Below are positions 1 through 64,000 of a stretch of 64,000 bases of DNA, piece by piece. The number at the start of each line of letters is the position of its first letter. Within the stretch, counting starts at the first letter, position 1. The stretch is from assembly GCF_900103425.1 (NCBI RefSeq), contig NZ_FMXA01000004.1, positions 1 to 64,000 of the forward strand. The letters run 5' to 3'. The position numbers were made by a program, and so were the translations under genes. This DNA is from Dialister histaminiformans (lineage in GTDB: Bacteria; Bacillota; Negativicutes; Veillonellales; Dialisteraceae). The notes below the pieces were generated by a model, which saw only the letters and a program-made list of their open reading frames with translations, searched no databases and was not told where the DNA came from.

Positions 1-141
1 GGAAATCGGAGTGAGTTTAGTCTGCATGCGCTGAACGCTGGTAAATTCGGTGACGGGCTGTAAAAGGTTACGCCTGGCATCGGATTTACCAGCAGTGAAG
101 CAGCAGGCGGGCTGAAATCGTCTCCGATTTACTATAAATAG
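1..141 (+). pseudogene. possible 3' remnant of a coding region, broken by a stop
   Basis: Frame 1 is open from the window edge to a TAA at 61-63 and then continues in the same frame to a TAG at 139-141. The part after the stop (ending in SSPIYYK) reads like a natural protein C-terminus, and a terminator-like hairpin follows at 175-210. This could be the end of a decayed secreted-protein gene. The minus strand is also open here, so the call is weak and no function is proposed. Confidence 0.2.
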
Positions 142-150
142 CAGGCTAAG

Positions 151-231
151 GATGTACAAAAACTTTCACTTAAGAATGTACAGACTTTTCTGGATTATCT
201 GTACATTTTTATTCCGTAACTTTTGTACATC
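151..231. repeat. nested double inverted repeat with four TGTACA cores
   Basis: An outer 11-bp inverted repeat (GATGTACAAAA at 151-161, TTTTGTACATC at 221-231) encloses an inner 10-bp one (AATGTACAGA at 175-184, TCTGTACATT at 198-207). All four arms carry the palindrome TGTACA. The inner hairpin followed by T's can act as a terminator; the outer arms are unexplained. Confidence 0.6.
175..210 (+). terminator. intrinsic terminator, inner hairpin of the TGTACA repeat
   Basis: A 10-bp perfect stem with a 13-nt loop is followed by TTTTT. It would end transcription entering from the left edge of the window. Confidence 0.5.
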
Positions 232-276
232 GTGAAATATTCCATGACAATTGCAGACCTAAGAACATGAGTTATG

Positions 277-322
277 AAAAAAGCAGGGAATGAGAACATT
301 AAGTTTTCATTTCCTGCTTTTT
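277..322. terminator. bidirectional terminator downstream of the secreted-protein pair
   Basis: Arms 283-297 and 303-317 pair over 15 positions (two G-U wobbles) around the loop ATTAA, with A's on the left and T's on the right. It lies just past the stop of the minus-strand gene ending at 366 and works in either direction. Confidence 0.7.
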
Positions 323-365
323 ATCTGCGTTAATTTAATGCTTTGCGATGATAGGGTTAATTCCA

Positions 366-908
366 TTAAAAAAACTGATTATAGTATGAGTGAAATATAT
401 TTTGAGCCAGTGCATAACCTTGCGAATCATAGGATATATCTATATTTTCGTGGTCTCCTGCCTGACCTTTGATTTTCTGCCCAATTAAAGTCCAAGTATC
501 CTGAAGTTGATAATTTAAATTAATCCCCGAATCTTTTCGCAGAGCATTTTCTACATTTGATTCAATCGCGTCTTCAGTCAATGTTTTATTATTCTGCAGC
601 ATATTCAAGACAATCTGCTTACGTGTGGTCTTAACACTATGGTTGTAGTCATAATTAAAGATTACTGAATTGGAGGCTATCATGCAATATTTATAATTTA
701 CATAATAGGTTTGTGCGCTCAGTGTATAATATGGCGGAGCATAACGGATGGATTTAACAGAATAGGTATCCAGATACATAGCATTCACCGAATCTTCATC
801 TACTTTTAAATATCGATTCGGATTATTTTCCAGTGTAGATAGGGATATGGCGAAGCTGGAGACCGGAATACATAGAATAGCGAGCAGTATGATCATAATT
901 TTCTTCAT
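366..908 (-). CDS. secreted protein of unknown function (tandem paralog 1)
   Basis: A 180-residue protein with a clear signal peptide (about residues 1-20, ending SSFA) and no membrane segment afterwards, so probably exported. An AAGGAG box sits 7 bases before the ATG at 908. Residues 1-66, including YLDTYSVKSIRY and PPYYTL, are nearly identical to the next gene (951-1493), while the rest is much less similar. The C-terminus is rich in Asn, Tyr and Gln and ends YNQFF. No family is recognised. It probably shares a transcript with its upstream paralog, 42 bp away, and ends at the terminator at 277-322. Confidence 0.8.
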   Translation of the reverse strand: MKKIMIILLAILCIPVSSFAISLSTLENNPNRYLKVDEDSVNAMYLDTYSVKSIRYAPPYYTLSAQTYYVNYKYCMIASNSVIFNYDYNHSVKTTRKQIVLNMLQNNKTLTEDAIESNVENALRKDSGINLNYQLQDTWTLIGQKIKGQAGDHENIDISYDSQGYALAQNIFHSYYNQFF

Positions 909-950
909 AAAGATACTCCTTAGTGGTTCAAATATTCGAGGTATAACTAA

Positions 951-1493
951 TTAAAAGTCCTGATTGTAGTAGGTTTTGAAAACGGCTTGTGCCATCCAAT
1001 AAGGTCTTTCTGGATAAGCAGCATCATCAGAAATAGTTTCATGGGCAGAATCTTTTAACAACTGTCCATTAAATTTCCAGGATGCCAGGTATGTCATGCT
1101 ATAGGTAATTCCAGAATTTTCCTGTACGGCAGTTTGTGCCCTGGAAATAATTACATCGTCATCAAGCGTTTCACCATTCTGATTCATATCAGAAACAATC
1201 CGGGTTAACGTGTAGTGCATACTGTAGTTATAGTCATAATTAAAAGTCTGGGTGCAGAGACTGATGTAATCATATGGGTAAAGTACAAAATAGGTTTTGG
1301 CACTCAGCGTGTAATATGGTGGAGAATAACGGATGGATTTGACGGAATATGTATCCAGATACATTGCAGCGGTGGAGTCTTCATCTACCTTTAAATATCT
1401 GTCCGGATTATTATGGAGCGTGGACAAGGTTATGGCGTAGCTGGAGAGTGGAATACACAGGATAGCGAGCAGGATAATCAGGATTTTTTTCAT
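951..1493 (-). CDS. secreted protein of unknown function (tandem paralog 2)
   Basis: 180 residues, the same length as the neighbouring paralog at 366-908, with a signal peptide of about 20 residues ending SSYA. A GAGGT box precedes the ATG at 1493. The mature N-terminus (NNPDRYLKVDEDS, then YLDTYSVKSIRY) is almost the same in both copies; the C-terminal two thirds diverge strongly but keep the final YYNQ-F motif. This is the first gene of the minus-strand pair and is divergent from the gene at 1714, so its promoter should lie in 1494-1713. The duplication is visible directly; function is unknown. Confidence 0.8.
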   Translation of the reverse strand: MKKILIILLAILCIPLSSYAITLSTLHNNPDRYLKVDEDSTAAMYLDTYSVKSIRYSPPYYTLSAKTYFVLYPYDYISLCTQTFNYDYNYSMHYTLTRIVSDMNQNGETLDDDVIISRAQTAVQENSGITYSMTYLASWKFNGQLLKDSAHETISDDAAYPERPYWMAQAVFKTYYNQDF

Positions 1494-1713
1494 AAGATGT
1501 ACCTCACTGTGCGAATAATGTTTATGCTATACATATAAATGAATAATTTATTATCTTTATTGTATCATCATGAATGGCCGAATTTTTACACATTGGATTT
1601 GATACGATATAGAAAATAGAGAAAAAAGATGAAAAAACAGACACAGTATAATTCCTTAATTACTTTGTTTTTTTACGCTTATCATTTATCCGCAATCAGA
1701 GAAAGGAGAAAAA

Positions 1714-2283
1714 ATGTGTGACGTTCGAAGACTATTAAAAAATTGCCTGCTAATTCTATGTGTATGTATATTAATCCCGGCGTTTTGGTCTGGAGCGGCT
1801 GAGCCTGAGCTGGTACAGATTTCTGATTATACGGCCAATGAATTTTATCAGGGACTTAAAATACATAATGCAGCGAAAGAGACTAATTTACCTATGTCAG
1901 AAATGATAGATGAAATACAACCAAACAAGCCGTATGATATACATGCTATTATCAGTGGCAAAGGGGATGATGCAGTGGTTATCGGTCTTTTTACCAACAA
2001 ATCAGGTTATGTGTCCAAGATTACTATTCAGGGAAATGCACATAGTGGAACTGCATTGAGTACGGCTTATAAATGGGAATATGTTGTTTTAGGGGTATTA
2101 GGGATAGATGATGCAACGGATCAGGATTTTATGTCATTTCTGGAAGGACAGAATCCGCCATTTCAAACAGCAATCTGGAATGAACAATCCAACCGAAATA
2201 TTTTGGTCGAACATGGGCCATCACCTACCACGGTTAACTTGTTTTATATTCGTTTAACTGCATATGATCAGACGTTTGAATGA
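1714..2283 (+). CDS. secreted protein of unknown function, first of a pair
   Basis: 189 residues starting at an ATG behind an AAAGGAG box. The N-terminus (about residues 8-29) is a signal peptide ending SGAAEP; the rest is soluble. No recognised domain. The order of segments resembles the next gene: a hydrophobic strand VVIGLF followed by a lysine/glycine turn, a central alpha-rich part, and a C-terminal strand pair after NEQSNRNIL. The two may be distant paralogs. It is followed by the next gene after 13 bp, so they are probably co-transcribed. Confidence 0.75.
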   Translation: MCDVRRLLKNCLLILCVCILIPAFWSGAAEPELVQISDYTANEFYQGLKIHNAAKETNLPMSEMIDEIQPNKPYDIHAIISGKGDDAVVIGLFTNKSGYVSKITIQGNAHSGTALSTAYKWEYVVLGVLGIDDATDQDFMSFLEGQNPPFQTAIWNEQSNRNILVEHGPSPTTVNLFYIRLTAYDQTFE

Positions 2284-2296
2284 GAGGACGAGGAAC

Positions 2297-2875
2297 ATGT
2301 TTAAACGTATATTTTTTATGTTGAGCTTGCTGGTATTTGTAATCTGTGGTCAGACTGGTTATGCATATGGAACGAATGTGGCTTTAAATGACACAATTAC
2401 AGCAGATGGCTTTGAAAAATCATTTAATGCAGTGGATGCTGGGGATTTGAGTTACGTGAAACTTTCAAAGGTGGAACAAACAAAGGCTGAAGAACCAGGC
2501 GAAATATCATGGTTTTATTGCTATGGGAATGAGAATTTTCAGACCGCCAATGGAATGTATTCTCCATATATTATTTTGGGGATTGATAAGTTGAATAGAA
2601 TAAGACTGTTATCCGTATATGTTGACTCACAGGAAGATATGGAAGCATCATGGAAGTTATTAATGACTGAAATGCGAATAGCACTGGCTACTCTGGGAGA
2701 AGATAAGCAGGAGGATGGATCTAATGCGACATTCGCAATGTTGGATGCTTTAAAGAAGGGAATGGGAACCTATTGGAATTTTAAGAACAATAGACGGTTT
2801 ATTCTCACCAGAAATTTTATTTCTGCAGAAACTCACCAAGGAGTTATGTTGAGTGTTCAGGCTGAGGAACAGTAA
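2297..2875 (+). CDS. secreted protein of unknown function, second of a pair
   Basis: 192 residues from the ATG at 2297, which has a GACGAGGA box in front; an upstream in-frame start at 2264 would overlap the previous gene and give the signal peptide an unnatural charged extension. Signal peptide about residues 1-23 (ending GYAYG). The segment YIILGIDKLNRIRLL and the later NFKNNRRFILTRN line up loosely with VVIGLFTNKSGYVSK and NEQSNRNILVEH in the gene before. No known family and no enzyme motif was seen. No clear terminator follows in the 225 bp before the next gene. Confidence 0.75.
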   Translation: MFKRIFFMLSLLVFVICGQTGYAYGTNVALNDTITADGFEKSFNAVDAGDLSYVKLSKVEQTKAEEPGEISWFYCYGNENFQTANGMYSPYIILGIDKLNRIRLLSVYVDSQEDMEASWKLLMTEMRIALATLGEDKQEDGSNATFAMLDALKKGMGTYWNFKNNRRFILTRNFISAETHQGVMLSVQAEEQ

Positions 2876-3100
2876 GAAAAATAAATTAAATTGCACCTAA
2901 CGTAGTTAGTTATTGAGGAATATTTGCATTGGCTGGGTGAAGTAATTATATCTTGATGAAATGCTAAAATCTGAAATCTTTTGAATTTGCGTATGAATTT
3001 ATGGCAGGGTCTGTAAACCAAGTTTGCGGACTCTTTTTTGTTTAAAATCTTCGCTATATGGTATACAATCTAAAAATAAGCATATATGGGGGGCTATTGA

Positions 3101-4057
3101 ATGAGTAAGTTTTTTAAGGCTATGGCCCTGGCCGTTCTGATTGTAGGATTGGCTGGCGGGCTTTATGTGGGGAATCTTATATATACGGAATTTATGACGG
3201 CTCCATGGGACGTGGTTCTTGGTGTTAACGATGATTCCAGGGATATGTCGGTGATAAAAGCGGCAGAAAGTAAATACAGGTGGAAAGAGGTATTTATAAC
3301 GGCTCCGGATGGTACGCGTCTGGCAGGTACTTACGTACCGGCAGCCAGAGATTTGCACAAGACGGTTATTATTTTTCATGGAATCTATCATAATCGGGGA
3401 ATGTCGCTTACGTATGTTCCTATGTACCGGAAACTGGGATACAATGTGCTGCTTGTGGATCATCGTGGATTTGGAGAAAGCGGCGGCAGGGGTACCACCT
3501 GGGGAACGTATGAAATCGGGGACATTAATGCGTGGGTAACATGGCTCCGTACGAAGGATGCCCAGGTGAAGATTGGAATGCATGGCGTTTCCTTAGGGGC
3601 AGCGATGGAACTTCTGTATGCTCAGACGGATGGAGGACATACGATTGCATTCTATGTAGCTGACAGTTCATATGGAAACATTATGAGCATGGCCACGGGG
3701 AAGCTGGAGTCTATCCGTTCCGAAAGCCCGCTTATAAAAGGGGTAAAGATAATTACACCATTTGTAGAAGCTGCGACCTGGTTTCATACAGGCCATATGC
3801 TGGACTATTATGATCCTGGAGTTGCAGTGAAGCATATGACATCACCTGTATTGTTTATTCATGGGACGGATGATACACTGGTTCTGCCGGAGGAGGCCAG
3901 GGCGCTGTATGCGGCCTGCACCAGCCAGAAGAAGGAGATTTATTTTGCCAGAGGAGCCAGCCATGCCATGGCTTATCAGACAGATACAGGAGAATATGAA
4001 CAGAAAGTTTATCAGTTTTTAGGAGAACATCCATCATCCGGCAGCAGAAAGAAATAA
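3101..4057 (+). CDS. membrane-anchored alpha/beta hydrolase
   Basis: 318 residues. Residues about 7-28 form an uncleaved membrane anchor or signal, so the enzyme domain probably faces outward. The fold is shown by the oxyanion-region HGIYHNRG, the nucleophile elbow GVSLG (Ser about 163), the acid in HGTDDTL (about 256) and the histidine in GASHAM (about 288), an intact Ser-Asp-His triad. It resembles the YqkD-type serine hydrolases of Firmicutes; substrate unknown (esterase or peptidase-like). A GGGGGG-rich ribosome site precedes the ATG. It is the first of four genes on the + strand with short spacings (51, 14 and 42 bp), which may be one transcript. Confidence 0.85.
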   Translation: MSKFFKAMALAVLIVGLAGGLYVGNLIYTEFMTAPWDVVLGVNDDSRDMSVIKAAESKYRWKEVFITAPDGTRLAGTYVPAARDLHKTVIIFHGIYHNRGMSLTYVPMYRKLGYNVLLVDHRGFGESGGRGTTWGTYEIGDINAWVTWLRTKDAQVKIGMHGVSLGAAMELLYAQTDGGHTIAFYVADSSYGNIMSMATGKLESIRSESPLIKGVKIITPFVEAATWFHTGHMLDYYDPGVAVKHMTSPVLFIHGTDDTLVLPEEARALYAACTSQKKEIYFARGASHAMAYQTDTGEYEQKVYQFLGEHPSSGSRKK

Positions 4058-4107
4058 CAGCCGGCAGTTCCGGAAGATTGTGAGCCGATATGGCGGAAGA
4101 GGTCAAT

Positions 4108-4704
4108 ATGGATGATATAAATCAGGTCTGGGACAGAATACTGCATATTAAGACTACTGGCAGGGATGACAGTATATCTGATTTCACCCGGTATCCTTAT
4201 GAGCCGACAGATTATCCGGTACTTGCCCGTTTGTGTGAAAGCGGGTATATAGGGAAGAACAATACATTGGTGGATTATGGCTGTGGAAAAGGACGCGTGG
4301 ATTTCTTTGTAGCTTTTCATACCAAATGCCATGCTATAGGCATTGAATATAATCCCCGTCTGTATGAACGGGCATTGCAGAACCGAAAGCAGGCCCCTTC
4401 AGGAAATCGAACGGAATTTATTCTGGGAGATGCTGTGGATTTTTTAGTTACTCCTGCAGTCGACCGTGCTTTTTTCTTTAATCCATTTTGCACAGATATT
4501 TTGTGTCAGGTGCTGGATAATCTCAGGGAATCCTGTAAAATATCCCCAAGGAACATGCTTCTTTTCTTTTACTATCCATCTGCATCTTATGTGGAAATGT
4601 TGAAAATGCGGGAAGAAATAGAATTCCTTGAAGAAATTGATTGCAGTGACTTATTTCCTCATAATGGAAGAGAATATATACTGGTTGTAAAGATGCATGT
4701 ATAA
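4108..4704 (+). CDS. class I SAM-dependent methyltransferase
   Basis: About 198 residues from the ATG at 4108, chosen because GGAAGAGG lies 5 bases upstream; the ATG at 4090 is in frame but has only a weak ribosome site. Motif I is VDYGCGKGR (SAM-binding loop), followed by an acidic end of strand 2 (GIEYN) and FFFNPF in the motif IV position. NPF resembles the N-P-P-Y/F loop of N-methyltransferases, so a nitrogen in a protein, nucleic acid or small molecule is possible, but the target cannot be read from the sequence. Short for a full methyltransferase with a substrate domain. Confidence 0.75.
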   Translation: MDDINQVWDRILHIKTTGRDDSISDFTRYPYEPTDYPVLARLCESGYIGKNNTLVDYGCGKGRVDFFVAFHTKCHAIGIEYNPRLYERALQNRKQAPSGNRTEFILGDAVDFLVTPAVDRAFFFNPFCTDILCQVLDNLRESCKISPRNMLLFFYYPSASYVEMLKMREEIEFLEEIDCSDLFPHNGREYILVVKMHV

Positions 4705-4718
4705 TAAGGGGAAAGAAA

Positions 4719-5339
4719 ATGAAAAAAGATAGATTGGACAAACAGCTTGAATTTATATTAGCGATAGATAAGGAAAAGAATATATTTCGTCAGACCTATG
4801 TATCCGATGCATCGCGTATGGAGAATGATGCAGAGCATGCCTGGCATATGGCTGTTATGTGTATGATTCTCTCCGAATATGCGGAACATCCCATTGACAA
4901 GCTGAAAACCATGACCATGCTGCTTATTCATGATCTGGTAGAAATCTATGCCGGGGATACCTATGCCTATGCAGGGGTGGATGCCGAAGAGATACACCAG
5001 AGGGAATACGCAGCAGCTGAAAAGTTATATGGTATGCTTCCCGAGGAGCAGGGAATTTATTTCATGAATCTGTGGAAGGAATTTGAAGAAGGGAAATCCC
5101 CGGAAGCGCAGTTTGCCCGAACTATGGACAGAATTCAGCCAATGATGCTCAATGCAGCTACGGATGGCAGAGCATGGAAGGAGCATAAGGTGAGATTGTC
5201 ACAGATTATGAAGAGAAATGAGCATACGGCAGAAGGTTCTTCTGTGCTATGGGACTATGCACTTAAACATTTTGTTATGCCGCATGTGGAAAGTGGCGAA
5301 ATTATAGATGATGAAACACATTCCACTGGGCTGAAGTAA
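4719..5339 (+). CDS. HD-domain hydrolase (YfbR/HDDC2-like nucleotidase family)
   Basis: 206 residues. The metal-binding HD signature is complete: H in NDAEHAWHMA, the HD pair in LLIHDLVEIYAGD, and a later Asp in ARTMDRIQPM. This pattern and length match the YfbR/HDDC2 group, which includes 5'-deoxynucleotidases acting on dNMPs. A hydrolase for nucleoside monophosphates or a related phosphate ester is therefore likely, but the exact substrate is inferred. AAGGGG lies 8 bases before the ATG. It follows the methyltransferase by 14 bp. Confidence 0.8.
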   Translation: MKKDRLDKQLEFILAIDKEKNIFRQTYVSDASRMENDAEHAWHMAVMCMILSEYAEHPIDKLKTMTMLLIHDLVEIYAGDTYAYAGVDAEEIHQREYAAAEKLYGMLPEEQGIYFMNLWKEFEEGKSPEAQFARTMDRIQPMMLNAATDGRAWKEHKVRLSQIMKRNEHTAEGSSVLWDYALKHFVMPHVESGEIIDDETHSTGLK

Positions 5340-5381
5340 GGAATAGAGATAACAGGTTGTCTGACTGAGGTGGAACATATT

Positions 5382-6203
5382 ATGGAAAGCAAACAGATTT
5401 TACTGATTAACGATCTTCCTGGTTATGGTAAGGTAGCTCTGGCGGCTATGATGCCGGTACTGGCTCATATGGGGCATATTCTGTATACACTGCCTACGGC
5501 GCTGGTATCGAATACACTGGATTATGGTCAGTTTGAAATTATGGAAACCACAGAGTATATGAAAAACACATTGAAAGTGTGGAAGAATCTGGGGTTCCAT
5601 TATGATGCCGTTGCCACGGGGTTTATTGTATCTGAAGAGCAGGCTCAGCTGATTGCCCATTACTGTGAGGAACAGAAAAAGCAGGGAACCCTTATTTTTA
5701 CCGACCCCATCATGGGAGATGACGGGAAACTCTATAATGGGGTGACAGAGAGTGCATTGATGCATATGAAGCACCTGACTGCCTGTGCAGATGTCATAGT
5801 ACCTAATTATACAGAAGCCTGTTTGCTGGCCGGTGTGGAATATAAGGCAGAAGGTATAGATAGAAAATCTATGGTGGAATTGATTGAAAAGCTCAGACAG
5901 GCTGGAAGTAAATCCATAATTATCACCAGTGCTGTTGTAGAAGGTCAGGATGTGGTTTGCGGATATGAACATAAGACAGATTCTTGGTTTATGATTCCAT
6001 TTCACAAGATTCCTGTCCGTTTTCCAGGGACCGGAGATATTTTCTCATCTCTGGTACTAGGGCATATGCTCCATGGTATGCCGCTTAAGGATTCTGTAAA
6101 GCAGGCTATGGATATGGTGGCAGCGGTTATTGCCCGGAATGCAGGAAATGAAGATAAGTATAAAGGTATTCCGCTGGAAACAGAACTGGATATGTTGAAA
6201 TAA
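5382..6203 (+). CDS. pyridoxal/pyridoxamine kinase-like protein (PdxY/PdxK family)
   Basis: 273 residues from the ATG at 5382; GAGGTGG is placed 9 bases upstream, and the GTG at 5370 lies inside that box. Ribokinase-superfamily features are present: INDLPGYGKVAL at the N-terminus, DPIMGDDGKLY in the middle, VIVPNYTEACLL, and the catalytic anion-hole motif PGTGDIFSS with the catalytic Asp. These match bacterial PdxY-type kinases that phosphorylate B6 vitamers in the cytoplasm. The next gene on the same strand is a PLP-dependent aminotransferase, so a link to cofactor supply is plausible but unproven. A terminator follows. Confidence 0.85.
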   Translation: MESKQILLINDLPGYGKVALAAMMPVLAHMGHILYTLPTALVSNTLDYGQFEIMETTEYMKNTLKVWKNLGFHYDAVATGFIVSEEQAQLIAHYCEEQKKQGTLIFTDPIMGDDGKLYNGVTESALMHMKHLTACADVIVPNYTEACLLAGVEYKAEGIDRKSMVELIEKLRQAGSKSIIITSAVVEGQDVVCGYEHKTDSWFMIPFHKIPVRFPGTGDIFSSLVLGHMLHGMPLKDSVKQAMDMVAAVIARNAGNEDKYKGIPLETELDMLK

Positions 6204-6252
6204 CACAGCTATGTTGTGTAATGGCTGAAGTTATTGCAAGTGCAGGCTGGCG

Positions 6253-6293
6253 AAGAGCTCTTTTTCTGATAAAAATCAGGAAAGGGCTTTTTT
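6253..6293 (+). terminator. intrinsic terminator after the pyridoxal-kinase gene
   Basis: Arms around AAGAGC..TTTTTCTGAT and ATCAGGAAA..GGGCTTTTTT close a long stem with a small A-rich loop, followed by six T's. Between here and the promoter at 6526 (about 230 bp) no gene or firm RNA motif was seen; a weak AGAG/CTCT hairpin lies near 6420-6445. Confidence 0.75.
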
Positions 6294-6525
6294 GTTGTTC
6301 AATAGCGTGGAAGTTTGAGAAAAAATTGCCATTGTACGCTCTGAAGGAATGATTTGTGCAGCCGTTTTCAATGAAATAGGATTGTTGTACAGAAGCTTTG
6401 TTGCCTTCGGGGGAGCCCAGAGGAGAGTTCAGGCCATTCTCTGAGTGTTTTTATTGCGAGATTAATAAACGTACATTTATTGATAAAGAAGTGTGCATAA
6501 AACGTAAAGATAATGCAATTTAGTA

Positions 6526-6554
6526 TTGAACAATGGTAGACGTAATGATACAAT
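6526..6554 (+). promoter_or_regulatory. sigma-A-type promoter for the aminotransferase gene
   Basis: TTGAAC (6526-6531), a 17-bp spacer, then TACAAT (6549-6554). The transcript would have a leader of about 55 nt before the ATG at 6616. Confidence 0.7.
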
Positions 6555-6615
6555 GTAATCGTAATAAATGTAAGGAGACCGTAATCCAGGGCTCATGTCA
6601 CATGGGAGGTTTTTC

Positions 6616-7866
6616 ATGTATAGTATTGCAGCAAAGCAGGCTAAGGGAAAGTTTGCACAGGATAATATTTTTGCAGCGAATAACAAGGCGGTAGCGCTGG
6701 CAGATAAGCTGGGAAATGATAAAGTCATTAACGCCACCGTAGGTTCCATTCTGGATGAAGATGGCAATCTGGTGGTTTTGGATGTTGTACAGGAAGAATA
6801 TAAAAAGCTGACTCCACGCCAGTATTCTTCTTATGCGCCGATCCAGGGATATGCTGAATATCTGGATGACTGCATTGATCAGTGTTTTGGTGAATCCCGC
6901 CCTGCCGGATATATCCGCGCATGCTCCACTCCTGGCGGCACAGGTGTTCTTCACCATGCAGTACATAATTACAGTGAAATTGGGGATGAAATCCTTATCA
7001 CCGACTGGCACTGGGGTGCTTATGACAGTGTAATCAAGGATAATAACCGTAAGATTCGTACGTTCTCCCTTATTAACAAGGAAGGCCATTTTGATCTGGA
7101 TGATTTCCGTATTCAGCTTAATGACCTGGTATCTAAGCAGAAGAATACGGTTATCCTTCTCAACGGTATTGCTAATAACCCGACTGGGTACTGCATGACC
7201 GTAGCTGAATGGCAGGCAGCGGTTGATGCCATCAGAGCAGCAGTGGAAAATACAGATAAGAATGTAATCCTTGTTCCGGATGTGGCTTATCTTGACTACA
7301 GCGGAGAAAAGAAGGAATGCAGAAAGTTCTTCAAGGTTTTTGGCAATCTGCCAAAGAATATTCTTGTCATTGTTGCCTATACACTGAGCAAGGGCTTTAC
7401 CCTGTATGGCCAGCGCATGGGTGCCATGATTGGGATTACATCTGATGAAGGGGTAGCTAAGGAATTTGTAGATATCAATCAGTATTCCAGCCGTGCTACC
7501 TGGTCTAACTGCAACTCTGCTCCGCAGCAGGCTATGATTGCTATCTGCAGAGATCCGGCTAAGATTGAAAAACTGGATGAAGAACGTAAATTCTATTTTG
7601 AAATGATTCAGCAGAGAGCCAATATTTTCATGAAGGAAGCGGATGAACTGGGAATCAAGTATGTACCATATATTTCCGGATTCTTTATTACCATTCCTAT
7701 GGAAGGGGCACAGGCTGTATGCGATAAGCTGCAGGAAGATAATATTTTCATGGTTCCGCTGAAAAAGGGAATCCGTCTGGCTGTATGCTCTGTTTCCAAG
7801 AAGAAGATGCAGGGCCTGGCTGGCAAGCTCAAAGCAGCAATGGATGAAGTGGGTGTCAGACAGTAA
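6616..7866 (+). CDS. PLP-dependent class I/II aminotransferase (aspartate/aromatic type)
   Basis: 416 residues from the ATG at 6616, preceded by GGGAGG at proper distance; the ATG at 6595 lacks one. Fold-type I features: a glycine-rich cofactor loop TPGGTGVLHHAV, the NNPTGYCMT segment holding the conserved Asn, PDVAYLDY with the Asp-X-X-Tyr pair, and TLSKGFTLYGQRMG containing the lysine that binds PLP and the phosphate-binding Arg. The family includes aspartate and aromatic aminotransferases of anaerobes. It is a single gene behind its own promoter; the next gene, 92 bp on, is an amino acid symporter, suggesting amino acid catabolism or interconversion. Exact donor specificity cannot be read. 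Confidence 0.88.
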   Translation: MYSIAAKQAKGKFAQDNIFAANNKAVALADKLGNDKVINATVGSILDEDGNLVVLDVVQEEYKKLTPRQYSSYAPIQGYAEYLDDCIDQCFGESRPAGYIRACSTPGGTGVLHHAVHNYSEIGDEILITDWHWGAYDSVIKDNNRKIRTFSLINKEGHFDLDDFRIQLNDLVSKQKNTVILLNGIANNPTGYCMTVAEWQAAVDAIRAAVENTDKNVILVPDVAYLDYSGEKKECRKFFKVFGNLPKNILVIVAYTLSKGFTLYGQRMGAMIGITSDEGVAKEFVDINQYSSRATWSNCNSAPQQAMIAICRDPAKIEKLDEERKFYFEMIQQRANIFMKEADELGIKYVPYISGFFITIPMEGAQAVCDKLQEDNIFMVPLKKGIRLAVCSVSKKKMQGLAGKLKAAMDEVGVRQ

Positions 7867-7958
7867 GTGTCAGGATAAAGTCTGCAGGGAAGCAGATTAT
7901 TGATGGGGTAAGGCACATATATTGTGCTTTGCCCTATTATTTTTTCAGGAGGTTTTTT

Positions 7959-9488
7959 ATGGAAAGCCTGTTTGCCGCCGTTAACGCGGTGCTTTCTTTC
8001 ATTACACCGGTATCCGATTTTTTCTGGGATTTCCCAAAGAATTTTACCTGGTATCAGCAGATACCGATTCTGGGAAATTTCTCACTGGCCATCATTGTGC
8101 TGGTCGGTTCCGGGCTTTATTTCACATTCCGGCTTGGATTTATTCAGGTACGGTATTTTAAGAAAGGGATCCGGCTTCTGGTGCACAGGCGCCGGTCCGA
8201 TTCAGGGATTTCCCCTCTGGCGGCCTTCTTTCTGAGTTCGGCCATGCGTGTAGGGCCGGGCAATATTATCGGGGTTACCGGGGCTATTGCGGCTGGTGGT
8301 CCGGGGGCACTTTTCTGGATGTGGATTTCGGCCTTCTTCGGTATGGCTACCGCCTATACGGAAAGTGTTCTGGCTCAGCTGTTTAAGGAAAAGCGCGGGG
8401 ATGAATTTGTGGGAGGACTTCCCTTCTACGCGCGCAAACTCCTGGGGGATAGAGCTTGGATAGGCGTGGCGCTGTCCTGTGTATATATTCTCTATGCCAT
8501 GTTCTGCCTTCCTGCCCAGGGATTTAATGTAGTCACATCCATCGGAGCTATGGCGGAAGTGGCCACAGGAACATCCATACCGGTACAGTCTTCCTTTTAT
8601 TATGTAGTGTCCATACTGGTGGTAGGGCTGGCCGCGCTGATTGCCTTTGGGGGCATTAGGCGGGTAACCCGGGCGACCGATGCCATGGTGCCGGTTATGG
8701 CGGTTGTGTATGTAGGTACGGTGCTTTTCCTTATTGTTACCAATCTGCATAGGGTCCCCTATTTCTTTGAAGCGGTGTTTGCCGGGGCCTTTAAGCCGGA
8801 AGCTGTATTTGGCGGGGCCTTTGGTGTGGCTCTGGTTCAGGGGGTTAAGCGTGGACTTATGTCCAATGAAGCTGGACAGGGTACCATAACCATGGCGGCT
8901 GCGGCTGCGGACGCCAGACATCCCTGTGAACAGGGACTGGTAGCGGCTCTGGGAGTATTTCTGGATACCCATATCATCTGTACCATGACAGGATTTGTAG
9001 TCATTATGGCACAGCAGTGGTCGGCCAATCCCGCTGGCTGGGAAGCGGCAGGGACATATCCTAAGTTCATGCTTTCCATTCATGCCATGGCGCCAGGGGC
9101 GCTGGATACGGTGGCTATGTTCCTGGTATCGCTGTGCTTCTGCCTTTTTGCCTATACGACCATGGTAGGGATGATTACATTCTCAGAAATTGCGGCCAAC
9201 CGTATTTCTTCCACTCCGGCACTGATTTACAGTATCCGTCTGCTTGGTGTATTTGTAGCCGCCTTTGGTATTTTCTGCAATATTGCCGGATATGATCTGA
9301 GTAATCTCTGGGCCTTTTCGGATCTGGGAAATATCATTATTGTGTACTGCAACATTCCGCTGCTTTATATGGGGTTCCGGTATGTTCTTGGTGCAACCAG
9401 ACAGTATAATCCGGACAGAGGCTCCGGATTCTGCAGTGATTCCATTGGGTTAAATACCTGTTGCTGGAGTGAACAGAAACAAAGGTAA
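7959..9488 (+). CDS. alanine/glycine:cation symporter (AGCS family)
   Basis: 509 residues from the ATG at 7959 (AGGAGG just upstream). About 10-11 hydrophobic helices; the AGCS signature lies around GPGNIIGVTGAIAAGGPGALFWMW (residues about 98-120) and SNEAGQGT near residue 305. Family members take up alanine or glycine with Na+ (or H+). It sits in the cytoplasmic membrane. It follows the aminotransferase, with which it may share a transcript, and ends at a strong terminator at 9492. Confidence 0.9.
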   Translation: MESLFAAVNAVLSFITPVSDFFWDFPKNFTWYQQIPILGNFSLAIIVLVGSGLYFTFRLGFIQVRYFKKGIRLLVHRRRSDSGISPLAAFFLSSAMRVGPGNIIGVTGAIAAGGPGALFWMWISAFFGMATAYTESVLAQLFKEKRGDEFVGGLPFYARKLLGDRAWIGVALSCVYILYAMFCLPAQGFNVVTSIGAMAEVATGTSIPVQSSFYYVVSILVVGLAALIAFGGIRRVTRATDAMVPVMAVVYVGTVLFLIVTNLHRVPYFFEAVFAGAFKPEAVFGGAFGVALVQGVKRGLMSNEAGQGTITMAAAAADARHPCEQGLVAALGVFLDTHIICTMTGFVVIMAQQWSANPAGWEAAGTYPKFMLSIHAMAPGALDTVAMFLVSLCFCLFAYTTMVGMITFSEIAANRISSTPALIYSIRLLGVFVAAFGIFCNIAGYDLSNLWAFSDLGNIIIVYCNIPLLYMGFRYVLGATRQYNPDRGSGFCSDSIGLNTCCWSEQKQR

Positions 9489-9491
9489 TTT

Positions 9492-9533
9492 AAAAAGCTT
9501 TGAATAACACATAGCGTTATTCAAAGCTTTTTT
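9492..9533. terminator. bidirectional terminator between symporter and secreted-protein gene
   Basis: AAAAAGCTTTGAATAAC pairs with GTTATTCAAAGCTTTTTT over about 17 bp. It lies between two convergent genes and is symmetric enough to work for both. Confidence 0.85.
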
Positions 9534-9570
9534 GATTGGCGACAGGCAGCGGGGCCCCTCCATATTGTGA

Positions 9571-10056
9571 TTATTCTATTTTCCGGGAGGTGAGCCGGAG
9601 AGTGATATAGGAATCTTCCTGACTCAGTGAAATATAGGACTTAGGCCCTTCCCAGTAGGCATAGGCATCTCCCTTGATGGCGGGGGTGCCGTAAAGCTCT
9701 TTAACTGCTTCATAGCGGTGAGTGTACGGTCCGGACATATAGATTATGACAGCCTTTAATTTCTGACTGTAAAAGATGAGTTCCGCTGCAATGGGGCCTT
9801 TTATACCCAGTTCATTTTTTTTATTGGGAAGGATGGCTGCATAATGCTGCCCTGCGGCTTCTTTTCCCAGATATTCGAGTACAAATTTTTTCTGCATCGA
9901 TGGCAGTGTCTCATTCCATGTCAGTTCCTCAAAGCCGCCGGGGTCATGGGACATCTGAGCCAGGTGCCGGGATTCTGCGGCATGAATTCCCGGGCAGGGC
10001 CAGCAGAGAAAGGCCAGACCCAGTAACCCGGCAGCCAGATATTTTGTATTCTTCAT
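9571..10056 (-). CDS. secreted protein of unknown function
   Basis: 161 residues from the ATG at 10056, which has AAGGGG at the right distance; the frame is open further upstream but with no ribosome site. Signal peptide about residues 1-26 ending GIHAAES. The mature part contains a strand-rich segment (ELIFYSQKLKAVIIYMSGPY) and a C-terminal SYISLSQEDSYITLRL, typical of a small beta-sheet exported protein. The length and the 'KELYGTP' segment recall small periplasmic proteins that assess a calculated value, but no family is recognised. It converges with the symporter gene and lies downstream of nifJ on the same strand. Confidence 0.7.
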   Translation of the reverse strand: MKNTKYLAAGLLGLAFLCWPCPGIHAAESRHLAQMSHDPGGFEELTWNETLPSMQKKFVLEYLGKEAAGQHYAAILPNKKNELGIKGPIAAELIFYSQKLKAVIIYMSGPYTHRYEAVKELYGTPAIKGDAYAYWEGPKSYISLSQEDSYITLRLTSRKIE

Positions 10057-10180
10057 ATATTCATCCCCTTTTGCCAAGCAACATAGTATTAAGACTATTG
10101 TATATGCATGCAGAGGAAAAGAGCAAGAGGGAATCTTGCAGACAGTTATTCGATGACGCAGTATCGGATAAGTAAGGCAA

Positions 10181-10208
10181 TAAAAAACAGCCCGAAGGCT
10201 GTTTTTTA
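10181..10208. terminator. terminator downstream of nifJ
   Basis: AAAAAACAGCC and GGCTGTTTTTT form an 11-bp perfect stem closed by the tetraloop CGAA. Reading leftwards it ends the nifJ transcript 27 bp after its stop. Confidence 0.85.
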
Positions 10209-10234
10209 TCATCTAAGCTGGCTATGGAAATAAA

Positions 10235-13200
10235 TTATTTTTCTGCCTTTTCAGCAGCTTCTTTTTCCTTGCGTTCTTTGATTTCCATATCAAAGGATTT
10301 CTGAAGTCTTACATAATTCTGACGACGTTCCATCGCATCCCGTTCTGTCTTTTCAAAGAGAGCTTCGGCCTCTTCCGGGAAGAGTTTCTGCAGGGAAGAG
10401 AAGCGGACTTCTCCGAGGAGGAAGTCACGGAAATTGCCCTTTGGCGGACGGCTGTCCAGATGGAATGGGTTCTTACCCTGTTCTCTGAGCTGTGGGTTGT
10501 AACGGTAGTTGCACCAGTAACCACACTGAACGGCTTCCTTTTCTTCCTGGATGGAATGGCCCATACCCTTTCTGATGCCATGGTTGATACATGGGCTGTA
10601 GCAGATGATAAGGGATGGTCCCGGATAAGCTTCAGCTTCCGCGATAGCACGGAATGCCTGGTTCATGTCTGCACCGAGGGCAATCTGCGCTACATAAATA
10701 TATCCATAGGAAATGGCAATCATGCCCAGATCCTTCTTCTTGGTCTTCTTGCCGGAAGCGGCGAACTTGGCAATAGCTGCAGCCGGAGTGGACTTGGAGG
10801 ACTGACCGCCTGTGTTGGAGTATACTTCGGTATCCAGAACGAGGACATTGATATCTTCGCCGGAAGCCAGAACCTGGTCCAGACCGCCGAATCCGATATC
10901 GTAAGCCCAGCCGTCGCCGCCGAATATCCACTGGCTCTTCTTAATGAAGTGGTCTTTCAGTTCCAGCAACTGGCTGTATTCCGGATGAGCGGCTGCCGCG
11001 CTTTCCAGTGCTGTTTCCAGACGCTGTGCGCGCTGGCGTGTGCCGGCCCCTTCACTTCTGTGGCTGAGCCAGTCTTCCATGGCTTCTCTGGTTTCGCCTT
11101 CTGCGGATGGAAGGAGATCTTCTACCTTGCGGGTCAGACGTTCACGGAGTTTATTTTCTCCGAGGAGCATACCCAGTCCAAATTCCGCGTTATCTTCAAA
11201 GAGGGAATTTGCCCATGCCGGACCGTGGCCATTGTGGTCGGTGGTATATGGCATGGATGGAGCGCTGGCACCATAAATGGAGGAGCAGCCGGTAGCATTG
11301 GCAATCATCATGCGGTCACCAAAGAGGCTGGTAACCATATGGATATATGGAGTTTCGCCGCAACCTGCGCAGGCGCCGGAGAATTCAAAATAAGATGGCT
11401 GATACTGAGACCACTGTAGTGTGCCAGGGCGGAGAGGATTTTCCTTCGCCGGCAAGGAGATGGCATAATCCCAGTACTTCTGTTTTTCAATCTGTGTATC
11501 GATCGGTTTCATGACCAGAGACTTTTCACGGGTTGGGCAGACATTAGCGCAGAGTCCACAGCCTACACAGTCTTCCTGGCTTACAATAATACGGTATTTG
11601 AGTCCCTTTACCGGGCCACGGAAGTCTTTTACAATAAATCCTTCCGGTGCGTTAGCCGCTTCGTCTTCAGTTACCAGGAATGGGCGGATAGCTGCATGTG
11701 GGCAGACAACGGAGCACTGGTTACAGCCGATACAGTGTTCAGGAATCCATTCTGGTACGTTAATTGCCGTGGCAGCACGTTCATATTTGGTGGTGCCTGG
11801 AGTCATGGTGCCGTCTTCATGGTTAGTGAAGGTGGATACCGGGAGGGAGTCGCCTTCCTGGCGGTTCATGACATCACATACGTCGGAGACAAAGGCCGGA
11901 CGCGGAATGCGGGCCAGTGTGCCGCCTGTGGTGGCATGTTCCCATTCTGCCGGAACCGGTACTTCCACAATGTTTTCCATACCTGCATCTACAGCATGGC
12001 AGTTCATATCGACTACGTTCTGTCCCTTACGGCCATAAGAGTGTTCAATGGATGCATAAAGCAGTTCACGGGCTTTGTCATCCGGAAGAATACCGGTAAG
12101 GTGGAAGAATGCAGCCTGCATAACCATGTTAATGCGTCCACCCAGGCCAATCTTACGGGCAATGTCAAAAGCGTTGATGATATAGAAACGGGCGTGGAGA
12201 GCAGCCAGCTTTCTCTTCATGGAAGCAGGGAGTACCTGATCCAATTCTTCTGAGCTCCAGCGGCTGTTCAGTACAAAGGTACCGCCTGGTTTAAGTCCTT
12301 TCAACAGATCATACTTATAAATATAAGATGGTCTGTGGCAGGCAATATAGTTAGCCTGGGTAATCAGATATGGCTTGCGAATCGGATTAGGGCCGAAACG
12401 AAGGTGGGAAATGGTTACGCCTCCGGACTTTCTGGAGTCATAGGAGAAATAGCCCTGTGCATACATGTCCGTGTTATCGCCGATAATCTTGATGGCATTC
12501 TTGTTAGCACCGACAGTACCATCGGAACCAAAGCCCCAGAACTTGCAGGCAATGCACCCATCATCTGGCTGTGGGAAGGAAACCGGAGCCAGGGAAAGAT
12601 GGGTTACATCATCGGTGATGCCAAGGGTAAAGTTATGTCTTGGACGATCGGCTTTCAGATGTTCAAATACAGCCATAATATCTTCTGGAATGACATCCTT
12701 GGAGCCGAGTCCGTAACGGCCGCCAATGACGCGGATATCCCTGTCAGATGCGGCTACAGCACTCTGTACATCCAGATACAGCGGTTCGCCAATAGCACCT
12801 GGTTCGCGTGTGCGGTCCAGTACGGCAATCTTCTTTACCGATTCCGGAAGCTGGCTGAGGAAATGCTTTACAGAGAACGGACGGTACAGATGAACGTTCA
12901 TGACGCCCACCTTTTCGCCTTTAGCCAGCAGAGCGTCGGTGACATCCTTGGCAATATCGGAAACAGAGCCGATGGAAATGATGACACGTTCTGCATCCTT
13001 TGCGCCATAATAGTCAAACAGATGATAGTGACGGCCGGTCAGGCGGGCAATGTCATCCATATATCCCTGCACAATGTCCGGAATAGCCAGATAGAATGGG
13101 TTGGCTGCTTCGCAGTGCTGGAAATATACATCCGGATTTTCAGCGGTTCCGCGGATAACCGGATGGTTCGGAGTCATGGAATGTTTTCTGAAACGGGCCA

Positions 13201-13795
13201 GTGCCTCTTTGTCGATCAGCGGTTCCAGTTCATCATAATTGAGGACTTCGACCTTCTGGATTTCATGACTGGTACGGAATCCATCAAAGAAATTGATGAA
13301 TGGTACACGGCCTTTGATGGCTGCCAGATGGGCAATAGCGGACAGATCCATAATTTCCTGCGGATTGGATTCAGCCAGCATGGCACAGCCGGTAGCACGG
13401 GCGGACATTACGTCCTGATGATCACCGAAAATAGAAAGCGCATGGTTGGCCAATGCGCGGGCAGCAATATGGAAAACACCTGGAAGAAGTTCTCCGGCTA
13501 CCTTATACATGTTAGGCAGCATGAGCAGCATCCCCTGAGATGCAGTATAGGTGGAAGTGAGGGCACCACTTTCCAGAGCTCCATGGAAGGCACCGGCAGC
13601 ACCGCTTTCCGCCTGCATTTCTACTACATGTACAGTATCGCCGAAAATATTCTTTTTTCCGTGGGCAGCCCATTCGTCCACCATTTCGGCCATAGGGGAG
13701 GAAGGGGTAATCGGGTAAATTGCAGCTACTTCAGTAAAAGCGTAAGAAATATACGCTGCCGCAGTATTCCCGTCCATAGTTTTTGTCTTTCTCAA
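10235..13795 (-). CDS. nifJ: pyruvate:ferredoxin (flavodoxin) oxidoreductase, single-chain
   Basis: 1186 residues if started at TTG (13795), which has AAGGAG ten bases upstream and gives the usual family N-terminus RKTKTMDGNTAAA; ATG at 13777 is the alternative. The enzyme converts pyruvate and CoA to acetyl-CoA and CO2 and reduces ferredoxin. Domains in order: N-terminal TPP/pyruvate-binding part with YPITPSSPMAE, the CoA-binding central part, two [4Fe-4S] clusters (CIGCNQCSVVCP near residue 685, CVGCGLCANVCP near 745), and the C-terminal TPP domain with CAGCGETPY near 810 and GDGWAYDIGFGG near 960. All motifs are intact and the length matches the family. It is divergent from a LysR gene with a palindrome between them. 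Confidence 0.96.
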   Translation of the reverse strand: MRKTKTMDGNTAAAYISYAFTEVAAIYPITPSSPMAEMVDEWAAHGKKNIFGDTVHVVEMQAESGAAGAFHGALESGALTSTYTASQGMLLMLPNMYKVAGELLPGVFHIAARALANHALSIFGDHQDVMSARATGCAMLAESNPQEIMDLSAIAHLAAIKGRVPFINFFDGFRTSHEIQKVEVLNYDELEPLIDKEALARFRKHSMTPNHPVIRGTAENPDVYFQHCEAANPFYLAIPDIVQGYMDDIARLTGRHYHLFDYYGAKDAERVIISIGSVSDIAKDVTDALLAKGEKVGVMNVHLYRPFSVKHFLSQLPESVKKIAVLDRTREPGAIGEPLYLDVQSAVAASDRDIRVIGGRYGLGSKDVIPEDIMAVFEHLKADRPRHNFTLGITDDVTHLSLAPVSFPQPDDGCIACKFWGFGSDGTVGANKNAIKIIGDNTDMYAQGYFSYDSRKSGGVTISHLRFGPNPIRKPYLITQANYIACHRPSYIYKYDLLKGLKPGGTFVLNSRWSSEELDQVLPASMKRKLAALHARFYIINAFDIARKIGLGGRINMVMQAAFFHLTGILPDDKARELLYASIEHSYGRKGQNVVDMNCHAVDAGMENIVEVPVPAEWEHATTGGTLARIPRPAFVSDVCDVMNRQEGDSLPVSTFTNHEDGTMTPGTTKYERAATAINVPEWIPEHCIGCNQCSVVCPHAAIRPFLVTEDEAANAPEGFIVKDFRGPVKGLKYRIIVSQEDCVGCGLCANVCPTREKSLVMKPIDTQIEKQKYWDYAISLPAKENPLRPGTLQWSQYQPSYFEFSGACAGCGETPYIHMVTSLFGDRMMIANATGCSSIYGASAPSMPYTTDHNGHGPAWANSLFEDNAEFGLGMLLGENKLRERLTRKVEDLLPSAEGETREAMEDWLSHRSEGAGTRQRAQRLETALESAAAAHPEYSQLLELKDHFIKKSQWIFGGDGWAYDIGFGGLDQVLASGEDINVLVLDTEVYSNTGGQSSKSTPAAAIAKFAASGKKTKKKDLGMIAISYGYIYVAQIALGADMNQAFRAIAEAEAYPGPSLIICYSPCINHGIRKGMGHSIQEEKEAVQCGYWCNYRYNPQLREQGKNPFHLDSRPPKGNFRDFLLGEVRFSSLQKLFPEEAEALFEKTERDAMERRQNYVRLQKSFDMEIKERKEKEAAEKAEK

Positions 13796-13888
13796 AGAGA
13801 GCACACTCCTTTTCAATGCAATGGATGTCTGTGTAAATTGAGTTAGCTCATACAAGTATGATAAAATATCATAAGAACTAACAGTTTT

Positions 13889-13905
13889 TCGTATAATGAA
13901 TACGA
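13889..13905. promoter_or_regulatory. candidate LysR-type operator between nifJ and the regulator gene
   Basis: TCGTAT-AATGA-ATACGA, a perfect 6-bp inverted repeat with a 5-bp spacer. It lies about 95 bp before nifJ and 167 bp before the LysR start, in the only gap shared by the two divergent genes. LysR proteins bind dyads of this size, but binding here is inferred. Confidence 0.45.
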
Positions 13906-14071
13906 TGTCACATACTTTACTATTATTACGCCGAACACGTCATTTTTCGACACATCCTTGTATATTATAGGATAAATAAAGAGTAAGTACAATATAAGAG
14001 TACTATTATATTGCCCATGACCTGTATGTATCAGGTGGGATAGAACGGACCTCAATGAAGGAGCTGGTTGT

Positions 14072-14980
14072 ATGGATTACCGTCATCTGAAATATTTTAT
14101 GGAAGTAGCACAGCAGAAGAGTTTCAGCAAAGCTGCCCGCAGTCTGCATATTTCCCAGTCGGCTATCAGCCGTATGATAAAATCACTGGAAGATGAAATG
14201 GGGGTTACTCTGTTTCTCCGTAATGCTAAAACGGTTGAACTGACGGCGCCTGGGACTATTTTCCTGAATTATGCCAAGCGGGCACTGTTTGTATTTGAAC
14301 ACCTCAAATCTGACTTCGAAAATGAATTCAATCTTAAGCAGGACACGGTGGAAATCGGACTTCCGCCAATAACGGATGCCCATGTATTTGCCAAGCTGCT
14401 CGGAGAATTTAAGAAGGTTTACCCGCAGGTGGCTATAAAGCTGTATGAGCACGGTTCCAAGATTGTTGAGTCATCTGTGCAGGAAGGGGTTATCGATGTA
14501 GGTATTATCTGCACGATTCCAAACAAGAATTTTGAATCCTTATTTCTCTCAGAAGACCGTATGTGCGTGGTTATGCCGAAAGGATACAAGCTGGAAGCCT
14601 ATGATGAAGTACCGATGAAGGCATTGGCCGATTGTCCGCTGGTTCTGTACCGGGACGATTTCAATCTGCATGATGATATCCTCAGCAACTGCCGGAAGAT
14701 TGGTTTTACTCCGAAAATCGTATTTGAAACCAGCCAGCGGGAGCTTATGCTGCAGACTGTGGGATGCGGACTGGGAGTGGCCATTCTGCCGAGCAGGCTC
14801 TGTGCTGTGGATTCCCGGAAAAACCAGGTCTCTGTGCGGCCGCTTACGGAACCGAGGATGACCCATCATCTGTATGCTATCTGGAAAAAAGGACGTTATC
14901 TGTCCCGGGCGACCAGGCTGTGGATTGAATTCACAAAAGAACATCTGGAACTGCTTCATGAAAATGTTATCGGGGAATGA
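14072..14980 (+). CDS. LysR-family transcriptional regulator
   Basis: 302 residues, the standard LysR length. Residues 1-60 form the winged helix-turn-helix (LKYFMEVAQQKSFSKAARSL followed by HISQSAISRMIKSLE), a short linker helix follows, and residues about 90-295 are the periplasmic-binding-like effector domain. A GAAGGAG box precedes the ATG. Divergent orientation to nifJ, with a shared 276-bp gap, suggests it controls pyruvate oxidation and its own expression; this is inference from layout. The effector is unknown. Confidence 0.9.
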   Translation: MDYRHLKYFMEVAQQKSFSKAARSLHISQSAISRMIKSLEDEMGVTLFLRNAKTVELTAPGTIFLNYAKRALFVFEHLKSDFENEFNLKQDTVEIGLPPITDAHVFAKLLGEFKKVYPQVAIKLYEHGSKIVESSVQEGVIDVGIICTIPNKNFESLFLSEDRMCVVMPKGYKLEAYDEVPMKALADCPLVLYRDDFNLHDDILSNCRKIGFTPKIVFETSQRELMLQTVGCGLGVAILPSRLCAVDSRKNQVSVRPLTEPRMTHHLYAIWKKGRYLSRATRLWIEFTKEHLELLHENVIGE

Positions 14981-15009
14981 GCATTCCTGCGATAATCGGT
15001 ATGCAGGAT

Positions 15010-15044
15010 AAAAGCCTGTGGCTGAAAAGGGCGGCAGGCTTTTT
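15010..15044 (+). terminator. intrinsic terminator after the LysR gene
   Basis: AAAAGCCTG pairs with CAGGCTTTTT across a 16-nt loop. It separates the regulator from the cdaA operon. Confidence 0.75.
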
Positions 15045-15208
15045 GTATTGGTGGAAAGGGAAGAGCTGGATTTTCGGACAGCCTTTTACGGAAAAAGGCC
15101 AGGTTATATACTAATGTGTGTTAAAATGTAAGAGAATTCACCGGAATTTCCGGCTGGATGTGCTTATGATTCATTGGGAACCATCCCATGTCGGGGAATG
15201 AGGAATGT

Positions 15209-16036
15209 ATGCTGAATCAGATAACCGCTTTATTTATGACAATGCGTGCCTGGGATATTCTGGATGTTCTGGTAGTTACGTTATTTTTATATAACCTTTA
15301 TGTACTTATAAAGAACACCCGTGCTACGGCCCTGCTTAAAGGGTTGCTGCTTCTTGGGCTGTTCACACTTCTGGCCGGGTGGCTGCAGCTTCATGCGGTC
15401 AGCTGGATTATGGAGAAGCTGATGACCATGATACTGGTCGCTTTGCCGGTTGTATTCCAGCCGGAACTGAGAAGGGCACTGGAGCAGATTGGACGGGGCA
15501 AGTTTTATGTATCATCTCCCATTATGACAGAGCAGGAATGGACCAACGTTATCGATAACGTTGTGGATGCGGCAGTGGAAATGGGTAAAAAAAAGATAGG
15601 GGCTCTTCTGGTATTTGAACGTACGGTGGGGCTGGATGATTACATTGATACGGGGATCCGTATTGAAGGACTTGTTTCGGAAGAATTGCTGGGCAATATT
15701 TTTATTGTGAATACACCACTTCACGATGGAGCAGTCATAATCCGGGAAAACCGGATTATGGCAGCAGGGTGTTTGTTGCCGCTTACCAGAGACCGCTCGC
15801 TGTCATCAGAACTGGGGACCCGTCACCGGGCTGCCATTGGTATTTCTGAACAGGCCGACTGTGTGGTGCTGGTAGTCAGTGAAGAAACCGGGACGATTTC
15901 CTATACCTATGGAGGACATATTTACCGCCATATGGATGCAGAAACACTGAGAAACCGGCTTCGTGGTTTCCTTATGCAGGGACATCGCCGTGGTGTCAGT
16001 GATGTGATACAGAAATGGAGTCCGCTTAAGAAATGA
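15209..16036 (+). CDS. cdaA: diadenylate cyclase CdaA
   Basis: 275 residues from the ATG at 15209 (AATGAGGA upstream; the 15188 ATG lacks a site). It makes c-di-AMP from two ATP at the membrane. Three N-terminal helices (about residues 8-80) are followed by the DAC domain with both signature motifs intact: DGA (about 173-175, in PLHDGAVII) and RHR (about 205-207, in LGTRHRAAIG). First gene of the conserved cdaA-cdaR-glmM operon, in which CdaR and GlmM modulate the cyclase. The stop overlaps the cdaR start by 4 bases. Confidence 0.96.
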   Translation: MLNQITALFMTMRAWDILDVLVVTLFLYNLYVLIKNTRATALLKGLLLLGLFTLLAGWLQLHAVSWIMEKLMTMILVALPVVFQPELRRALEQIGRGKFYVSSPIMTEQEWTNVIDNVVDAAVEMGKKKIGALLVFERTVGLDDYIDTGIRIEGLVSEELLGNIFIVNTPLHDGAVIIRENRIMAAGCLLPLTRDRSLSSELGTRHRAAIGISEQADCVVLVVSEETGTISYTYGGHIYRHMDAETLRNRLRGFLMQGHRRGVSDVIQKWSPLKK

Positions 16037-16962
16037 AAATAACTAAATTACACTGGTGGCTTCCGAAAATATTATGTTTCATTGCTGCCTGCGCTTTATG
16101 GGTCTATGTAATGAATGAACAGAACCCACAGGTTGAAAATACATATACCGTACCGGTAGAGGTACGGAACCTGGATCGATCCCTGGTGGCAGTGGATTTA
16201 CCCGAAAAGGTAAAAATTGTTGTCCGCATGTCCCGCAGTGAGATGATTAATACCCGAAGCGATGATATTAAGGCATATGTTGATCTTACCCGGGCAGATG
16301 CAGGGAATGTAAAGGGAGTGCCGATTCAGGTTGTCCTTCCTTCTTCTGATGAAACTGTAGTTTCCATTGATCCTAAGAGTGTGGATATCCGGGTAGAACC
16401 TTATGCAGTGAAGAGTCTGCCGGTTACGGTATACTTCTTCGGAACACCGACTGAAAGCTTTACTCCATCCGTACAGCAGGTGACACCGGATACTATTACT
16501 ATTGCCGGCAGCAGAAGTCAGGTGGCTAAGGCGTCTAAGGCCGTGGTATCTGTCAATGTGGCGAACAAGACGGAATCCTTTACCGAATTTGAGACGGTCA
16601 ATGTGCTTGATGCATCCGGACGGGCAGTCAAAGGGCTGCAGATTATGCCGGTACAGGTACAGCTTGCGATAGGGGTAACAGAAGATAAGAGAACGGCATC
16701 TCTTCCTCTTGTGGTAAACACCACCGGAACCCCGGCGCTGGGATACTCTGTACATCGAGTAGTGTCTAGTCCGGCTATGGCTACGGTAACTGCGCCGGTA
16801 AGTCTCTTTGCTTCACTGAAAGAGATTAATCTTCCACCTGTGGATGTATCAGGGGCCAATGCCTCGGTACAGAGGGATGTGACTATACCGATACCGGAAA
16901 ATGCAACTATTTCGCCTGCGACAGCCAGCGTGTCAGTCGAAATAGGTCCGTCCAGCCGGTAG
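16033..16962 (+). CDS. cdaR: CdaA regulator CdaR (YbbR-domain protein)
   Basis: 309 residues with one N-terminal membrane helix (about 12-28) and an extracytoplasmic region of repeated YbbR domains, each about 80 residues, seen as recurring VPVEVRNL / LPVTVYF / ASLPLVV strand starts. CdaR binds CdaA and tunes c-di-AMP production in studied Firmicutes. ATGA overlap with cdaA indicates translational coupling, and glmM follows. Confidence 0.93.
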   Translation: MKITKLHWWLPKILCFIAACALWVYVMNEQNPQVENTYTVPVEVRNLDRSLVAVDLPEKVKIVVRMSRSEMINTRSDDIKAYVDLTRADAGNVKGVPIQVVLPSSDETVVSIDPKSVDIRVEPYAVKSLPVTVYFFGTPTESFTPSVQQVTPDTITIAGSRSQVAKASKAVVSVNVANKTESFTEFETVNVLDASGRAVKGLQIMPVQVQLAIGVTEDKRTASLPLVVNTTGTPALGYSVHRVVSSPAMATVTAPVSLFASLKEINLPPVDVSGANASVQRDVTIPIPENATISPATASVSVEIGPSSR

Positions 16963-17052
16963 TTCTTGACGAAAATCAGAAAAAAGCGTTATTATGGTTC
17001 AGTTGTATTGTATGAGCGATTCAAAGACCTGTACAATTTGGGGAGGATTTAT

Positions 17053-18402
17053 ATGGTTACTTTATTTGGAACCGATGGCGTCCGTGGTGTTGTTAATGCA
17101 ACCTTGCTTCCGGAGCTGGCATTTCAGCTGGGAAGAGCGGCTGGTGCTTATTTTAGCGGAGAGGCAGGAGTACATCGTTTTCTGGTAGGACGGGATACCC
17201 GTATCTCCGGCACTCTGATTGAAGCGGCACTGGCTTCCGGTCTCTGTGCGTCCGGAATTGATGTGGATATTGTGGGAGTTATTCCAACACCAGGGGTAGC
17301 CTATCTGACCCGGGTCAAGGGTTATGATGCCGGGGTAGTTATATCTGCTTCCCATAATCCGTTCCCGGACAATGGGATTAAGTTCTTTGACAGCCATGGG
17401 TTCAAACTTCCAGATGCGACCGAAGAAAAGATTGAAGAGCTTCTCAGGCACAGCGACGAAATACCAAGACCGACCGGAGAAAAAGTAGGGGTTATCCGCC
17501 ATGTACATGATCTGGCCGACATTTATCGCAACTATGTAAAGAGCACGGCAGGCACAACTTTGTCCGGTTTCCGCATTATAACGGATTCCGCCAATGGGGC
17601 AGCCAGTGACTATCTCCCGCAGATTCTTGAAGAACTGGGAGCGGAAGTCATTGCCACCCACAGAGAGCCAAATGGAGTGAACATCAATAATAACTGCGGT
17701 TCCACCCATATTGAAAGTCTGCAGGAACGCGTGCTTGCGGAAGGCGCAGACTGCGGTATTGCCAATGACGGGGATGCGGACAGATGTCTCTTTGTAGATG
17801 AAAGAGGACAGGTCCTGGATGGGGATCATCTCATGCTTATCAATTCCCTGCGTATGAAGAAGGAAGGCCGTCTGAACCATGATATGGTGGTAGGCACGGT
17901 TATGAGTAATCTGGGATTTGGCAAAGCGCTTAAGGAACACGGAATTAATACGGTTTCCACCAAGGTAGGGGACCGCTATGTACTGGAAGAAATGAGAAAG
18001 AACGGCTATTCCATCGGGGGAGAGCAGTCCGGTCACATTATTTTCCTGGATTACAATTCCACAGGGGATGGTCTGATTACGGCAGTACAGACACTGGTTA
18101 CGCTCAAGGAAAGCGGAAAGAAATTGTCTGAACTGCGTGACCTCATGACCACGTATCCGCAGATTCTGAAAAACGTAAAGGTTTACAGCAAGATTGGCTG
18201 GGAAGACAATGAGCTCATTCAGGCAGCCATTGAAGCTGGAAAACAGGAACTGGGAAGCGAAGGCCGCATCCTTGTCCGTGCCTCTGGAACCGAACCGCTG
18301 ATCCGTGTTATGGGGGAAGCCAGCTCCCTGGATATGTTGGAACGGATTATTAATGATATTGCGTCCGTCGTTCAGCAGGAACTGGGCATTGAAAATGAAT
18401 AA
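17053..18402 (+). CDS. glmM: phosphoglucosamine mutase
   Basis: 449 residues from the ATG at 17053, with GGGGAGG 7 bases upstream; the frame is open further back but the family begins LFGTDGVRG. It converts glucosamine-6-phosphate to glucosamine-1-phosphate for peptidoglycan precursors. Catalytic phosphoserine in SASHNPFPDNG (about residue 100), metal-binding DGDADRC, sugar-binding GGEQSGH and phosphate-binding RASGTEPLIRV are all present. Third gene of the cdaA-cdaR-glmM operon; the 90-bp gap after cdaR holds nothing clear. A terminator follows. Confidence 0.97.
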   Translation: MVTLFGTDGVRGVVNATLLPELAFQLGRAAGAYFSGEAGVHRFLVGRDTRISGTLIEAALASGLCASGIDVDIVGVIPTPGVAYLTRVKGYDAGVVISASHNPFPDNGIKFFDSHGFKLPDATEEKIEELLRHSDEIPRPTGEKVGVIRHVHDLADIYRNYVKSTAGTTLSGFRIITDSANGAASDYLPQILEELGAEVIATHREPNGVNINNNCGSTHIESLQERVLAEGADCGIANDGDADRCLFVDERGQVLDGDHLMLINSLRMKKEGRLNHDMVVGTVMSNLGFGKALKEHGINTVSTKVGDRYVLEEMRKNGYSIGGEQSGHIIFLDYNSTGDGLITAVQTLVTLKESGKKLSELRDLMTTYPQILKNVKVYSKIGWEDNELIQAAIEAGKQELGSEGRILVRASGTEPLIRVMGEASSLDMLERIINDIASVVQQELGIENE

Positions 18403-18408
18403 AATCAG

Positions 18409-18434
18409 AAAAACAGCCTGCGGGCTGTTTTTTG
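18409..18434 (+). terminator. intrinsic terminator after glmM
   Basis: AAAACAGCC pairs with GGCTGTTTTTT around a TGC loop; it closes the cdaA-cdaR-glmM operon. Confidence 0.88.
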
Positions 18435-18547
18435 ATGGGCGATTATATTTCTGAGGAACAGATTAAGGTGGAATAAAGTCCGCAATTCGAGTATGATAGG
18501 TTCAACATAAAAAGACTTATCAGTTATTTCTGAAAGAAGTAATCCCT

Positions 18548-19504
18548 ATGCGTCATACACTGGAAGAAACATTACATAATACAGGCATCATGGTGATTGA
18601 TGGGGCGATGTCCACAGCGCTGGAAGCCTTGGGCTGCAATCTGGCGGACTCTCTCTGGAGCGCCAAGATACTGGCGGAAGCTCCGGAAAAGATTAAACAG
18701 GTACACAGCGATTATTTTAAGGCTGGTGCTGACTGTGGAATCACGGCCAGCTATCAGGCCACCATTCCAGGATTTATGGCCAAAGGGGCAACCAGAGAGG
18801 AAGCGGAAGGATTCATACGCCGGGCAGTAGAGCTTTTTAAAGAAGCGCGCAGCGAGTGGTGGGAAGAAGAAGGCCGCGAATCTGGCAGGACATATCCTCT
18901 CTGCCTTGGAGCGGTGGGACCTTATGGCGCGTATCTGGCGGATGGTTCAGAATATCGCGGACATTATGGAATTACCCGGGACGAACTGGAAGCCTTCCAC
19001 CGTCCAAGAGTGGAAATCCTGTGGGGCGCCGGGGCGGATCTGATTCTTTTTGAAACCTGTCCATCTCTGGAAGAAGCTAAAGTGGAAGCAGGGATTGCGG
19101 AAGATATGGGAATTCCGTACTGGATCAGCTTCAGCTGTCAGGATGGTGGACATACCTGCGAAGGAACGCCGATTGAGGAATGTATGAAGGAATTTGAGCA
19201 GAGGGACAAGTATCCGAATCTGCAGATGGTGGGCATAAACTGCACGCATCCACAGTACATTACCGAACTGATCCGCCGTATGAAGAGTATAACCTCACTG
19301 CCGGTGGCTGTATATCCTAACAGCGGTGAAATATATGATCCGGTAACCAAGACCTGGCATGGGGATTTTGTCAGTGGCCGATATGAACAGTGGGCACTGG
19401 AATGGATGGAAGCCGGCGCGTCCGCGGTAGGGGGATGCTGCCGCACCGTGGCAAAGCATATTGAAGAAGTAAGCCATGCCCGTGAAAAATTTCTGAACAG
19501 ATAA
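18548..19504 (+). CDS. mmuM: homocysteine S-methyltransferase (MmuM type)
   Basis: 318 residues, typical for the cobalamin-independent MmuM group that methylates homocysteine with S-methylmethionine or SAM. The Zn2+ ligands are a Cys in VGINCTHP (about residue 231) and the pair in GGCCRT (near 297). The N-terminal barrel segment VIDGAMSTALEALG and the middle GAVGPYGAYLADGSEY also fit. GAAAGAAGT lies before the ATG. The amidase gene follows after 18 bp, so the two are probably co-transcribed. Confidence 0.92.
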   Translation: MRHTLEETLHNTGIMVIDGAMSTALEALGCNLADSLWSAKILAEAPEKIKQVHSDYFKAGADCGITASYQATIPGFMAKGATREEAEGFIRRAVELFKEARSEWWEEEGRESGRTYPLCLGAVGPYGAYLADGSEYRGHYGITRDELEAFHRPRVEILWGAGADLILFETCPSLEEAKVEAGIAEDMGIPYWISFSCQDGGHTCEGTPIEECMKEFEQRDKYPNLQMVGINCTHPQYITELIRRMKSITSLPVAVYPNSGEIYDPVTKTWHGDFVSGRYEQWALEWMEAGASAVGGCCRTVAKHIEEVSHAREKFLNR

Positions 19505-19522
19505 CGAAATGAGGTCCCGTGT

Positions 19523-20314
19523 ATGAAGAAAAAGGCGGCACTGTTGCAGATGAGACCGGAATGGGCCAGCCCGAAGGCAAACCGGAAACAGGTGGAACAG
19601 CTCGTTTCCCGGGCTATGGAAGAGGCGGAAGACATCCTGGTACTTCCGGAGCTCTGGGATACTGGATTCTTCCCTTCGGAAAATCTGGACAGTCTGGCTG
19701 ATGTGGACGGATGTAAGGCCAAAAATTTTCTGTCAGAAATGGCCAGACGCTATCGCGTGAATATCGTAGGCGGCTCCGTACTGGTAAAAGAAGGAAGCTG
19801 TTACTATAACCGGGCCTATGTGGTAAACCGGTCAGGACAGGTAACTGCTGAATATGACAAGGTACATGGATTTTCCCCGGCAGGGGAACAGAAGCTGTTT
19901 ACCGGAGGAAATCGTACGGTACATTTTCTTCTGGACGATATTCCATGCTCTATGGCCATCTGTTACGATATCCGCTTTCCGGAATTCATCCGCAGAGAAG
20001 CGCTGGAAGGGGCTAAACTGTTCTTTGTGCCTGCGGCATGGCCGCTCAGACGGATTGAACACTGGAAGATTTTAAACCAGGCCAGGGCCATTGAGAATGA
20101 AATGGTTGTCTTGGCGGTTAATCAGGCCGGGCTTGTGAACGGTACGATGTATGGCGGCGGTTCTATGGCGGTAACACCGCTGGGAAGCATGCGCTGTCTG
20201 CATGAGGAGGAAAATCAGATTCTCCGGGTGGAATTCGATATGAATGAGGTGGATAAGGCCAGACAGTCGATTCAGGTGTATCAGGACCGTCGGATAGATA
20301 TGGACAGACTCTGA
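19523..20314 (+). CDS. carbon-nitrogen hydrolase (omega-amidase-like)
   Basis: 263 residues of the nitrilase superfamily. The catalytic Glu-Lys-Cys triad is intact: E in LPELWDTGFF (about 42), K in YDKVHGFSP (about 113), C in AICYDIRFPE (about 148). The length and the motif AWPLRRIEHW are like YafV/MtnU omega-amidases, which hydrolyse 2-oxoglutaramate or alpha-ketosuccinamate left by glutamine transaminases in methionine salvage. Position directly behind a homocysteine methyltransferase supports a methionine-related role; the substrate is inferred. Confidence 0.85.
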   Translation: MKKKAALLQMRPEWASPKANRKQVEQLVSRAMEEAEDILVLPELWDTGFFPSENLDSLADVDGCKAKNFLSEMARRYRVNIVGGSVLVKEGSCYYNRAYVVNRSGQVTAEYDKVHGFSPAGEQKLFTGGNRTVHFLLDDIPCSMAICYDIRFPEFIRREALEGAKLFFVPAAWPLRRIEHWKILNQARAIENEMVVLAVNQAGLVNGTMYGGGSMAVTPLGSMRCLHEEENQILRVEFDMNEVDKARQSIQVYQDRRIDMDRL

Positions 20315-20322
20315 AGGCATAG

Positions 20323-20362
20323 AAAAAAGGACAGGAAAACATTTCGTTTTCCCGTCCTTTTC
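20323..20362. terminator. bidirectional terminator between amidase and aminopeptidase genes
   Basis: AAAAGGAC-GGAAAAC pairs with GTTTTCC-GTCCTTTT; flanking A's and T's make it usable by both convergent genes. Confidence 0.85.
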
Positions 20363-20383
20363 TGTATCTTGAACGGATGAAGT

Positions 20384-21676
20384 TTACATATGGTCGAAAA
20401 ATGCGGTGACAGCGTCTACCAGATAAGAGGTATCCTTGACGCCGCAGGTTTCATATGAAGAGTGCATAGCCAGCTGCGGAAGGCCGATGTCCACGGTGGG
20501 CATGGCGAGCCGTGTGTTGGAAATATGTCCCAGCGTAGAGCCGCCGGCCATATCGGAACGGTTGGTAAATACCTGAACCGGGATATGAATGGTCTGGCAG
20601 AGTCTGCGGAAACGGGCAGCAGTGAATCCATCGGTAGCATAGTGACGGTTGGCGTTGTACTTAATGACAATGCCGCCGTTTAATACCGGCTTATTCACCG
20701 GATCGGCCAGCTCCGGATGATTCGGATGTACGGCATGGGCATTATCGGCAGAAATCATAAAACCTCTGGCGGTAAGGGCCATAATCTTATCCATGGAATA
20801 TCCAAGGGCCTGGCCCAGGCGGAATACCGTATTTACCAGGAATGTGGAGCCGGCGCCTTCATTGGAGCCGCTTCCGATTTCCTCGTGGTTGAACAATACA
20901 TACATGCATATGTCCTTATCCTTCTTTGACATGGTGAACCCACGGAAGGAACCGAAGGCGCACTGCATATCATCCAGACGGGGAGAGGAAAGAAATTCAC
21001 CTTCTACGCCCCAGATGGTAGCGGGTACACGGCTATACAGGAACAGGTCATGTCCAAGAATGTCTTCTGCCTTTACTTTGGCGGCGCGGGCAATCATATC
21101 CATAAAGGAGGTGCCTGTGCTGGATGTGCCGTACAGAGGGAGAAGTTCCTTCTGTACATTCCAGACATGCCCTTTGTTTACGGTCTTATCCATATGGATG
21201 GCCGTGGATGGAATAACCAGTGTTGTGCCATCCATGGCAACAAGATGAGGAACGATGCGGCCATTGTCATTGACATAGACGCGGCCGGCCACGGAAAGCG
21301 GGCGGTCGAGCCATGACCCCATATTCATGCCGCCGTATCCTTCTACATTGAGACGGATATACGGGCCGTCCCGGAGTTCCGGATTTTCCTTAATCTGGAA
21401 TGTGGGAGAATCCGCGTGGGAAGCCACAATGCGGAATGACTGCGGTTCTTCTTCCGGAACGGTAAATGCAATCAGCGCAGCACCGTTTCTGGTTACCACA
21501 TAATGTCCGCCCTTTTCGATGGTCCATTCGTCTTCTTCACGAAGTTCGGTGAATTTGGAATAGGTCAGAGCGGCCTTCATGCTTCGTACGGTATGGTACG
21601 GAGACGGGCTCTTCGCGATAAAGTGAATTAAATCCTTTGAAATATCTTCAGGAGATGGTTTGTTTGTAATTTTCAT
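20384..21676 (-). CDS. apeB: M18-family aminopeptidase
   Basis: 430 residues, the usual size of the dodecameric M18 zinc aminopeptidases that remove (often acidic) N-terminal residues from peptides in the cytoplasm. Metal ligands and active-site residues are seen in VASHADSPTF, RLDDMQCAFG, FNHEEIGSGSNEGAG, SADNAHAVHPN and the C-terminal LAMHSSYE. The start (ATG at 21676) lies 2 bp after the stop of the upstream secreted-protein gene, so translation may be coupled. Confidence 0.92.
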   Translation of the reverse strand: MKITNKPSPEDISKDLIHFIAKSPSPYHTVRSMKAALTYSKFTELREEDEWTIEKGGHYVVTRNGAALIAFTVPEEEPQSFRIVASHADSPTFQIKENPELRDGPYIRLNVEGYGGMNMGSWLDRPLSVAGRVYVNDNGRIVPHLVAMDGTTLVIPSTAIHMDKTVNKGHVWNVQKELLPLYGTSSTGTSFMDMIARAAKVKAEDILGHDLFLYSRVPATIWGVEGEFLSSPRLDDMQCAFGSFRGFTMSKKDKDICMYVLFNHEEIGSGSNEGAGSTFLVNTVFRLGQALGYSMDKIMALTARGFMISADNAHAVHPNHPELADPVNKPVLNGGIVIKYNANRHYATDGFTAARFRRLCQTIHIPVQVFTNRSDMAGGSTLGHISNTRLAMPTVDIGLPQLAMHSSYETCGVKDTSYLVDAVTAFFDHM

Positions 21677-21678
21677 AA

Positions 21679-22071
21679 TTATTTCTTGTTGTGGCTGGTC
21701 TTTCTCTGATATACAGCTTCTGCCATAGCGGCACGATCCTTAATGACCTGGTTCGGGGAATTGATGGATTCCGGAGCGAAGTTGCTGGTGTAGTGCAGCT
21801 TCTTGGTTCTCTTTTCCATTTCCTTGACCTGAATGGTTCCCGCGGTTCTGTCATAAACGTAGGTATAGGTGCAGGTTCCATTGTCCGGCAGGGTTTCCAC
21901 CCCTACAAATTCAAGAACTTCATGGCCATCTTTTGTGGTCTTTACATGGGTCTGTTCCATATCGATGGTCATGGTGTCATTGTATTTCCAGAAAGTTTCT
22001 GCATGAGCAGTAATTCCGCCAGCTGTGGTCAGAGCTGCGGCAATGCCTAATGCAATCAGAAATTTTTTCAT
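21679..22071 (-). CDS. small secreted protein of unknown function
   Basis: 130 residues from the ATG at 22071 (GAGAGTGA upstream; an ATG 9 bases earlier is less well placed). Signal peptide about residues 1-24 ending TAHAET. The mature part is a short beta-type domain (TYTYVYDRTAGTIQV) with a basic C-terminus. Such small exported proteins recur in this window, but no family is recognised. It is the first gene of a two-gene minus-strand unit with the aminopeptidase. Confidence 0.7.
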   Translation of the reverse strand: MKKFLIALGIAAALTTAGGITAHAETFWKYNDTMTIDMEQTHVKTTKDGHEVLEFVGVETLPDNGTCTYTYVYDRTAGTIQVKEMEKRTKKLHYTSNFAPESINSPNQVIKDRAAMAEAVYQRKTSHNKK

Positions 22072-22233
22072 ATGATTCACTCTCTTTCTTAAATAGATAG
22101 GTTAAAATCCGGATGTTTTCATTATAACATAGAGTGTTATCTTTTTTTGTACATCCGGAAAGAAAGGAGAATTTAATGGCGGAAATTTTCCGCTGGTTAG
22201 TGATTTTTCATACACACCCACCCTGGCGTGTCG

Positions 22234-22242
22234 TGGTATAAT
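22234..22242 (+). promoter_or_regulatory. extended -10 promoter for the HAD-rapZ-yvcK-whiA run
   Basis: TGGTATAAT with the TGn extension lies 56 bp before the ATG at 22298. The -35 region is weak, as expected for extended -10 promoters. Confidence 0.55.
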
Positions 22243-22297
22243 GATTACACATGAAATTTATCATAATCTGTTGTTTATAAATACAAAGGGGAATCGT

Positions 22298-23107
22298 ATG
22301 CAGGCGGATATAAAACTTGTGGCCATTGATCTGGATGACACCCTGCTCAGGGATGATATTTCCATTTCTGACTATACAAAAGAAGTGCTGCAGAAGATCA
22401 AAGCGCAGGGAGTACGGATTGTCATTGCTACTGGGCGGATGTTTAAGGCGGCCCGTCCATGGGGGATGGTCCTTAACCTGGGGGATGTGCCCATGGTGGT
22501 CTATACCGGGTCGATGACGGCGCGTTGTGAGAGCGGCACCATCCTTAATGAGCATCTGATGAATCTGAATACAGCAAGACAGATACTGCAGACCGGAAGG
22601 GAACATGGCTGGTATATGCAGAGTTATATTGATGATGAACTGTATGTACCCTATCGGGATGACCGGACAGACAGTTATGAGAAGAACTGTGGGGTTACGG
22701 CGCATGTGCTCGGCGACGCGTTCTGGGTACCGGAAAAGGCGCCGCTAAAGGTACTTGTGTATGAAAACGATCCGGCGGTTATGGAAGAGGTCAGCCGTGT
22801 CATGATTGAAAAATATGGGGACAAGGCAGGATATGTCCGTTCCAGCCGGTATTTTTTTGAACTGAACAGCAAACAGGCTTCTAAAGGAGAAGCGCTGACT
22901 GAACTTTGCGCCCAGTGGGATATTCCGCTTCAGAACATAGCGGTTTTTGGCAATGCTCAGAATGACGTGTCCATGCTGAAACTTACCCCGTGGTCATTTG
23001 CGGTGGCAAACGCTGCGGAGTCCGCCAGACAGGCGGCACGATTTATAACCGCATCCAATAATCAAGATGGTGTAGCGAAAGCACTGGAAAAATATATATT
23101 GAAATAA
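22298..23107 (+). CDS. Cof-type HAD-superfamily phosphatase
   Basis: 269 residues from the ATG at 22298 (AAAGGGGA upstream). HAD motifs: nucleophile loop AIDLDDTLLRDD, the Thr in IVIATGRMF, the Lys in SKGEALTEL, and metal Asp in FGNAQNDVSML. The large cap between residues 85 and 190 marks the Cof/C2B subfamily, which dephosphorylates sugar phosphates or cofactor precursors such as FMN or PLP. The rapZ gene follows after 17 bp, so it probably heads that transcript. The substrate cannot be read. Confidence 0.88.
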   Translation: MQADIKLVAIDLDDTLLRDDISISDYTKEVLQKIKAQGVRIVIATGRMFKAARPWGMVLNLGDVPMVVYTGSMTARCESGTILNEHLMNLNTARQILQTGREHGWYMQSYIDDELYVPYRDDRTDSYEKNCGVTAHVLGDAFWVPEKAPLKVLVYENDPAVMEEVSRVMIEKYGDKAGYVRSSRYFFELNSKQASKGEALTELCAQWDIPLQNIAVFGNAQNDVSMLKLTPWSFAVANAAESARQAARFITASNNQDGVAKALEKYILK

Positions 23108-23124
23108 GATGCAGGAGGCAAAGA

Positions 23125-24027
23125 ATGGATAAAATGGATAATTTCCGCTTTGTGATTGTTACCGGTATGAGCGGAGCAGGGAAAACTACGCTGATGCAGT
23201 ATCTGGAAGATATCGGATACTATTGCGTGGATAATCTGCCGGCCATCCTTCTTTCGAAGTTTGCCGACCTCTGCTGGAACAGCACATCAAAAATACAGTA
23301 TGTGGCCGTAGGGACAGATACCCGGGGAGGCACGTTCTTTGATGCTCTCCCACAGGCCTTATATGAACTGGAACAGAGAGAAATACCGCATGAAGTGGTA
23401 TTTATGGAAGCGTCCAACGAAGCGCTGATCCGCCGGTACATGGAAACCAGAAAGACACATCCGCTGTCTCACGGCAACCGGATTCAGGACGGCATTGAGG
23501 AAGAACGCAAGATTCTGGCGGCTATCCGTACCCAGGCGGATATGATTATTGATACTACGGATATGAAGGCCAAAGACCTTCGCGGGGTAGTAATCAGCCG
23601 CTTCGGCATCCACAGAAATCATGATGAAATGGACATCACGGTCTTCTCCTTTGGATTTAAGTACGGGGTGCCTATTGACGCAGACATCGTATTGGATGTG
23701 CGTTTCCTTATCAACCCGTTCTACGTGCAGAAATATAAGCACTGGACAGGCCGGGTGAAGGAAGTCGCCGACTATATAGAAAAGGAACAGACCACAAAGG
23801 ATTTCCTGGTTCACCTCTATGATTTCATCGACTTTGTAGTCGATCAGTTCCAGCGTACAGGAAAACGGCAGCTTACCATTGCCATCGGCTGTACAGGCGG
23901 GATGCACCGCTCCGTGTTTGTGACAGAAAAGCTGGGCGCGCATCTGGCAGAAAAACACAGCCATGTCAATATTGAACACAGGGATATGCATCGCAATAAA
24001 GTAGAACATGATGCGGATGGTGAGTAA
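23125..24027 (+). CDS. rapZ: RNase adapter/nucleotide-binding protein RapZ (YvcJ)
   Basis: 300 residues. Walker A GMSGAGKTT near residue 13 and the C-terminal RapZ domain with FSFGFKYG, DVRFLINPFY and IGCTGGMHRSV. In E. coli RapZ controls glmS mRNA through the GlmZ RNA; in Firmicutes YvcJ binds GTP and has a less clear role. Forms the conserved rapZ-yvcK-whiA string with the next two genes (gaps of 2 bp and a 1-base overlap). Confidence 0.95.
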   Translation: MDKMDNFRFVIVTGMSGAGKTTLMQYLEDIGYYCVDNLPAILLSKFADLCWNSTSKIQYVAVGTDTRGGTFFDALPQALYELEQREIPHEVVFMEASNEALIRRYMETRKTHPLSHGNRIQDGIEEERKILAAIRTQADMIIDTTDMKAKDLRGVVISRFGIHRNHDEMDITVFSFGFKYGVPIDADIVLDVRFLINPFYVQKYKHWTGRVKEVADYIEKEQTTKDFLVHLYDFIDFVVDQFQRTGKRQLTIAIGCTGGMHRSVFVTEKLGAHLAEKHSHVNIEHRDMHRNKVEHDADGE

Positions 24028-24029
24028 CC

Positions 24030-25370
24030 ATGAAATGGTATGTACAATGGCTATATCCCGGACTGAAGATTAAGCGCTGGCTATTTCTCTTTTCCATTGG
24101 ACTGATGACTCTGGTATTCGGAGCGACTATGCTGATGAACTATCAGATTTTCGGCATTCTGGAAGAGGAAATATTTATGCTGGCCTATCAGATGACCGGA
24201 AACTACAGTTATACGGCCCTGGTCTTATTCGGCATATTCCTTTCCATCGCGGGCATACTGATGATGATGATTGGGGTGCGCAAACTGGTGAAACGTTTTA
24301 TTGCGCTGGTGGTGCCGGATGATCAGAACCGGGTATCCCGGCAGGTGCTGGGACGCATTGAACTGGCCAAGGGGCCGCATATTGTGGCCCTTGGGGGAGG
24401 ACATGGGCTGTCCATGCTTCTCCGAGGTTTGAAGAATAAGACATCCAACCTGACCGCCATCGTGACGGTGGCCGATGATGGAGGATCGTCGGGAAGACTC
24501 CGTGAAGAAATGGATATTATCGCGCCAGGCGATCTTCGTAACTGCCTGGTGGCGATGGCAGATAAGGAAAGTGTACTGGAACAGCTCTTCCAGTACCGGT
24601 TTGGAGGAAATGGCGAGCTGGCCGGCCACAGCCTGGGCAATCTGTTCCTCGCAGCGCTGATTAAGGAATTCGGAAATCCGGAAAACGCGCTGGAAGCGGC
24701 CAGCAAGGTCCTGAAGATTCGCGGCAAGGTTATTCCATCTACCACGGAAGAAGTGCGTCTGGTAGGAAAGATGTCCGATGGCAGCGTGGTAGAGGGCGAA
24801 TCAGAGATTGCCGCCTATCCGGCAGATATTGTCTCCCTCTCCACCATTCCTGAAAATCCTATTGCCGTAGGGGATGCGCTGGAAGCCATCAAACAGGCGG
24901 ATATGATTATTCTGGGGCCGGGCAGTCTGTATACGTCCATTATGCCGAATCTGCTGGTGCCGGAACTGCTTCAGGCAATCCGGGAAAGCAGCGCGCCCTG
25001 CATTTATATCTGCAATGTAATGACCCAGCCGGGAGAAACCACCGGCTATACCGTAGGTGATCATCTGGAAGCGTTGAAAAAGGTGACCGGGGACGGGGTC
25101 ATTGGCTATGTACTGGCCAATAAGCAGCCTGTCAGTGAAAAGATACGGGAACAATATGCCCGGGCAGGATCGTATCCGGTAAAGATAGATGAAGGTAAGG
25201 TGGAGAAGCTGGGGGCGTTTCTTATTACAGCTGATCTGCTGGGAGTGGAATCCGGGGCTGTCCATGACCAGAACATTCTGGCAGGAAAGCTTATGGCTAT
25301 TCAGAATCTGCTCCACGCGTCTATAAGCAGCGATAGCCTTAAGGCCTATCTGAAAGGAATCAGAGAATAA
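24030..25370 (+). CDS. yvcK: YvcK/GlmR-family regulator with N-terminal membrane helices
   Basis: 446 residues, longer than the roughly 320-residue Bacillus protein because of about 100 added N-terminal residues with two membrane helices (about 17-37 and 62-82). The core holds GGGHGLSMLLRGLK, TVADDGGSSGRLR, APGDLRNCL and LGPGSLYTSI, typical of the CofD-like fold. GlmR binds UDP-sugars and steers carbon to cell-wall synthesis. The membrane extension is seen directly. Start is 2 bp after rapZ. Confidence 0.93.
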   Translation: MKWYVQWLYPGLKIKRWLFLFSIGLMTLVFGATMLMNYQIFGILEEEIFMLAYQMTGNYSYTALVLFGIFLSIAGILMMMIGVRKLVKRFIALVVPDDQNRVSRQVLGRIELAKGPHIVALGGGHGLSMLLRGLKNKTSNLTAIVTVADDGGSSGRLREEMDIIAPGDLRNCLVAMADKESVLEQLFQYRFGGNGELAGHSLGNLFLAALIKEFGNPENALEAASKVLKIRGKVIPSTTEEVRLVGKMSDGSVVEGESEIAAYPADIVSLSTIPENPIAVGDALEAIKQADMIILGPGSLYTSIMPNLLVPELLQAIRESSAPCIYICNVMTQPGETTGYTVGDHLEALKKVTGDGVIGYVLANKQPVSEKIREQYARAGSYPVKIDEGKVEKLGAFLITADLLGVESGAVHDQNILAGKLMAIQNLLHASISSDSLKAYLKGIRE

Positions 25371-26308
25371 TGTCATTTACCGAAGATGTGAAGAATGAAC
25401 TGGCGCGAAAACACAGAGAAAGTCCGAAAGAAAGGGCAGCGGAACTGCTGGCCCTTCTGCGGATGAGCGGTTCTGTAATAACCGGTGCCGGTGGCAAATG
25501 GGGAATGGAGTTCTCCACGAGCAACAGTGCGGTGGCCAGAAGGGTGCTGATTTCGCTGAAGAAGGATTTCGGCCTGGCTCCTGCGGTCATGGTACGGCAG
25601 GGAAGACGGCTCAGAAAGAAAAATGTGTACACGCTGACCGTATTACCATTTGAAGGGGGAAGTCATTTCCTTGAAAAGATGGATATCTGGTCCATGGGGA
25701 AGATTCATGATTGCGAAAAGCTGACAACGACCGAGGAAAAACAGGCTTATCTGGCCGGTGCCTTTTTAGGCGGTGGAACAGTGAGCCGTCCGCAAAGTGA
25801 CTATCATCTGGAGATGGTGACCAGGTCGTCGGTATTTGCAGAAGAAATATGCAAAGTCATGCGGGTGCTCTCTCTGCATCCTAAAATGACGGACAGAAAA
25901 AATGACTATATTGTATATATAAAAGATGGCGATGAGGTGAGTGCCTTTCTGCAGATTACCGGAGCGTCCCAGTGCTATCTCGAATTTGAGAATGTCCGTG
26001 TAATGAAAGATATGCGCAACCGGGTAAACCGCCAGGTAAACTGTGAAACAGCAAATCTGCAGAAATCCGTGGACGCGGCACTTCGCCAGCTCAGGCAGGT
26101 GCACCTGGTTATGAAGTATATGGACCTCTCGGCATTGCCCCCAAAAGTCAGAGAGGCAGCAGAAAAAAGGCTGGAAAATCCTCATAAATCTCTGGGGGAA
26201 CTGGCGGAACTGCTGGGGATAAGTAAGTCGGGACTGGCCCACAGATTTCAGAAAATTTCCGCACTGGCCCGTGAGTTCGAGGCCAGAGAAAAAGAAGAAA
26301 GAAAATAA
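25370..26308 (+). CDS. whiA: WhiA homolog, DNA-binding protein
   Basis: 312 residues beginning SFTEDVKNELAR, the standard WhiA N-terminus. The N-terminal part is a degenerate LAGLIDADG endonuclease-like domain (AYLAGAFLGGGTVSRP), and the C-terminal part is a helix-turn-helix (SLGELAELLGISKSGLAHRF). WhiA influences cell division and sporulation genes in actinobacteria and division in Bacillus. The start ATG overlaps the yvcK stop by one base (AATG). Confidence 0.95.
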   Translation: MSFTEDVKNELARKHRESPKERAAELLALLRMSGSVITGAGGKWGMEFSTSNSAVARRVLISLKKDFGLAPAVMVRQGRRLRKKNVYTLTVLPFEGGSHFLEKMDIWSMGKIHDCEKLTTTEEKQAYLAGAFLGGGTVSRPQSDYHLEMVTRSSVFAEEICKVMRVLSLHPKMTDRKNDYIVYIKDGDEVSAFLQITGASQCYLEFENVRVMKDMRNRVNRQVNCETANLQKSVDAALRQLRQVHLVMKYMDLSALPPKVREAAEKRLENPHKSLGELAELLGISKSGLAHRFQKISALAREFEAREKEERK

Positions 26309-26321
26309 GGAGACGGTTATT

Positions 26322-27412
26322 GTGCGCTGGAAAAGAAAAATAGGATTATGGATGGCCATGCTGGCCATCCCGGCTGCAGCTGGTGCCGCAGATCTTGTAA
26401 ATCCGTTTACGGAGTCCTATCAGGAGATTCCGATGAAAACCACAGTGAAGGAAGGCACATTGCTGGTGTCTGATTCCCCGGAGTATCCAAATGCAGCGGG
26501 AATTCTGGCTAAAGGGACAATTAAGGGAAGAGGACGGATTTATTATTACAATGTTAATGCTTCTGGAGCGCCGGTCCGGTTGGTGATCTATGCGGATAAC
26601 AAAAAGAATGCGGATATTCAGATAGAAAGAAATCTGACCGGGGATGGCAGCATGGATTATATTTCTACAGGAAGGACATTGTCCTACCGGGAAGCCACGG
26701 TGGAAGCTGCGCAGCCGGAAAAGATAAAAATAAAGGCTAAAAGCCACAGATACTGGCGGCAGCCAGCCCGGATCCGATTCCGGACCAGATGCTGGTAAGT
26801 GGTATACTGGAAGTTAATACGAAAAAGTCGGTTACCTTTGGCGTAGCCGTTTTGCCGGCAGATGCCAATACTGAGGAAGCGGAGGAAAAGGCACTGAAGG
26901 ATCTGGAGGTCCTTCCGGCCGATTTCCACAATCGTCGTGGTGTATTTCCGATGGCCATAGAGAAGGAAAATGAAGCGCCCTGGGATGTGGCCGAGAGACC
27001 GGGGAGTATAGTTATTGGCGATGGAAAGATTGATTCCTACTATCCGGGTTATGATGAACTGGATAAGGTCAATCGTTCTAATGCAGGAAATTTTGGTATG
27101 GAGTATGATATCACTGTTCATACAAAGGGAACAGGACAATACCGACTTCTCTTCAATCCCCTGGGAGGGATTTATGAAGGTACATTCACCGTATGGGAAA
27201 AGGTTATTCCTTCCGTATATAATGTAGAAGGACATAATGGATATTTTGGAAACAAAACCATATATGATGTATGGAATATGGGAGTATGGAATGCAGGCAA
27301 TGATTTGCATATCCATTTCACAGTAGCAGGAGCTACGTATCTCCCGTTCCGTTTTCTGCTGATTCCTGTAAATGGAGACCAGAAGGCTTTCCCTGCAGAA
27401 GATAAAGTATAG
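26322..27412 (+). pseudogene. secreted protein of unknown function, split by a one-base frameshift
   Basis: Two overlapping frames make one protein: the first runs from GTG 26322 (AAGGAG upstream, inside the whiA stop) to 26798, the second from about 26741 to 27412. The N-terminal signal peptide (about residues 1-21, ending AAAGAAD) is followed by a beta-rich domain. The switch is at CTAAAAGCC (26737-26745): with five A's instead of four the protein reads on as KKPQILAAASPDPIP. Joined length is about 360 residues. It may be a real mutation, an assembly error in an A run, or a slippage site. No family recognised. Confidence 0.65.
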
Positions 27413-27431
27413 AAGTTCCAAGGAGGAAAGG

Positions 27432-27674
27432 ATGAAATTCATTCAGTATAAGATTGGGGACATTGTGCAAATGAAGAAAAAACATCCCTGTGGTTCTCAG
27501 GAGTGGGAAGTTATGCAGCTGGGGGCGGATATGCGTGTAAAGTGCTGTGGATGCGGCCGCATGGTCCTCATTGCCAGGCCTAAATTCATAAAGGGGACAA
27601 AAAAGATTCTTAACCGGGATATGAATGAAAAGCTGGAACTGGAAAAACGTAGCGAAGAATCCACCATGGGCTGA
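27432..27674 (+). CDS. DUF951 family protein
   Basis: 80 residues from the ATG at 27432 with AGGAGG upstream. It matches the small DUF951 family: a K-x-GD-VQMKKKHPCG opening, then CCGCGRMV with a Cys pair. HPCGS, WEVMQLGADMRVKC and IARPKFIK are diagnostic. The Cys residues may bind zinc, and a nucleic-acid role is suspected in the family but unproven. The gene is separated from the tRNA cluster by a terminator and about 270 bp. Confidence 0.9.
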   Translation: MKFIQYKIGDIVQMKKKHPCGSQEWEVMQLGADMRVKCCGCGRMVLIARPKFIKGTKKILNRDMNEKLELEKRSEESTMG

Positions 27675-27698
27675 AAAATGGTAATGACTGGTAAGTGA

Positions 27699-27734
27699 GA
27701 AAGAAGTATTGAGAAATCAATGCTTCTTTTTTTT
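27699..27734 (+). terminator. intrinsic terminator after the DUF951 gene
   Basis: AAAGAAG-ATTGA pairs with TCAAT-CTTCTTT around a GAAA tetraloop, followed by eight T's. Confidence 0.85.
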
Positions 27735-27954
27735 GAGGATGTATAAAAGAAAAAATAGAAAAGGATGGGGATGAGGGAAATTATCTTTCAGATAAGAGGA
27801 GGGAAAAGCCAGGCAGAATGGGGTTTTTCAGAAAATCAGGGAAAATGTAAATTATTTTTTCTAATATGTATAGACAACGTAAGTTTATGGTGCTATAATC
27901 TATAAACGTGATAGGAACGGCCAACACGGCCTGAAAGATGAAAGAAAAGAGCAC

Positions 27955-27983
27955 TTGACAATATAAATTGTCTGATGTAAAAT
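27955..27983 (+). promoter_or_regulatory. strong promoter for the tRNA cluster
   Basis: TTGACA (27955-27960), exactly 17 bp, TAAAAT (27978-27983), ending 18 bp before the first tRNA. This is a near-consensus sigma-A site. Confidence 0.85.
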
Positions 27984-28001
27984 GTATTTCGTCACTTATC
28001 T

Positions 28002-28077
28002 GCTGGCGTAGCTCAGTTGGTAGAGCAGCTGATTTGTAATCAGCAGGTCGTAGGTTCAAGTCCTATTGCCAGCTCCA
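28002..28077 (+). tRNA. trnT(ugu): tRNA-Thr(TGT)
   Basis: 76 nt including an encoded CCA. The acceptor GCTGGCG pairs with TGCCAGC (one G-U), and the anticodon loop reads TTTGTAA in the stem CTGAT/ATCAG, giving anticodon TGT. First of five tRNA genes ahead of tuf. Confidence 0.97.
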
Positions 28078-28082
28078 ATTAT

Positions 28083-28168
28083 GGATGGATGCCCGAGTGG
28101 TTAAAGGGAGCAGACTGTAAATCTGCCGGCTCACGCCTACATAGGTTCGAATCCTATTCCATCCACCA
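28083..28168 (+). tRNA. trnY(gua): tRNA-Tyr(GTA)
   Basis: 86 nt with a long variable arm (class II) and encoded CCA. The acceptor GGATGGA pairs with TCCATCC; the loop CTGTAAA gives anticodon GTA. Confidence 0.97.
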
Positions 28169-28175
28169 TTTTTTT

Positions 28176-28251
<76 letters not shown>

Positions 28252-28285
28252 TGTTTTTTATACGAATATTCGTTTAAATATATTT

Positions 28286-28361
28286 GCTGATATAGCTCAG
28301 TCGGTAGAGCGTATCCTTGGTAAGGATAAGGTCACCAGTTCAATCCTGGTTATCAGCTCCA
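28286..28361 (+). tRNA. trnT(ggu): tRNA-Thr(GGT)
   Basis: 76 nt with CCA. The acceptor GCTGATA pairs with TATCAGC; the anticodon loop TTGGTAA lies in the stem TATCC/GGATA, giving GGT. Confidence 0.97.
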
Positions 28362-28363
28362 TT

Positions 28364-28440
28364 GGCGGTATAGCTCAGCTGGCTAGAGCAAGCGGTTCAT
28401 ACCCGCTGTGTCCGGAGTTCAAATCTCTGTACCGCCACCA
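28364..28440 (+). tRNA. trnM(cau): elongator tRNA-Met(CAT)
   Basis: 77 nt with CCA. The acceptor GGCGGTA pairs with TACCGCC (fully paired, so not an initiator); the loop TTCATAC gives CAT. The body resembles Firmicutes elongator Met tRNAs rather than the lysidine-modified Ile type, though Ile(CAT) cannot be fully excluded by eye. Confidence 0.9.
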
Positions 28441-28452
28441 ACACAAAATCTT

Positions 28453-28474
28453 GACCCGAAAGGGTCTTTTTTTT
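28453..28474 (+). terminator. terminator between the tRNA cluster and tuf
   Basis: GACCC-GAAA-GGGTC followed by eight T's. It uncouples the tRNA transcript from tuf, which has its own promoter just after. Confidence 0.85.
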
Positions 28475-28495
28475 ATGTTTTTTCATGTATCATTC

Positions 28496-28524
28496 TTGAG
28501 AAACCACATATAAGAATGTATAAT
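28496..28524 (+). promoter_or_regulatory. strong promoter for tuf
   Basis: TTGAGA (28496-28501), 17 bp, TATAAT (28519-28524); the leader before the ATG is about 30 nt. Confidence 0.85.
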
Positions 28525-28561
28525 GAATACAGCAAATTTTTTTCATATGGAGGAATTGAAA

Positions 28562-29749
28562 ATGGCAAAAGCACATTATGAAAGAACTAAGCCGCATGTT
28601 AACATTGGTACAATTGGCCACGTTGACCACGGCAAGACAACTCTGACTGCAGCAATTACTAAGGTACTGGCTGAAGAAGGTAAGGCAAACTTCCAGGACT
28701 ATGCATCCATTGATAAGGCACCGGAAGAAAGAGCCCGTGGTATTACCATTAATACTTCTACTATCGAATATGAAACCGAAACCCGCCACTACGCACACGT
28801 AGACTGCCCAGGGCACGCTGACTATGTTAAGAACATGATCACCGGCGCAGCTCAGATGGACGGCGCTATCCTGGTTGTATCCGCAGCTGACGGCCCGATG
28901 CCGCAGACCCGCGAACACATCCTTCTTGCTAAGCAGGTAGGCGTTCCGGCAATCGTAGTATTCCTGAACAAGGCTGACCAGGTTGATGATCCGGAACTGA
29001 TTGAACTGGTAGAAATGGAAGTCAGAGACCTCCTGTCCGAATACGGCTATCCAGGCGATGAAGTACCGATTATCGTTGGTTCCGCACTTGGCGCTCTCAA
29101 TGGCGATCCGAAGTATGAACAGTCCATCCGCGACCTTATGAAGGCTGTTGATGAATACATTCCAACTCCGGAACGTGATACCGATAAGCCATTCCTGATG
29201 CCAGTGGAAGACGTATTCACCATTACCGGCCGTGGTACCGTAGCAACTGGCCGAGTAGAACGTGGTACTCTGAAGGTAGGCGACGCAGCTGAAATCGTTG
29301 GTCTCCAGGATAAGCCAACTGAAACTGTTGTAACCGGCGTTGAAATGTTCAGAAAGACTCTGGACCAGGCACTGGCTGGTGACTCCATCGGCGCTCTGCT
29401 CCGTGGTATTGACCGCGATGATATCGAACGTGGTCAGGTTCTGGCTAAGCCGGGCACTGTTCACCCACACACTGAATTCACCGCTCAGGTATATGTTCTG
29501 ACCAAGGAAGAAGGCGGCCGTCATACTCCGTTCTTCAACGGCTATCGCCCGCAGTTCTTCTTCAGAACCACTGACGTAACCGGCAACATCCAGCTGCCGG
29601 AAGGCACCGAAATGTGCATGCCAGGCGATAATGTAGAAATGGACGTTAAGCTCATTACTCCAATCGCTATGGAAGAAGGTCAGCGCTTCGCAATTCGTGA
29701 AGGCGGCCACACTGTAGGTGCAGGCGTTGTAGCTAAGATTGTTAAGTAA
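28562..29749 (+). CDS. tuf: elongation factor Tu
   Basis: 395 residues from the ATG at 28562 (TGGAGGAATTG upstream); 13 extra in-frame codons before it overlap the -10 and are not coding. It delivers aminoacyl-tRNA to the ribosome. G-domain motifs: GHVDHGKT (about 18-25), the switch [26 protein letters not shown] (NKxD) and SALGAL; barrel domains 2 and 3 follow, with the typical [11 protein letters not shown]. Codon use is strongly biased, as expected for a highly expressed gene. No fusA/rpsG/rpsL precede it; it stands alone behind a tRNA cluster. Confidence 0.99.
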
Positions 29750-29771
29750 TTAACAGTAAATAACGCGCTAT

Positions 29772-29803
29772 AAAAAGATGAGGATTCATTCCTCATCTTT
29801 TTT
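29772..29803 (+). terminator. terminator after tuf
   Basis: AAAAAGATGAGG-ATTCATT-CCTCATCTTTTTT, a 12-bp perfect stem with T's. Confidence 0.92.
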
Positions 29804-29867
29804 GTGCCCGCATGAGAACGCTCATCGGAATCGAGTCGAAAGAAAATAAAAAGTTAAAAATGTACTC

Positions 29868-29896
29868 TTGACATCGTATGGCATAAGGAGTATTAT
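29868..29896 (+). promoter_or_regulatory. promoter for the trp operon
   Basis: TTGACA (29868-29873), 17 bp, TATTAT (29891-29896), about 30 bp upstream of the T-box leader. Confidence 0.88.
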
Positions 29897-29929
29897 ACAT
29901 TCAACAATTTTTATACGTCTATGATAAAC

Positions 29930-30194
29930 CTGTGACGCGGAAGTAAAAACGATGTCGTGCATGCACAGAGAGCCGGAGGGGATGAGAACCGGTCAACGCA
30001 GCTCGTTAAATGGACCGCTGAGGGCAGGGTGAAAGGCTGAGGCTGAGTATCCCCTGACGTGAAGGCATACGTAAGTTGCCGGGAATATGTTGGTATTCCG
30101 TCGAGAGCAGAGAGGTTTACTCTCTGAATTTAAGGTGGCACCGCGGATAAAATCCGTCCTTGATAAATCACATTTATCATGGACGGATTTTTTG
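29930..30194 (+). promoter_or_regulatory. T-box riboswitch (tryptophan) controlling trpE
   Basis: A T-box leader that senses uncharged tRNA-Trp. Stem I has the AGAGAGCCGG and GATGAGAACCGG terminal-loop marks, the specifier loop presents TGG at 30011-30013 (codon for Trp, flanked by AAA and A), and the conserved T-box sequence AGGTGGCACCGCGG occurs at 30133-30146. The terminator stem AATCCGTCC/GGACGGATT with T7 (30151-30194) follows. Uncharged tRNA-Trp should stabilise the antiterminator and turn the operon on when tryptophan is scarce. The trpE ATG lies 20 nt after the terminator. Confidence 0.95.
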
Positions 30195-30213
30195 TATTCA
30201 GGAGGACATCTAT

Positions 30214-31689
30214 ATGATGACATTGCAGGAAATCCTTACCTACCGGGGAGCCTATAAAGTAGTTCCAGTGGCCGATGAAATGTACGCAGATGTGCGGACA
30301 CCGATGGAAGTGTTTCGAATCGTGAGAAATATCAGTTCTCACTGCTATATTCTTGAAAGTATGGAAGACAGCCACAATCGGGGACGTTACACCTTTATCG
30401 GATACGACCCGCAGCTGGGGATAAGCTGCCGGGATGGACAGGTGCGGATTCGTACGGGGACAACGGTGAGCATAAAGACAACCCGTCCGCAGGATCTCAT
30501 TCAGCAGATTCTGGAAGAAAACAAGGCACCACGTATTGAGGGGATGCCGCCATTTACCGGCGGACTGACAGGATATTTCTCGTATGAATTTATCACGTAC
30601 GCGGAACCGTCGCTGCATCTTTCGGCGGAAGATGATGAAGGTATTTCCGATCTGGATCTCATGCTTTTTGATAAGGTCATTGTGTTTGATAACCTGAAGC
30701 AGAAAATTCAGCTGATTGTCAATGTAAGACTGGATGACGCGGAAGAAAATTATAACCGGGCATGTCTGGAAATACGCAGGATGAAGACATTGATTAAGGA
30801 CGGAAATCCGGCACCGGAAAATCCGCTGATTCTTCAGAGCGAGTTTACCCCGCTATTCTCCCGGGAAGCCTATTGCCGCATGGTGGAAAAGGGAAAGCAG
30901 TATATCCATGAAGGGGATATTTTCCAGGTGGTCTTATCCAACCGGCTGGAAGCTAAGGCGAAAGGAAGCCTGCTTGACACATATCGGGTGCTTCGCACAT
31001 TGAATCCTTCGCCTTATATGTTTTTCTTCAGCGGGAGTGATGTGGAAATTGCCGGCGCTTCACCGGAAACCCTGACCAAATTACAGAATGGGAAATTATA
31101 TACGTTTCCACTGGCTGGCTCCAGGCCTCGCGGCAGTACGGCAGAAGAGGATGCCAGACTTTGTGAGGAGCTTAGAAACAATGAGAAGGAGCTGGCAGAA
31201 CATAATATGCTGGTCGACCTGGGAAGAAACGATCTGGGTAAAGTTAGCCGGTTCGGAACCGTATGCGTGGAAAGATATCTGGATATTCATAAGTATTCCC
31301 ACATCATGCATCTGGGCTCTACAGTGAGCGGTGAAATACAGGAAGGCAAGACCGCGCTGGATGTTATTTCCGCGGTGCTTCCGGCAGGGACCCTGTCCGG
31401 AGCTCCTAAAATCAGAGCCTGCCAGATTATTGATGAACTGGAAGGACGTCGGCGTGGAATCTACGGCGGAGCCGTCGGATATATTGATTTCACCGGAAAT
31501 ATGGATATGTGCATAGGTATCCGCCTGGCTTATAAGAGAAATGATCATGTATATATCCGCGCGGGAGCGGGGATTGTGGCAGACAGTATTCCTGAAAATG
31601 AATACCAGGAATGTATCAATAAAGCCAAAGCGGTAGTTCTGGCCGTAAAAGAAAGCAATGGAGGTCTGGATGATGATAGTGCTCGTTGA
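30214..31689 (+). CDS. trpE: anthranilate synthase component I
   Basis: 491 residues from ATG 30214 behind GGAGG; the frame runs further up into the T-box and is not coding there. It converts chorismate and ammonia (from TrpG) to anthranilate. C-terminal chorismate-binding motifs are intact: IAGASPETLTKL, PLAGSRPRG, EHNMLVDLGRNDLGKV, KYSHIMHLGSTVSG and the LPAGTLSGAPKIRA loop; the N-terminal part carries the YILESMEDSHNRGRYTFIG segment that holds the feedback site. First gene of trpEGDCFBA; overlaps trpG by 20 bp. Confidence 0.97.
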   Translation: MMTLQEILTYRGAYKVVPVADEMYADVRTPMEVFRIVRNISSHCYILESMEDSHNRGRYTFIGYDPQLGISCRDGQVRIRTGTTVSIKTTRPQDLIQQILEENKAPRIEGMPPFTGGLTGYFSYEFITYAEPSLHLSAEDDEGISDLDLMLFDKVIVFDNLKQKIQLIVNVRLDDAEENYNRACLEIRRMKTLIKDGNPAPENPLILQSEFTPLFSREAYCRMVEKGKQYIHEGDIFQVVLSNRLEAKAKGSLLDTYRVLRTLNPSPYMFFFSGSDVEIAGASPETLTKLQNGKLYTFPLAGSRPRGSTAEEDARLCEELRNNEKELAEHNMLVDLGRNDLGKVSRFGTVCVERYLDIHKYSHIMHLGSTVSGEIQEGKTALDVISAVLPAGTLSGAPKIRACQIIDELEGRRRGIYGGAVGYIDFTGNMDMCIGIRLAYKRNDHVYIRAGAGIVADSIPENEYQECINKAKAVVLAVKESNGGLDDDSAR

Positions 31690-32263
31690 TAACTATGACA
31701 GTTTTTCCTATAACCTCTACCAGATGCTGGGAGAGATGGACAGACATATCGCAGTCGTAAGAAATGATGAAAAGACAGTCAGTGAAATTGAAGCTATGCA
31801 TCCTGATTACCTGGTAATTTCCCCGGGGCCGGGCAGACCGGCGGACGCGGGAATCTGCGAAGAGGCTATTCTGCATTTTGCAGGGAAAGTCCCCATCCTC
31901 GGGGTATGCCTGGGGCATCAGGCCATATGTGAAGTGTTTGGCGGGGAAGTTACCTATGCGGATCACCTGATGCATGGAAAACAGTCCATAGTGCATCTGG
32001 ACACCCGGTCCCCCATATTCGCGGGGATGGGGAAAACAACCAAAGTCGGGAGATACCATTCCCTGATAGCGAAAAGGGATAACCTGCCGGATTGCCTTCA
32101 GGTAATAGCGGAAACGGACCAGAAGGAAATTATGGCAGTAAGCCACAGGGACTATCCGATATATGGACTTCAGTTTCATCCGGAATCCATCCTTACACCG
32201 GATGGACGGCAGATGATGGAAAATTTTCTGAATATCAGAGAGGGAGGAAATAAAAATGATTAA
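31670..32263 (+). CDS. trpG: anthranilate synthase component II (glutamine amidotransferase)
   Basis: 197 residues from the ATG at 31670 (GGAGG upstream, overlapping the end of trpE). Class I amidotransferase triad: Cys in [10 protein letters not shown], and His and Glu in QFHPESIL. It supplies ammonia from glutamine to TrpE; a possible second role in folate synthesis (pabA) cannot be excluded, since no separate pabA is seen here. It is a stand-alone subunit, not fused to TrpD, and overlaps trpD by 8 bp. Confidence 0.96.
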
Positions 32264-33278
32264 GGAAGCAATTATCAAGCTGGTTAATAAAGGCGATCTT
32301 ACCTATGACGAAGCAAAGCAGGTTATGCTGGAAATCATGAAAGGGGAAACCACGGCTACACAGAACGCGGCTTTCCTGGCTGCGCTGTCTACTAAGAGCA
32401 CAAAGGCAGAAACCATTGATGAAATTTCTGGATGCGCTGAGGCTATGCGCTCGCTGGCAACTCCGGTACCGCATCCGGGAATGGAAGTAATGGAAATCGT
32501 AGGAACTGGCGGAGATGGAGCTCATTCTTTCAATATCTCCACCACATCAGCCTTTGTGGTGGCAGCAGCCGGCGTCAAAGTGGCCAAGCACGGAAACCGG
32601 GCAGCTTCTTCTCTCTGCGGTACAGCGGATTGTCTGGAAGCTTTGGGGATAAATATTAATCAGCCTCCGGAAAAAGCGCTGGAAATGCTGGAAAAGACCA
32701 ATTTTTGTTTCCTGTTTGCTCAGAAGTATCATGCGGCCATGCGGTTTGTAGGGCCTATTCGCAAAGAGCTGGGGTTCCGTACAGTATTTAATATTCTGGG
32801 ACCGCTCACCAATCCGGCAAAACCGGAATATTTCCTGCTGGGGGTCTATGATGAATATCTGGTAGAACCTCTGGCTAAGGTATTGGCATCTCTTGGTGTA
32901 AAGAGAGCCGCTGTAGTTTACGGACAGGCGCGACTGGATGAAATTTCCCCTGTCGGTTCGACCACCATCTGTGAACTCAGAGATGGTTATTACCGTACAA
33001 CAGTAATCCGGCCGGAAGACTTTGGAATGACGTCGGGGAACAAGGAGGAACTGGTTGGCGGTGTGCCGGAATTGAATGCGCAGATCACCCGGGATATCTT
33101 GTCCGGAAAGACTAAGGGAACCAGAAGAAATGCTGTACTGCTTAATGCAGGGACCGCATTGTTTACTGCCGGCAGAGCAGAGACTATTGCGGACGGAATT
33201 CAGCTGGCGGCTCGAATGATTGACAGTGGAAAAGCTATGGAAACGCTGGAAAAGTGCATAGCAGTAAGTAATCAGTGA
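32256..33278 (+). CDS. trpD: anthranilate phosphoribosyltransferase
   Basis: 340 residues. It joins anthranilate to PRPP. The PRPP-binding loop [14 protein letters not shown] and the KHGNRAASS motif are present, with the anthranilate-pocket [18 protein letters not shown] region. The length is that of the unfused enzyme. Starts inside the trpG end (GGAGG 11 bases before). Confidence 0.97.
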
Positions 33279-33289
33279 AAGGACTACCT

Positions 33290-34075
33290 ATGATACTTGA
33301 TGATCTGGTAAAGGCGGCTGAAGAAGCGCTTAAAGGGGATAAGGCGGCGATTTCCCCTGAACAGATGGAAGCTCTGGCGGAGACCTCTCCATATAAACCG
33401 GACTTTCCTTTTGAAAAGGCTCTGTCGAAAGATGGTATTTCCTTCATCTGTGAAGTGAAGAGAGCATCTCCCTCTAAGGGGATGATTTCTCCTTCCTTTC
33501 CTTATCTGGATATTGCCAGAGAGTACGAACGGATAGGGGCATCTGCCATTTCTTGCCTCACAGAGAGGAAATATTTCCTTGGGAAACCGGAATATCTTCG
33601 GGATATAGCCAGTATAGTATCCATTCCGGTACTGAGAAAAGATTTTATTATTGACGAATATCAGATTTATGAGGCCCGTGCGCTGGGAGCTTCCGCTATT
33701 CTTCTCATCTGCGCCATCCTTACGGATGAAAAGATGAAGCGTTTTATGACACTGGCCGATTCTCTCGGGCTGTCTGTGCTTACCGAAGTGCATGATGAGG
33801 AGGAAGTCAGACGGGCGCTGGCCGCGGGAGCCCGGATTATTGGGATCAATAACCGGAATCTGAAAGATTTTACGGTCTCCCTCTCCAACGCGGTCAGATT
33901 GAGTTCCCTGATTCCGGAGGATGTCCTCTTTGTGGCGGAAAGCGGAATCAGAACGCGGAAGGATATTGAAACGCTGGAGCAATGTGGAGCTGATGCGGTA
34001 CTTATCGGCGAGACATTTATGAGGGCGCCGGACAAGGAAAAGATGTTTGATACCCTGAGGGACGGTACAAGATGA
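33290..34075 (+). CDS. trpC: indole-3-glycerol-phosphate synthase
   Basis: 261 residues from the ATG at 33290; a GTG 15 bp earlier overlaps the trpD end and coincides with its own ribosome site. TIM-barrel motifs: catalytic Lys in CEVKRASPSKG, LTERKYFLGKPEYL, LRKDFIIDEYQIYEAR, IIGINNRNLKDF and VAESGIRTRKD. Converts CdRP to indole-3-glycerol phosphate. Overlaps trpF by 4 bp (ATGA type). Confidence 0.96.
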   Translation: MILDDLVKAAEEALKGDKAAISPEQMEALAETSPYKPDFPFEKALSKDGISFICEVKRASPSKGMISPSFPYLDIAREYERIGASAISCLTERKYFLGKPEYLRDIASIVSIPVLRKDFIIDEYQIYEARALGASAILLICAILTDEKMKRFMTLADSLGLSVLTEVHDEEEVRRALAAGARIIGINNRNLKDFTVSLSNAVRLSSLIPEDVLFVAESGIRTRKDIETLEQCGADAVLIGETFMRAPDKEKMFDTLRDGTR

Positions 34076-34668
34076 TGAAAGTAAAGTTCTGCGGGCTTAA
34101 GCGGCCATGTGATGTACTTTGGGCGAACCGCCTTCAGCCAGATTATGTCGGGTTTGTCTTTGCGGGACGTAAACGGCGTATATCCGACCTGCAGGCACGG
34201 AAACTGAGGAAGCTTCTGGACAGGAAGATTCCAGCGGTTGGGGTGTTTGTCAATGCACCGACAGAGCACATCATCCGCCTGGTGCAGAAGGACATCATTC
34301 AGGCAGTACAGCTCCATGGGCAGGAAGGCGAAGCGGATATACGGCGTATCCGGCAGGCCGTAATCTGTCCAATCATTCAGGCGTTCTCGCTTAACGGGGA
34401 TGAAGATGTGGCCCGAGCAGAGAAAAGCGGGGCGGATTACATTCTCCTGGAGGCTGCCGGGGGCGGCAGTGGAGAACGCTTTAACTGGAAATGGCTGTGT
34501 CAGATAAGGCGGCCGTTTTTCCTGGCCGGGGGGCTGACAGCTGAATGTATAGAAGAAGCCAGCCGGTATCATCCGTTTGCTCTGGATGTGAGCAGCGGTA
34601 TTGAGACAGATGGTTTTAAAGATAAGAAAAAGATGGAGAAGTTCATCAGAGAAGCAAGACGTATTTAA
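34072..34668 (+). CDS. trpF: phosphoribosylanthranilate isomerase
   Basis: 198 residues. The Cys-Gly-Leu of VKFCGLKRP at the N-terminus (catalytic Cys), [15 protein letters not shown], the catalytic-region Asp in [17 protein letters not shown] and DVSSGIET are family signatures. It interconverts PRA and CdRP. Separate from TrpC, as in most Firmicutes. Translation is coupled to trpC by overlap. Confidence 0.94.
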
Positions 34669-34681
34669 GGAGGAAAGACCT

Positions 34682-35866
34682 ATGACAGAAGGAAGATTTG
34701 GTCCGTTTGGAGGACAGTATATTCCTGAAACATTGATGAATGAAATTCATCGACTGGAAAAAGCTTACAATTTCTATAAACACGATGCGGATTTTCAGGC
34801 AGAACTGAAGGACCTGCTGGATAATTATGCCAACCGTCCATCCCTTCTCTACTACGCGAAGAAGATGACAGAGGATCTGGGCGGAGCCAAAATCTATCTG
34901 AAGAGAGAAGATCTCAATCATACCGGAGCACATAAGATTAATAATGCGCTGGGACAGTGCCTGCTGGCTAAGAAAATGGGTAAGACCCGCGTCATCGCGG
35001 AAACTGGCGCGGGACAGCATGGGGTGGCTACTGCCACGGCAGCGGCGTTCCTGGGACTGGAATGTGAAGTATTCATGGGAGAGGAAGATACTAAGAGACA
35101 GGCATTGAACGTATACCGCATGGAACTGCTTGGCGCTAAGGTACACGCCGTGACTTCTGGCTCCCGGGTGCTGAAGGACGCGGTTAATGAAGCTATGCGT
35201 GAATGGGTAAGCCGTGTGGATGACACACATTATGTCATTGGCTCTACTATGGGACCACATCCATTCCCGATGATGGTCAGAGATTTTCAGGCGGTAATAA
35301 GCAAGGAAGCCCGCCAGCAGATTCTGGAAAAGGAAGGCCGGCTGCCTTCTGCCGTACTGGCCTGTGTAGGCGGCGGAAGCAATGCCATGGGCATGTTCTA
35401 TCATTTTATTCCGGACAAGGACGTGAAGCTGATTGGATGCGAAGCGGCCGGAAAAGGTATAGATACTCCTTATCACGCGGCAACCATTGCTAAAGGGCGC
35501 ATGGGGATATTCCACGGTATGAAATCTCTGTTCTGCCAGAATGATCAGGGCCAGATTGATGCCGTATACTCCATTTCTGCAGGGCTGGATTATCCGGGAA
35601 TCGGCCCGGAACATGCGTATCTGCATGAATCCGGAAGAGCGCAGTATGTTCCGGTTAAGGATGATGAAGCGGTAGAAGCTTTTGAATACCTGGCCCGGAC
35701 CGAAGGAATTATCTGTGCCATCGAAAGTGCGCATGCGGTTTATCATGCGATGCAGATTGCGCCGACTATGAGCCGGGATGATATTATTCTCATCTGCCTG
35801 TCTGGACGCGGAGATAAGGATGTGGCAGCTATTGCCCGCTATAAGGGGAGGGATTTACATGAGTAA
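34682..35866 (+). CDS. trpB: tryptophan synthase beta chain
   Basis: 394 residues from ATG 34682 with AAGGAGG before it; the frame is open upstream inside trpF but the family starts here with [12 protein letters not shown]. It joins indole and serine with PLP. The lysine that binds PLP is in [14 protein letters not shown], the glutamate in [13 protein letters not shown], the phosphate-binding GGGSNAMG follows, and [13 protein letters not shown] is present. Typical TrpB1 length, coupled to trpA. Confidence 0.98.
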
Positions 35867-36641
35867 GATTGGAAATGCATTTAAGAATGGAAAAGCCTTT
35901 ATCGGATTCCTTACTGCAGGAGATCCGTCACTGGAAGATACTCTGCGCTTTATGAAAGCTATGGAAAGGGGCGGTGCCGACCTGATTGAACTGGGGATTC
36001 CTTTCTCTGATCCTATTGCTGAAGGTATAGTTATTCAGGAAGCTGATTTGCGGGCTCTGGAGCATAACACCTCGGTAGATGACGCTTTCCATGTGGTGGA
36101 AGAATTCAGAAAAGAATCCGATCTGCCGGTTGTATTTATGGGCTATGTAAATCCTATATTCAATTACGGATATGACCGCTTTTTCCACAAGTGTGCAGAT
36201 ATTGGTGTGGATGGAGTCATTGTGCCGGATGTACCATTTGAAGAACGTAATGAATTTGCGGATGTGGCCAGAACCTATGGAATCGATATTATTTCCATGA
36301 TTGCGCCCACATCCCATGACCGAATTAAACAGATTGCCCGTGTTGGGGAAGGATTCCTTTATATTATTTCTTCTCTGGGAGTTACCGGTACACGAAGCGA
36401 AATCACAACCGATATCCGGGAAATCACCAGCCTGGCTCATGAGGTGACCGATGTTCCCTGCGCAGTAGGGTTTGGTATCAATACGCCGGAACAGGCGGAA
36501 GAAATGGCGGCTCAGGCCGATGGTATCATCGTGGGAAGTGCCATTGTGAAGATTATTGCCAGATATGGAAGTGAGGCAGCGGAACCTGTGTATGAATATG
36601 TAAAGACGATGAAACAGGCCGCCGCCAGAGCTGGGAAATAA
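35859..36641 (+). CDS. trpA: tryptophan synthase alpha chain
   Basis: 260 residues from ATG 35859, overlapping trpB by 8 bp. Catalytic acids in [13 protein letters not shown] (Asp, with the Glu just before) fit; [29 protein letters not shown] and GFGINTPEQ complete the barrel. It cleaves indole-glycerol phosphate and passes indole to TrpB. Last gene of the operon. Confidence 0.97.
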
Positions 36642-36698
36642 TACATCACACGTAAATGTGCATACTGGAAATGAAACATTGAACCAGTATGGAAAGGA

Positions 36699-36741
36699 AA
36701 CAGGGACTCCGGAGAGGATAAGCTTTCCGGAATCCCTGTTC
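36699..36741 (+). terminator. hairpin at the end of the trp operon
   Basis: AACAGGGA-CTCCGGA pairs with TCCGGA-ATCCCTGTT over about 14 bp. The T tract is poor (CCCGCCTTTCTG), so termination may be leaky. A second, better terminator lies at 36907. The intervening 160 bp show nothing else. Confidence 0.6.
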
Positions 36742-36906
36742 CCGCCTTTCTGTATATGTATATATGGTTAATACAATAATATAAATACAGGGAATGGCAG
36801 GGAGGAAGCCCCAGCAGATACAGTAAAGACAGAAAATATATGAAAAAAGTGAAAAAAGAGCATTTTACAGCTTGCTTAGTAGAGTTTCTTATGTTAGAAT
36901 GATTCT

Positions 36907-36930
36907 GCTGGGAAAAACCCGGCTTTTTTA
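36907..36930 (+). terminator. intrinsic terminator before the rpmG-secE-nusG promoter
   Basis: GCTGGG-AAAAA-CCCGGC followed by six T's. Confidence 0.65.
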
Positions 36931-36944
36931 AATGAAAAATCCAA

Positions 36945-36973
36945 TTGACTCGCAATCATGCGTATGATATACT
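36945..36973 (+). promoter_or_regulatory. promoter for rpmG-secE-nusG
   Basis: TTGACT (36945-36950), 17 bp, TATACT (36968-36973), 55 bp before the rpmG ATG. Confidence 0.8.
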
Positions 36974-37027
36974 TACTAGGCATGTTGTAATAGGATTGAC
37001 CGGAAAGATTCAAGTGAGGTGTAAACA

Positions 37028-37177
37028 ATGCGTGATGGAATTACTCTTGCTTGCACAGAATGCAAGCGCCGCAATTATCGCACAAACAAGAACAAGAAGA
37101 ATAATGCGGAACGTATCGAAATGATGAAGTATTGCAAATGGTGCAAGAAGCACACCCTGCACAAGGAAACCAAGTAA
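37028..37177 (+). CDS. rpmG: ribosomal protein L33
   Basis: 49 residues: [17 protein letters not shown] at the start and a second Cys pair in [15 protein letters not shown]. The four cysteines (CxxC twice) mark the zinc-binding C+ form of L33. Sequence and position directly before secE are the usual Firmicutes arrangement. It is too short for many ORF callers but clearly coding; AAGTGAGG precedes the ATG. Confidence 0.97.
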
Positions 37178-37207
37178 TATATCTGTTTAGTGAACTGGGG
37201 TGTAAGC

Positions 37208-37435
37208 ATGGCGAAACGTCGAGTATCATCTGTAGAAGAAAAAAGTAATGCATGGACCCGATTCTTCCGTGAAACAAAAATGGAAATGAAAAAGGTCATC
37301 TGGCCGACGAAGAGACAGTTAACGCAGTATACGATAGCCGTTGTCTCGTCCGTAGTACTTGTTTCCTTCCTGATCGTTATCGTTGATTTCGTGTTTATGC
37401 AGCTCTCCAAGCTGTTGGTAGGAACCATTGGCTAA
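37208..37435 (+). CDS. secE: preprotein translocase subunit SecE
   Basis: 75 residues from the ATG at 37208 (GGGGTG upstream). One C-terminal membrane helix (about residues 43-65) after an amphipathic WTRFFRETKMEMKKVIWPTKRQL segment, the SecE signature. Part of the SecYEG channel. Lies between rpmG and nusG as usual. Confidence 0.96.
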   Translation: MAKRRVSSVEEKSNAWTRFFRETKMEMKKVIWPTKRQLTQYTIAVVSSVVLVSFLIVIVDFVFMQLSKLLVGTIG

Positions 37436-37449
37436 GGGAGGAGGATAGC

Positions 37450-38037
37450 ATGACTGAGATTAAAAATGACGAACTGAATACGGTAGATGAACAGAAGGCA
37501 GAAAGCCCGAAAAAGGATATCCGCTGGTATGTGATTCATACCTATTCCGGATATGAAAACAAGGTATTGGATACTCTGACCCGTAAGGTTCATTCCATGG
37601 GAATGGAAGATACCATTAAGGAAATTCTGCTCCCAATGCATGATGAAGAAGAAGTAAAGGATGGGGAAAAGAAAGTGGTTTCCCGCAAGATTTTCCCGGG
37701 ATACCTTCTGATTCATATGGAAGTAAATGATCACAGCTGGTACGTTGTCAGAAATACGCCAGGCGTTACCGGTTTTGTTGGTACAACCACCAAGCCGATT
37801 CCGCTTACAGATGAAGAAGCTCAGCGTATTCTCAACGCTAACCAGAAAAAGGTGGCTGTACATACCCGCGTCAAGGTGGGAGACAAGATCCGTATTACCC
37901 AGGGGGCATTTGCGGATAATGTGGCTACCGTTACAGAAGTAGCTGAAGACCGCAAGAGTATTCATGCAGAAATCAGCGCTTTTGGCAATACAAGTACTAT
38001 TGAATTAGAAGCAGGGTTCTTTGAACCACTGAACTAA
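37450..38037 (+). CDS. nusG: transcription elongation/termination factor NusG
   Basis: 195 residues. N-terminal NGN domain (RWYVIHTYSGYENKV and FPGYLLIHMEV, then FVGTTTKPIPL) and a C-terminal KOW domain (KVGDKIRITQGAFADNVATV). It binds RNA polymerase and links it to Rho or the ribosome. GGGAGGAGG precedes the ATG. Confidence 0.98.
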   Translation: MTEIKNDELNTVDEQKAESPKKDIRWYVIHTYSGYENKVLDTLTRKVHSMGMEDTIKEILLPMHDEEEVKDGEKKVVSRKIFPGYLLIHMEVNDHSWYVVRNTPGVTGFVGTTTKPIPLTDEEAQRILNANQKKVAVHTRVKVGDKIRITQGAFADNVATVTEVAEDRKSIHAEISAFGNTSTIELEAGFFEPLN

Positions 38038-38161
38038 TTATACATTCAGGCGTCAGCCTGATGCGGGCAGGCCTTGTACTTGACCTGTCCGCTGTGGGAG
38101 GGCCCGTTACAGCCCGTAACAACCACATTCCCAATAAGGAGAAGGAGGTGTAACATACAAA
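38038..38161 (+). promoter_or_regulatory. structured rplK leader, possible L1-binding region
   Basis: 124 nt between nusG and rplK with a CAGGCGTCAGCCTG hairpin and GTGGGAGGGCCCGTTACAGCCCG, a G/C-rich segment at the place where L1 autoregulation of the L11-L1 operon is known in other bacteria. The L1 role is inferred by position. Confidence 0.35.
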
Positions 38162-38587
38162 ATGGCAAAGAAAATTTCTAAGGTAGTTAAACTGCAGGTA
38201 GCTGCAGGCAAAGCCACTCCAGCACCGCCAGTAGGTCCAGCACTGGGCCAGGCAGGTGTCAACATTATGGCTTTCGTTAAGGATTTCAATGACCGTACTG
38301 CAAAGCAGATGGGCCTGATTATTCCTGTTGAAATTACCGTATTTGAAGATAGAAGCTTCACATTCATCTGCAAGACTCCGCCAGCAGCAGTACTGCTGAA
38401 GAAGGCTGCAGGGATTGAAACAGCTTCTGGTGAACCGAACAAGACCAAGGTCGGCAAGGTCACCAAGGCACAGGTTAAGGAAATCGCTGAAACCAAGATG
38501 CCTGACCTGAACGCTAATACCGTTGAAGCAGCAATGCGCATGGTAGAAGGCACAGCTCGCAGCATGGGTATCGAAGTTGTAGACTAA
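38162..38587 (+). CDS. rplK: ribosomal protein L11
   Basis: 141 residues. Family signatures [18 protein letters not shown] at the N-terminus and the RNA-binding C-terminal domain with [25 protein letters not shown]. Part of the GTPase-associated centre. GAAGGAGGTG lies upstream. Followed by rplA after 51 bp. Confidence 0.98.
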
Positions 38588-38638
38588 GACTGAATCATTC
38601 GTGGCAGGGGAAACCCGTTGACCACAAAGGAGAAAATA

Positions 38639-39346
38639 ATGGCAAAACTGACAAAGAAACAGAAGGCAGTAGCAGCCATCGTTGACAGTCATAAGCTCTA
38701 TGACCTCGACGAAGCTGTAAGCCTGCTCAAGAAGGCAGCAACTGCGAAGTTCGACGAATCTGTTGAACTCTCTTTCCACTTAAATGTTAATCCGAAGTTC
38801 GCTGATCAGCAGATCCGTGGCGCAACTGTTCTTCCATTTGGTACCGGCAAGTCCAAGAAGGTTCTTGTATTTGCAAAGGATCATCAGGAAGAAGAAGCTA
38901 AGGCTGCAGGCGCTGACTATGTAGGCGGCAAGGAATACGCAGATAAGATTATGCAGGGTTGGCTCGACTTTGATGTAGTTGTAGCTACCCCGAATATGAT
39001 GGCTGTTGTTGGTCGTCTCGGCCGTATTCTCGGACCGAAGGGTTTGATGCCAAATCCGAAGGTTGGAACCGTAACCATGGACGTAACCAAGGCTATCAAT
39101 GAAATCAAGGCCGGCAAGGTTGAATACCGCGCCGACAAGGCTGGCAATGTACAGGCTCTCGTAGGCAAGGCTTCCTTTGATGAAGAAAAGCTGAAGGGAA
39201 ATATCCGTGCATTGTTCGATCAGATCGTGAAAGCTCGCCCGGCATCCGTTAAGGGTGTATACATGAAGAGCGCTACTATTTGCTCTACCATGGGACCAGG
39301 CGTTCACCTCGACCTGACCAAGATTGCAGCTCCAAAGGCTGAATAA
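38639..39346 (+). CDS. rplA: ribosomal protein L1
   Basis: 235 residues from ATG 38639 (AAAGGAG upstream). Signatures [45 protein letters not shown] and [10 protein letters not shown]. Binds 23S rRNA at the stalk and probably represses its own operon by binding the leader mRNA. Confidence 0.98.
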
Positions 39347-39383
39347 TTTTTGTTTATTTACGCTTAGCTTAAGACCGGCGGTA

Positions 39384-39510
39384 TGTTATAATGGGCATTA
39401 AGCCCGCCTCCCGAGGCTGAGTACTGACTAATACAGCAGTACCACAACCTCGCCGGACGTGCGAGGTTGTTTTAGCTAACGTGATAAATATATATCTTAC
39501 AAGCAGAGGA
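39384..39510 (+). promoter_or_regulatory. extended -10 promoter and L10 leader of rplJL
   Basis: TGTTATAAT (39384-39392) is an extended -10. The leader that follows carries GCCCGCCTCCCGAGGC, the conserved core of L10-leader RNAs, and ends with a strong hairpin ACAACCTCGC/GCGAGGTTGT plus T's (about 39441-39473). In this RNA class the L10(L12)4 complex binds the leader and limits its own synthesis; here the hairpin could also work as an attenuator. Confidence 0.7.
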
Positions 39511-39518
39511 GGTGTACT

Positions 39519-40061
39519 ATGAGCGATTACAAACTTAAGATCCGCCCTGAAAAGGCGGCAGTAGTTGAAGAAATGAAGGAAAAACTGTCCAGCAAAGGCG
39601 TTGCCCTCGTAAGCTTCAACAAACTGACAGTAAAGGACGCTACCCAGCTTCGTCGTATCTTCAGAGCACACGGTGTAGAATATAAGGTTATCAAGAATAC
39701 CCTTACCCGCATCGCTGCAGACGAACTTGGTTATAACGGACTTGATGATCTTCTGACAGGTGCTAACGGTCTTGCTGTAAGCAAGGACGATCCAGTTGCT
39801 CCGGCAGCAGCACTGAAGGAATTCATGAAGAAAAACAAGACCGAAAGCATTACCATTAAAGCAGGCCTGCTTGATGGCAAGCTTATCGGCCTGGAAGAAA
39901 TGAAGGCCCTCGCAGACCTTCCGTCCAGAGAACAGCTCCTGGCTATGGTTGCTTCTGCACTGCAGGCACCAATTACCGGACTGGCTCGTGCCCTCAACGG
40001 CAACATTCAGAATCTGGCATATGCTCTCGAAGCTGTGCGTAAACAGAAAGAAACCGCGTAA
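39519..40061 (+). CDS. rplJ: ribosomal protein L10
   Basis: 180 residues. Family features: FNKLTVKDATQLRRIFRAHG, YKVIKNTLTRIAA and the C-terminal ALNGNIQNLAYALEAV helix that carries L12 dimers. Base of the ribosomal stalk. AGGAGGTG precedes the ATG; rplL follows after 37 bp. Confidence 0.97.
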   Translation: MSDYKLKIRPEKAAVVEEMKEKLSSKGVALVSFNKLTVKDATQLRRIFRAHGVEYKVIKNTLTRIAADELGYNGLDDLLTGANGLAVSKDDPVAPAAALKEFMKKNKTESITIKAGLLDGKLIGLEEMKALADLPSREQLLAMVASALQAPITGLARALNGNIQNLAYALEAVRKQKETA

Positions 40062-40098
40062 TTTAAACGCAACTTATTTATTTGGAGGAATCTAAAAA

Positions 40099-40467
40099 AT
40101 GACAAACGAAGAAATTCTTGAAGCCATTAGCAGCATGTCCGTTCTCGAACTGAGCGAACTCGTAAAAGCAATTGAAGACAAATTCGGCGTATCCGCAGCA
40201 GCACCAGTAGCAGTTGCAGCAGCAGCAGCTCCGGCAGCAGCAGCAGCTGAAGAAAAGACTGAATTCGACGTAATCCTCAAGGATGCTGGCGCAACCAAGA
40301 TCAAGGTTATCAAGGCTGTTCGTGAACTGACCGGCCTCGGCCTGAAGGATGCTAAGGCTCTCGTTGACGGCGCTCCGAAGGAAGTTAAGACTGGCGTAGC
40401 TAAGGCTGATGCTGAAGCTATGAAGGCTAAGCTTGAAGAAGCTGGCGCAACTGTAGAACTCAAGTAA
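40099..40467 (+). CDS. rplL: ribosomal protein L7/L12
   Basis: 122 residues. N-terminal dimer domain ([20 protein letters not shown]), an Ala-rich hinge near residues 34-55, and the C-terminal factor-binding domain with [25 protein letters not shown] precedes the ATG. A terminator follows directly and the usual rpoB is absent. Confidence 0.98.
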
Positions 40468-40493
40468 TTTTAATTACTTCTATTACAGTAAAT

Positions 40494-40526
40494 AAAAAGA
40501 GCTGGGATTATCCTGGCTCTTTTTTT
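40494..40526 (+). terminator. intrinsic terminator after rplL
   Basis: AAAAGAGCTGGGA pairs with TCCTGGCTCTTTT (one mismatch, one wobble) with seven T's. It ends the rplJL transcript. Confidence 0.82.
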
Positions 40527-40690
40527 ATGCCCTTCCTGGCGGCCATATTTTCCGATGGCCCCTGTTAATTATAAATTATTTTTATCACTCTTTTCGGAGT
40601 TTACGATTTACGATATACTTATACCATAATTATCCTCAATCACCGATTTACAAATCCGGTGATTTTCAATGTGGAAGCGAGCAAAAACAC

Positions 40691-43600
40691 ATGGCCTGTA
40701 AATTTAATCCTTCGGATACGGAAAGAAAAGGCAGTTTCCTGTTTCGTACCATCCTGCTTATTTTTCTTCTGTTGTCCTTTCTCTGCGTATCGGATCTTGC
40801 CACGGCTGCCTACGGCAAAGGGGTTTCTGAATTTACACCTGTCCGCGTCGGAGTCATTCATTATCCGGATGATGTATATGTATCCGGAAAATATCTGTAT
40901 AACTACGATACGGAATTTATGGGACGGGTCGCTCAGTTTGGCAAATGGGATCCCCGGTTTGTTTTTTATTCCAACCGTAAGGACCTGCTTAACGCGTTAA
41001 AAGAAGGAAAAATACAGATTGCCCTGGGCGTAGATAAAGCCTGGGGAAACGAAGAGCATCTGATCTTTTCCGATGGCCCATATTTTGTGGGGACGTCTCA
41101 GATTGTAGTGCCTGATACAGAGAAACGGCTGAATCCGTCTGATTTCCGAACAGTGGAAAAAATGCGGATTGGCATATCAGGGAATGAAGGGTATATTCAT
41201 TTTATTAAGGAATGGGGCAAGAGATACAATCTGAATCTGCATCTTGTTTCCTTTCCTGATGACCGGACACTGCGGATTGCTGTGACGGAACATAAAGTGG
41301 ATGCCGCTATTTTTGATAAGATGCCACGGAACGGATATCGAAGGATTGTTGTCAGTCTGCCGAAGATGCTGTATGCCGCCTTTCCTGCAAATGATTCGGT
41401 ACTGGCGCAGCAGTTTAATTATGCTATGTCCATGACGGCCGGACATTATCCGTTGCTTCAGCTTCAGCTCTACGGAAAATACAATCAGCAAGAAGATCAC
41501 GCCCTTTCACTGACCAGGGCGGAGAAGGCGTACCTTATGGCACATCGGGGGAAGCCTTTTATTGTTGCGGTTGTGCATGGGGATTATCCGTTTTATTATC
41601 GGGAATTAGGAATTGACTCCGGGATTATTCCTGAGTTTTACAGGGAAATAGAGATGGCGCTTCAGGGCCAGGTCCCCGGGGTTTCCTTTACCTGTAAAGA
41701 GTACCCTTCCGTAAGCGCAGCGGTAGCCGCTGTGCAGAAAGGCGAAGCGGATATCCTGGGGATGACCTCTATGGATGTGCTCCGTGCAGCAGCAGATAAT
41801 ATTCATCTGTCGACCCCGTTTATGACAGAAAACCTGGCCATGCTTTCACAGGATGAACCAACCGGAGAAAAAGATTTCCGGTATGATCGGAAGGTGCCGG
41901 TCATCGCGACAACGGAAGAAAATCGGACTTCCGGCTATACCTACGCAGGAACAAAGTATGTGATACGGACATATCCTAACTATGAAGAAGCCTACCAGGC
42001 GCTGATGAACCGCCAGGTGGATCATGTAGTGACGACCATGTCCCAGGCCACATGGCTTATGAACCAGCATCGAAATGGACGCTTTATTATGGACATCATT
42101 CCCAGTACGCAGAATATTTCCCTATGCGGCGGTGTAAGTGAAAGGAACTGGATTCTTGCAGATATCCTGTCTGAAACCGCAGACAGTACAGGGACAAATT
42201 TCCTTTCCATTGTTCAAGCAAACATAGCGCCGCAATCTGATTTCGCTACCTCTCTGCAGCGAATGTCACCTGAATCCATGCTCATCTGCGCGGCGCTGTT
42301 GCTAACCGGCGTATGTGGAAGCGCCTTCCTCATTATTCGCAACATCCGGGGTCAGGAAGTGCAGAAGCGAAATGAAATGCTTATCAATTCGCAGCGCCGT
42401 GTCATTTATGCCTATGAATATGATGGACTGACCGGTTTGCTTAACCGGGATACGGCGATGTCCAAGTTTGAAAAGCTGCTTGCGGATACGAAGTCTTATT
42501 CCGTGGTCATCATTAATCTGGATAATTTCCGCATTATCAATGAATCGTATGGCCATGAAATCGGGGATATCGTATTAAAGGTTATTTCCGGACGTATCTG
42601 GAATATCTGTCAGCAGGACGCGATGAGTCGCTTCGTTGCCAGATACAGCGGCGATGAATTCCTGATGATAGTGAAAAACAGAAAACTTACCGAAGATGAT
42701 GCGCTTGTCCGTGAAGTGCTGGCGTCCTGTAATCAGCCGATTCCACTGAAGGAACTGATGCAGACAGAAACGATTCTGCCAGGGGATAAGATAGAATCTC
42801 TCGTTACCTATCTGGGCGTAGGGATTGCGGTATCGGATGGGAAGTCCTCTTTCCGGAGACTGGTGCAGAACGCGGTCGTAGCTATTAATACAGCGAAAAA
42901 GGCAGGTAGTAATTCCGCCTGTGTGTATGAAGAGGCTATGCAGGAAGATGTTCACCGGAACAACCGGATTCGCGATCTGCTTCTTGATGCGATGAAAAAT
43001 GACGGGTTTTACATGCTGTATCAGCCGCAGATTGATATTCAGAAGGGAACAGTTTCCGGTACAGAAGCGCTGGTACGCCTGAAGAAGGAGCGGATTTCCC
43101 CTGGATTATTCATTCCGGTAGCGGAAAAAGAAGGATTTATCCGGAGGATTGGCCGGATTACCACCCGTCTGGTTATCGAACAGATTGTCCGATGGCGAGA
43201 AGCCGGCGAACCACTGTATCCGGTATCTATTAATTATTCCAGCAGTCAGCTGGGGGACGCGGGATATGTGGATTATCTGCTGCAGCTGATGGAGAAGAAT
43301 CATATTCCTTCATCGCTGATTAAACTGGAATTTACGGAGAGCATGTTCTTCAAGAACAACCAGGTTACTCAGCGGCTGCTTAAGAAACTGCAGGATGCCA
43401 ATATATCTCTCAGTCTGGATGATTTTGGTACCGGTTATTCGTCGCTGAAATATCTTACCTATATTCCGGTGGATTATCTGAAACTGGACAAGAGCATTAT
43501 CGACTCCTACCTCACAGAAGAGGCGGAGGCAGAGGGAAAGGATCGATTTATCCGGGATATCATTTCTCTTGCCCATGACCTGGGAAAGAAAATTGTGGTA

Positions 43601-43732
43601 GAAGGGGTGGAAACTGCCTGGCAGGCTAAGCGGCTTAAGTCTTTCGGCTGCGATATCATTCAGGGATATTACTACTCCCGCCCGATATCACCGGAAGAGA
43701 TAGCCACATTTATCGTCCGTACAGAGGATTAA
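40691..43732 (+). CDS. membrane sensor with two solute-binding domains, GGDEF and EAL
   Basis: 1013 residues. Signal/anchor helix about 16-36; two consecutive periplasmic solute-binding (SBP_bac_3-like) domains about 45-265 and 280-510; a membrane helix near 535-555; GGDEF domain about 575-740 with active-site SGDEF near 653; EAL domain about 760-1010 with EALVR near 791, EFTES, DDFGTGYSS, KLDKSII and VEGVET intact. An I-site (RxxD) is not visible before SGDEF. The EAL part should cleave c-di-GMP; whether the SGDEF variant makes it is open. It stands alone behind the rplL terminator; a hairpin AATCACC/GGTGATT at 40638-40665 lies in its leader. Confidence 0.9.
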   Translation: MACKFNPSDTERKGSFLFRTILLIFLLLSFLCVSDLATAAYGKGVSEFTPVRVGVIHYPDDVYVSGKYLYNYDTEFMGRVAQFGKWDPRFVFYSNRKDLLNALKEGKIQIALGVDKAWGNEEHLIFSDGPYFVGTSQIVVPDTEKRLNPSDFRTVEKMRIGISGNEGYIHFIKEWGKRYNLNLHLVSFPDDRTLRIAVTEHKVDAAIFDKMPRNGYRRIVVSLPKMLYAAFPANDSVLAQQFNYAMSMTAGHYPLLQLQLYGKYNQQEDHALSLTRAEKAYLMAHRGKPFIVAVVHGDYPFYYRELGIDSGIIPEFYREIEMALQGQVPGVSFTCKEYPSVSAAVAAVQKGEADILGMTSMDVLRAAADNIHLSTPFMTENLAMLSQDEPTGEKDFRYDRKVPVIATTEENRTSGYTYAGTKYVIRTYPNYEEAYQALMNRQVDHVVTTMSQATWLMNQHRNGRFIMDIIPSTQNISLCGGVSERNWILADILSETADSTGTNFLSIVQANIAPQSDFATSLQRMSPESMLICAALLLTGVCGSAFLIIRNIRGQEVQKRNEMLINSQRRVIYAYEYDGLTGLLNRDTAMSKFEKLLADTKSYSVVIINLDNFRIINESYGHEIGDIVLKVISGRIWNICQQDAMSRFVARYSGDEFLMIVKNRKLTEDDALVREVLASCNQPIPLKELMQTETILPGDKIESLVTYLGVGIAVSDGKSSFRRLVQNAVVAINTAKKAGSNSACVYEEAMQEDVHRNNRIRDLLLDAMKNDGFYMLYQPQIDIQKGTVSGTEALVRLKKERISPGLFIPVAEKEGFIRRIGRITTRLVIEQIVRWREAGEPLYPVSINYSSSQLGDAGYVDYLLQLMEKNHIPSSLIKLEFTESMFFKNNQVTQRLLKKLQDANISLSLDDFGTGYSSLKYLTYIPVDYLKLDKSIIDSYLTEEAEAEGKDRFIRDIISLAHDLGKKIVVEGVETAWQAKRLKSFGCDIIQGYYYSRPISPEEIATFIVRTED

Positions 43733-43786
43733 ATAAAAAATATTAATTCCACGGCGTTATTGAGCCGAAAATAACACGATTCTTTC

Positions 43787-43815
43787 TTGCTAATGGATGG
43801 AAAACATGATAAAAT
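43787..43815 (+). promoter_or_regulatory. promoter for rpsT
   Basis: TTGCTA (43787-43792), 17 bp, TAAAAT (43810-43815), about 37 bp before the TTG start. Confidence 0.75.
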
Positions 43816-43852
43816 TACATGGTATGAATTAAACCGACGGGAGGTGAAAACA

Positions 43853-44119
43853 TTGCCACAGATCAAAGCTAGTATCAAGAGTGTAAAGACCGACGCAGTT
43901 AAGAGAGCTGCTAACGCTGCAGTTAGATCCCAGATCCACACTGCAGTAAAGAAGGCAGTTGCTGCAGCAGCTACTGAAAACCAGGACGCTGCATTCCGCA
44001 ATGCTGTAAGCGTAATCGATTCCGCCGCTGCAAAAGGTATTCTTCATAAGAACACTGCAGCTCGCAAGAAATCCCGTCTGAGCGCACGTGTACAGGCTGC
44101 TGCTAAAGCAGACAAGTAA
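43853..44119 (+). CDS. rpsT: ribosomal protein S20
   Basis: 88 residues starting at TTG 43853, which has GGGAGGTG eight bases upstream and yields the family N-terminus PQIKASIKSVKT; upstream ATGs in frame overlap the promoter. Very Ala/Lys-rich, with RAANAAVRSQIHTAVKKAV and HKNTAARKKSRLSARV. A TTG start also occurs in E. coli rpsT, where it matters for autoregulation. Terminator follows. Confidence 0.95.
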   Translation: MPQIKASIKSVKTDAVKRAANAAVRSQIHTAVKKAVAAAATENQDAAFRNAVSVIDSAAAKGILHKNTAARKKSRLSARVQAAAKADK

Positions 44120-44134
44120 TTGTACAACATAATG

Positions 44135-44168
44135 AAAGCAAAGGTCCGTTGATCTTTGCTTTTTTTAT
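44135..44168 (+). terminator. intrinsic terminator after rpsT
   Basis: AAAGCAAAG and CTTTGCTTT close an 11-nt loop, followed by T's. Confidence 0.85.
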
Positions 44169-44236
44169 TGCCTGTTTTTACAAGTGCCGTTTCTTTTTGT
44201 ACAATATTAAGAAGATGAAGAGACAGGAGGAAGACT

Positions 44237-44632
44237 ATGCGGGTAGGCATTGATCTGGCAAAGACAAAACGATGGGAAGCCCTGGTGAAGAAGCATCCAC
44301 AGCGGGTCGGTACCATCTTTACAGAAGAGGAACTGGCTCATTGCAGGAAAAAGGGTCTGCATGCGTATGAGTCCATGGCGGCTCTCTGGGCAGTGCGTGA
44401 AGCCGTTGGCAAAGCGCTGGGCATTGGTTTTTTTCGCTCCGGATGGCAGGATGCCTATGTCAGCTGGTCAGAATATGGGGCTCCCATCCTTCACCTCAAA
44501 GGAAACTTTAAAAAGAGGGCTGATGAACTTGGGATAATCGATATGGCGGTATCCATTACCCACGAAGATGGGATGGCTGCCGCCGTGGTGATCATGACAG
44601 GAGGTACAAATGAAGCTGCTGAACAGAGATGA
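44237..44632 (+). CDS. acpS: holo-[acyl-carrier-protein] synthase
   Basis: 131 residues. Transfers 4'-phosphopantetheine from CoA to ACP. GIDLAKTKRWE at the N-terminus holds the metal-binding Asp; the second motif, ALWAVREAVGKALG, has the conserved Glu and Lys (family form is W-x-x-KEA, here REA). AGGAGG precedes the ATG. Overlaps nnr by 23 bp, a frequent neighbour pair. Confidence 0.93.
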   Translation: MRVGIDLAKTKRWEALVKKHPQRVGTIFTEEELAHCRKKGLHAYESMAALWAVREAVGKALGIGFFRSGWQDAYVSWSEYGAPILHLKGNFKKRADELGIIDMAVSITHEDGMAAAVVIMTGGTNEAAEQR

Positions 44633-46139
44633 AGCGAGAAAATTGGATACTCTGGCAATGAATACCTATGGGCTGCCGGAAGCTGTCCTTATGGAAAACG
44701 CGGGAGCTTCTGTCGTTGCTCTTACTGAAGGGGATGTATCCTGGAAAGACGCCAGAGTGGTCATTCTCTGTGGGAGCGGAAACAATGGTGGCGACGGCTT
44801 TGTTACCGCCCGCTATGCGTCGCTGGCCGAAGCTGACGTAGTGGTTTTCCTCATGGGGGATGAGTCGCACATGAGTGATGCCTCCCGCATGTATTATCAG
44901 GTATGCGAGAAAATGGTGATTCCGGTCAGGAAAATAAAAAAAGCGGAAGAGGCGCAGCCTTTCCTCGATGACGCGGATATTATTGTGGACGCGCTGATTG
45001 GAACAGGACTCCGTCAGGGCGTTTCTGGGGAAAAGGCCGATCTTATTGACCGGGCTAATGCTAGCCGTGCGGTACGTATCGCCGTGGATATTCCCAGCGG
45101 TCTCATCTGTGACAGCGGACAGGCGGAAGGGGCGGTAATCCATGCGGATTATACGGTGACTATGGGGACATTGAAGCGGGCGCATATCCTTTATCCTGGA
45201 AATGAGTACTGCGGCAGCGTAAAAGTAAGCCCCATCGGCATTCCTGGGGGTGCTGCTGATGAATTTCCTGCGGAATGGGTAACGGCAGCTGATGTAAAAC
45301 CGCTGATTCCGGTAAGAACAAGAATAAGCCATAAGGGATCCAATGGATATCTGGGAATCATCGCCGGATCTCAGGGAATGGCCGGAGCCGGACTCCTGGC
45401 AGCACAGGGGGCGCTGTATGCCGGTGCAGGAAAAATTAGTTTATTTACTCCGCAGAGTCCGGCTGAGGAGCTGACCGGACTGCTACCAGAGATTATGGTG
45501 AGACCGGCTTCCACCTATGGAGAATTCCGGGGAGAGGATGTGGAAGACGTCCTTTCCGGGACAGATGCCTGCGATGTGCTGGCTATTGGGCCGGGACTGG
45601 GGAGAAAGCAGGAAACTCAGGATTTTGTATGTCAGGTACTGGAAGAAAGTGAAGGCCCGATTATTGTGGATGCTGACGCCCTGTATGCTGTGGCGGCAAA
45701 GAAATTTCCTCTTCGGTCCTGCGGCGGACAGCTGATACTTACGCCTCATGTAGGCGAATTTGCCCGGCTGACTGGGAAAAGCGCGACGGAGATAGAACAG
45801 CACCGTATAGATATGGCGGCCAGCTATGCCAGAGAAAATCAGGTGATTCTCGTCCTCAAGGGAGCACCGACCGTTACGGCGGCACCTGACGGCCGGATTG
45901 CGGTAAACAGCACAGGCAATCCGGGAATGGCCAGTGGTGGTATGGGGGATACACTGACCGGCATCATTGCGGCCTTGTGCGGACAGGGCCTGGACGTATG
46001 GGAAAGCGCCGTTCTTGGCGTATATCTCCATGGTCTGGCTGGGGATATACAGGCAGAAAGACATACTGTGGGATTCACTGCATCAGATGTTGCGCGAACC
46101 GTTCCAACAGCCAGGGAGAGACTGCTGGGCGCGGATTAA
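44610..46139 (+). CDS. nnr: bifunctional NAD(P)H-hydrate epimerase/dehydratase
   Basis: 509 residues with two domains: N-terminal epimerase (about 1-215; GSGNNGGDGFVTAR and AVDIPSGL) and C-terminal ADP-dependent dehydratase (about 225-509; GSQGMAGAGLLAAQGA, LAIGPGLGR, VDADAL, LTPHVGEFARL, NSTGNPGMASGGMGDTLTG). Together they repair NADH and NADPH hydrates. AGGAGG lies in the end of acpS, so translation is coupled. Confidence 0.97.
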   Translation: MKLLNRDEARKLDTLAMNTYGLPEAVLMENAGASVVALTEGDVSWKDARVVILCGSGNNGGDGFVTARYASLAEADVVVFLMGDESHMSDASRMYYQVCEKMVIPVRKIKKAEEAQPFLDDADIIVDALIGTGLRQGVSGEKADLIDRANASRAVRIAVDIPSGLICDSGQAEGAVIHADYTVTMGTLKRAHILYPGNEYCGSVKVSPIGIPGGAADEFPAEWVTAADVKPLIPVRTRISHKGSNGYLGIIAGSQGMAGAGLLAAQGALYAGAGKISLFTPQSPAEELTGLLPEIMVRPASTYGEFRGEDVEDVLSGTDACDVLAIGPGLGRKQETQDFVCQVLEESEGPIIVDADALYAVAAKKFPLRSCGGQLILTPHVGEFARLTGKSATEIEQHRIDMAASYARENQVILVLKGAPTVTAAPDGRIAVNSTGNPGMASGGMGDTLTGIIAALCGQGLDVWESAVLGVYLHGLAGDIQAERHTVGFTASDVARTVPTARERLLGAD

Positions 46140-46173
46140 TTTCAGGGGAGTTAACCAATTATAAGGGGAAAAT

Positions 46174-47052
46174 ATGAGGGGACATAGGGTAAGAAAGGCA
46201 GCAGGATGTATTTTCGTTCTGCTTCTTTTTGTTTTTATTATCTGTTTAACCGGATGTCATTTCGGTCGGAATGATTCAAAGCTTTCCATCCATGTACTGG
46301 CTATTGGTCAGGGGGATGCCATATTACTGCAGCGGGAAGGGGAATTTGCGCTGATTGATACGGGGGACATAGAACACCGGGCGGTGTTAAAACAATATCT
46401 TAGTGACAGGGGTGTGCATACTTTGCGAGCCGTAATTATAACACATCCTCATGCCGATCATCTGGGAGGCATGTATATAGTATGTAAGGATTTCCGGGTA
46501 CAGCAGGTTTATGATAATGGAGTGACTACTGGGGAAAACAGTTACCTGGAATATCAGAAAGAAATGCAACGTCACTGGATCCCAAGGCAGACTGTCCATG
46601 CCGGAGAAGACATAGATATACTTCCCGGGGTGATATTCCATGTGCTGAGCGATGCGAAGAGCGTGGAATCCACAGAAGGGAAAAGGAATCTGAACAACAC
46701 ATCCCTGGCAGGCCGTCTGGAATATGGTCGTTTTTCCATGTTCTTTACCGGCGACGCGGAGAAAGAAGAAGAACTGGCTATGCTGCAGCGGAAAGAACCT
46801 GTCCGCAGCACCCTGCTGAAAGTGGGCCACCATGGAAGCCGTACAAGTACCTGCGCGCAGTTTCTGCGGGCGGTACGTCCCAAGGCGGCCATCATTTCCG
46901 CAGGACCGGGCAATTCCTATCATCTGCCTCATGAGGTGACGATACATAAGCTGAAAAAAGCCGGGAGCCGCATCTTCCGGACAGACAGGGATGGCACGGT
47001 ATGTATTATTACGGACGGAAATCGGGTCAATATAATAAGAGAAATACAATAA
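46174..47052 (+). CDS. lipoprotein with ComEC-type metallo-beta-lactamase domain
   Basis: 292 residues. A lipobox LTGC near residues 24-27 follows a basic, hydrophobic signal, so the mature protein should be membrane-anchored outside. The rest is the MBL fold in its ComEC form: VLAIGQGDAILLQ, HPHADHLGG (metal site, about residue 90), FTGDAEKEEE, LKVGHHGSRTSTC and SAGPGNSYHLPH. In ComEC this domain is thought to degrade the non-transferred DNA strand; here it is stand-alone, without the channel part. Nuclease activity is inferred. AAGGGG precedes the ATG. It overlaps the upstream frame of the next gene. Confidence 0.85.
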   Translation: MRGHRVRKAAGCIFVLLLFVFIICLTGCHFGRNDSKLSIHVLAIGQGDAILLQREGEFALIDTGDIEHRAVLKQYLSDRGVHTLRAVIITHPHADHLGGMYIVCKDFRVQQVYDNGVTTGENSYLEYQKEMQRHWIPRQTVHAGEDIDILPGVIFHVLSDAKSVESTEGKRNLNNTSLAGRLEYGRFSMFFTGDAEKEEELAMLQRKEPVRSTLLKVGHHGSRTSTCAQFLRAVRPKAAIISAGPGNSYHLPHEVTIHKLKKAGSRIFRTDRDGTVCIITDGNRVNIIREIQ

Positions 47053-47069
47053 CGCGGGAGGATATCGAG

Positions 47070-48179
47070 GTGTGGTCAACCATTTACAGTAATGGAAAAA
47101 ACTGGATAAAAGGAAATGTGGAACTGTTTCTGGCATTTACAGGAATGATTGGAATACTCCTGGCAGCGGGGAATCAGGCGGTAATCTGGCCGGCCATCCA
47201 GTGGAATGTACTGGCCATACTGATGTGCCTCATGCTGATTCTGGGAGGATTGCGCCAGGCAGGCGGTATTCAATGGGTGTGCTATCATCTGCTCCGGCGC
47301 TGCCATTCCGTAAAGGCCGTATGCGCGTTTTTCATTTTTTCTTGCTTCATCAGTTCCATGGTGATTACCAATGACGCGTCCCTGCTGCTGTTTGTACCGG
47401 AAAGTATATGGTTGTTTCGTAAACTGAAGAAAGATGACTGGCTTCCATTTCTGGTGGTGCTGGAGACTATTGCGGCCAATATGGGGAGTACGCTGCTTCC
47501 TTCAGGAAATCCGCAGAACCTGTATCTTTACTTTATGTATGGAATGAAATTCTCTGATTTTCTGAAGATTACCGTCCCCATTACCGCGCTGTCCGGACTG
47601 CTGCTCCTGGGAATCCTGTGGGGACGGAGAAATGAAGCTATGGCGCTTCCACAGCAGAAGGCTCCGGCTGTCCGTGGCAGACCGGCGGCGCTGTTTACCT
47701 TCCTGCTGGGAGTTATCTTCCTGGTACTGCTTAAAACACTGGTATGGTGGGTTGCCGCCATGGTGGTTATCCCACTGGCGGTATTTTTAGATTACCGCCT
47801 GCTGAAACAGGTGGACTGGAAGCTTCTTCTCCTGTTTATCTGTCTCTTTGTATTTGCGGGCAATATGTCGCATATGCCCTGGGTCATTCGTCATCTTACG
47901 GGGAATCCTCTGCTGCAGGGCGTTTTCTGGAGCCAGATTATAAGCAACGTTCCGGCAGCGGTTCTTCTCTCCTCTGTAAATACGCAGGGGGAAATGCTGG
48001 TGGCCGGAACCGATATTGGCGGGCTGGGAACGCTTATTGCTTCCATGGCCAGCCTTATTTCCTACAGGGCATATAAACAATACGCGGGAAGGAATATAAG
48101 GGAATATCTGGTTATCTTTACCGCGTGGAACCTTTTATTTCTGGCAGTTTTGCTGCTGGAAGCCTGGCTGATTTTCTAA
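47070..48179 (+). CDS. anion transporter of the ArsB/NhaD/SLC13-like group
   Basis: 369 residues from GTG 47070 (GGGAGG 8 bases upstream); the frame is open further back inside the lipoprotein gene but without a ribosome site. About 10-11 membrane helices. The paired half motifs of the ion-transporter superfamily are ITNDASLLLFVPE, LPSGNPQNLYLY and the C-terminal SNVPAAVLLS. Members carry dicarboxylates, citrate, arsenite or Na+/H+; the substrate is not readable. Probably last gene of the acpS-nnr-lipoprotein unit; a long hairpin ends the region. Confidence 0.8.
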   Translation: MWSTIYSNGKNWIKGNVELFLAFTGMIGILLAAGNQAVIWPAIQWNVLAILMCLMLILGGLRQAGGIQWVCYHLLRRCHSVKAVCAFFIFSCFISSMVITNDASLLLFVPESIWLFRKLKKDDWLPFLVVLETIAANMGSTLLPSGNPQNLYLYFMYGMKFSDFLKITVPITALSGLLLLGILWGRRNEAMALPQQKAPAVRGRPAALFTFLLGVIFLVLLKTLVWWVAAMVVIPLAVFLDYRLLKQVDWKLLLLFICLFVFAGNMSHMPWVIRHLTGNPLLQGVFWSQIISNVPAAVLLSSVNTQGEMLVAGTDIGGLGTLIASMASLISYRAYKQYAGRNIREYLVIFTAWNLLFLAVLLLEAWLIF

Positions 48180-48287
48180 GCGGAACCAGAGGGAGTCCGG
48201 GAAAGTATAGGATGAAGAGTGCTGTTCTTTCCCATGTTCCGGGTTGATAGACTTTTAAGTTCAGAGGATTTTCTCCTCGTCCCTCAT

Positions 48288-48349
48288 CTGACGCATTATA
48301 AAACACCGTATATCCGGAAATGGGTATACGGTGTTTTATAATGCGTCAG
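48288..48349. terminator. 25-bp perfect inverted repeat, bidirectional terminator
   Basis: Arms 48288-48312 and 48325-48349 are perfectly complementary over 25 bp with a 12-nt loop. ATAAAA and TTTTAT are inside the arms, so it can end both convergent transcripts. The right arm ends 3 bp before the stop of the minus-strand gene. Confidence 0.85.
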
Positions 48350-48352
48350 TTC

Positions 48353-48856
48353 TTATTCATTATCATCATGGCTGATAGTGGTATCAATGGCATTGGCCGG
48401 ATTCTGCGCGGTGCGGACAATTTCAGAACGAATCTTTTCGATTTCTGCGGAATCGCTGTCGGAAACTTTCTTTAATACCACTGGAGTGCCATCGGCATTG
48501 GTAAGAGAAGTTTCAATGGTATGATTCATGCGGTTGAAGGAAAAGGATACCGGGGAAGAGCCATCTGCTGGCGTGATAGTCAGACGTCCGCCATCACGTA
48601 CTGCGGTACCAGACAGATCACCTGTCAGTTCCCGTGCTCCACGCTGTACCTTCTGATCCACAATAATAGAGTCACCGTTGGAAGTAAAGGTAAAGGTTTC
48701 CAGAATCTTAATATTGTCACCTGACCAGTTCAGTCCTGCATCCTGGACACCCCACCAGGTGCCTTCCCAGGAGCTGGTAAAAAATGAGGTGGCTGCAAAA
48801 TAGCCACCTGCGATGGCTGCCGCAAGGGCGATAATCAGGACAAGTATTTTCTTCAT
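48353..48856 (-). CDS. membrane-anchored or exported protein of unknown function
   Basis: 167 residues from the ATG at 48856 (AAAGGAT upstream). One N-terminal hydrophobic segment (about 4-24, LVLIIALAAAIAGGYFAA) without a clear cleavage site, then a beta-type domain with regularly spaced strands (SWEGTWWGVQD, LTGDLSGTAV, RLTITPADG) resembling lipocalin-like or 'simple stress' domains. The C-terminus is acidic. Single gene, convergent with the transporter and divergent from gyrA. No family is recognised. Confidence 0.7.
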   Translation of the reverse strand: MKKILVLIIALAAAIAGGYFAATSFFTSSWEGTWWGVQDAGLNWSGDNIKILETFTFTSNGDSIIVDQKVQRGARELTGDLSGTAVRDGGRLTITPADGSSPVSFSFNRMNHTIETSLTNADGTPVVLKKVSDSDSAEIEKIRSEIVRTAQNPANAIDTTISHDDNE

Positions 48857-49107
48857 GGCATAATCCTTTATAAAAATGACAGGTTTACAGTAAATGAATT
48901 CTTTAACGACATCACGTTTTATTATTATAACCCAGAAAAATGGTAAGAGTAAAGGCGGGAGAAAATAGAGAAAAACAGGGCCTGTATAAGAAATAAGCAG
49001 AGAGTATGAAAAAATAATAAAACAAAATAATTGATTTCGTTTTACTTTGTATAAAAATCCTTAAAAAAGGCCTTAAAAGACGATTACGTGAGTTTTTACC
49101 CTTTTTA

Positions 49108-49116
49108 TGGTATAAT
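49108..49116 (+). promoter_or_regulatory. extended -10 promoter for gyrA
   Basis: TGGTATAAT at 49108-49116. The 48857-49199 gap otherwise holds an AT-rich stretch (48950-49090) with no gene, and a leader hairpin at 49156. Confidence 0.65.
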
Positions 49117-49155
49117 AAAAGAGTAAATTATTAAGTAGTTGGGGCTGTGAAACTT

Positions 49156-49178
49156 CGGCCGGTTGGCCGGATTTTTTT
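49156..49178 (+). terminator. terminator-like hairpin inside the gyrA leader
   Basis: CGGCC-GGTT-GGCCG followed by GA and seven T's, placed between the promoter (49116) and the ribosome site AAGGAG (about 49189). It would act as a transcription attenuator. Confidence 0.6.
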
Positions 49179-49199
49179 ATGGCCTGAAAAGGAGTAACA

Positions 49200-51638
49200 A
49201 TGGACTGGGAAGAAGGAAAAATCATCTCTGCACCTCTGGAAGAGCAGATGAAAACGTCCTACATTGACTATGCCATGTCAGTTATTGTAGCCCGTGCACT
49301 TCCGGATGTGCGAGATGGTCTCAAGCCGGTACACAGACGAATCCTTTATGCGATGCAGGAAGCGGGTATGCTTCCGGGCAAACCATATAAGAAGTCGGCT
49401 CGTATTGTCGGCGATGTTCTTGGTAAGTATCATCCGCATGGTGATACCGCCGTATATGAATCCGCAGTACGTATGGCACAGGATTTTTCTACCCGCTATC
49501 TGCTGGTAGATGGGCATGGTAACTTTGGCTCCATTGACGGAGACTCTCCGGCCGCAATGCGTTATACCGAAATGCGTATGACCAAACTGGCTGTGGAAAT
49601 GCTCCGGGATCTGGACAAGGATACCGTTGATTTTATGCCAAACTATGATGGTTCCCTGCAGGAACCGGTAGTACTGCCATCCCGTATCCCGAATCTTCTT
49701 GTTAATGGTTCCTATGGGATTGCCGTCGGCATGGCAACCAATATTCCGCCGCACAATCTGGGGGAAGTAGTAGATGGCCTGTGCATGATGATTGATAATC
49801 CGGATGTCACCATTGATCAGCTGATGACTAAGATTAAGGGACCGGATTTCCCAACAGGGGGCCTGATTCAGGGCCGGGACGGGATTGTCAAAGCATACAC
49901 TAAGGGACGCGGGGGAATTGTGGTACGTGCCAAAACCCATATTGAAGAGATGTCCCATGGCAAACACCGTATTGTAGTAACAGAAATCCCATATCAGGTA
50001 AACAAGGCCAGAGTCATTGAAAGTATTGCCGATCTGTCCCGCCAGAAGATACTGGATGGAATTACCGGACTTCGCGATGAATCCGACCGTACCGGTATGC
50101 GTATTTCCATTGAACTGCGTTCTGACGTTAATCCGCAGATTATGCTGAACAACCTGTTTAAGCATACCCAGCTGCAGACCACATTTGGAGCCATTATGCT
50201 GGCTCTGGTGGATGGACATCCACGGGAACTGAACCTGAAGGAAATCCTGTATTACTACCTGAAACATCAGGAAGAAGTAGTAACCCGGAGAAGCCAGTTT
50301 GAATTGAACAAGGCTAAGGCCAAGGCTCATATCCTGGAAGGCCTCCTGATTGCGCTGGACAACATTGATGCGGTAATCAGAACCATCCGTGAATCCAAGA
50401 CCGATGCTATCGCCAAGGTAGCATTGATGGATAATTTCAAGCTTTCCGAAAAGCAGGCTATTGCCATTCTGGATATGCGTCTTCGTCGTCTTACCGGACT
50501 GGAACGGGAAAAGATTGAAGAAGAATATAAAGAAATTCAGGAACGTATTGCCTACCTGGAAGATCTGCTCTCCAGCCATGACAAGATTATGGGCGTAGTA
50601 AAAGAAGAACTGCTGGAAGAAAAGAAGAAATTCGGCGATGCCCGCCGCAGTCAGATCGTAAGGGCAGCGGATGATTTTGATGTAACTGACCTGGTACCGG
50701 ATGAACCGATGGTTATCATTATGACCAGACAGAATTACATCAAGCGTATGTCTGTTGATACCTGGCACGCACAGGCCAGAGGAGGCAAGGGCGTTATCGG
50801 TATCAAGACCAAAGAAGGGGACTACGTATGGAAGGTGCTTAACACCTCTACCCATCACAAGGTTCTGTTCTTTACCAATACAGGCAGGGTATACATGCGA
50901 AGCGCTATGGATATTCCGGAATCCAGCAACCGTAATTCCAAGGGCAGTGCGTTGATTAACTTCATTCCGTCACTGACACCGGGAGAAAAGGTTACGGAGC
51001 TGTATGATATTGATGACAGCGAAGTGGATATCGCTAAGTATCTGTTCATGGTCACCAAGTTTGGCTATGTAAAGAAGACCTCTGTGGATGAATACAGAAA
51101 TATCCGCCAGAATGGTCTGATTGCCATTAAACTGCGTGAAAATGACTCCCTGGTAACCGTGCTTCATGTATCGGGCGGCGAAAAGATATTCCTGGCGACC
51201 AAGAAGGGCATGGGTATCTGCTTCCCTGAAGAAGAGGTTCGCGCTATGGGACGGGCAACCGGTGGTGTACGCGGCATAGACCTTGGTCGTGATGATGAAG
51301 TGATTGGCGCAGTTATCGCGGAACCGGACCGTGACATTATCACCATTTCCTCGGATGGACAGGCTAAGAGAAACCCGGTATCTTCCTATCGCGCTCAGAG
51401 CCGTAATGGCAAGGGCACCCGTAATTTCAAACGGGGATATGAAGTAGTAGCTGTCATCACCGCTGTAGATGATGATGACCTGGTGGGGGTATCCGAAAAG
51501 GGCGTAACCATCAAGGTAAGGGTAGCTGATATTTCCACGAAGAAGTCCAGAGGCTCCCAGGGCGTAAGCATTCAGAACCTGGAAGAAGGCGACCGTGTAG
51601 CATCCATCGACGTCATCCCGAAGGATGACGAAGAATAA
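49200..51638 (+). CDS. gyrA: DNA gyrase subunit A
   Basis: 812 residues, full length. Catalytic Tyr in RYTEMRM (about residue 122); the quinolone region reads [14 protein letters not shown], with Thr and Glu at the E. coli Ser83 and Asp87 positions. C-terminal beta-pinwheel has the repeated motifs and a GyrA-box-like GGKGVIGIK (about residue 525). It works with GyrB to add negative supercoils; gyrB is not in the window. Expression may be attenuated by the leader hairpin. It ends with a long terminator. Confidence 0.98.
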
Positions 51639-51673
51639 GGAAACCGCGGAATCGCAAGAATTTCCGTGTAAAC

Positions 51674-51717
51674 AAAAAGGCATTAATCCATAAAATCTGT
51701 GGATTAATGCCTTTTTT
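51674..51717 (+). terminator. terminator after gyrA
   Basis: AAAAGGCATTAATCCA and TGGATTAATGCCTTTTTT form a 16-bp perfect stem with a short loop. Confidence 0.92.
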
Positions 51718-51801
51718 GCCATGTAAATGAAAAAAACAGCTAAAAAAATATAAAAATTTTTTATGCAGAATGCCCGGCATGCGGCTGGGAAAACGGAGAT
51801 C

Positions 51802-51851
51802 GAGTATGCTTGAGTATGCACCGGTATGCTACGGTATGCCAGAGTATGCTC
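51802..51851. repeat. five tandem 10-bp repeats (N-R-GTATGC-NN), helix-phased
   Basis: Five units follow each other exactly every 10 bp: GAGTATGCTT, GAGTATGCAC, CGGTATGCTA, CGGTATGCCA, GAGTATGCTC. The core GTATGC is constant. It lies between the gyrA terminator and the first antiporter promoter. The 10-bp period puts every unit on the same face of the helix, as in arrays of regulator or iteron sites. Function unknown. Confidence 0.8.
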
Positions 51852-51969
51852 AGGTAAAGACTAAAATGCATTTTTCTGTATTTGATTGAAAACAGGCAAA
51901 ATATTATAAATTTATCGAAAAAGTGCTCATAAATATAACTTTTATGCATTTGTACACCATTTTATGCAC

Positions 51970-51998
51970 TTGAAATTCTTTGTTCTTTCTAGTACTAT
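51970..51998 (+). promoter_or_regulatory. promoter for the first antiporter gene
   Basis: TTGAAA (51970-51975), 17 bp, TACTAT (51993-51998). Upstream are the decamer array (118 bp) and two TTTTATGCA-type repeats at about 51939 and 51960. The leader before the ATG is about 200 nt. Confidence 0.65.
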
Positions 51999-52017
51999 GG
52001 ATTGCGGCCGATGAGGC

Positions 52018-52092
52018 CAGGAGACAAATTTTCAGGGCATGGACCGGTAATGCCCCGTATAAAGCCATTATATATGTATAAAGCATCTCCTG
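52018..52092 (+). promoter_or_regulatory. three-way-junction leader candidate before antiporter 1
   Basis: Closing stem CAGGAGA (52018-52024) with TCTCCTG (52086-52092); inside are GGGCAT/ATGCCC (52035-52040, 52050-52055) and TTATA/TATAA (52068-52072, 52077-52081). Such a shape is usual for riboswitches. It does not match a riboswitch class that I can name. The remaining leader (52093-52206) shows no terminator. Confidence 0.35.
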
Positions 52093-52206
52093 ACTTCAGT
52101 TAACAATTTAATCTTAACGACGTTGAGCTGTTCCAGATTCCAGAGAAGAACTGGATATATATCCTGGTTTGGGTCTGAATCCCCATATGATTCCTGGGAG
52201 TATACT

Positions 52207-53517
52207 ATGAGCACAACTAAAAAAATGAGCGTTACGCAGTTAATTATCATTACTGCGGTAAACATGATGGGATCCGGTATCGTTATGCTGCCGGCAAAGC
52301 TGGCACAGGTAGGCGGATTATCCATAATTTCCTGGCTGGTTACGGCAGTAGGTTCCATGTTACTCGCGTACGCATTTGCAAAATGTGGAATGTATTCACA
52401 GAAGAGCGGCGGTATGAATGGATATGCTGAGTACACGTTTGGTAAAGCAGGGAACTTCCTCTGCGGATATTCTTACGGCATCTCTATAATCATTGCCAAT
52501 GTGGCAATTGCTACTTCGGCAGTGGGCTATGGCGCAACTTTCCTGGGCGCAGAGCTTACACCGGGGATGACCTGCCTGGCTACCATTGCCGTTCTCTGGA
52601 TAGCCACTCTTCCTAATTTCGGAGGTCCTGGAGTAACAGGCAGACTGAGCTCCATTACAGTTTGGGGAGTAATTATTCCGATTCTGGCTATGTCTACAGC
52701 GGGATGGTTCTATTTTTCCGGAGATATGTATGTAGCTAACTGGAATGTCCACAATCTGCCATTTGGTGAAGCAGCAACTAATGCGATTACCATGACACTC
52801 TGGTCTTTCCTGGGATTGGAATCCGCCTGCGCCAATGCAGATGCGGTAGATAATCCGGAAAAATCGGTTCCAACTGCGGTGCTGTGCGCTACCGCCCTCT
52901 GCGCGGTTATCTATATTGCCTCCACCAATGTACTGTTTGGCATGCTGCCGGCTGCGGAAATTGAACAGAGCTCCGCGCCATTCGGACTGGCCTTTGCCCA
53001 CATGTTTGGTCCTCTGGCAGGCCGGGTGGTTATGGGGATGATGACCATTGCCTGCATGGGATGCCTCATGGGGTGGCAGTTTACCCTTCCTAATATTTTC
53101 AAATCCATGGCCCGTGAAGGATTCATGCCATCCGCCTTCGCCTATACTAATCGGTTCGGTGCACCGGCAAAAGGCATGCTGATACTGACATTGATTCAGA
53201 CCGCTATGGCATTTATGGCCATCAGCCCGAATCTTAATCAGCAGTTTGAAATCCTTGTCAATCTGGCAACCATCGCTAATCTGATATCCTATATTCTCTG
53301 TATGTCCGCAGTAAAGAACATACTGATTACAGCCAACAAGCAGAAAGAAATGGCATTCTCACTCTTTGCCGCTGCGGTTGGCGGCGTATACAGCCTGTAT
53401 GCGGCGTATGCGTCTGGTTTTGAGGCCATGACTTATGGTTCACTGGTCGTATTTGCAGGAATGCTCTTCTATGGGTACATTTCTTCCCGATATGATCTGG
53501 CAACCAGTAAGGCCTGA
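52207..53517 (+). CDS. PotE-like amino acid/amine antiporter, copy 1
   Basis: 436 residues from ATG 52207 (GGGAG upstream). APC-superfamily exchanger with 12 expected helices. The helix-1 substrate motif is kept (NMMGSGIVMLP), as are counterparts of E. coli PotE Cys62 (AKCGMYS), Trp201/Glu207 (TLWSFLGLESA), Trp292 and Lys301 (GWQFTLPNIFK). The PotE Tyr308 position is Phe (REGFMP). It probably swaps an amino acid for its decarboxylation product across the membrane, but the exact pair cannot be assigned. It has its own promoter and leader, apart from the decarboxylase. Confidence 0.88.
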   Translation: MSTTKKMSVTQLIIITAVNMMGSGIVMLPAKLAQVGGLSIISWLVTAVGSMLLAYAFAKCGMYSQKSGGMNGYAEYTFGKAGNFLCGYSYGISIIIANVAIATSAVGYGATFLGAELTPGMTCLATIAVLWIATLPNFGGPGVTGRLSSITVWGVIIPILAMSTAGWFYFSGDMYVANWNVHNLPFGEAATNAITMTLWSFLGLESACANADAVDNPEKSVPTAVLCATALCAVIYIASTNVLFGMLPAAEIEQSSAPFGLAFAHMFGPLAGRVVMGMMTIACMGCLMGWQFTLPNIFKSMAREGFMPSAFAYTNRFGAPAKGMLILTLIQTAMAFMAISPNLNQQFEILVNLATIANLISYILCMSAVKNILITANKQKEMAFSLFAAAVGGVYSLYAAYASGFEAMTYGSLVVFAGMLFYGYISSRYDLATSKA

Positions 53518-53553
53518 CATATAGCCGGATATCTTTCTGGCATTCCCCAAAAT

Positions 53554-53594
53554 AAAATGGAGTATGATACAAACACCATACTCCATTTTATTTT
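53554..53594. terminator. bidirectional terminator after antiporter 1
   Basis: AAAATGGAGTATG pairs perfectly with CATACTCCATTTT; A and T tracts on both sides. Confidence 0.88.
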
Positions 53595-53607
53595 GCATAA
53601 TCCTTAC

Positions 53608-53647
53608 AATAAAACCCCGTATGAACCAATCATACGGGGTTTTATTG
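53608..53647. terminator. second back-to-back terminator
   Basis: TAAAACCCCGTATGA pairs with TCATACGGGGTTTTA over 15 bp. With the one before it, it separates antiporter 1 from the convergent gene at 53651. Confidence 0.88.
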
Positions 53648-53650
53648 TCT

Positions 53651-53959
53651 TTATTCTTCCCAGTCAAACCAGGTCAGTGCCTTTTCCAGATCAAAGAACG
53701 ATTTCCCGTCCCACAGGATATCTTCAGTCAGATGGTTCAGGCAGTCTTCCGGATCATCGGATTCATAACTGTAAACCATACCCAGAAAATCAGCAAAAGG
53801 CTCTTTTGTATAATGATACTTCTCAACACTCACCGTATACGTGCCCCGCATAGGATTATGGCGAAGTCTGGAGAAACGATATACGTACCCTTTGTACCGT
53901 ACACAGGCGCTGTCATCATACAGAGAATAAATGAAATCATCCACATTACCATTTTTCAT
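53651..53959 (-). CDS. small cytoplasmic protein of unknown function
   Basis: 102 residues from the ATG at 53959 (AAGGAGT upstream); no signal or membrane segment. It is rich in aromatic and acidic residues (DDFIYSLYDDSA, SFFDLEKALTWFDWEE) and has a YRFSRLRHNPMRGTYTV core. The gene is real by its ribosome site and terminator. No family recognised. It is convergent with antiporter 1. Confidence 0.7.
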   Translation of the reverse strand: MKNGNVDDFIYSLYDDSACVRYKGYVYRFSRLRHNPMRGTYTVSVEKYHYTKEPFADFLGMVYSYESDDPEDCLNHLTEDILWDGKSFFDLEKALTWFDWEE

Positions 53960-54722
53960 AGACGGATACTCCTTAAGGAATCATTTATTTCTCATTATAA
54001 GGAGGAGGGCGTGAAGAGTCAAAAGGGACCAGGTTAAGGTGGCGCAGGGTAAAAAACAATAATTTACAAATAATTAATAAAATTAATTATTTGTAAATTA
54101 AAATAAACTAAATATTAAAAAACGAACAATAAAATGTTTGGTTATTAATACAAAACAAAAACAAAACACAATAATATCAATATATTTATGTGGAATATAT
54201 TATAGCTTAAATATCCAAATAACTGCAAATTGAAGACAAATGAAGGCTTAAAGTACAGTAAAAAAGAACATCATCACATACATAGAAAAAGATAACTAGA
54301 TAGCTGTGAAGAAGGATATGTAGTTAACAATTTGAAAATTGGAAAAAGCGTGATATTGAGAAAGTACATGATATAAAAACTTGTTTTGATGATGAAATGA
54401 TTGAGAAAAAAGTGTAGCACAAAAAAATGTAAAAAACAGCATAATATAAGGATATTTGTAAAGAGACTGCTATTTGTAAATACAGAAAACCTCGGATAAA
54501 CTACAGATGTCATGTGGGAGGGCATACAAGTCGAAATGTGACAGTCAACCTTAAAATAAGATTTGAAACAAGCCATTTTAGTTATTTACTAAATACGAGG
54601 TTGACAATAAGACTTCTAATTATTGAACGTGTTAGTTGGAAGATAATGACGATTTGTAGAGCAAGATTCCTGATCAGCATGATTCGATTTTTTTAGTTTT
54701 TTGCAGATAAGGAGTAAACAAA
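53960..54722 (+). other. very AT-rich 760-bp gap before the speF antiporter
   Basis: No gene of convincing length. Base composition shifts to strongly A+T from about 54030 to 54500. A TTGACA at 54601-54606 has no good -10. A 16-codon frame (54646-54696, MTICRARFLISMIRFF) ends 26 bp before the antiporter ATG and is the only leader-peptide candidate; its ribosome site is weak. It may hold the speF promoter and control region. Confidence 0.4.
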
Positions 54723-56072
54723 ATGCAAAAGGTAAAAAAGATGGGGGTTTGGGAATTAACCCTTCTGGTACTCGTCAACATGATGGGGTCCGGTATTATT
54801 CTTCTGCCGACAAAGCTTGCTTCTGTTGGTACAATTTCAGTTCTTAGCTGGTTTATTACCGGTGGTGCAGTAGCATGTCTTGCATATGCATTTGCAAAAT
54901 GCGGTATGTTTAGCCGTCGTGGTGGTGGCATGGGTGGTTACGCTGAATACTCGTTTGGTAAGGCTGGTAACTTCATGACGAATTATACCTATTCCATTAC
55001 GGCTTTACTTGCTGACGTAGCTATTGCGCTGACAGCAGTTGCTTATGCATTACAGGTTCTTGGTGTTGAATCTAATGCAACAACCATTTGTGTTGGTACT
55101 TTGATTGCCATCTGGGCAGCTACAGCATTGAGTCTTGGTGGTCCAAAATCTGTTGGTAGAATTACTTCTTTCACAGTTCTTGGTGTAGTTGTTCCAGTAT
55201 TAGGTATTTCTCTAATTGGTTGGTTCTGGTTCAGTCCATCGTTGTGGATTAGTCAATGGAATCCGCATAATCTTCCATTCTTTGATGCAGTAAGCTCTTC
55301 TATCGCATTAACACTGTGGGCATTTGCAGGATTTGAATCTGCGGTATCTAACTCTGACGCTGTTGAAAATCCGGAAAAGAATGTTCCAATCGCAGTTATG
55401 GCAGCTACTCTTGGTGCAGCAGCAGTTTACGTTGTTTCCACTAATGTTATTCAGGGGATTGTTCCAAGTGCAGAACTTGTTAATTCAAATGCTCCATTTG
55501 GCGTAGCATTTGCACATATGTTCAGCCCGGCAGTAGGACAGGTCATTAATGCGTTCTTCGTACTGAGTTGTTTTGGTTCCCTTATGGCATGTCAGTTTAC
55601 AGCTGTACAGTGTCTTAAATCTGGTGCAGATGCTGGTTATTTCCCGGCTATTTTTGCAAAGGAAACTAAGCGTGGACTTCCGCTGATGGATATGATTATC
55701 GTTGCAATTCTTCAGTCTATCTTTGTAATTATGAGCGCAAGCCCAGAATTCTTCTCTCAGTTTGAAGCAGCAGTTGATTTGTCCGTAATGACAAACTTGA
55801 TTCCTTTCATCTTCTCCATGGGATCTATTCTGGTTATTCAGAAAGCAGCTACCGGAAAGACAGATTTTGTAACTAACATCTGTGCAGTAATCGGTTTGAT
55901 TTACAGCTTCTATGCTCTGTATGCATGTGGTACAGATGCTCTTGTATGGGGTTCTCTGGTTACATTCCTTGGTATTGCTTTGTATGGCATTGTATCCCCG
56001 AAGTACGATCTCGAAGCTGCTGTTGCTTATAACAAGAAGATTGATGCAGAAAAGGCAGCACAGAATCAGTAA
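54723..56072 (+). CDS. potE: putrescine/ornithine antiporter PotE-like, copy 2 (next to speF)
   Basis: 449 residues, 12 expected helices. GSG motif intact (NMMGSGIILLP), with matches to E. coli PotE Cys62 (AKCGMFS), Trp201 and Glu207 (TLWAFAGFESA), Lys301 and Tyr308 (LKSGADAGYFP). The Trp292 position is Cys: SLMACQFT against GWQFT in PotE. It is 83 bp ahead of the ornithine decarboxylase with no terminator between, so the pair is the expected exchange partner set: ornithine in, putrescine out. The order (transporter first) is the reverse of E. coli. A/T-rich upstream region. Confidence 0.9.
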   Translation: MQKVKKMGVWELTLLVLVNMMGSGIILLPTKLASVGTISVLSWFITGGAVACLAYAFAKCGMFSRRGGGMGGYAEYSFGKAGNFMTNYTYSITALLADVAIALTAVAYALQVLGVESNATTICVGTLIAIWAATALSLGGPKSVGRITSFTVLGVVVPVLGISLIGWFWFSPSLWISQWNPHNLPFFDAVSSSIALTLWAFAGFESAVSNSDAVENPEKNVPIAVMAATLGAAAVYVVSTNVIQGIVPSAELVNSNAPFGVAFAHMFSPAVGQVINAFFVLSCFGSLMACQFTAVQCLKSGADAGYFPAIFAKETKRGLPLMDMIIVAILQSIFVIMSASPEFFSQFEAAVDLSVMTNLIPFIFSMGSILVIQKAATGKTDFVTNICAVIGLIYSFYALYACGTDALVWGSLVTFLGIALYGIVSPKYDLEAAVAYNKKIDAEKAAQNQ

Positions 56073-56154
56073 TCTGGTGCTTTAGGTAATCCCTGGCTTA
56101 TTTTAAGCCGGATATAATATTCAGTTTTCAATATTTTTTGGGAGGAATTTATTA

Positions 56155-58377
56155 ATGAATTTCTTTAAAGTAGGTTATAGTCCATTAGCAGAACCGTATT
56201 TCAACACCATCGGTGTTCGTCAGAAAGTTTGTCTTGATGATGCAGATCTTACCAACATTGGTGCTGCAGTAATCACTGACCAGGAATTGGAATATGTTGA
56301 TAAGGTATACAACACTGGTTTTGAAACTCCTATTTTCCTCGTAAATACTAAGCATGAAGAACTTCCGGAAGAAGTTCTTGGTAAGATTAACCATGTTATT
56401 GATGGAGATCCAAGCACAATTTCTAAAGGACTCTATGACCGTGGGATTGAAGAAGCAGTAGTTGCATTTGATAATAAGGTAACTCCACCTTTCCTCAAGA
56501 CTATGATTAAGCATGTAGAAAATGGTACTTTTGAATATTCCTGCCCTGGTCATCATGGTGGTAATTTCTTCAGAAGAACACCAACTGGCGCTAAGTTTGT
56601 AGATTTCATGGGTGAAAACGTATTCCGTGGTGATTTGGGACATGGCGCAGCTCTGGATATGGGCGACCTTCTTTTGCACAATGGTGTGGCTAATGATGCA
56701 GAAGTTCTGGCCGCGAAGGTATATAACGCAGATAGAACATTCTTCGTATTGAATGGTACTTCCTGCTCCAACCACATTGTCTGCAGCGCATTACTTACAC
56801 CAGGCGACATCGTACTTTATGATCGCAACAATCACAAGTCCATTGACCATGGTGCTTGCATTCTGGCAGGGGCTACCCCTGTTTTCCTGGAAACGGTTCG
56901 TAATTCTGCCGGCTTAATTGGTGGTGTTCCGGCTAAATGCATCAACGAAGATTACATCCGTAATCTGGTAGCTGAAAAGGATCCAGTTAAGGCTAAGGCT
57001 AAGAGACCGATTCGTTTGGCTGTATTTGAAATGAGTACTTATGACGGCACAATCTATAATGCCCGCCAGGTTCTTGATAAGATTGGTCACCTCTGCGACT
57101 ATGTATTGTTTGACTGTGCATGGACTGGTTATGAACAGTTCATCGATATTATGAAGGACTCCAGCCCATTGCTGATGAAGCTTGGACCGGAAGATCCAGG
57201 TATCATTGTAACTCAGTCCGTTCATAAGCAGGGCGCAGGTTGGTCTTCTTCTTCCTGGATTCATAAGAAGGACAGTCATATTAAGGGACAGAAGCGTTAT
57301 TGCAATGATAGCGTATTCAACAATGCATATCTGCTTCATTACAATACATCCCCATTTATGCCGATGTGGGCAAGCATTGAAGTCAATGCAAGAATGCATG
57401 AAGGCAAACAGGGTAAGATGATGTGGAAGAAGGCTCTGTGTGATATTATTGAAGCTCGTAAGACTATCTTCAAGAGATGCCATTATCTGAAACCGTTTGT
57501 TCCGCCGGTAGTTCATGGAAAACCGTGGTGGGATGCTGATACAGAAACCATTGCAACTGATCTGGCTTACTGGAAGTTTAATCCGGAAGAAAACTGGCAT
57601 GGTTATAAGGGATATGACAAGGATCAGTATGTAGTTGATCCAATGAAGCTGCAGCTGATTACACCAGGTATTAACGTAGAAGATGACTCCTTTGAAGACT
57701 TTGGTATTAATGCGACTATCCTCTTCGCATTCCTGCGTGAAAACAACATTACCCCGGAAAAGACTTCTCTGTATAGCCTGCTCTTCCTGATTACTCCGGC
57801 AGAAACCAAGGTTAAGCTGGACAACCTTATTGCACAGCTCGTTCGCTTTGAAAAGCTGGTTGATGAAGATGCTCCACTGTATGAAGTGCTTCCAACCACT
57901 TACAAACAGTATTTTGCTCAGTACCGTGATTACTCTATCAGACAGCTGTGCCAGGAAATGCATGACTTCTACAAGAGCAATAATGTCAAGGAACTGCAGA
58001 AGGAACTGTTTATGAAGGATTATCTCCCAGAACAGGGCATCAGTGCTCAGCAGGCACATAATGCATTGGTTCGCAATGATGGTGAACTGGTTCCGCTGTC
58101 CCAGATTGAAGGCCGCATTGCTCTGGACGATGCGCTTCCATATCCGCCAGGAGTTGTTTGCGTAATGTCCGGTGAACGTTGGTCCAAGACAGCAACCAAG
58201 TATTTCCAGACTTTGGTAGATGGAATCAATGCGCTTCCAGGATTTGCTCCAGAAATTCAGGGCGTAGTTATGGGAACTGATAAGGATGGCAAAGCCATGG
58301 CTTCCGGTTACGTGCTGAAGAAGGAATTGGAAGATGAATATAAGGCTAAATATGTAACCGAACGAGTTAATGACTAA
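56155..58377 (+). CDS. speF: ornithine decarboxylase, inducible SpeF type
   Basis: 740 residues, close to the 732 of E. coli SpeF. PLP-dependent fold type I: N-terminal wing domain (1-110), the PLP domain with CPGHHGGNFFRR, VLNGTSCSNH, DRNNHKSIDHGA, the lysine that binds PLP in SVHKQGAG (about residue 358), KDSHIKGQ, and the C-terminal ALPYPPGVVCV loop. The motif run follows SpeF more closely than lysine (CadA) or arginine (AdiA) enzymes. It makes putrescine and uses up a proton, supporting acid tolerance. TGGGAGG precedes the ATG. A terminator follows at 58465. Confidence 0.93.
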   Translation: MNFFKVGYSPLAEPYFNTIGVRQKVCLDDADLTNIGAAVITDQELEYVDKVYNTGFETPIFLVNTKHEELPEEVLGKINHVIDGDPSTISKGLYDRGIEEAVVAFDNKVTPPFLKTMIKHVENGTFEYSCPGHHGGNFFRRTPTGAKFVDFMGENVFRGDLGHGAALDMGDLLLHNGVANDAEVLAAKVYNADRTFFVLNGTSCSNHIVCSALLTPGDIVLYDRNNHKSIDHGACILAGATPVFLETVRNSAGLIGGVPAKCINEDYIRNLVAEKDPVKAKAKRPIRLAVFEMSTYDGTIYNARQVLDKIGHLCDYVLFDCAWTGYEQFIDIMKDSSPLLMKLGPEDPGIIVTQSVHKQGAGWSSSSWIHKKDSHIKGQKRYCNDSVFNNAYLLHYNTSPFMPMWASIEVNARMHEGKQGKMMWKKALCDIIEARKTIFKRCHYLKPFVPPVVHGKPWWDADTETIATDLAYWKFNPEENWHGYKGYDKDQYVVDPMKLQLITPGINVEDDSFEDFGINATILFAFLRENNITPEKTSLYSLLFLITPAETKVKLDNLIAQLVRFEKLVDEDAPLYEVLPTTYKQYFAQYRDYSIRQLCQEMHDFYKSNNVKELQKELFMKDYLPEQGISAQQAHNALVRNDGELVPLSQIEGRIALDDALPYPPGVVCVMSGERWSKTATKYFQTLVDGINALPGFAPEIQGVVMGTDKDGKAMASGYVLKKELEDEYKAKYVTERVND

Positions 58378-58464
58378 TTATCATTGGATTGTAAAAGTTC
58401 CTATTTAGATATTCGTAATCATAAGGCGGAAAGCTTTTGAAAACGGAATATAGTGTGTGATTAG

Positions 58465-58508
58465 AAATGGAGTGAAGAACGCGTGAAACGATCTTCACTC
58501 CATTTTTT
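58465..58508 (+). terminator. terminator after speF, before antiporter 3
   Basis: AATGGAGTGAAGA and TCTTCACTCCATT pair over 13 bp with a 13-nt loop and TTTTTT. It lies 42 bp before the next ATG, so antiporter 3 would need a promoter of its own or read-through. Confidence 0.88.
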
Positions 58509-58549
58509 ATGTTCTTTTAGTTATTTCATGAAGGGGTGATGGTTATAAG

Positions 58550-59863
58550 ATGGATAACCACAAAAATAAGATGACTTTATTGCAGCTAACTGTTCTGACG
58601 GCTGTAAGTATGATGGGATCTGGTATTATTATGCTCCCAGCAAAACTGGGGCAACTGGGAAGTATATCCATATTATCCTGGCTGGTAACGGCTGTAGGGG
58701 CAATGTGTCTTGCTTATGCATTTGGGCAATGTGGTATGTACAGTCAGAAAAAAGGGGGAATGGGAGGTTATGCAGAATATGTTTTTGGTAAAAGCGGTAA
58801 TTTTATAGCCAATTTTACATATGGTATATCTGTGGTAATTGCGGACGCAGCGATGGCATTAGCTGCGGCTGGATATGGAGCTTCGCTTTTGGGGATAAAG
58901 CTGACATCCTTGGAGGCTGCAATCGGGACTGTTTTAATTTTATGGGCGACAACAATTCTTAATTTCAGAGGCCCGGCTGGTACCGGCAGGATTTCAAGTA
59001 TCACTATCTGGGGTGTTATATTGCCTTGTCTGTTTTTATCTACAGTTGGGTGGTTCTGGTTTTCTCCAGATATGTATTTTTCTAACTGGAATGTGCAGAA
59101 TCTTTCCCTGGGCGAAGCCGTTTCGCAGGCTATTACGATGACATTATGGGCCTTTCTTGGGTTAGAGACTGCCTGTGCGAATTCTGATGCGGTAGAAAAT
59201 CCGCATAAAACTGTTCCTAAAGCTATACTGGGAGGGGTACTTCTGGCGGCGGTATGCTATATAGTGACTACTAATGTGATGTTTGGAATGGTACCAGCTC
59301 AGGATCTGGCCAATAGTGAAGCTCCCTTTGGATATGTTTACTCTGTGTTGCTTGGGGGAACTGCAGGAAAAGTTGTAGTAGCCATGGTTTTGGTAAATGA
59401 TTTTGGTTCCCTTATTGGATGGCAGTTTACCGTAGGGAATGTATTTAAAGCGGCAGCGGATGCTAAAGAATTTCCACGTATCTTTGGCTGGATTAATTCC
59501 TATTCAGCACCTGTGGCAGGAATGATTATTATTACATCAATTCAGTCTATACTTGCTTTTATGACAGTAAGCCCATCATTAATCAAGCAGTATGAAATAT
59601 TGGTAGATTTGGCAGTGGTTACTAATGTCATACCGTATATTCTATCTATGTCTGCTTTGGATGTGTTGATGAAAATTGAAGCGAACATTTCCGGGAAGTC
59701 TTCGCGAGGATTGTCTGCTGTGGCGCTGATTGGTGCTATTTATAGTATTTATGCTTGCTATGCTGCAGGCGAACAGGCGATGACAGGGGGCGCCATTGTT
59801 ATTTTTGCTGGTTGGGTAATATATGGAAAAATTCAGAATCGGCAATATGTTTTGTTCAAATAA
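58550..59863 (+). CDS. PotE-like amino acid/amine antiporter, copy 3
   Basis: 437 residues, 12 expected helices. GSG motif kept (SMMGSGIIMLP), Cys (GQCGMYS), Trp/Glu (TLWAFLGLETA), Trp292 (IGWQFT) and Lys301 (VFKAAAD) counterparts present. The PotE Tyr308 position is Glu (DAKEFP), so ornithine recognition may differ. Ribosome site AAGGGG is 12 bases from the ATG. It is preceded by the speF terminator and followed by another terminator, so it is a single-gene unit or depends on read-through. Confidence 0.87.
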   Translation: MDNHKNKMTLLQLTVLTAVSMMGSGIIMLPAKLGQLGSISILSWLVTAVGAMCLAYAFGQCGMYSQKKGGMGGYAEYVFGKSGNFIANFTYGISVVIADAAMALAAAGYGASLLGIKLTSLEAAIGTVLILWATTILNFRGPAGTGRISSITIWGVILPCLFLSTVGWFWFSPDMYFSNWNVQNLSLGEAVSQAITMTLWAFLGLETACANSDAVENPHKTVPKAILGGVLLAAVCYIVTTNVMFGMVPAQDLANSEAPFGYVYSVLLGGTAGKVVVAMVLVNDFGSLIGWQFTVGNVFKAAADAKEFPRIFGWINSYSAPVAGMIIITSIQSILAFMTVSPSLIKQYEILVDLAVVTNVIPYILSMSALDVLMKIEANISGKSSRGLSAVALIGAIYSIYACYAAGEQAMTGGAIVIFAGWVIYGKIQNRQYVLFK

Positions 59864-59865
59864 AA

Positions 59866-59911
59866 GAAAAAGTACAGGAGGTCTTCTCAAGGGAAGGTCC
59901 TGTACTTTTTC
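59866..59911. terminator. bidirectional terminator between antiporter 3 and the TrpR-family gene
   Basis: AAAAAGTACAGGA pairs with TCCTGTACTTTTT, 13 bp perfect, with an inner TTC/GAA extension. Confidence 0.88.
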
Positions 59912-59926
59912 TTTAATCTTTAACGA

Positions 59927-60241
59927 TTAATCATTCTGGGTTTTGTAAATTATTCCGTGAAGTTTATTGAAGCGTTTAATTGCAAGTTTATATCCGCCAG
60001 TGCCGTATTGATAAGCTCTTTTGATTCGTGATATTGTGCCTGCACTAACGCCTGTTGATTCACGGATGGCGTCATAATTTTCGCCACGATCCAGTAAACG
60101 GGCAACTTCAAATCGCTGTCCCATTTCATGCAATTCATCGATAGTGCATAAATCCTGAAAAAAGCCATAAAATTCATCTTTTTCGCTTAAGGTTTTGATT
60201 GCATCAAATAAATGATCCAATTCAGCACATTTCATGTTCAT
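59927..60241 (-). CDS. TrpR/YerC-family DNA-binding regulator
   Basis: 104 residues from the ATG at 60241 (AGAGGGA 9 bases upstream). All-helical TrpR-like fold: the region FQDLCTIDELHEMGQRFEVARLL, then a helix-turn-helix NYDAIRESTGVSAGTISRIKRA, matching the YerC/YecD subgroup rather than enterobacterial TrpR. The ligand is unknown. The YerC group is often near purine or histidine genes. Here it is divergent from hisS and surrounded by antiporters, so it could control either. An inverted repeat lies in its promoter. Confidence 0.85.
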   Translation of the reverse strand: MNMKCAELDHLFDAIKTLSEKDEFYGFFQDLCTIDELHEMGQRFEVARLLDRGENYDAIRESTGVSAGTISRIKRAYQYGTGGYKLAIKRFNKLHGIIYKTQND

Positions 60242-60265
60242 CTTTTGAAGTCCCTCTCTTTTTTT

Positions 60266-60278
60266 ATAAACAGTTTAT
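60266..60278. promoter_or_regulatory. palindrome in the promoter of the TrpR-family gene
   Basis: ATAAAC-A-GTTTAT, a perfect 6-bp dyad, 25 bp before the regulator start and 340 bp before hisS. It may be an operator for autoregulation. The surrounding 60242-60511 is AT-rich and shows no gene or T-box. Confidence 0.35.
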
Positions 60279-60511
60279 GATAATTATTAGCTTATTAATT
60301 ATATAACAAAATGAATTGTTATAGAAGATACTTATTTTAAAGGGGCATACGATTAACGGAAGGACGAATTAAAAAATTAAAGTTATATCCATATAGAGAA
60401 TGAAATTAATCTAAAGTGATAAATAGTGAAGGTTGTTGGTTTTGCATTGACTGGGCTGAGAATAACAGTAAATATCCGGGAAATAGCTATTTAACTCTTT
60501 AAAGTATTAAC

Positions 60512-60541
60512 TTGACTACTAGGTAGAGAGTAATAGATAAT
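60512..60541 (+). promoter_or_regulatory. promoter for hisS
   Basis: TTGACT (60512-60517), 18 bp, GATAAT (60536-60541). The leader before the ATG is about 70 nt. Confidence 0.65.
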
Positions 60542-60547
60542 GTATAC

Positions 60548-60582
60548 AATTCAAATAAAAGAAATTTTCGTATATTTGAATT
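60548..60582 (+). promoter_or_regulatory. inverted repeat in the hisS leader
   Basis: AATTCAAATA (60548-60557) pairs with TATTTGAATT (60573-60582), 10 bp perfect with a 15-nt loop; ATTTTTG follows. It could be an operator at the transcription start or a weak attenuator. Confidence 0.4.
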
Positions 60583-60618
60583 ATTTTTGCTCAAGGATTA
60601 TTGAAAGGGAGGATCATT

Positions 60619-61878
60619 ATGCAAGCATTAAGAGGAACTCAGGATATTCTGCCGAGAGATATCTGGAAATGGAATTATGTAGAGAAAAAAATAAGAGAAT
60701 GGTGCAGGTTGTATCGTTTTGGCGAAATTCGTACCCCTATGTTTGAGGCAACCGAGTTGTTCCTCCGTGGGATTGGGGATACTACCGACGTTGTAACGAA
60801 AGAAATGTATACATTTAACGATCGTGGTGGTCGATCAATTACCCTTCGTCCAGAAAATACAGCGGCTGTTGTAAGATCCTTCCTTGAACATAAAGCGTAT
60901 GCCGATGATAATGTACATAAAGTGTTTTATATTGGATCCATGTTCAGATATGATCGTCCACAGGCAGGGCGATTCAGAGAATTTCACCAATTTGGTGTAG
61001 AAACATTAGGATCTTACTCTCCAGCTGCCGATGCTGAATGTATTGCGCTGGCGGTAGATTTCTTTCACTCGCTTGGACTCAAGGATTTAAAGCTTCTGAT
61101 TAATTCTATAGGCCATGTTGAATGTCGAAAAGCATATCGTGAGCGTTTGATAAAGTTCCTTGAACCAAAGAAAGATCAGTTGTGTGATGATTGTAAGGAA
61201 CGTTTATATAAGAATCCATTAAGAGTGCTCGATTGCAAGGAAGACGGATGCAAGGCCGCATCTGAAGGGGCTCCACAGATTACGGATTATCTTTGTGAGG
61301 ATTGCCACAATAAGTTTGAGGCCGTAAAGAAATATCTGACTGCACTGGGAATTCCTTACGAAATCGATTCTCGACTGGTGCGTGGTTTGGATTATTATAC
61401 GAATACAGCGTTTGAAATCCAGTATGCTCCATTGGGGGCGCAAAGCACAATTTGTGGTGGTGGTCGTTATGATGGACTCGTTGAAGAAATCGGTGGGCCG
61501 GCAACCCCAGGTATTGGGTTTGCCATCGGCTTGGAACGTCTAATTTTAGCACTGGAAAAACAGAACCTGTTACCGGCAGAACCTAAGGATGAGAATGTAT
61601 TTGTTGCGGTTATGGGAGAAGATGCTATGGCTGAAGGGCTTCGGATAGAAGACGGATTAAGAAGAAATGGAGTTCCGGCAGAAATTGATTTGCAGAACCG
61701 AAGCTTGAAGGGGCAGTTAAAGCAGGCTAACAAGCAGGGGGCTGCCTATGCAGTTATCATTGGAGAACAGGAGCTGAAACAGAAGCTGGGGGTTGTTCGT
61801 GATATGAATAACAATTCTCAGGAAAATGTAGCACTGGATGATATTGTAGAATATCTTAAGAAACAGATGCAAAGATAA
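60619..61878 (+). CDS. hisS: histidyl-tRNA synthetase
   Basis: 419 residues from ATG 60619 with GGGAGG 7 bases before. Class II synthetase: ALRGTQDILP, LRPENTAAVVRSF, GSMFRYDRPQAGRFREFHQFG (motif 2), the histidine-specific GLDYYTNTAFEI and GGGRYDGLVEEIG, and GFAIGLERLI (motif 3). An insert with paired Cys (CDDCKERLYK, DCKEDGCK) is common in bacterial HisRS. C-terminal anticodon-binding domain about 330-419. No aspS follows, the common Firmicutes neighbour. It is flanked by antiporters on both sides. A terminator follows. Confidence 0.97.
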   Translation: MQALRGTQDILPRDIWKWNYVEKKIREWCRLYRFGEIRTPMFEATELFLRGIGDTTDVVTKEMYTFNDRGGRSITLRPENTAAVVRSFLEHKAYADDNVHKVFYIGSMFRYDRPQAGRFREFHQFGVETLGSYSPAADAECIALAVDFFHSLGLKDLKLLINSIGHVECRKAYRERLIKFLEPKKDQLCDDCKERLYKNPLRVLDCKEDGCKAASEGAPQITDYLCEDCHNKFEAVKKYLTALGIPYEIDSRLVRGLDYYTNTAFEIQYAPLGAQSTICGGGRYDGLVEEIGGPATPGIGFAIGLERLILALEKQNLLPAEPKDENVFVAVMGEDAMAEGLRIEDGLRRNGVPAEIDLQNRSLKGQLKQANKQGAAYAVIIGEQELKQKLGVVRDMNNNSQENVALDDIVEYLKKQMQR

Positions 61879-61901
61879 GGACTTAGATAATCAAATTAAG
61901 A

Positions 61902-61944
61902 TAAAAAACCTTCTGATTGATATTATCAGCCGGAAGGTTTTTTA
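61902..61944 (+). terminator. terminator after hisS
   Basis: AAAAAACCTTC and GGAAGGTTTTTT pair; a TGAT/ATCAG extension adds stability. Confidence 0.85.
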
Positions 61945-62124
61945 TTTTCAGTAGTACTTTAGTTAAGTAAGAATACAAATAGTCATATAGTTAACGAGAC
62001 AGAAAAACTTATTTAATGACAAATAATTAATACTTTGTTATGATTTGTGTGATAATTTCTTGAAATTAGAGGCACGGAGTGGTGGCGCTCCTCTCGGGAC
62101 GGAAGAAAGATGAGGGAATTTTTT

Positions 62125-63423
62125 ATGCCACAGAATAACAAAGTAGGACTTATTCAGTTTACGATTTTAACTACGGTGAGCATGACGGATGGAATTATCA
62201 TGTTGCCAACTATGGTAGCTACCGTGGGAGCTATCTCTATTTATGCCTGGATTGAAACCATTATTTGTGTAATGATTCTTGCTTATGCATTTGCTAAATG
62301 TGGCGCCTATAGCAAGAAAAGTGGTGGACTTGGTGGATATGCGGAATATGCTTTCGGAAGATCAGGTAATTTTATAGCGAATTTTACATATGCTATTGCT
62401 CTTATGATAGCGAATGTAGGTATTGCTATTTCTGTTGTAGCGTATTCTAGTGCCTTTTTTGATGTTGAGCTAAGTCCGGTTGATGCAGCTTTTTTAGCAG
62501 GAGTGGTTATGATTATGACTACTGCAGCTAATTTTTGGGGAACCAGAATGACAGTTAAGCTGGGGTTTACGGCGATGATGTGCAAATTGATTCCGGCAGC
62601 AATTATGAGTATCTGCGGATTGTATTTTTTTGATCCTCAGATTTTTAATGCAGCATGGAATCCGCATCACTATACCGCGGTAAGGGCGATTGGTTCAGCT
62701 AATTCTTTTACGCTATGGGCTTTTTTAGGATTGGAGTCGGCATGTTCCAATATGGATCGAGTGGAAAATCCAAGAAAAAATGTTCCTGTTGCGGTAATAT
62801 CAGCTACAGCTATTATTGGGATTTTTTCAATTATATATACTACAGTTATTCAGGGAATAGTACCAAATTCAGTATTGTCGGTTTCTAATGCCCCGTTTGG
62901 TGATGCTTTTGCTTATATGTATGGGCCTGTAGCCGGTAGAATTGTCACAGCATTTATGATTTTTGGATGTGCGGGCGCATTAATTGCTTGGCAATTTACT
63001 TTAGGGGAATTGCTTCGTGAAGGTGCAGGTGAAGGATATTTTCCTGAAATTTTTGGGAAGGTGACCAAAGATGGCGTACCGGTAAAAGGCATGATTGTTA
63101 TGGTACTTATTCAGCTGATTATGATTTTTTTCACAATCAGCCCTACAATGGTTAAACAGTTTGATGTATTGATTCAGCTAGCTACGGTGGACAACTTGGT
63201 TCCTTACGTGTTGGCTATGGCCTCTCTGGATATTATGCAGAAAGAAGCTGGACATAATGAGCGCACGACCAGATTGGCTGCGGTTATAGGTGGGGCATAC
63301 AGTATGTATGCTACGTATCAGTGTGGCATGGATGCGGTTACGGCAGGTATGATGACGGTGCTTCTGGGGTATATGATTTATGGAGTATATGCTGGACAGA
63401 AACCCTATACAGGTCATTTATAA
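62125..63423 (+). CDS. PotE-like antiporter, copy 4, without the GSG motif
   Basis: 432 residues from ATG 62125 (GATGAGGG 6 bases upstream; ATG at 62110 lies within this site). Overall PotE-like, but helix 1 reads SMTDGIIMLP where the others have NMMGSGI: GSG is lost and one residue is missing. Cys (AKCGAYS), Trp/Glu (TLWAFLGLESA), Trp292 (IAWQFT) and Tyr308 (GYFP) positions are kept; Lys301 is Arg (LLREGAG). Sequence is AT-richer than its neighbours. An altered carboxylate-binding site suggests a different or uncoupled transport. Directly downstream of hisS with a terminator between. Confidence 0.87.
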   Translation: MPQNNKVGLIQFTILTTVSMTDGIIMLPTMVATVGAISIYAWIETIICVMILAYAFAKCGAYSKKSGGLGGYAEYAFGRSGNFIANFTYAIALMIANVGIAISVVAYSSAFFDVELSPVDAAFLAGVVMIMTTAANFWGTRMTVKLGFTAMMCKLIPAAIMSICGLYFFDPQIFNAAWNPHHYTAVRAIGSANSFTLWAFLGLESACSNMDRVENPRKNVPVAVISATAIIGIFSIIYTTVIQGIVPNSVLSVSNAPFGDAFAYMYGPVAGRIVTAFMIFGCAGALIAWQFTLGELLREGAGEGYFPEIFGKVTKDGVPVKGMIVMVLIQLIMIFFTISPTMVKQFDVLIQLATVDNLVPYVLAMASLDIMQKEAGHNERTTRLAAVIGGAYSMYATYQCGMDAVTAGMMTVLLGYMIYGVYAGQKPYTGHL

Positions 63424-63606
63424 TGGGGAACTTTCCTAAAAGATAGTGTCGTGAAGGTGATATGTTAATATGTTATTAAGGTGCAACATTTAGTAAGACC
63501 ATATAAAATAATTTGATATATTATGTAAATGCAAACAATTGGCATTTTCTGCTATTATGAGGGGCAGTATTTGACTGCACCATAATTAGCAGATAACGGG
63601 TTAAGA

Positions 63607-63638
63607 GAGGGAGACAGTTTATTTTGTCTCCCTTTTTT
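63607..63638 (+). terminator. intrinsic terminator 20 bp before antiporter 5
   Basis: AGGGAGACA and TGTCTCCCT pair over 9 bp with an 8-nt loop and six T's. It is 184 bp after the stop of copy 4 and 20 bp before the next start, so it may serve as a leader attenuator rather than only as the end of copy 4. Confidence 0.8.
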
Positions 63639-63658
63639 GTGTGAGAAGGTGAGATTCT

Positions 63659-64000
63659 ATGGGACATAGTAAAAATAAGGTCGGGGTTATTCAGTTTACT
63701 ATCCTGACTATTGTGAGCATGACGGATGGTATTATTATGATTCCGACCCTTGCTGCAGGAGTAGGAGCTATTTCGTTATATGCGTGGATTACTACGACAT
63801 TGGGAGCCGTGATTCTGGCGTATGCGTTTGCCAAGTGTGGGCGATTTAATAAAAAATCAGGAGGCCTTGGAGGATATGCAGAGTATGGTTTCGGTAAGGC
63901 GGGGAATTTTCTGGCCAATTATACTTATGCTATTTCACTGATGATAGCGAATGTAGGAATTGCTATTTCCGTCGTTTCCTATGCCAGCTCTTTTTTTAAT
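63659..64000 (+). CDS. PotE-like antiporter, copy 5, cut by the window end
   Basis: The first 114 codons of a gene that continues beyond the window (GAAGGTGAG before the ATG). It begins MGHSKNKVGVIQFTIL, then VSMTDGIIMIP in helix 1: the same loss of GSG as copy 4. AKCGRFNKKSGGLGGYAEY and the later NVGIAISVVSY also match copy 4 closely, so the two are recent duplicates. Everything after helix 3 is outside the window. Confidence 0.85.
   Translation, partial: MGHSKNKVGVIQFTILTIVSMTDGIIMIPTLAAGVGAISLYAWITTTLGAVILAYAFAKCGRFNKKSGGLGGYAEYGFGKAGNFLANYTYAISLMIANVGIAISVVSYASSFFN

Follow-up and report, generated by a model that had tools for sequence, protein, structure and literature searches.

A five-unit, exactly 10-bp-phased GTATGC repeat array between gyrA and potE in Dialister histaminiformans

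The 64,000-nucleotide stretch of DNA analyzed here (the window) was found to contain, in the intergenic region between gyrA and potE, five GTATGC sites in exact 10-bp phase, which occur as an array at one place in the genome and lie upstream of a promoter-like site and of potE itself. The array is real and rare. It is read here, tentatively, as a lineage-specific cluster of five putative DNA-binding sites modulating potE, which probably arose by tandem duplication. The balance between this reading and that of a neutral relic is almost even.

Anatomy and surroundings of the array

The array (Table 1) consists of the decamers GAGTATGCTT, GAGTATGCAC, CGGTATGCTA, CGGTATGCCA, and GAGTATGCTC, with GTATGC starting at positions 51804, 51814, 51824, 51834, and 51844. 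The spacing is invariant at exactly 10 bp, and the initial annotation, which had described five such units without spacing change, was correct to the base. TRF called the array at 51802–51849 with a period of 10, 4.8 copies and a score of 38. At least three phased hexamers (period 8–12) were obtained in none of 2000 dinucleotide shuffles of positions 51720–51999 and in none of 20 shuffles of the whole window. As the shuffles never reach even three phased copies, the array is not composition noise.

Table 1. Features in and around the repeat array (positions within the window).
Feature	Position	Strand	Description or basis
gyrA	49200–51638	+	Upstream neighbor
Inferred gyrA terminator	51674–51716	+	Perfect 17-bp inverted repeat, then T-run
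TTTTATGCA word	51759–51767	+	Upstream of array
Short potential hairpin	51773–51789	+	G+C-rich, beside array; fold
Five-unit array	51802–51851	+	GTATGC core every 10 bp; sequence read-out, TRF, shuffles
Potential RNA hairpin of array	51807–51856	+	21 pairs (6 G-U); loop UACG 51830–51833, C-G closing
Isolated ATGC	51866–51869	+	In array register, exactly 20 bp past the ATGC of the last unit
Two TTTTATGCA words	51940–51968	+	20 bp apart; end 1 bp before −35
Promoter-like site	51970–51998	+	TTGAAA-17-TACTAT before potE; consensus match only
potE	52207–53517	+	Putrescine-ornithine antiporter ("antiporter 1"); profile matches

A terminator-like hairpin stands between gyrA and the array, and no regulator gene was seen adjoining the latter. 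The gene downstream, which had been described as an antiporter, can be named potE, as its scores exceed the curated PotE cut-offs (617 bits for NF007938, cut-off 409; 595.5 bits for TIGR04299, cut-off 560). A distance of 120 bp separates the end of the array from the −35 of the promoter-like site. Two promoter-like sites were found in the scanned stretch, compared with 2.3 expected by chance. The potE leader (52004–52212) folds no better than its shuffles (z −0.03).

In the one other genome of the genus that was searched (G001), potE is missing from the place corresponding to the array locus: gyrA has as its direct downstream neighbor the small gene that lies past potE here, and another antiporter gene comes next. 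The block comprising array, promoter and potE was therefore either gained here or lost there. The small gene (53651–53959, minus strand), which adjoins gyrA in G001 and from which potE separates it here, encodes a 102-aa protein without Pfam match.

Several other features of the antiporter genes were observed. Five PotE-like antiporter genes and a SpeF-like ornithine decarboxylase gene lie within 12 kb of the window (52207–64000); a gene between them was judged hisS-like by eye. At L035:15083–16524 an antiporter reading frame is split into two ORFs and is likely a pseudogene. The leaders of two potE relatives from two genomes, namely L035:3050–3650 (potE copy at 1724–3049, minus strand) and the region upstream of G001:C1:1013773–1015065 (in L037), have in common the stretch CATCTGA..AGGGTC..TAGCGGAGCA (by eye). 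No Rfam match was obtained at these shared leaders, and the stretch is a candidate for an unknown leader RNA. Upstream of another potE copy lies an inverted repeat, GATTCAATTATGCATA..TATGCATAATTGAATC (L035:5340–5380).

Constancy of the core and the neighboring words

In the alignment register NNNNGTATGC, the constant core is preceded in the successive units by TCGA, TTGA, ACCG, TACG, and CAGA. All five units agree in six contiguous columns and differ in the other four, giving a mean pairwise identity of 73%. This degree of divergence bears on the earlier suggestion of a phase-variable tandem repeat, the copy number of which would tune potE. A tandem repeat placed ahead of a promoter-like site would suit such a switch. 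However, tracts prone to slippage tend to be longer, with better-matched units, than this array of five imperfect ones. Moreover, 120 bp lie between the array and the −35, so that a 10-bp change would leave promoter spacing unaltered, and phase variation is considered very improbable.

In drift simulations matched for 73% identity, of star-like arrays or of arrays built by stepwise duplication, six contiguous invariant columns were reached in 0 to about 0.5% of cases, a rate among accepted cases that depends on the mutation rate and comes from a post hoc test, the array having been chosen for its constant core. Read with that reservation, the result points to constraint on the core. ATGC is also frequent outside the array in 51720–51999, with six occurrences compared with a mean of 1.9 (19 of 5000 shuffles).

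The rival reading is that of a neutral relic, namely a functionless degenerate minisatellite left by local tandem duplication, the constant core of which would be due to luck or recent copying. The greatest likeness is indeed between neighboring units (core preceded by TCGA/TTGA and by ACCG/TACG), in keeping with such an origin, although the simulations indicate, post hoc, that uniform drift seldom keeps six contiguous columns invariant. Bacterial intergenic minisatellites such as the GTTAGCN array of G011 and the GTATGCNNNN array of G158 likewise have tandem units of 7–12 bp with a hexamer core and a variable remainder. The present array differs from degenerate minisatellites in combining a perfect core with strong divergence at the four spacer bases.

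Of the four TTTTATGCA words found in the 64 kb (both strands), three lie within the 280-bp stretch 51720–51999, and three were not reached in any of 5000 shuffles. TATGC is common to these words and to the array core, which may be a coincidence. Only one other exact pair was found in the sampled part of the genome, with a spacing of 21 bp (L189:16151–16180, contig C15 of the same genome), between a gene for a family-3 amino-acid-binding protein, on its upstream side, and a divergent DedA-like gene. Recurrence of the pair upstream of an amino-acid-binding protein gene is as expected if the word is an operator. In a scan upstream of the genes for this binding protein that covered 29 of 30 loci (the partial match L242 was left out, and three regions had fewer than 400 bases), the exact pair was confined to this genome. 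Six others (G003, G007, G009, G010, G011, and G017) had similar pairs with two to four mismatches, and 22 of the 29 loci had no pair.

ArgR operator pairs consist of two boxes about 21 bp apart with TGCAT-type half sites. By analogy, the pair at L189 is possibly an operator of this type. The likeness concerns the TTTTATGCA pair and not the array: two TGCATAAAA words stand 20–21 bp apart, both at the −35 of potE and upstream of the amino-acid-binding protein gene. However, the TTTTATGCA words are direct whereas ArgR boxes are palindromic, and the exact pair is absent from the relatives scanned.

Together, the constancy of the core and the TTTTATGCA words weakly favor a DNA-binding cluster for potE. 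In the mechanism proposed, one decamer would have been locally duplicated in tandem to give five sites 120–170 bp upstream of the putative potE promoter. A sequence-specific protein would then occupy the GTATGC sites in head-to-tail order along a single helical face, perhaps cooperatively, and this bound protein, along with the TTTTATGCA pair by the −35, would modulate potE transcription. The anatomy of the array is the one step of this scheme that is observed directly. Winged-helix regulators of the OmpR/PhoB type have tandem binding sites of 10–11 bp arranged head-to-tail. The array resembles such sites in its short core, near-helical period (direct repeats of exactly 10 bp), head-to-tail order and position upstream of a promoter-like site. 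It differs from them in having five units and a GTATGC core, and we know of no member of this type with such a core. The winged-helix profile PF00486 had three matches in this genome, none of them on contig C21, and three in G001, which is without the array.

Distribution of GTATGC arrays

When up to three mismatches were allowed, a three-unit search of the 1.70-Mb genome (40 contigs) returned the place of the array only, as four overlapping hits, the backwards-read control also giving four. In 397,787 bases of the genome, phased hexamers (period 7–25) occurred four or five in a row only at the array. Two-unit sites with at most one mismatch were at control level outside the array (seven, compared with eight for the backwards pattern). 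The initial annotation had proposed a search for further GTATGC decamer arrays, and none was found across the 1.70 Mb beyond the array itself. Absence of a second such array from the 398-kb sample is a point against a neutral relic.

A chromosome-organizing site, which had also been suggested, or a gyrase-related one is the least probable of the readings considered. Only proximity to gyrA speaks for it, but occurrence at one place in 1.70 Mb does not support a dispersed site of this kind. In addition, an inverted repeat and T-run separate the array from gyrA, and no array lies downstream of gyrA in G001. A mobile element, with ATGCA flanking a G+C-rich stretch, was rejected, as no terminal inverted repeats were seen by eye and no second copy was found.

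Positions 51720–52206 had no match in 11 other genomes of the family, and GTATGC was not found within 600 bp upstream of 23 potE relatives (23 of 29 other loci, L002–L030). Allowing one mismatch, three units were present in 2 of 61 genomes of the order. Three exact units were present in 4 of 380 genomes of the class (this genome, G012, G154, and G158), compared with none for the backwards control. The five-unit GTATGC array of G158 lies between divergent genes that have no link to amines; the three units of G154 are intergenic, and those of G012 form a perfect decamer repeat. Four exact units of period 10 were found in nine viral contigs for GTATGC, compared with two, three and four for the controls CGTATG, GATTGC, and GTCAGA, respectively. 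The 21-base stretch tried as an exact match was not found among these nine contigs, the listed sequences of which resemble other simple repeats, and phage and plasmid records held no match to the region. Judged by title, no literature on a GTATGC direct repeat was fitting.

Hexamer arrays of five units (period 7–24) numbered three in 1.20 Mb of other loci, with periods of 7, 11, and 12. In G011, a nine-copy GTTAGCN heptamer array lies directly after gyrA (L044:3949–4011) with more heptamer arrays nearby; as with the present hexamer, GUUAGC is self-complementary through G-U pairs. As they occur at unrelated loci, such arrays appear to be a low-rate background class in which GTATGC is at most mildly enriched. 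This background, which extends to viral contigs, together with the G158 array amid unrelated genes and the G011 array after gyrA, favors a neutral relic. However, the counts of GTATGC above the viral and class controls suggest that the hexamer is perhaps not entirely arbitrary. Given the absence of the region from the relatives searched, the control-level number of two-unit sites and the occurrence of arrays elsewhere, a neutral relic is nearly as likely as a binding-site cluster. The cooperative operator of the initial annotation is retained within the latter, leading reading for its constant core and exact phase, with weak statistics, while the control-level two-unit sites and the relatives without the array tell against it.

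Folding of the plus strand and implications

GUAUGC can pair with itself via two G-U pairs, and therefore RNA of the plus strand would fold into a 21-bp hairpin, unit 2 pairing with unit 5 and unit 3 with unit 4, spacers included. The predicted RNA fold of 51760–51870 (plus strand) had a z score of −4.36, with none of 200 shuffles as stable, and the hairpin was specific to this strand (−28.6 kcal/mol, compared with −9.1 for the minus strand). With DNA parameters the fold of the same stretch was ordinary (z +0.79). These values are consistent with an RNA element, in which a plus-strand transcript, either a small RNA or read-through from gyrA, would form a UACG-capped hairpin with a role in termination, protection or processing; the phased repeat would be a by-product of the self-pairing hexamer. 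The C(UACG)G of the hairpin belongs to the stable UNCG loop class.

When the hexamers were held fixed, only 48, 81, 125, and 131 of 2000 controls were equally stable under four null models (2.4–6.6%), which favors an RNA element to some extent. However, the hexamers alone give most of the stability (control means of −21.8 to −23.0 kcal/mol). The hairpin thus follows mainly, if perhaps not entirely, from repetition of the hexamer. An RNA element is further disfavored by the terminator-like hairpin that precedes the array, by the absence of a T-run directly after it, and by the lack of promoter-like sites in the scanned interval from the gyrA terminator to the array. At gathering score, Rfam returned tRNAs only in the window and no family at the array. 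Weaker hits in 51640–52210 were miRNA-like or implausible and fell mainly on the gyrA terminator, with none credible over the array. An RNA element is judged less likely than either a binding-site cluster or a neutral relic. Even less probable is a dual-code element, in which the hexamer would provide both a one-face array of five DNA sites and, when the plus strand is transcribed, a UNCG-capped hairpin, so that gyrA read-through could act via the sequence controlling potE.

Should the array be a neutral relic, it would serve as a caution that phased, near-palindromic hexamer repeats can resemble operators and RNA hairpins and need be neither. Should it be an operator, it would offer a first handle on the control of ornithine-putrescine exchange in this lineage, in a setting of five polyamine-type antiporter genes and an ornithine decarboxylase gene.

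What the first reader, a model, noticed from the sequence alone, without database searches (positions are those of the whole stretch)
52207..64000. Five PotE-like antiporter genes with one decarboxylase, a TrpR-family regulator and hisS
Within 12 kb there are five homologous exchangers (52207, 54723, 58550, 62125, 63659) but only one decarboxylase (speF). Usual decarboxylation modules pair one enzyme with one exchanger. Most of the copies have their own terminators and leaders, so they look like separately controlled units for different substrates. Decarboxylases for the extra pairs may be encoded elsewhere or further right. This is the strongest candidate for an undescribed system in the window.
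Basis: partly seen in the sequence, partly recalled or inferred. Interest (0 to 1): 0.68.

Follow-up and report, generated by a model that had tools for sequence, protein, structure and literature searches.

The report
Candidate histidine decarboxylation cassette, ornithine-decarboxylase derived
A stretch of a gut bacterium's chromosome carries a block of five genes that looks like a reworked putrescine-making module now dedicated to histidine, possibly the missing histamine-making enzyme of a bacterium thought to live on histidine alone; beside it sit two altered transporters that probably carry amines.

Summary
In detail: five PotE-like exchangers, one SpeF-type decarboxylase, a TrpR-family regulator and hisS lie together; the fifth exchanger ends at 64972. 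The reading of five equivalent exchangers lacking decarboxylases does not hold. Three units sit side by side. (1) 52207 is a near copy of PotE-type genes elsewhere in the genome. (2) A cassette of about 7.9 kb (about 54.0-61.95 kb), absent at the same place in the sister species, holds exchanger 54723, the decarboxylase, exchanger 58550, a second HisR and a second hisS; relatives have one of each. Enzyme and both exchangers sit on very long branches; the enzyme keeps its catalytic residues but breaks 23 of 172 invariant ornithine-decarboxylase columns; 54723 has lost the substrate-floor Trp. The genome has no pyruvoyl and no group-II PLP histidine decarboxylase. I infer a histidine/histamine module whose enzyme would be a third, ODC-derived class of histidine decarboxylase. 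(3) 62125 and 63659 form a genus-only subtype in which the TM1 GSG motif is replaced by an Asp, predicted to carry amines only. The species is probably an Allisonella, perhaps A. histaminiformans (inferred). No activity has been measured.

The parts
52207..53517 (+). PotE-like exchanger T52207, native paralogue
   Evidence: 74% identical to two C15 exchangers of the same genome and one of the sister species; GC3 0.51 like gyrA 0.52; not part of the cassette
53606..53648 (+). terminator hairpin between T52207 and a convergent small ORF
   Evidence: 19-pair stem
53651..53959 (-). small ORF of unknown family that marks the left edge of the cassette
   Evidence: homologue adjacent to the TM1-variant exchanger in G001; no Pfam match
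54723..56072 (+). exchanger T54723, candidate histidine/histamine antiporter
   Evidence: 83 bp before the decarboxylase; branch 0.96 vs median 0.081; AdiC-numbered N101D, I205A, W293C
56155..58377 (+). SpeF-type decarboxylase, candidate histidine decarboxylase
   Evidence: ODC-derived, terminal branch 1.03-1.18, 23 of 172 invariant ODC columns changed, catalytic residues kept
58465..58505 (+). terminator between decarboxylase and T58550
   Evidence: perfect 12-base arms followed by T run
58550..59863 (+). exchanger T58550, second divergent exchanger of the cassette
   Evidence: branch 0.96; AdiC-numbered N101D and PotE C285D
59927..60241 (-). second HisR (TrpR family), HisR2
   Evidence: TIGR02531 102.9 bits; a second, canonical copy lies at C25:80376, relatives have one
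60487..60506 (+). candidate HisR operator upstream of hisS2
   Evidence: TTTAN6TAAAG exact; tied for best score in the 80 kb of contig scanned; 3 mismatches to the full motif, chance not excluded
60619..61878 (+). second histidyl-tRNA synthetase, HisRS2
   Evidence: TIGR00442 523 bits; housekeeping copy at C24:19216; ten relatives show a single full-length copy; 68.7% identical to copy 1, GLDYYT motif intact
62125..63423 (+). TM1-variant exchanger D1
   Evidence: SMT-DGIIM in place of NMMGSGIIM; 73% identical orthologue in G001; dN 0.19, dS 1.8
63659..64000 (+). TM1-variant exchanger D2 (ends at 64972 of the contig)
   Evidence: 65% identical to D1, same TM1

Best explanation
The core of the locus is a cassette (exchanger 54723, decarboxylase, exchanger 58550, HisR2, HisRS2; about 54.0-61.95 kb) for decarboxylation of histidine. 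Proposed working: histidine enters through an exchanger of the cassette, the PLP enzyme decarboxylates it using a cytoplasmic proton, and histamine leaves through the same exchanger, giving a proton-motive force; HisR2 senses histidine, and the spare HisRS keeps His-tRNA charged or reports on it while the pool is drained, as hisS is thought to do in lactic acid bacterial hdc clusters. The enzyme and exchangers descend from an ornithine/putrescine SpeF-PotE module and have changed substrate. Beside the cassette, the two TM1-variant exchangers (62125, 63659) carry an Asp where the amino acid carboxylate is normally held and would bind diamines or amines only. Shown: gene content, paralogy, insertion relative to the sister species by gene order, divergence, residue changes, absence of known HDC classes. 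Inferred: histidine as substrate, direction of transport, regulation, species name.
For: Two hisS and two hisR in this genome, one of each in relatives (G006, a 75% complete genome, showed no full hisS). In the sister species gyrA, the small ORF and the TM1-variant exchanger are neighbours with none of these genes between; the inserted genes have GC3 0.32-0.41 against 0.52 for gyrA and 0.51 for 52207. Decarboxylase branch 1.03 (median 0.083), still 1.12-1.18 after removal of other long rows; 23 of 172 columns invariant in all other ODCs changed, next worst 12, then 6; Lys358, Asp320, Trp323, His227, Ser355, His357 kept. Its partner exchanger diverged to the same degree (0.96) and branches near the exchangers partnered with the nearest ODCs, with pocket changes N101D, I205A, W293C and an intact TM1 motif; Trp293 is the floor that binds the side-chain cation in AdiC (PMC6199258). 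No pyruvoyl HDC in the genome, with positive controls ringing in two hdc plasmids; the only Pyridoxal_deC protein is a tyrosine decarboxylase. Known hdc clusters carry hisS (Tetragenococcus pHDC; PMC8465708), and this genome carries the parallel tdc-tyrP-nhaC-tyrS cluster in the order of pTDC-A.
Against: No substrate was measured. The Glu proposed to hold the substrate's distal amine (LdcI Glu526) is kept (Glu535), which also fits ornithine. Clustering of changes near catalytic residues is weak (p about 0.025 at 8-12 residues, not significant closer in). No T-box and only one weak HisR-like site. Base-level insertion joints could not be resolved. D1 also has low GC3 (0.33) although its position is shared with the sister species, so composition alone does not prove transfer. 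Species identity is inferred.
Confidence: 0.6

Rival explanations
1. The cassette is an ordinary but fast-evolving ornithine/putrescine (or lysine/cadaverine) module, and hisR2 and hisS2 are passengers that happened to be inserted with it.
For: Enzyme passes the PRK13578 ODC model (1018.6 bits, cut-off 794) and keeps Glu535; exchangers pass PotE models.
Against: The genome already has two other SpeF-type enzymes, both orthologous to enzymes of the sister species, and PotE exchangers near them; 23 invariant columns broken; exchanger lost Trp293; two histidine-specific paralogues in one insert are unlikely passengers.
Confidence: 0.25
2. The cassette decarboxylates some other amino acid, and HisRS2/HisR2 serve a separate purpose such as resistance to a histidine analogue or control of histidine uptake.
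For: Divergence shows a changed pocket without naming the substrate.
Against: Decarboxylation clusters with their own tRNA synthetase match synthetase to substrate in the cases seen here: tdc/tyrS and hdc/hisS.
Confidence: 0.12
3. The five exchangers are a redundant gene-dosage array with one substrate set, as the reader's refutation clause would have it.
For: All five score as PotE-like.
Against: Distinct lineages in the tree and different binding-site residues; purifying selection on D1 against its orthologue and against D2 (dN far below dS).
Confidence: 0.03

Closest known systems
hdc cluster of lactic acid bacteria (hdcC-hdcA-hdcB-hisS, Tetragenococcus halophilus pHDC)
   Same: Exchanger, decarboxylase and a dedicated hisS together
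   Different: hdcA is pyruvoyl-type (PF02329) with maturation factor hdcB; here an OKR-fold PLP enzyme, no hdcB seen in the locus, PotE-type rather than HdcC-type exchangers, plus HisR2
tdc-tyrP-nhaC-tyrS tyramine cluster (T. halophilus pTDC-A)
   Same: Same logic of synthetase with decarboxylase and exchanger; a complete copy is in this genome on contig 12
   Different: Tyrosine decarboxylase is group-II PLP; not part of the window locus
speF-potE ornithine/putrescine module (E. coli and Veillonellales)
   Same: Evolutionary source of enzyme and exchangers
   Different: Exchanger before enzyme, very long branches, altered pocket residues, histidine-sensing genes attached
AdiC / CadB / PotE exchangers, compared with TM1-variant proteins 62125 and 63659
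   Same: AdiC fold (best PDB match 5j4n, TM 0.85); Trp202, Asn101, Glu208, Trp293 equivalents kept
   Different: TM1 Gly-Ser-Gly, which holds the substrate carboxylate in AdiC, is one residue shorter with an Asp; found in no genome outside the genus among those searched

Membership tests
Pyruvoyl histidine decarboxylase (PF02329) system | PF02329 gene in the genome | tested here: not met
   0 matches in G000; controls ring in two hdc plasmids
Group-II PLP histidine decarboxylase (PF00282) | PF00282 protein other than tyrosine decarboxylase | tested here: not met
   Single protein hit is TIGR03811 tyrosine decarboxylase
Histidine decarboxylation cluster (functional kind) | hisS paralogue beside decarboxylase and exchanger | tested here: met
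Histidine decarboxylation cluster (functional kind) | enzyme converts histidine to histamine | not testable with these tools
   needs an assay
SpeF-type ornithine decarboxylase | OKR_DC_1 fold and catalytic residues | tested here: met
SpeF-type ornithine decarboxylase | columns invariant among ODCs; TIGR04301 cut-off 1310 bits | tested here: not met
   1040.9 bits, though relatives tested also stay below it at 1082-1303; 23 of 172 invariant columns changed
PotE antiporter (TIGR04299, cut-off 560) | score above cut-off | tested here: inconclusive
   met by 52207, 54723, 58550; not met by 62125 and 63659
APC basic amino acid/amine exchanger | TM1 GSG/GAG motif | tested here: not met
   not met by 62125, 63659 and the G001 orthologue; met by the other exchangers compared
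HisR (TrpR-family histidine repressor) | TIGR02531 match and operator near histidine genes | tested here: inconclusive
   model met; one weak operator upstream of hisS2

The most novel reading that the evidence does not exclude
A third class of histidine decarboxylase, recruited from a SpeF-type (OKR-fold) ornithine decarboxylase together with its exchanger, is the histamine-making enzyme of a histidine-dependent bacterium; alongside it, PotE-type carriers have become amine-only by placing an Asp in TM1, the solution also used by monoamine transporters of the same fold.
Probability: 0.45. Interest if true: 0.78.

Novelty: new variant of a known kind. Interest (0 to 1): 0.62.

Why it matters
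[quoted passage not shown] If this cassette makes histamine, such surveys miss a producer group linked to rumen acidosis and laminitis, and the enzyme-exchanger pair shows how an ornithine module can be retargeted. The TM1-Asp carriers would be a natural test of how APC-fold carriers drop the amino acid carboxylate.

Tried and rejected
T-box or other riboswitch leaders: none at gathering score; sub-threshold trpB and His_leader hits at 53512-53651 sit on two adjacent terminator hairpins after 52207 and were rejected. HisR operators at each exchanger: only the hisS2 upstream site stood out. Genome-wide TTTAN6TAAAG count is not above its reversed control. Base-level insertion joints by comparison with G001: scores no better than shuffled; a 14-base shared word near both ends is AT-rich and not convincing. 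AlphaFold model of the decarboxylase was too poor to use (pLDDT 52). Alignment of PuuP/PlaP TM1 (which also has an Asp) with the TM1-variant exchangers was not resolved. A scan of 84,980 GTDB genomes with the TM1-variant alignment gave only GSG- or GAG-type relatives. No closer homologue of the decarboxylase than 59% was found in the class and phylum samples, and none in viral contigs. My first residue mapping onto CadA used a wrong offset and was redone.
Full report
Observation. The fifth exchanger ends at 64972 of the contig. Reading on to 90 kb shows a beta-eliminating lyase, an MFS transporter, Usp, translation factors and ribosomal genes, and no decarboxylase. The genome (1.70 Mb, 40 contigs, 99% complete) has nine PotE-like genes including a broken one, three OKR-type decarboxylases and one tyrosine decarboxylase cluster.

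Three units, not five. In the one other genome held of the genus (G001) gyrA, a small ORF and one TM1-variant exchanger stand side by side. In this genome 52207 lies between gyrA and the small ORF, and 54723, the decarboxylase, 58550, hisR and hisS lie between the small ORF and 62125. 52207 has the composition of gyrA and is 74% identical to two exchangers on contig 15 and one in G001, so it looks like a native duplicate. The genes 54723 to hisS have GC3 0.32-0.41 against 0.52 for gyrA. The exact joints could not be fixed.

Histidine signature. This genome has two full hisS genes, the housekeeping one between a Fur-type gene and an aspS-like gene on contig 24 and the window copy; ten relatives have one (G006, 75% complete, showed none). 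It has two hisR genes, a canonical one on contig 25 and the divergent window copy; eleven relatives have one each. HisR is a histidine-responsive repressor in Firmicutes (PMC9413887), and that paper reports HisR paralogues apparently taken over for tyramine exchangers. A candidate HisR operator tied for best score in 80 kb of contig lies upstream of hisS2, but it has three mismatches to the full motif and the count in the window is at chance. In lactic acid bacteria the decarboxylation cluster carries the tRNA synthetase of its amino acid: hdcC-hdcA-hdcB-hisS on pHDC and tdc-permease-nhaC-tyrS on pTDC-A. The same genome carries the second type, complete and in the same order, on contig 12.

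The enzyme. In two trees the window decarboxylase falls among SpeF-type ornithine decarboxylases with a terminal branch of 1.03-1.18 against a median of 0.05-0.08. It differs at 23 of 172 columns that are invariant in the other 35 ODCs; the next most deviant differs at 12, then 6. All PLP and catalytic residues that I could map are kept: Thr202, Ser203, His227, Asp320, Trp323, Ser355, His357, Lys358; Thr398 of LdcI, Ser in ODCs, is Asn397 here; Glu535 (LdcI Glu526, a proposed substrate contact, PMC5607190) is kept. Changes include FEMS for IQLG before TYDG, C and T around the Asp-x-Ala-Trp motif, NTSPFMPMW for STSPFYPLF, and S-L-Y for D-L-N after the PEK motif. They cluster only weakly near catalytic residues. 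So it is most likely an active decarboxylase with a changed pocket.

The exchangers. 54723 and 58550 have branches of 0.96 against a median of 0.081. 54723 keeps the TM1 motif for the amino acid end but changes other parts of the pocket: AdiC-numbered N101D, I205A and W293C, the last being the aromatic floor that holds the side-chain cation of arginine in AdiC. 58550 shares N101D. 62125 and 63659 do the opposite: the side-chain end is kept, but the TM1 Gly-Ser-Gly is one residue shorter and carries an Asp (SMT-DGIIM). In the model of 62125 (mean pLDDT 75) this Asp is the first residue of the unwound TM1 segment, and the best PDB match is AdiC. PMC6199258 notes that in monoamine transporters of the same fold an Asp at the Gly27 position takes the place of the substrate carboxylate. 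The motif was found in two of 150 genomes of relatives, both of this genus, and in no relative among 84,980 GTDB genomes, from which near records may be left out. D1 and its G001 orthologue are under purifying selection (dN 0.19, dS 1.8). I read these two as amine carriers; this is inference.

No known histidine decarboxylase. PF02329 gives nothing in this genome while two hdc plasmids ring strongly; PF00282 gives only the tyrosine decarboxylase. Two major families are recognised in the literature (PMC8465708).

Species. The genome's family holds Dialister-like genomes; GTDB's Dialisteraceae comprises Dialister and Allisonella (PMC10408702), NCBI now places A. histaminiformans in Dialister, and 'Allisonella pneumosintes' is used in metagenome work (PMC10436198). 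A. histaminiformans is reported to use histidine as its only energy source (PMC9332062).

Verdict. The mechanism is inferred and testable with one enzyme assay.

Noticed in passing
G000 contig 12, 67171-73271 (L019 5172-11272): Complete tdc-tyrP-nhaC-tyrS tyramine cluster in the order of the Tetragenococcus plasmid pTDC-A, in a Negativicutes genome; TyrP 51-58% identical to Gram-positive plasmid copies.
   Followed up: partly
G000 contig 15, 153735-156828 (L016 7736-10829): Tandem pair of near-identical PotE-like exchangers (93%) near an OKR decarboxylase whose own SpeF score is low (1082 bits); the sister species has one exchanger there.
   Followed up: partly
G000 contig 15, 167082-168523 (L017 4083-5524): PotE-like gene split into two ORFs, apparently broken; intact single-gene homologues exist in other genomes of the family.
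   Followed up: no
G001 C1:867414-868781 (L057 7415-8782): Solo PotE-like exchanger with AdiC-numbered N101D and a long branch (1.12), no decarboxylase next to it.
   Followed up: no
window 54060-54100: AT-rich inverted repeat with long perfect arms in the 0.7 kb non-coding stretch before exchanger 54723; role unknown.
   Followed up: no
window 59927-60241: Recognition helix of HisR2 differs from all HisR1 copies (SAGTISRIKRAY for STATISRVKRCL in most), so its operator may differ too.
   Followed up: no
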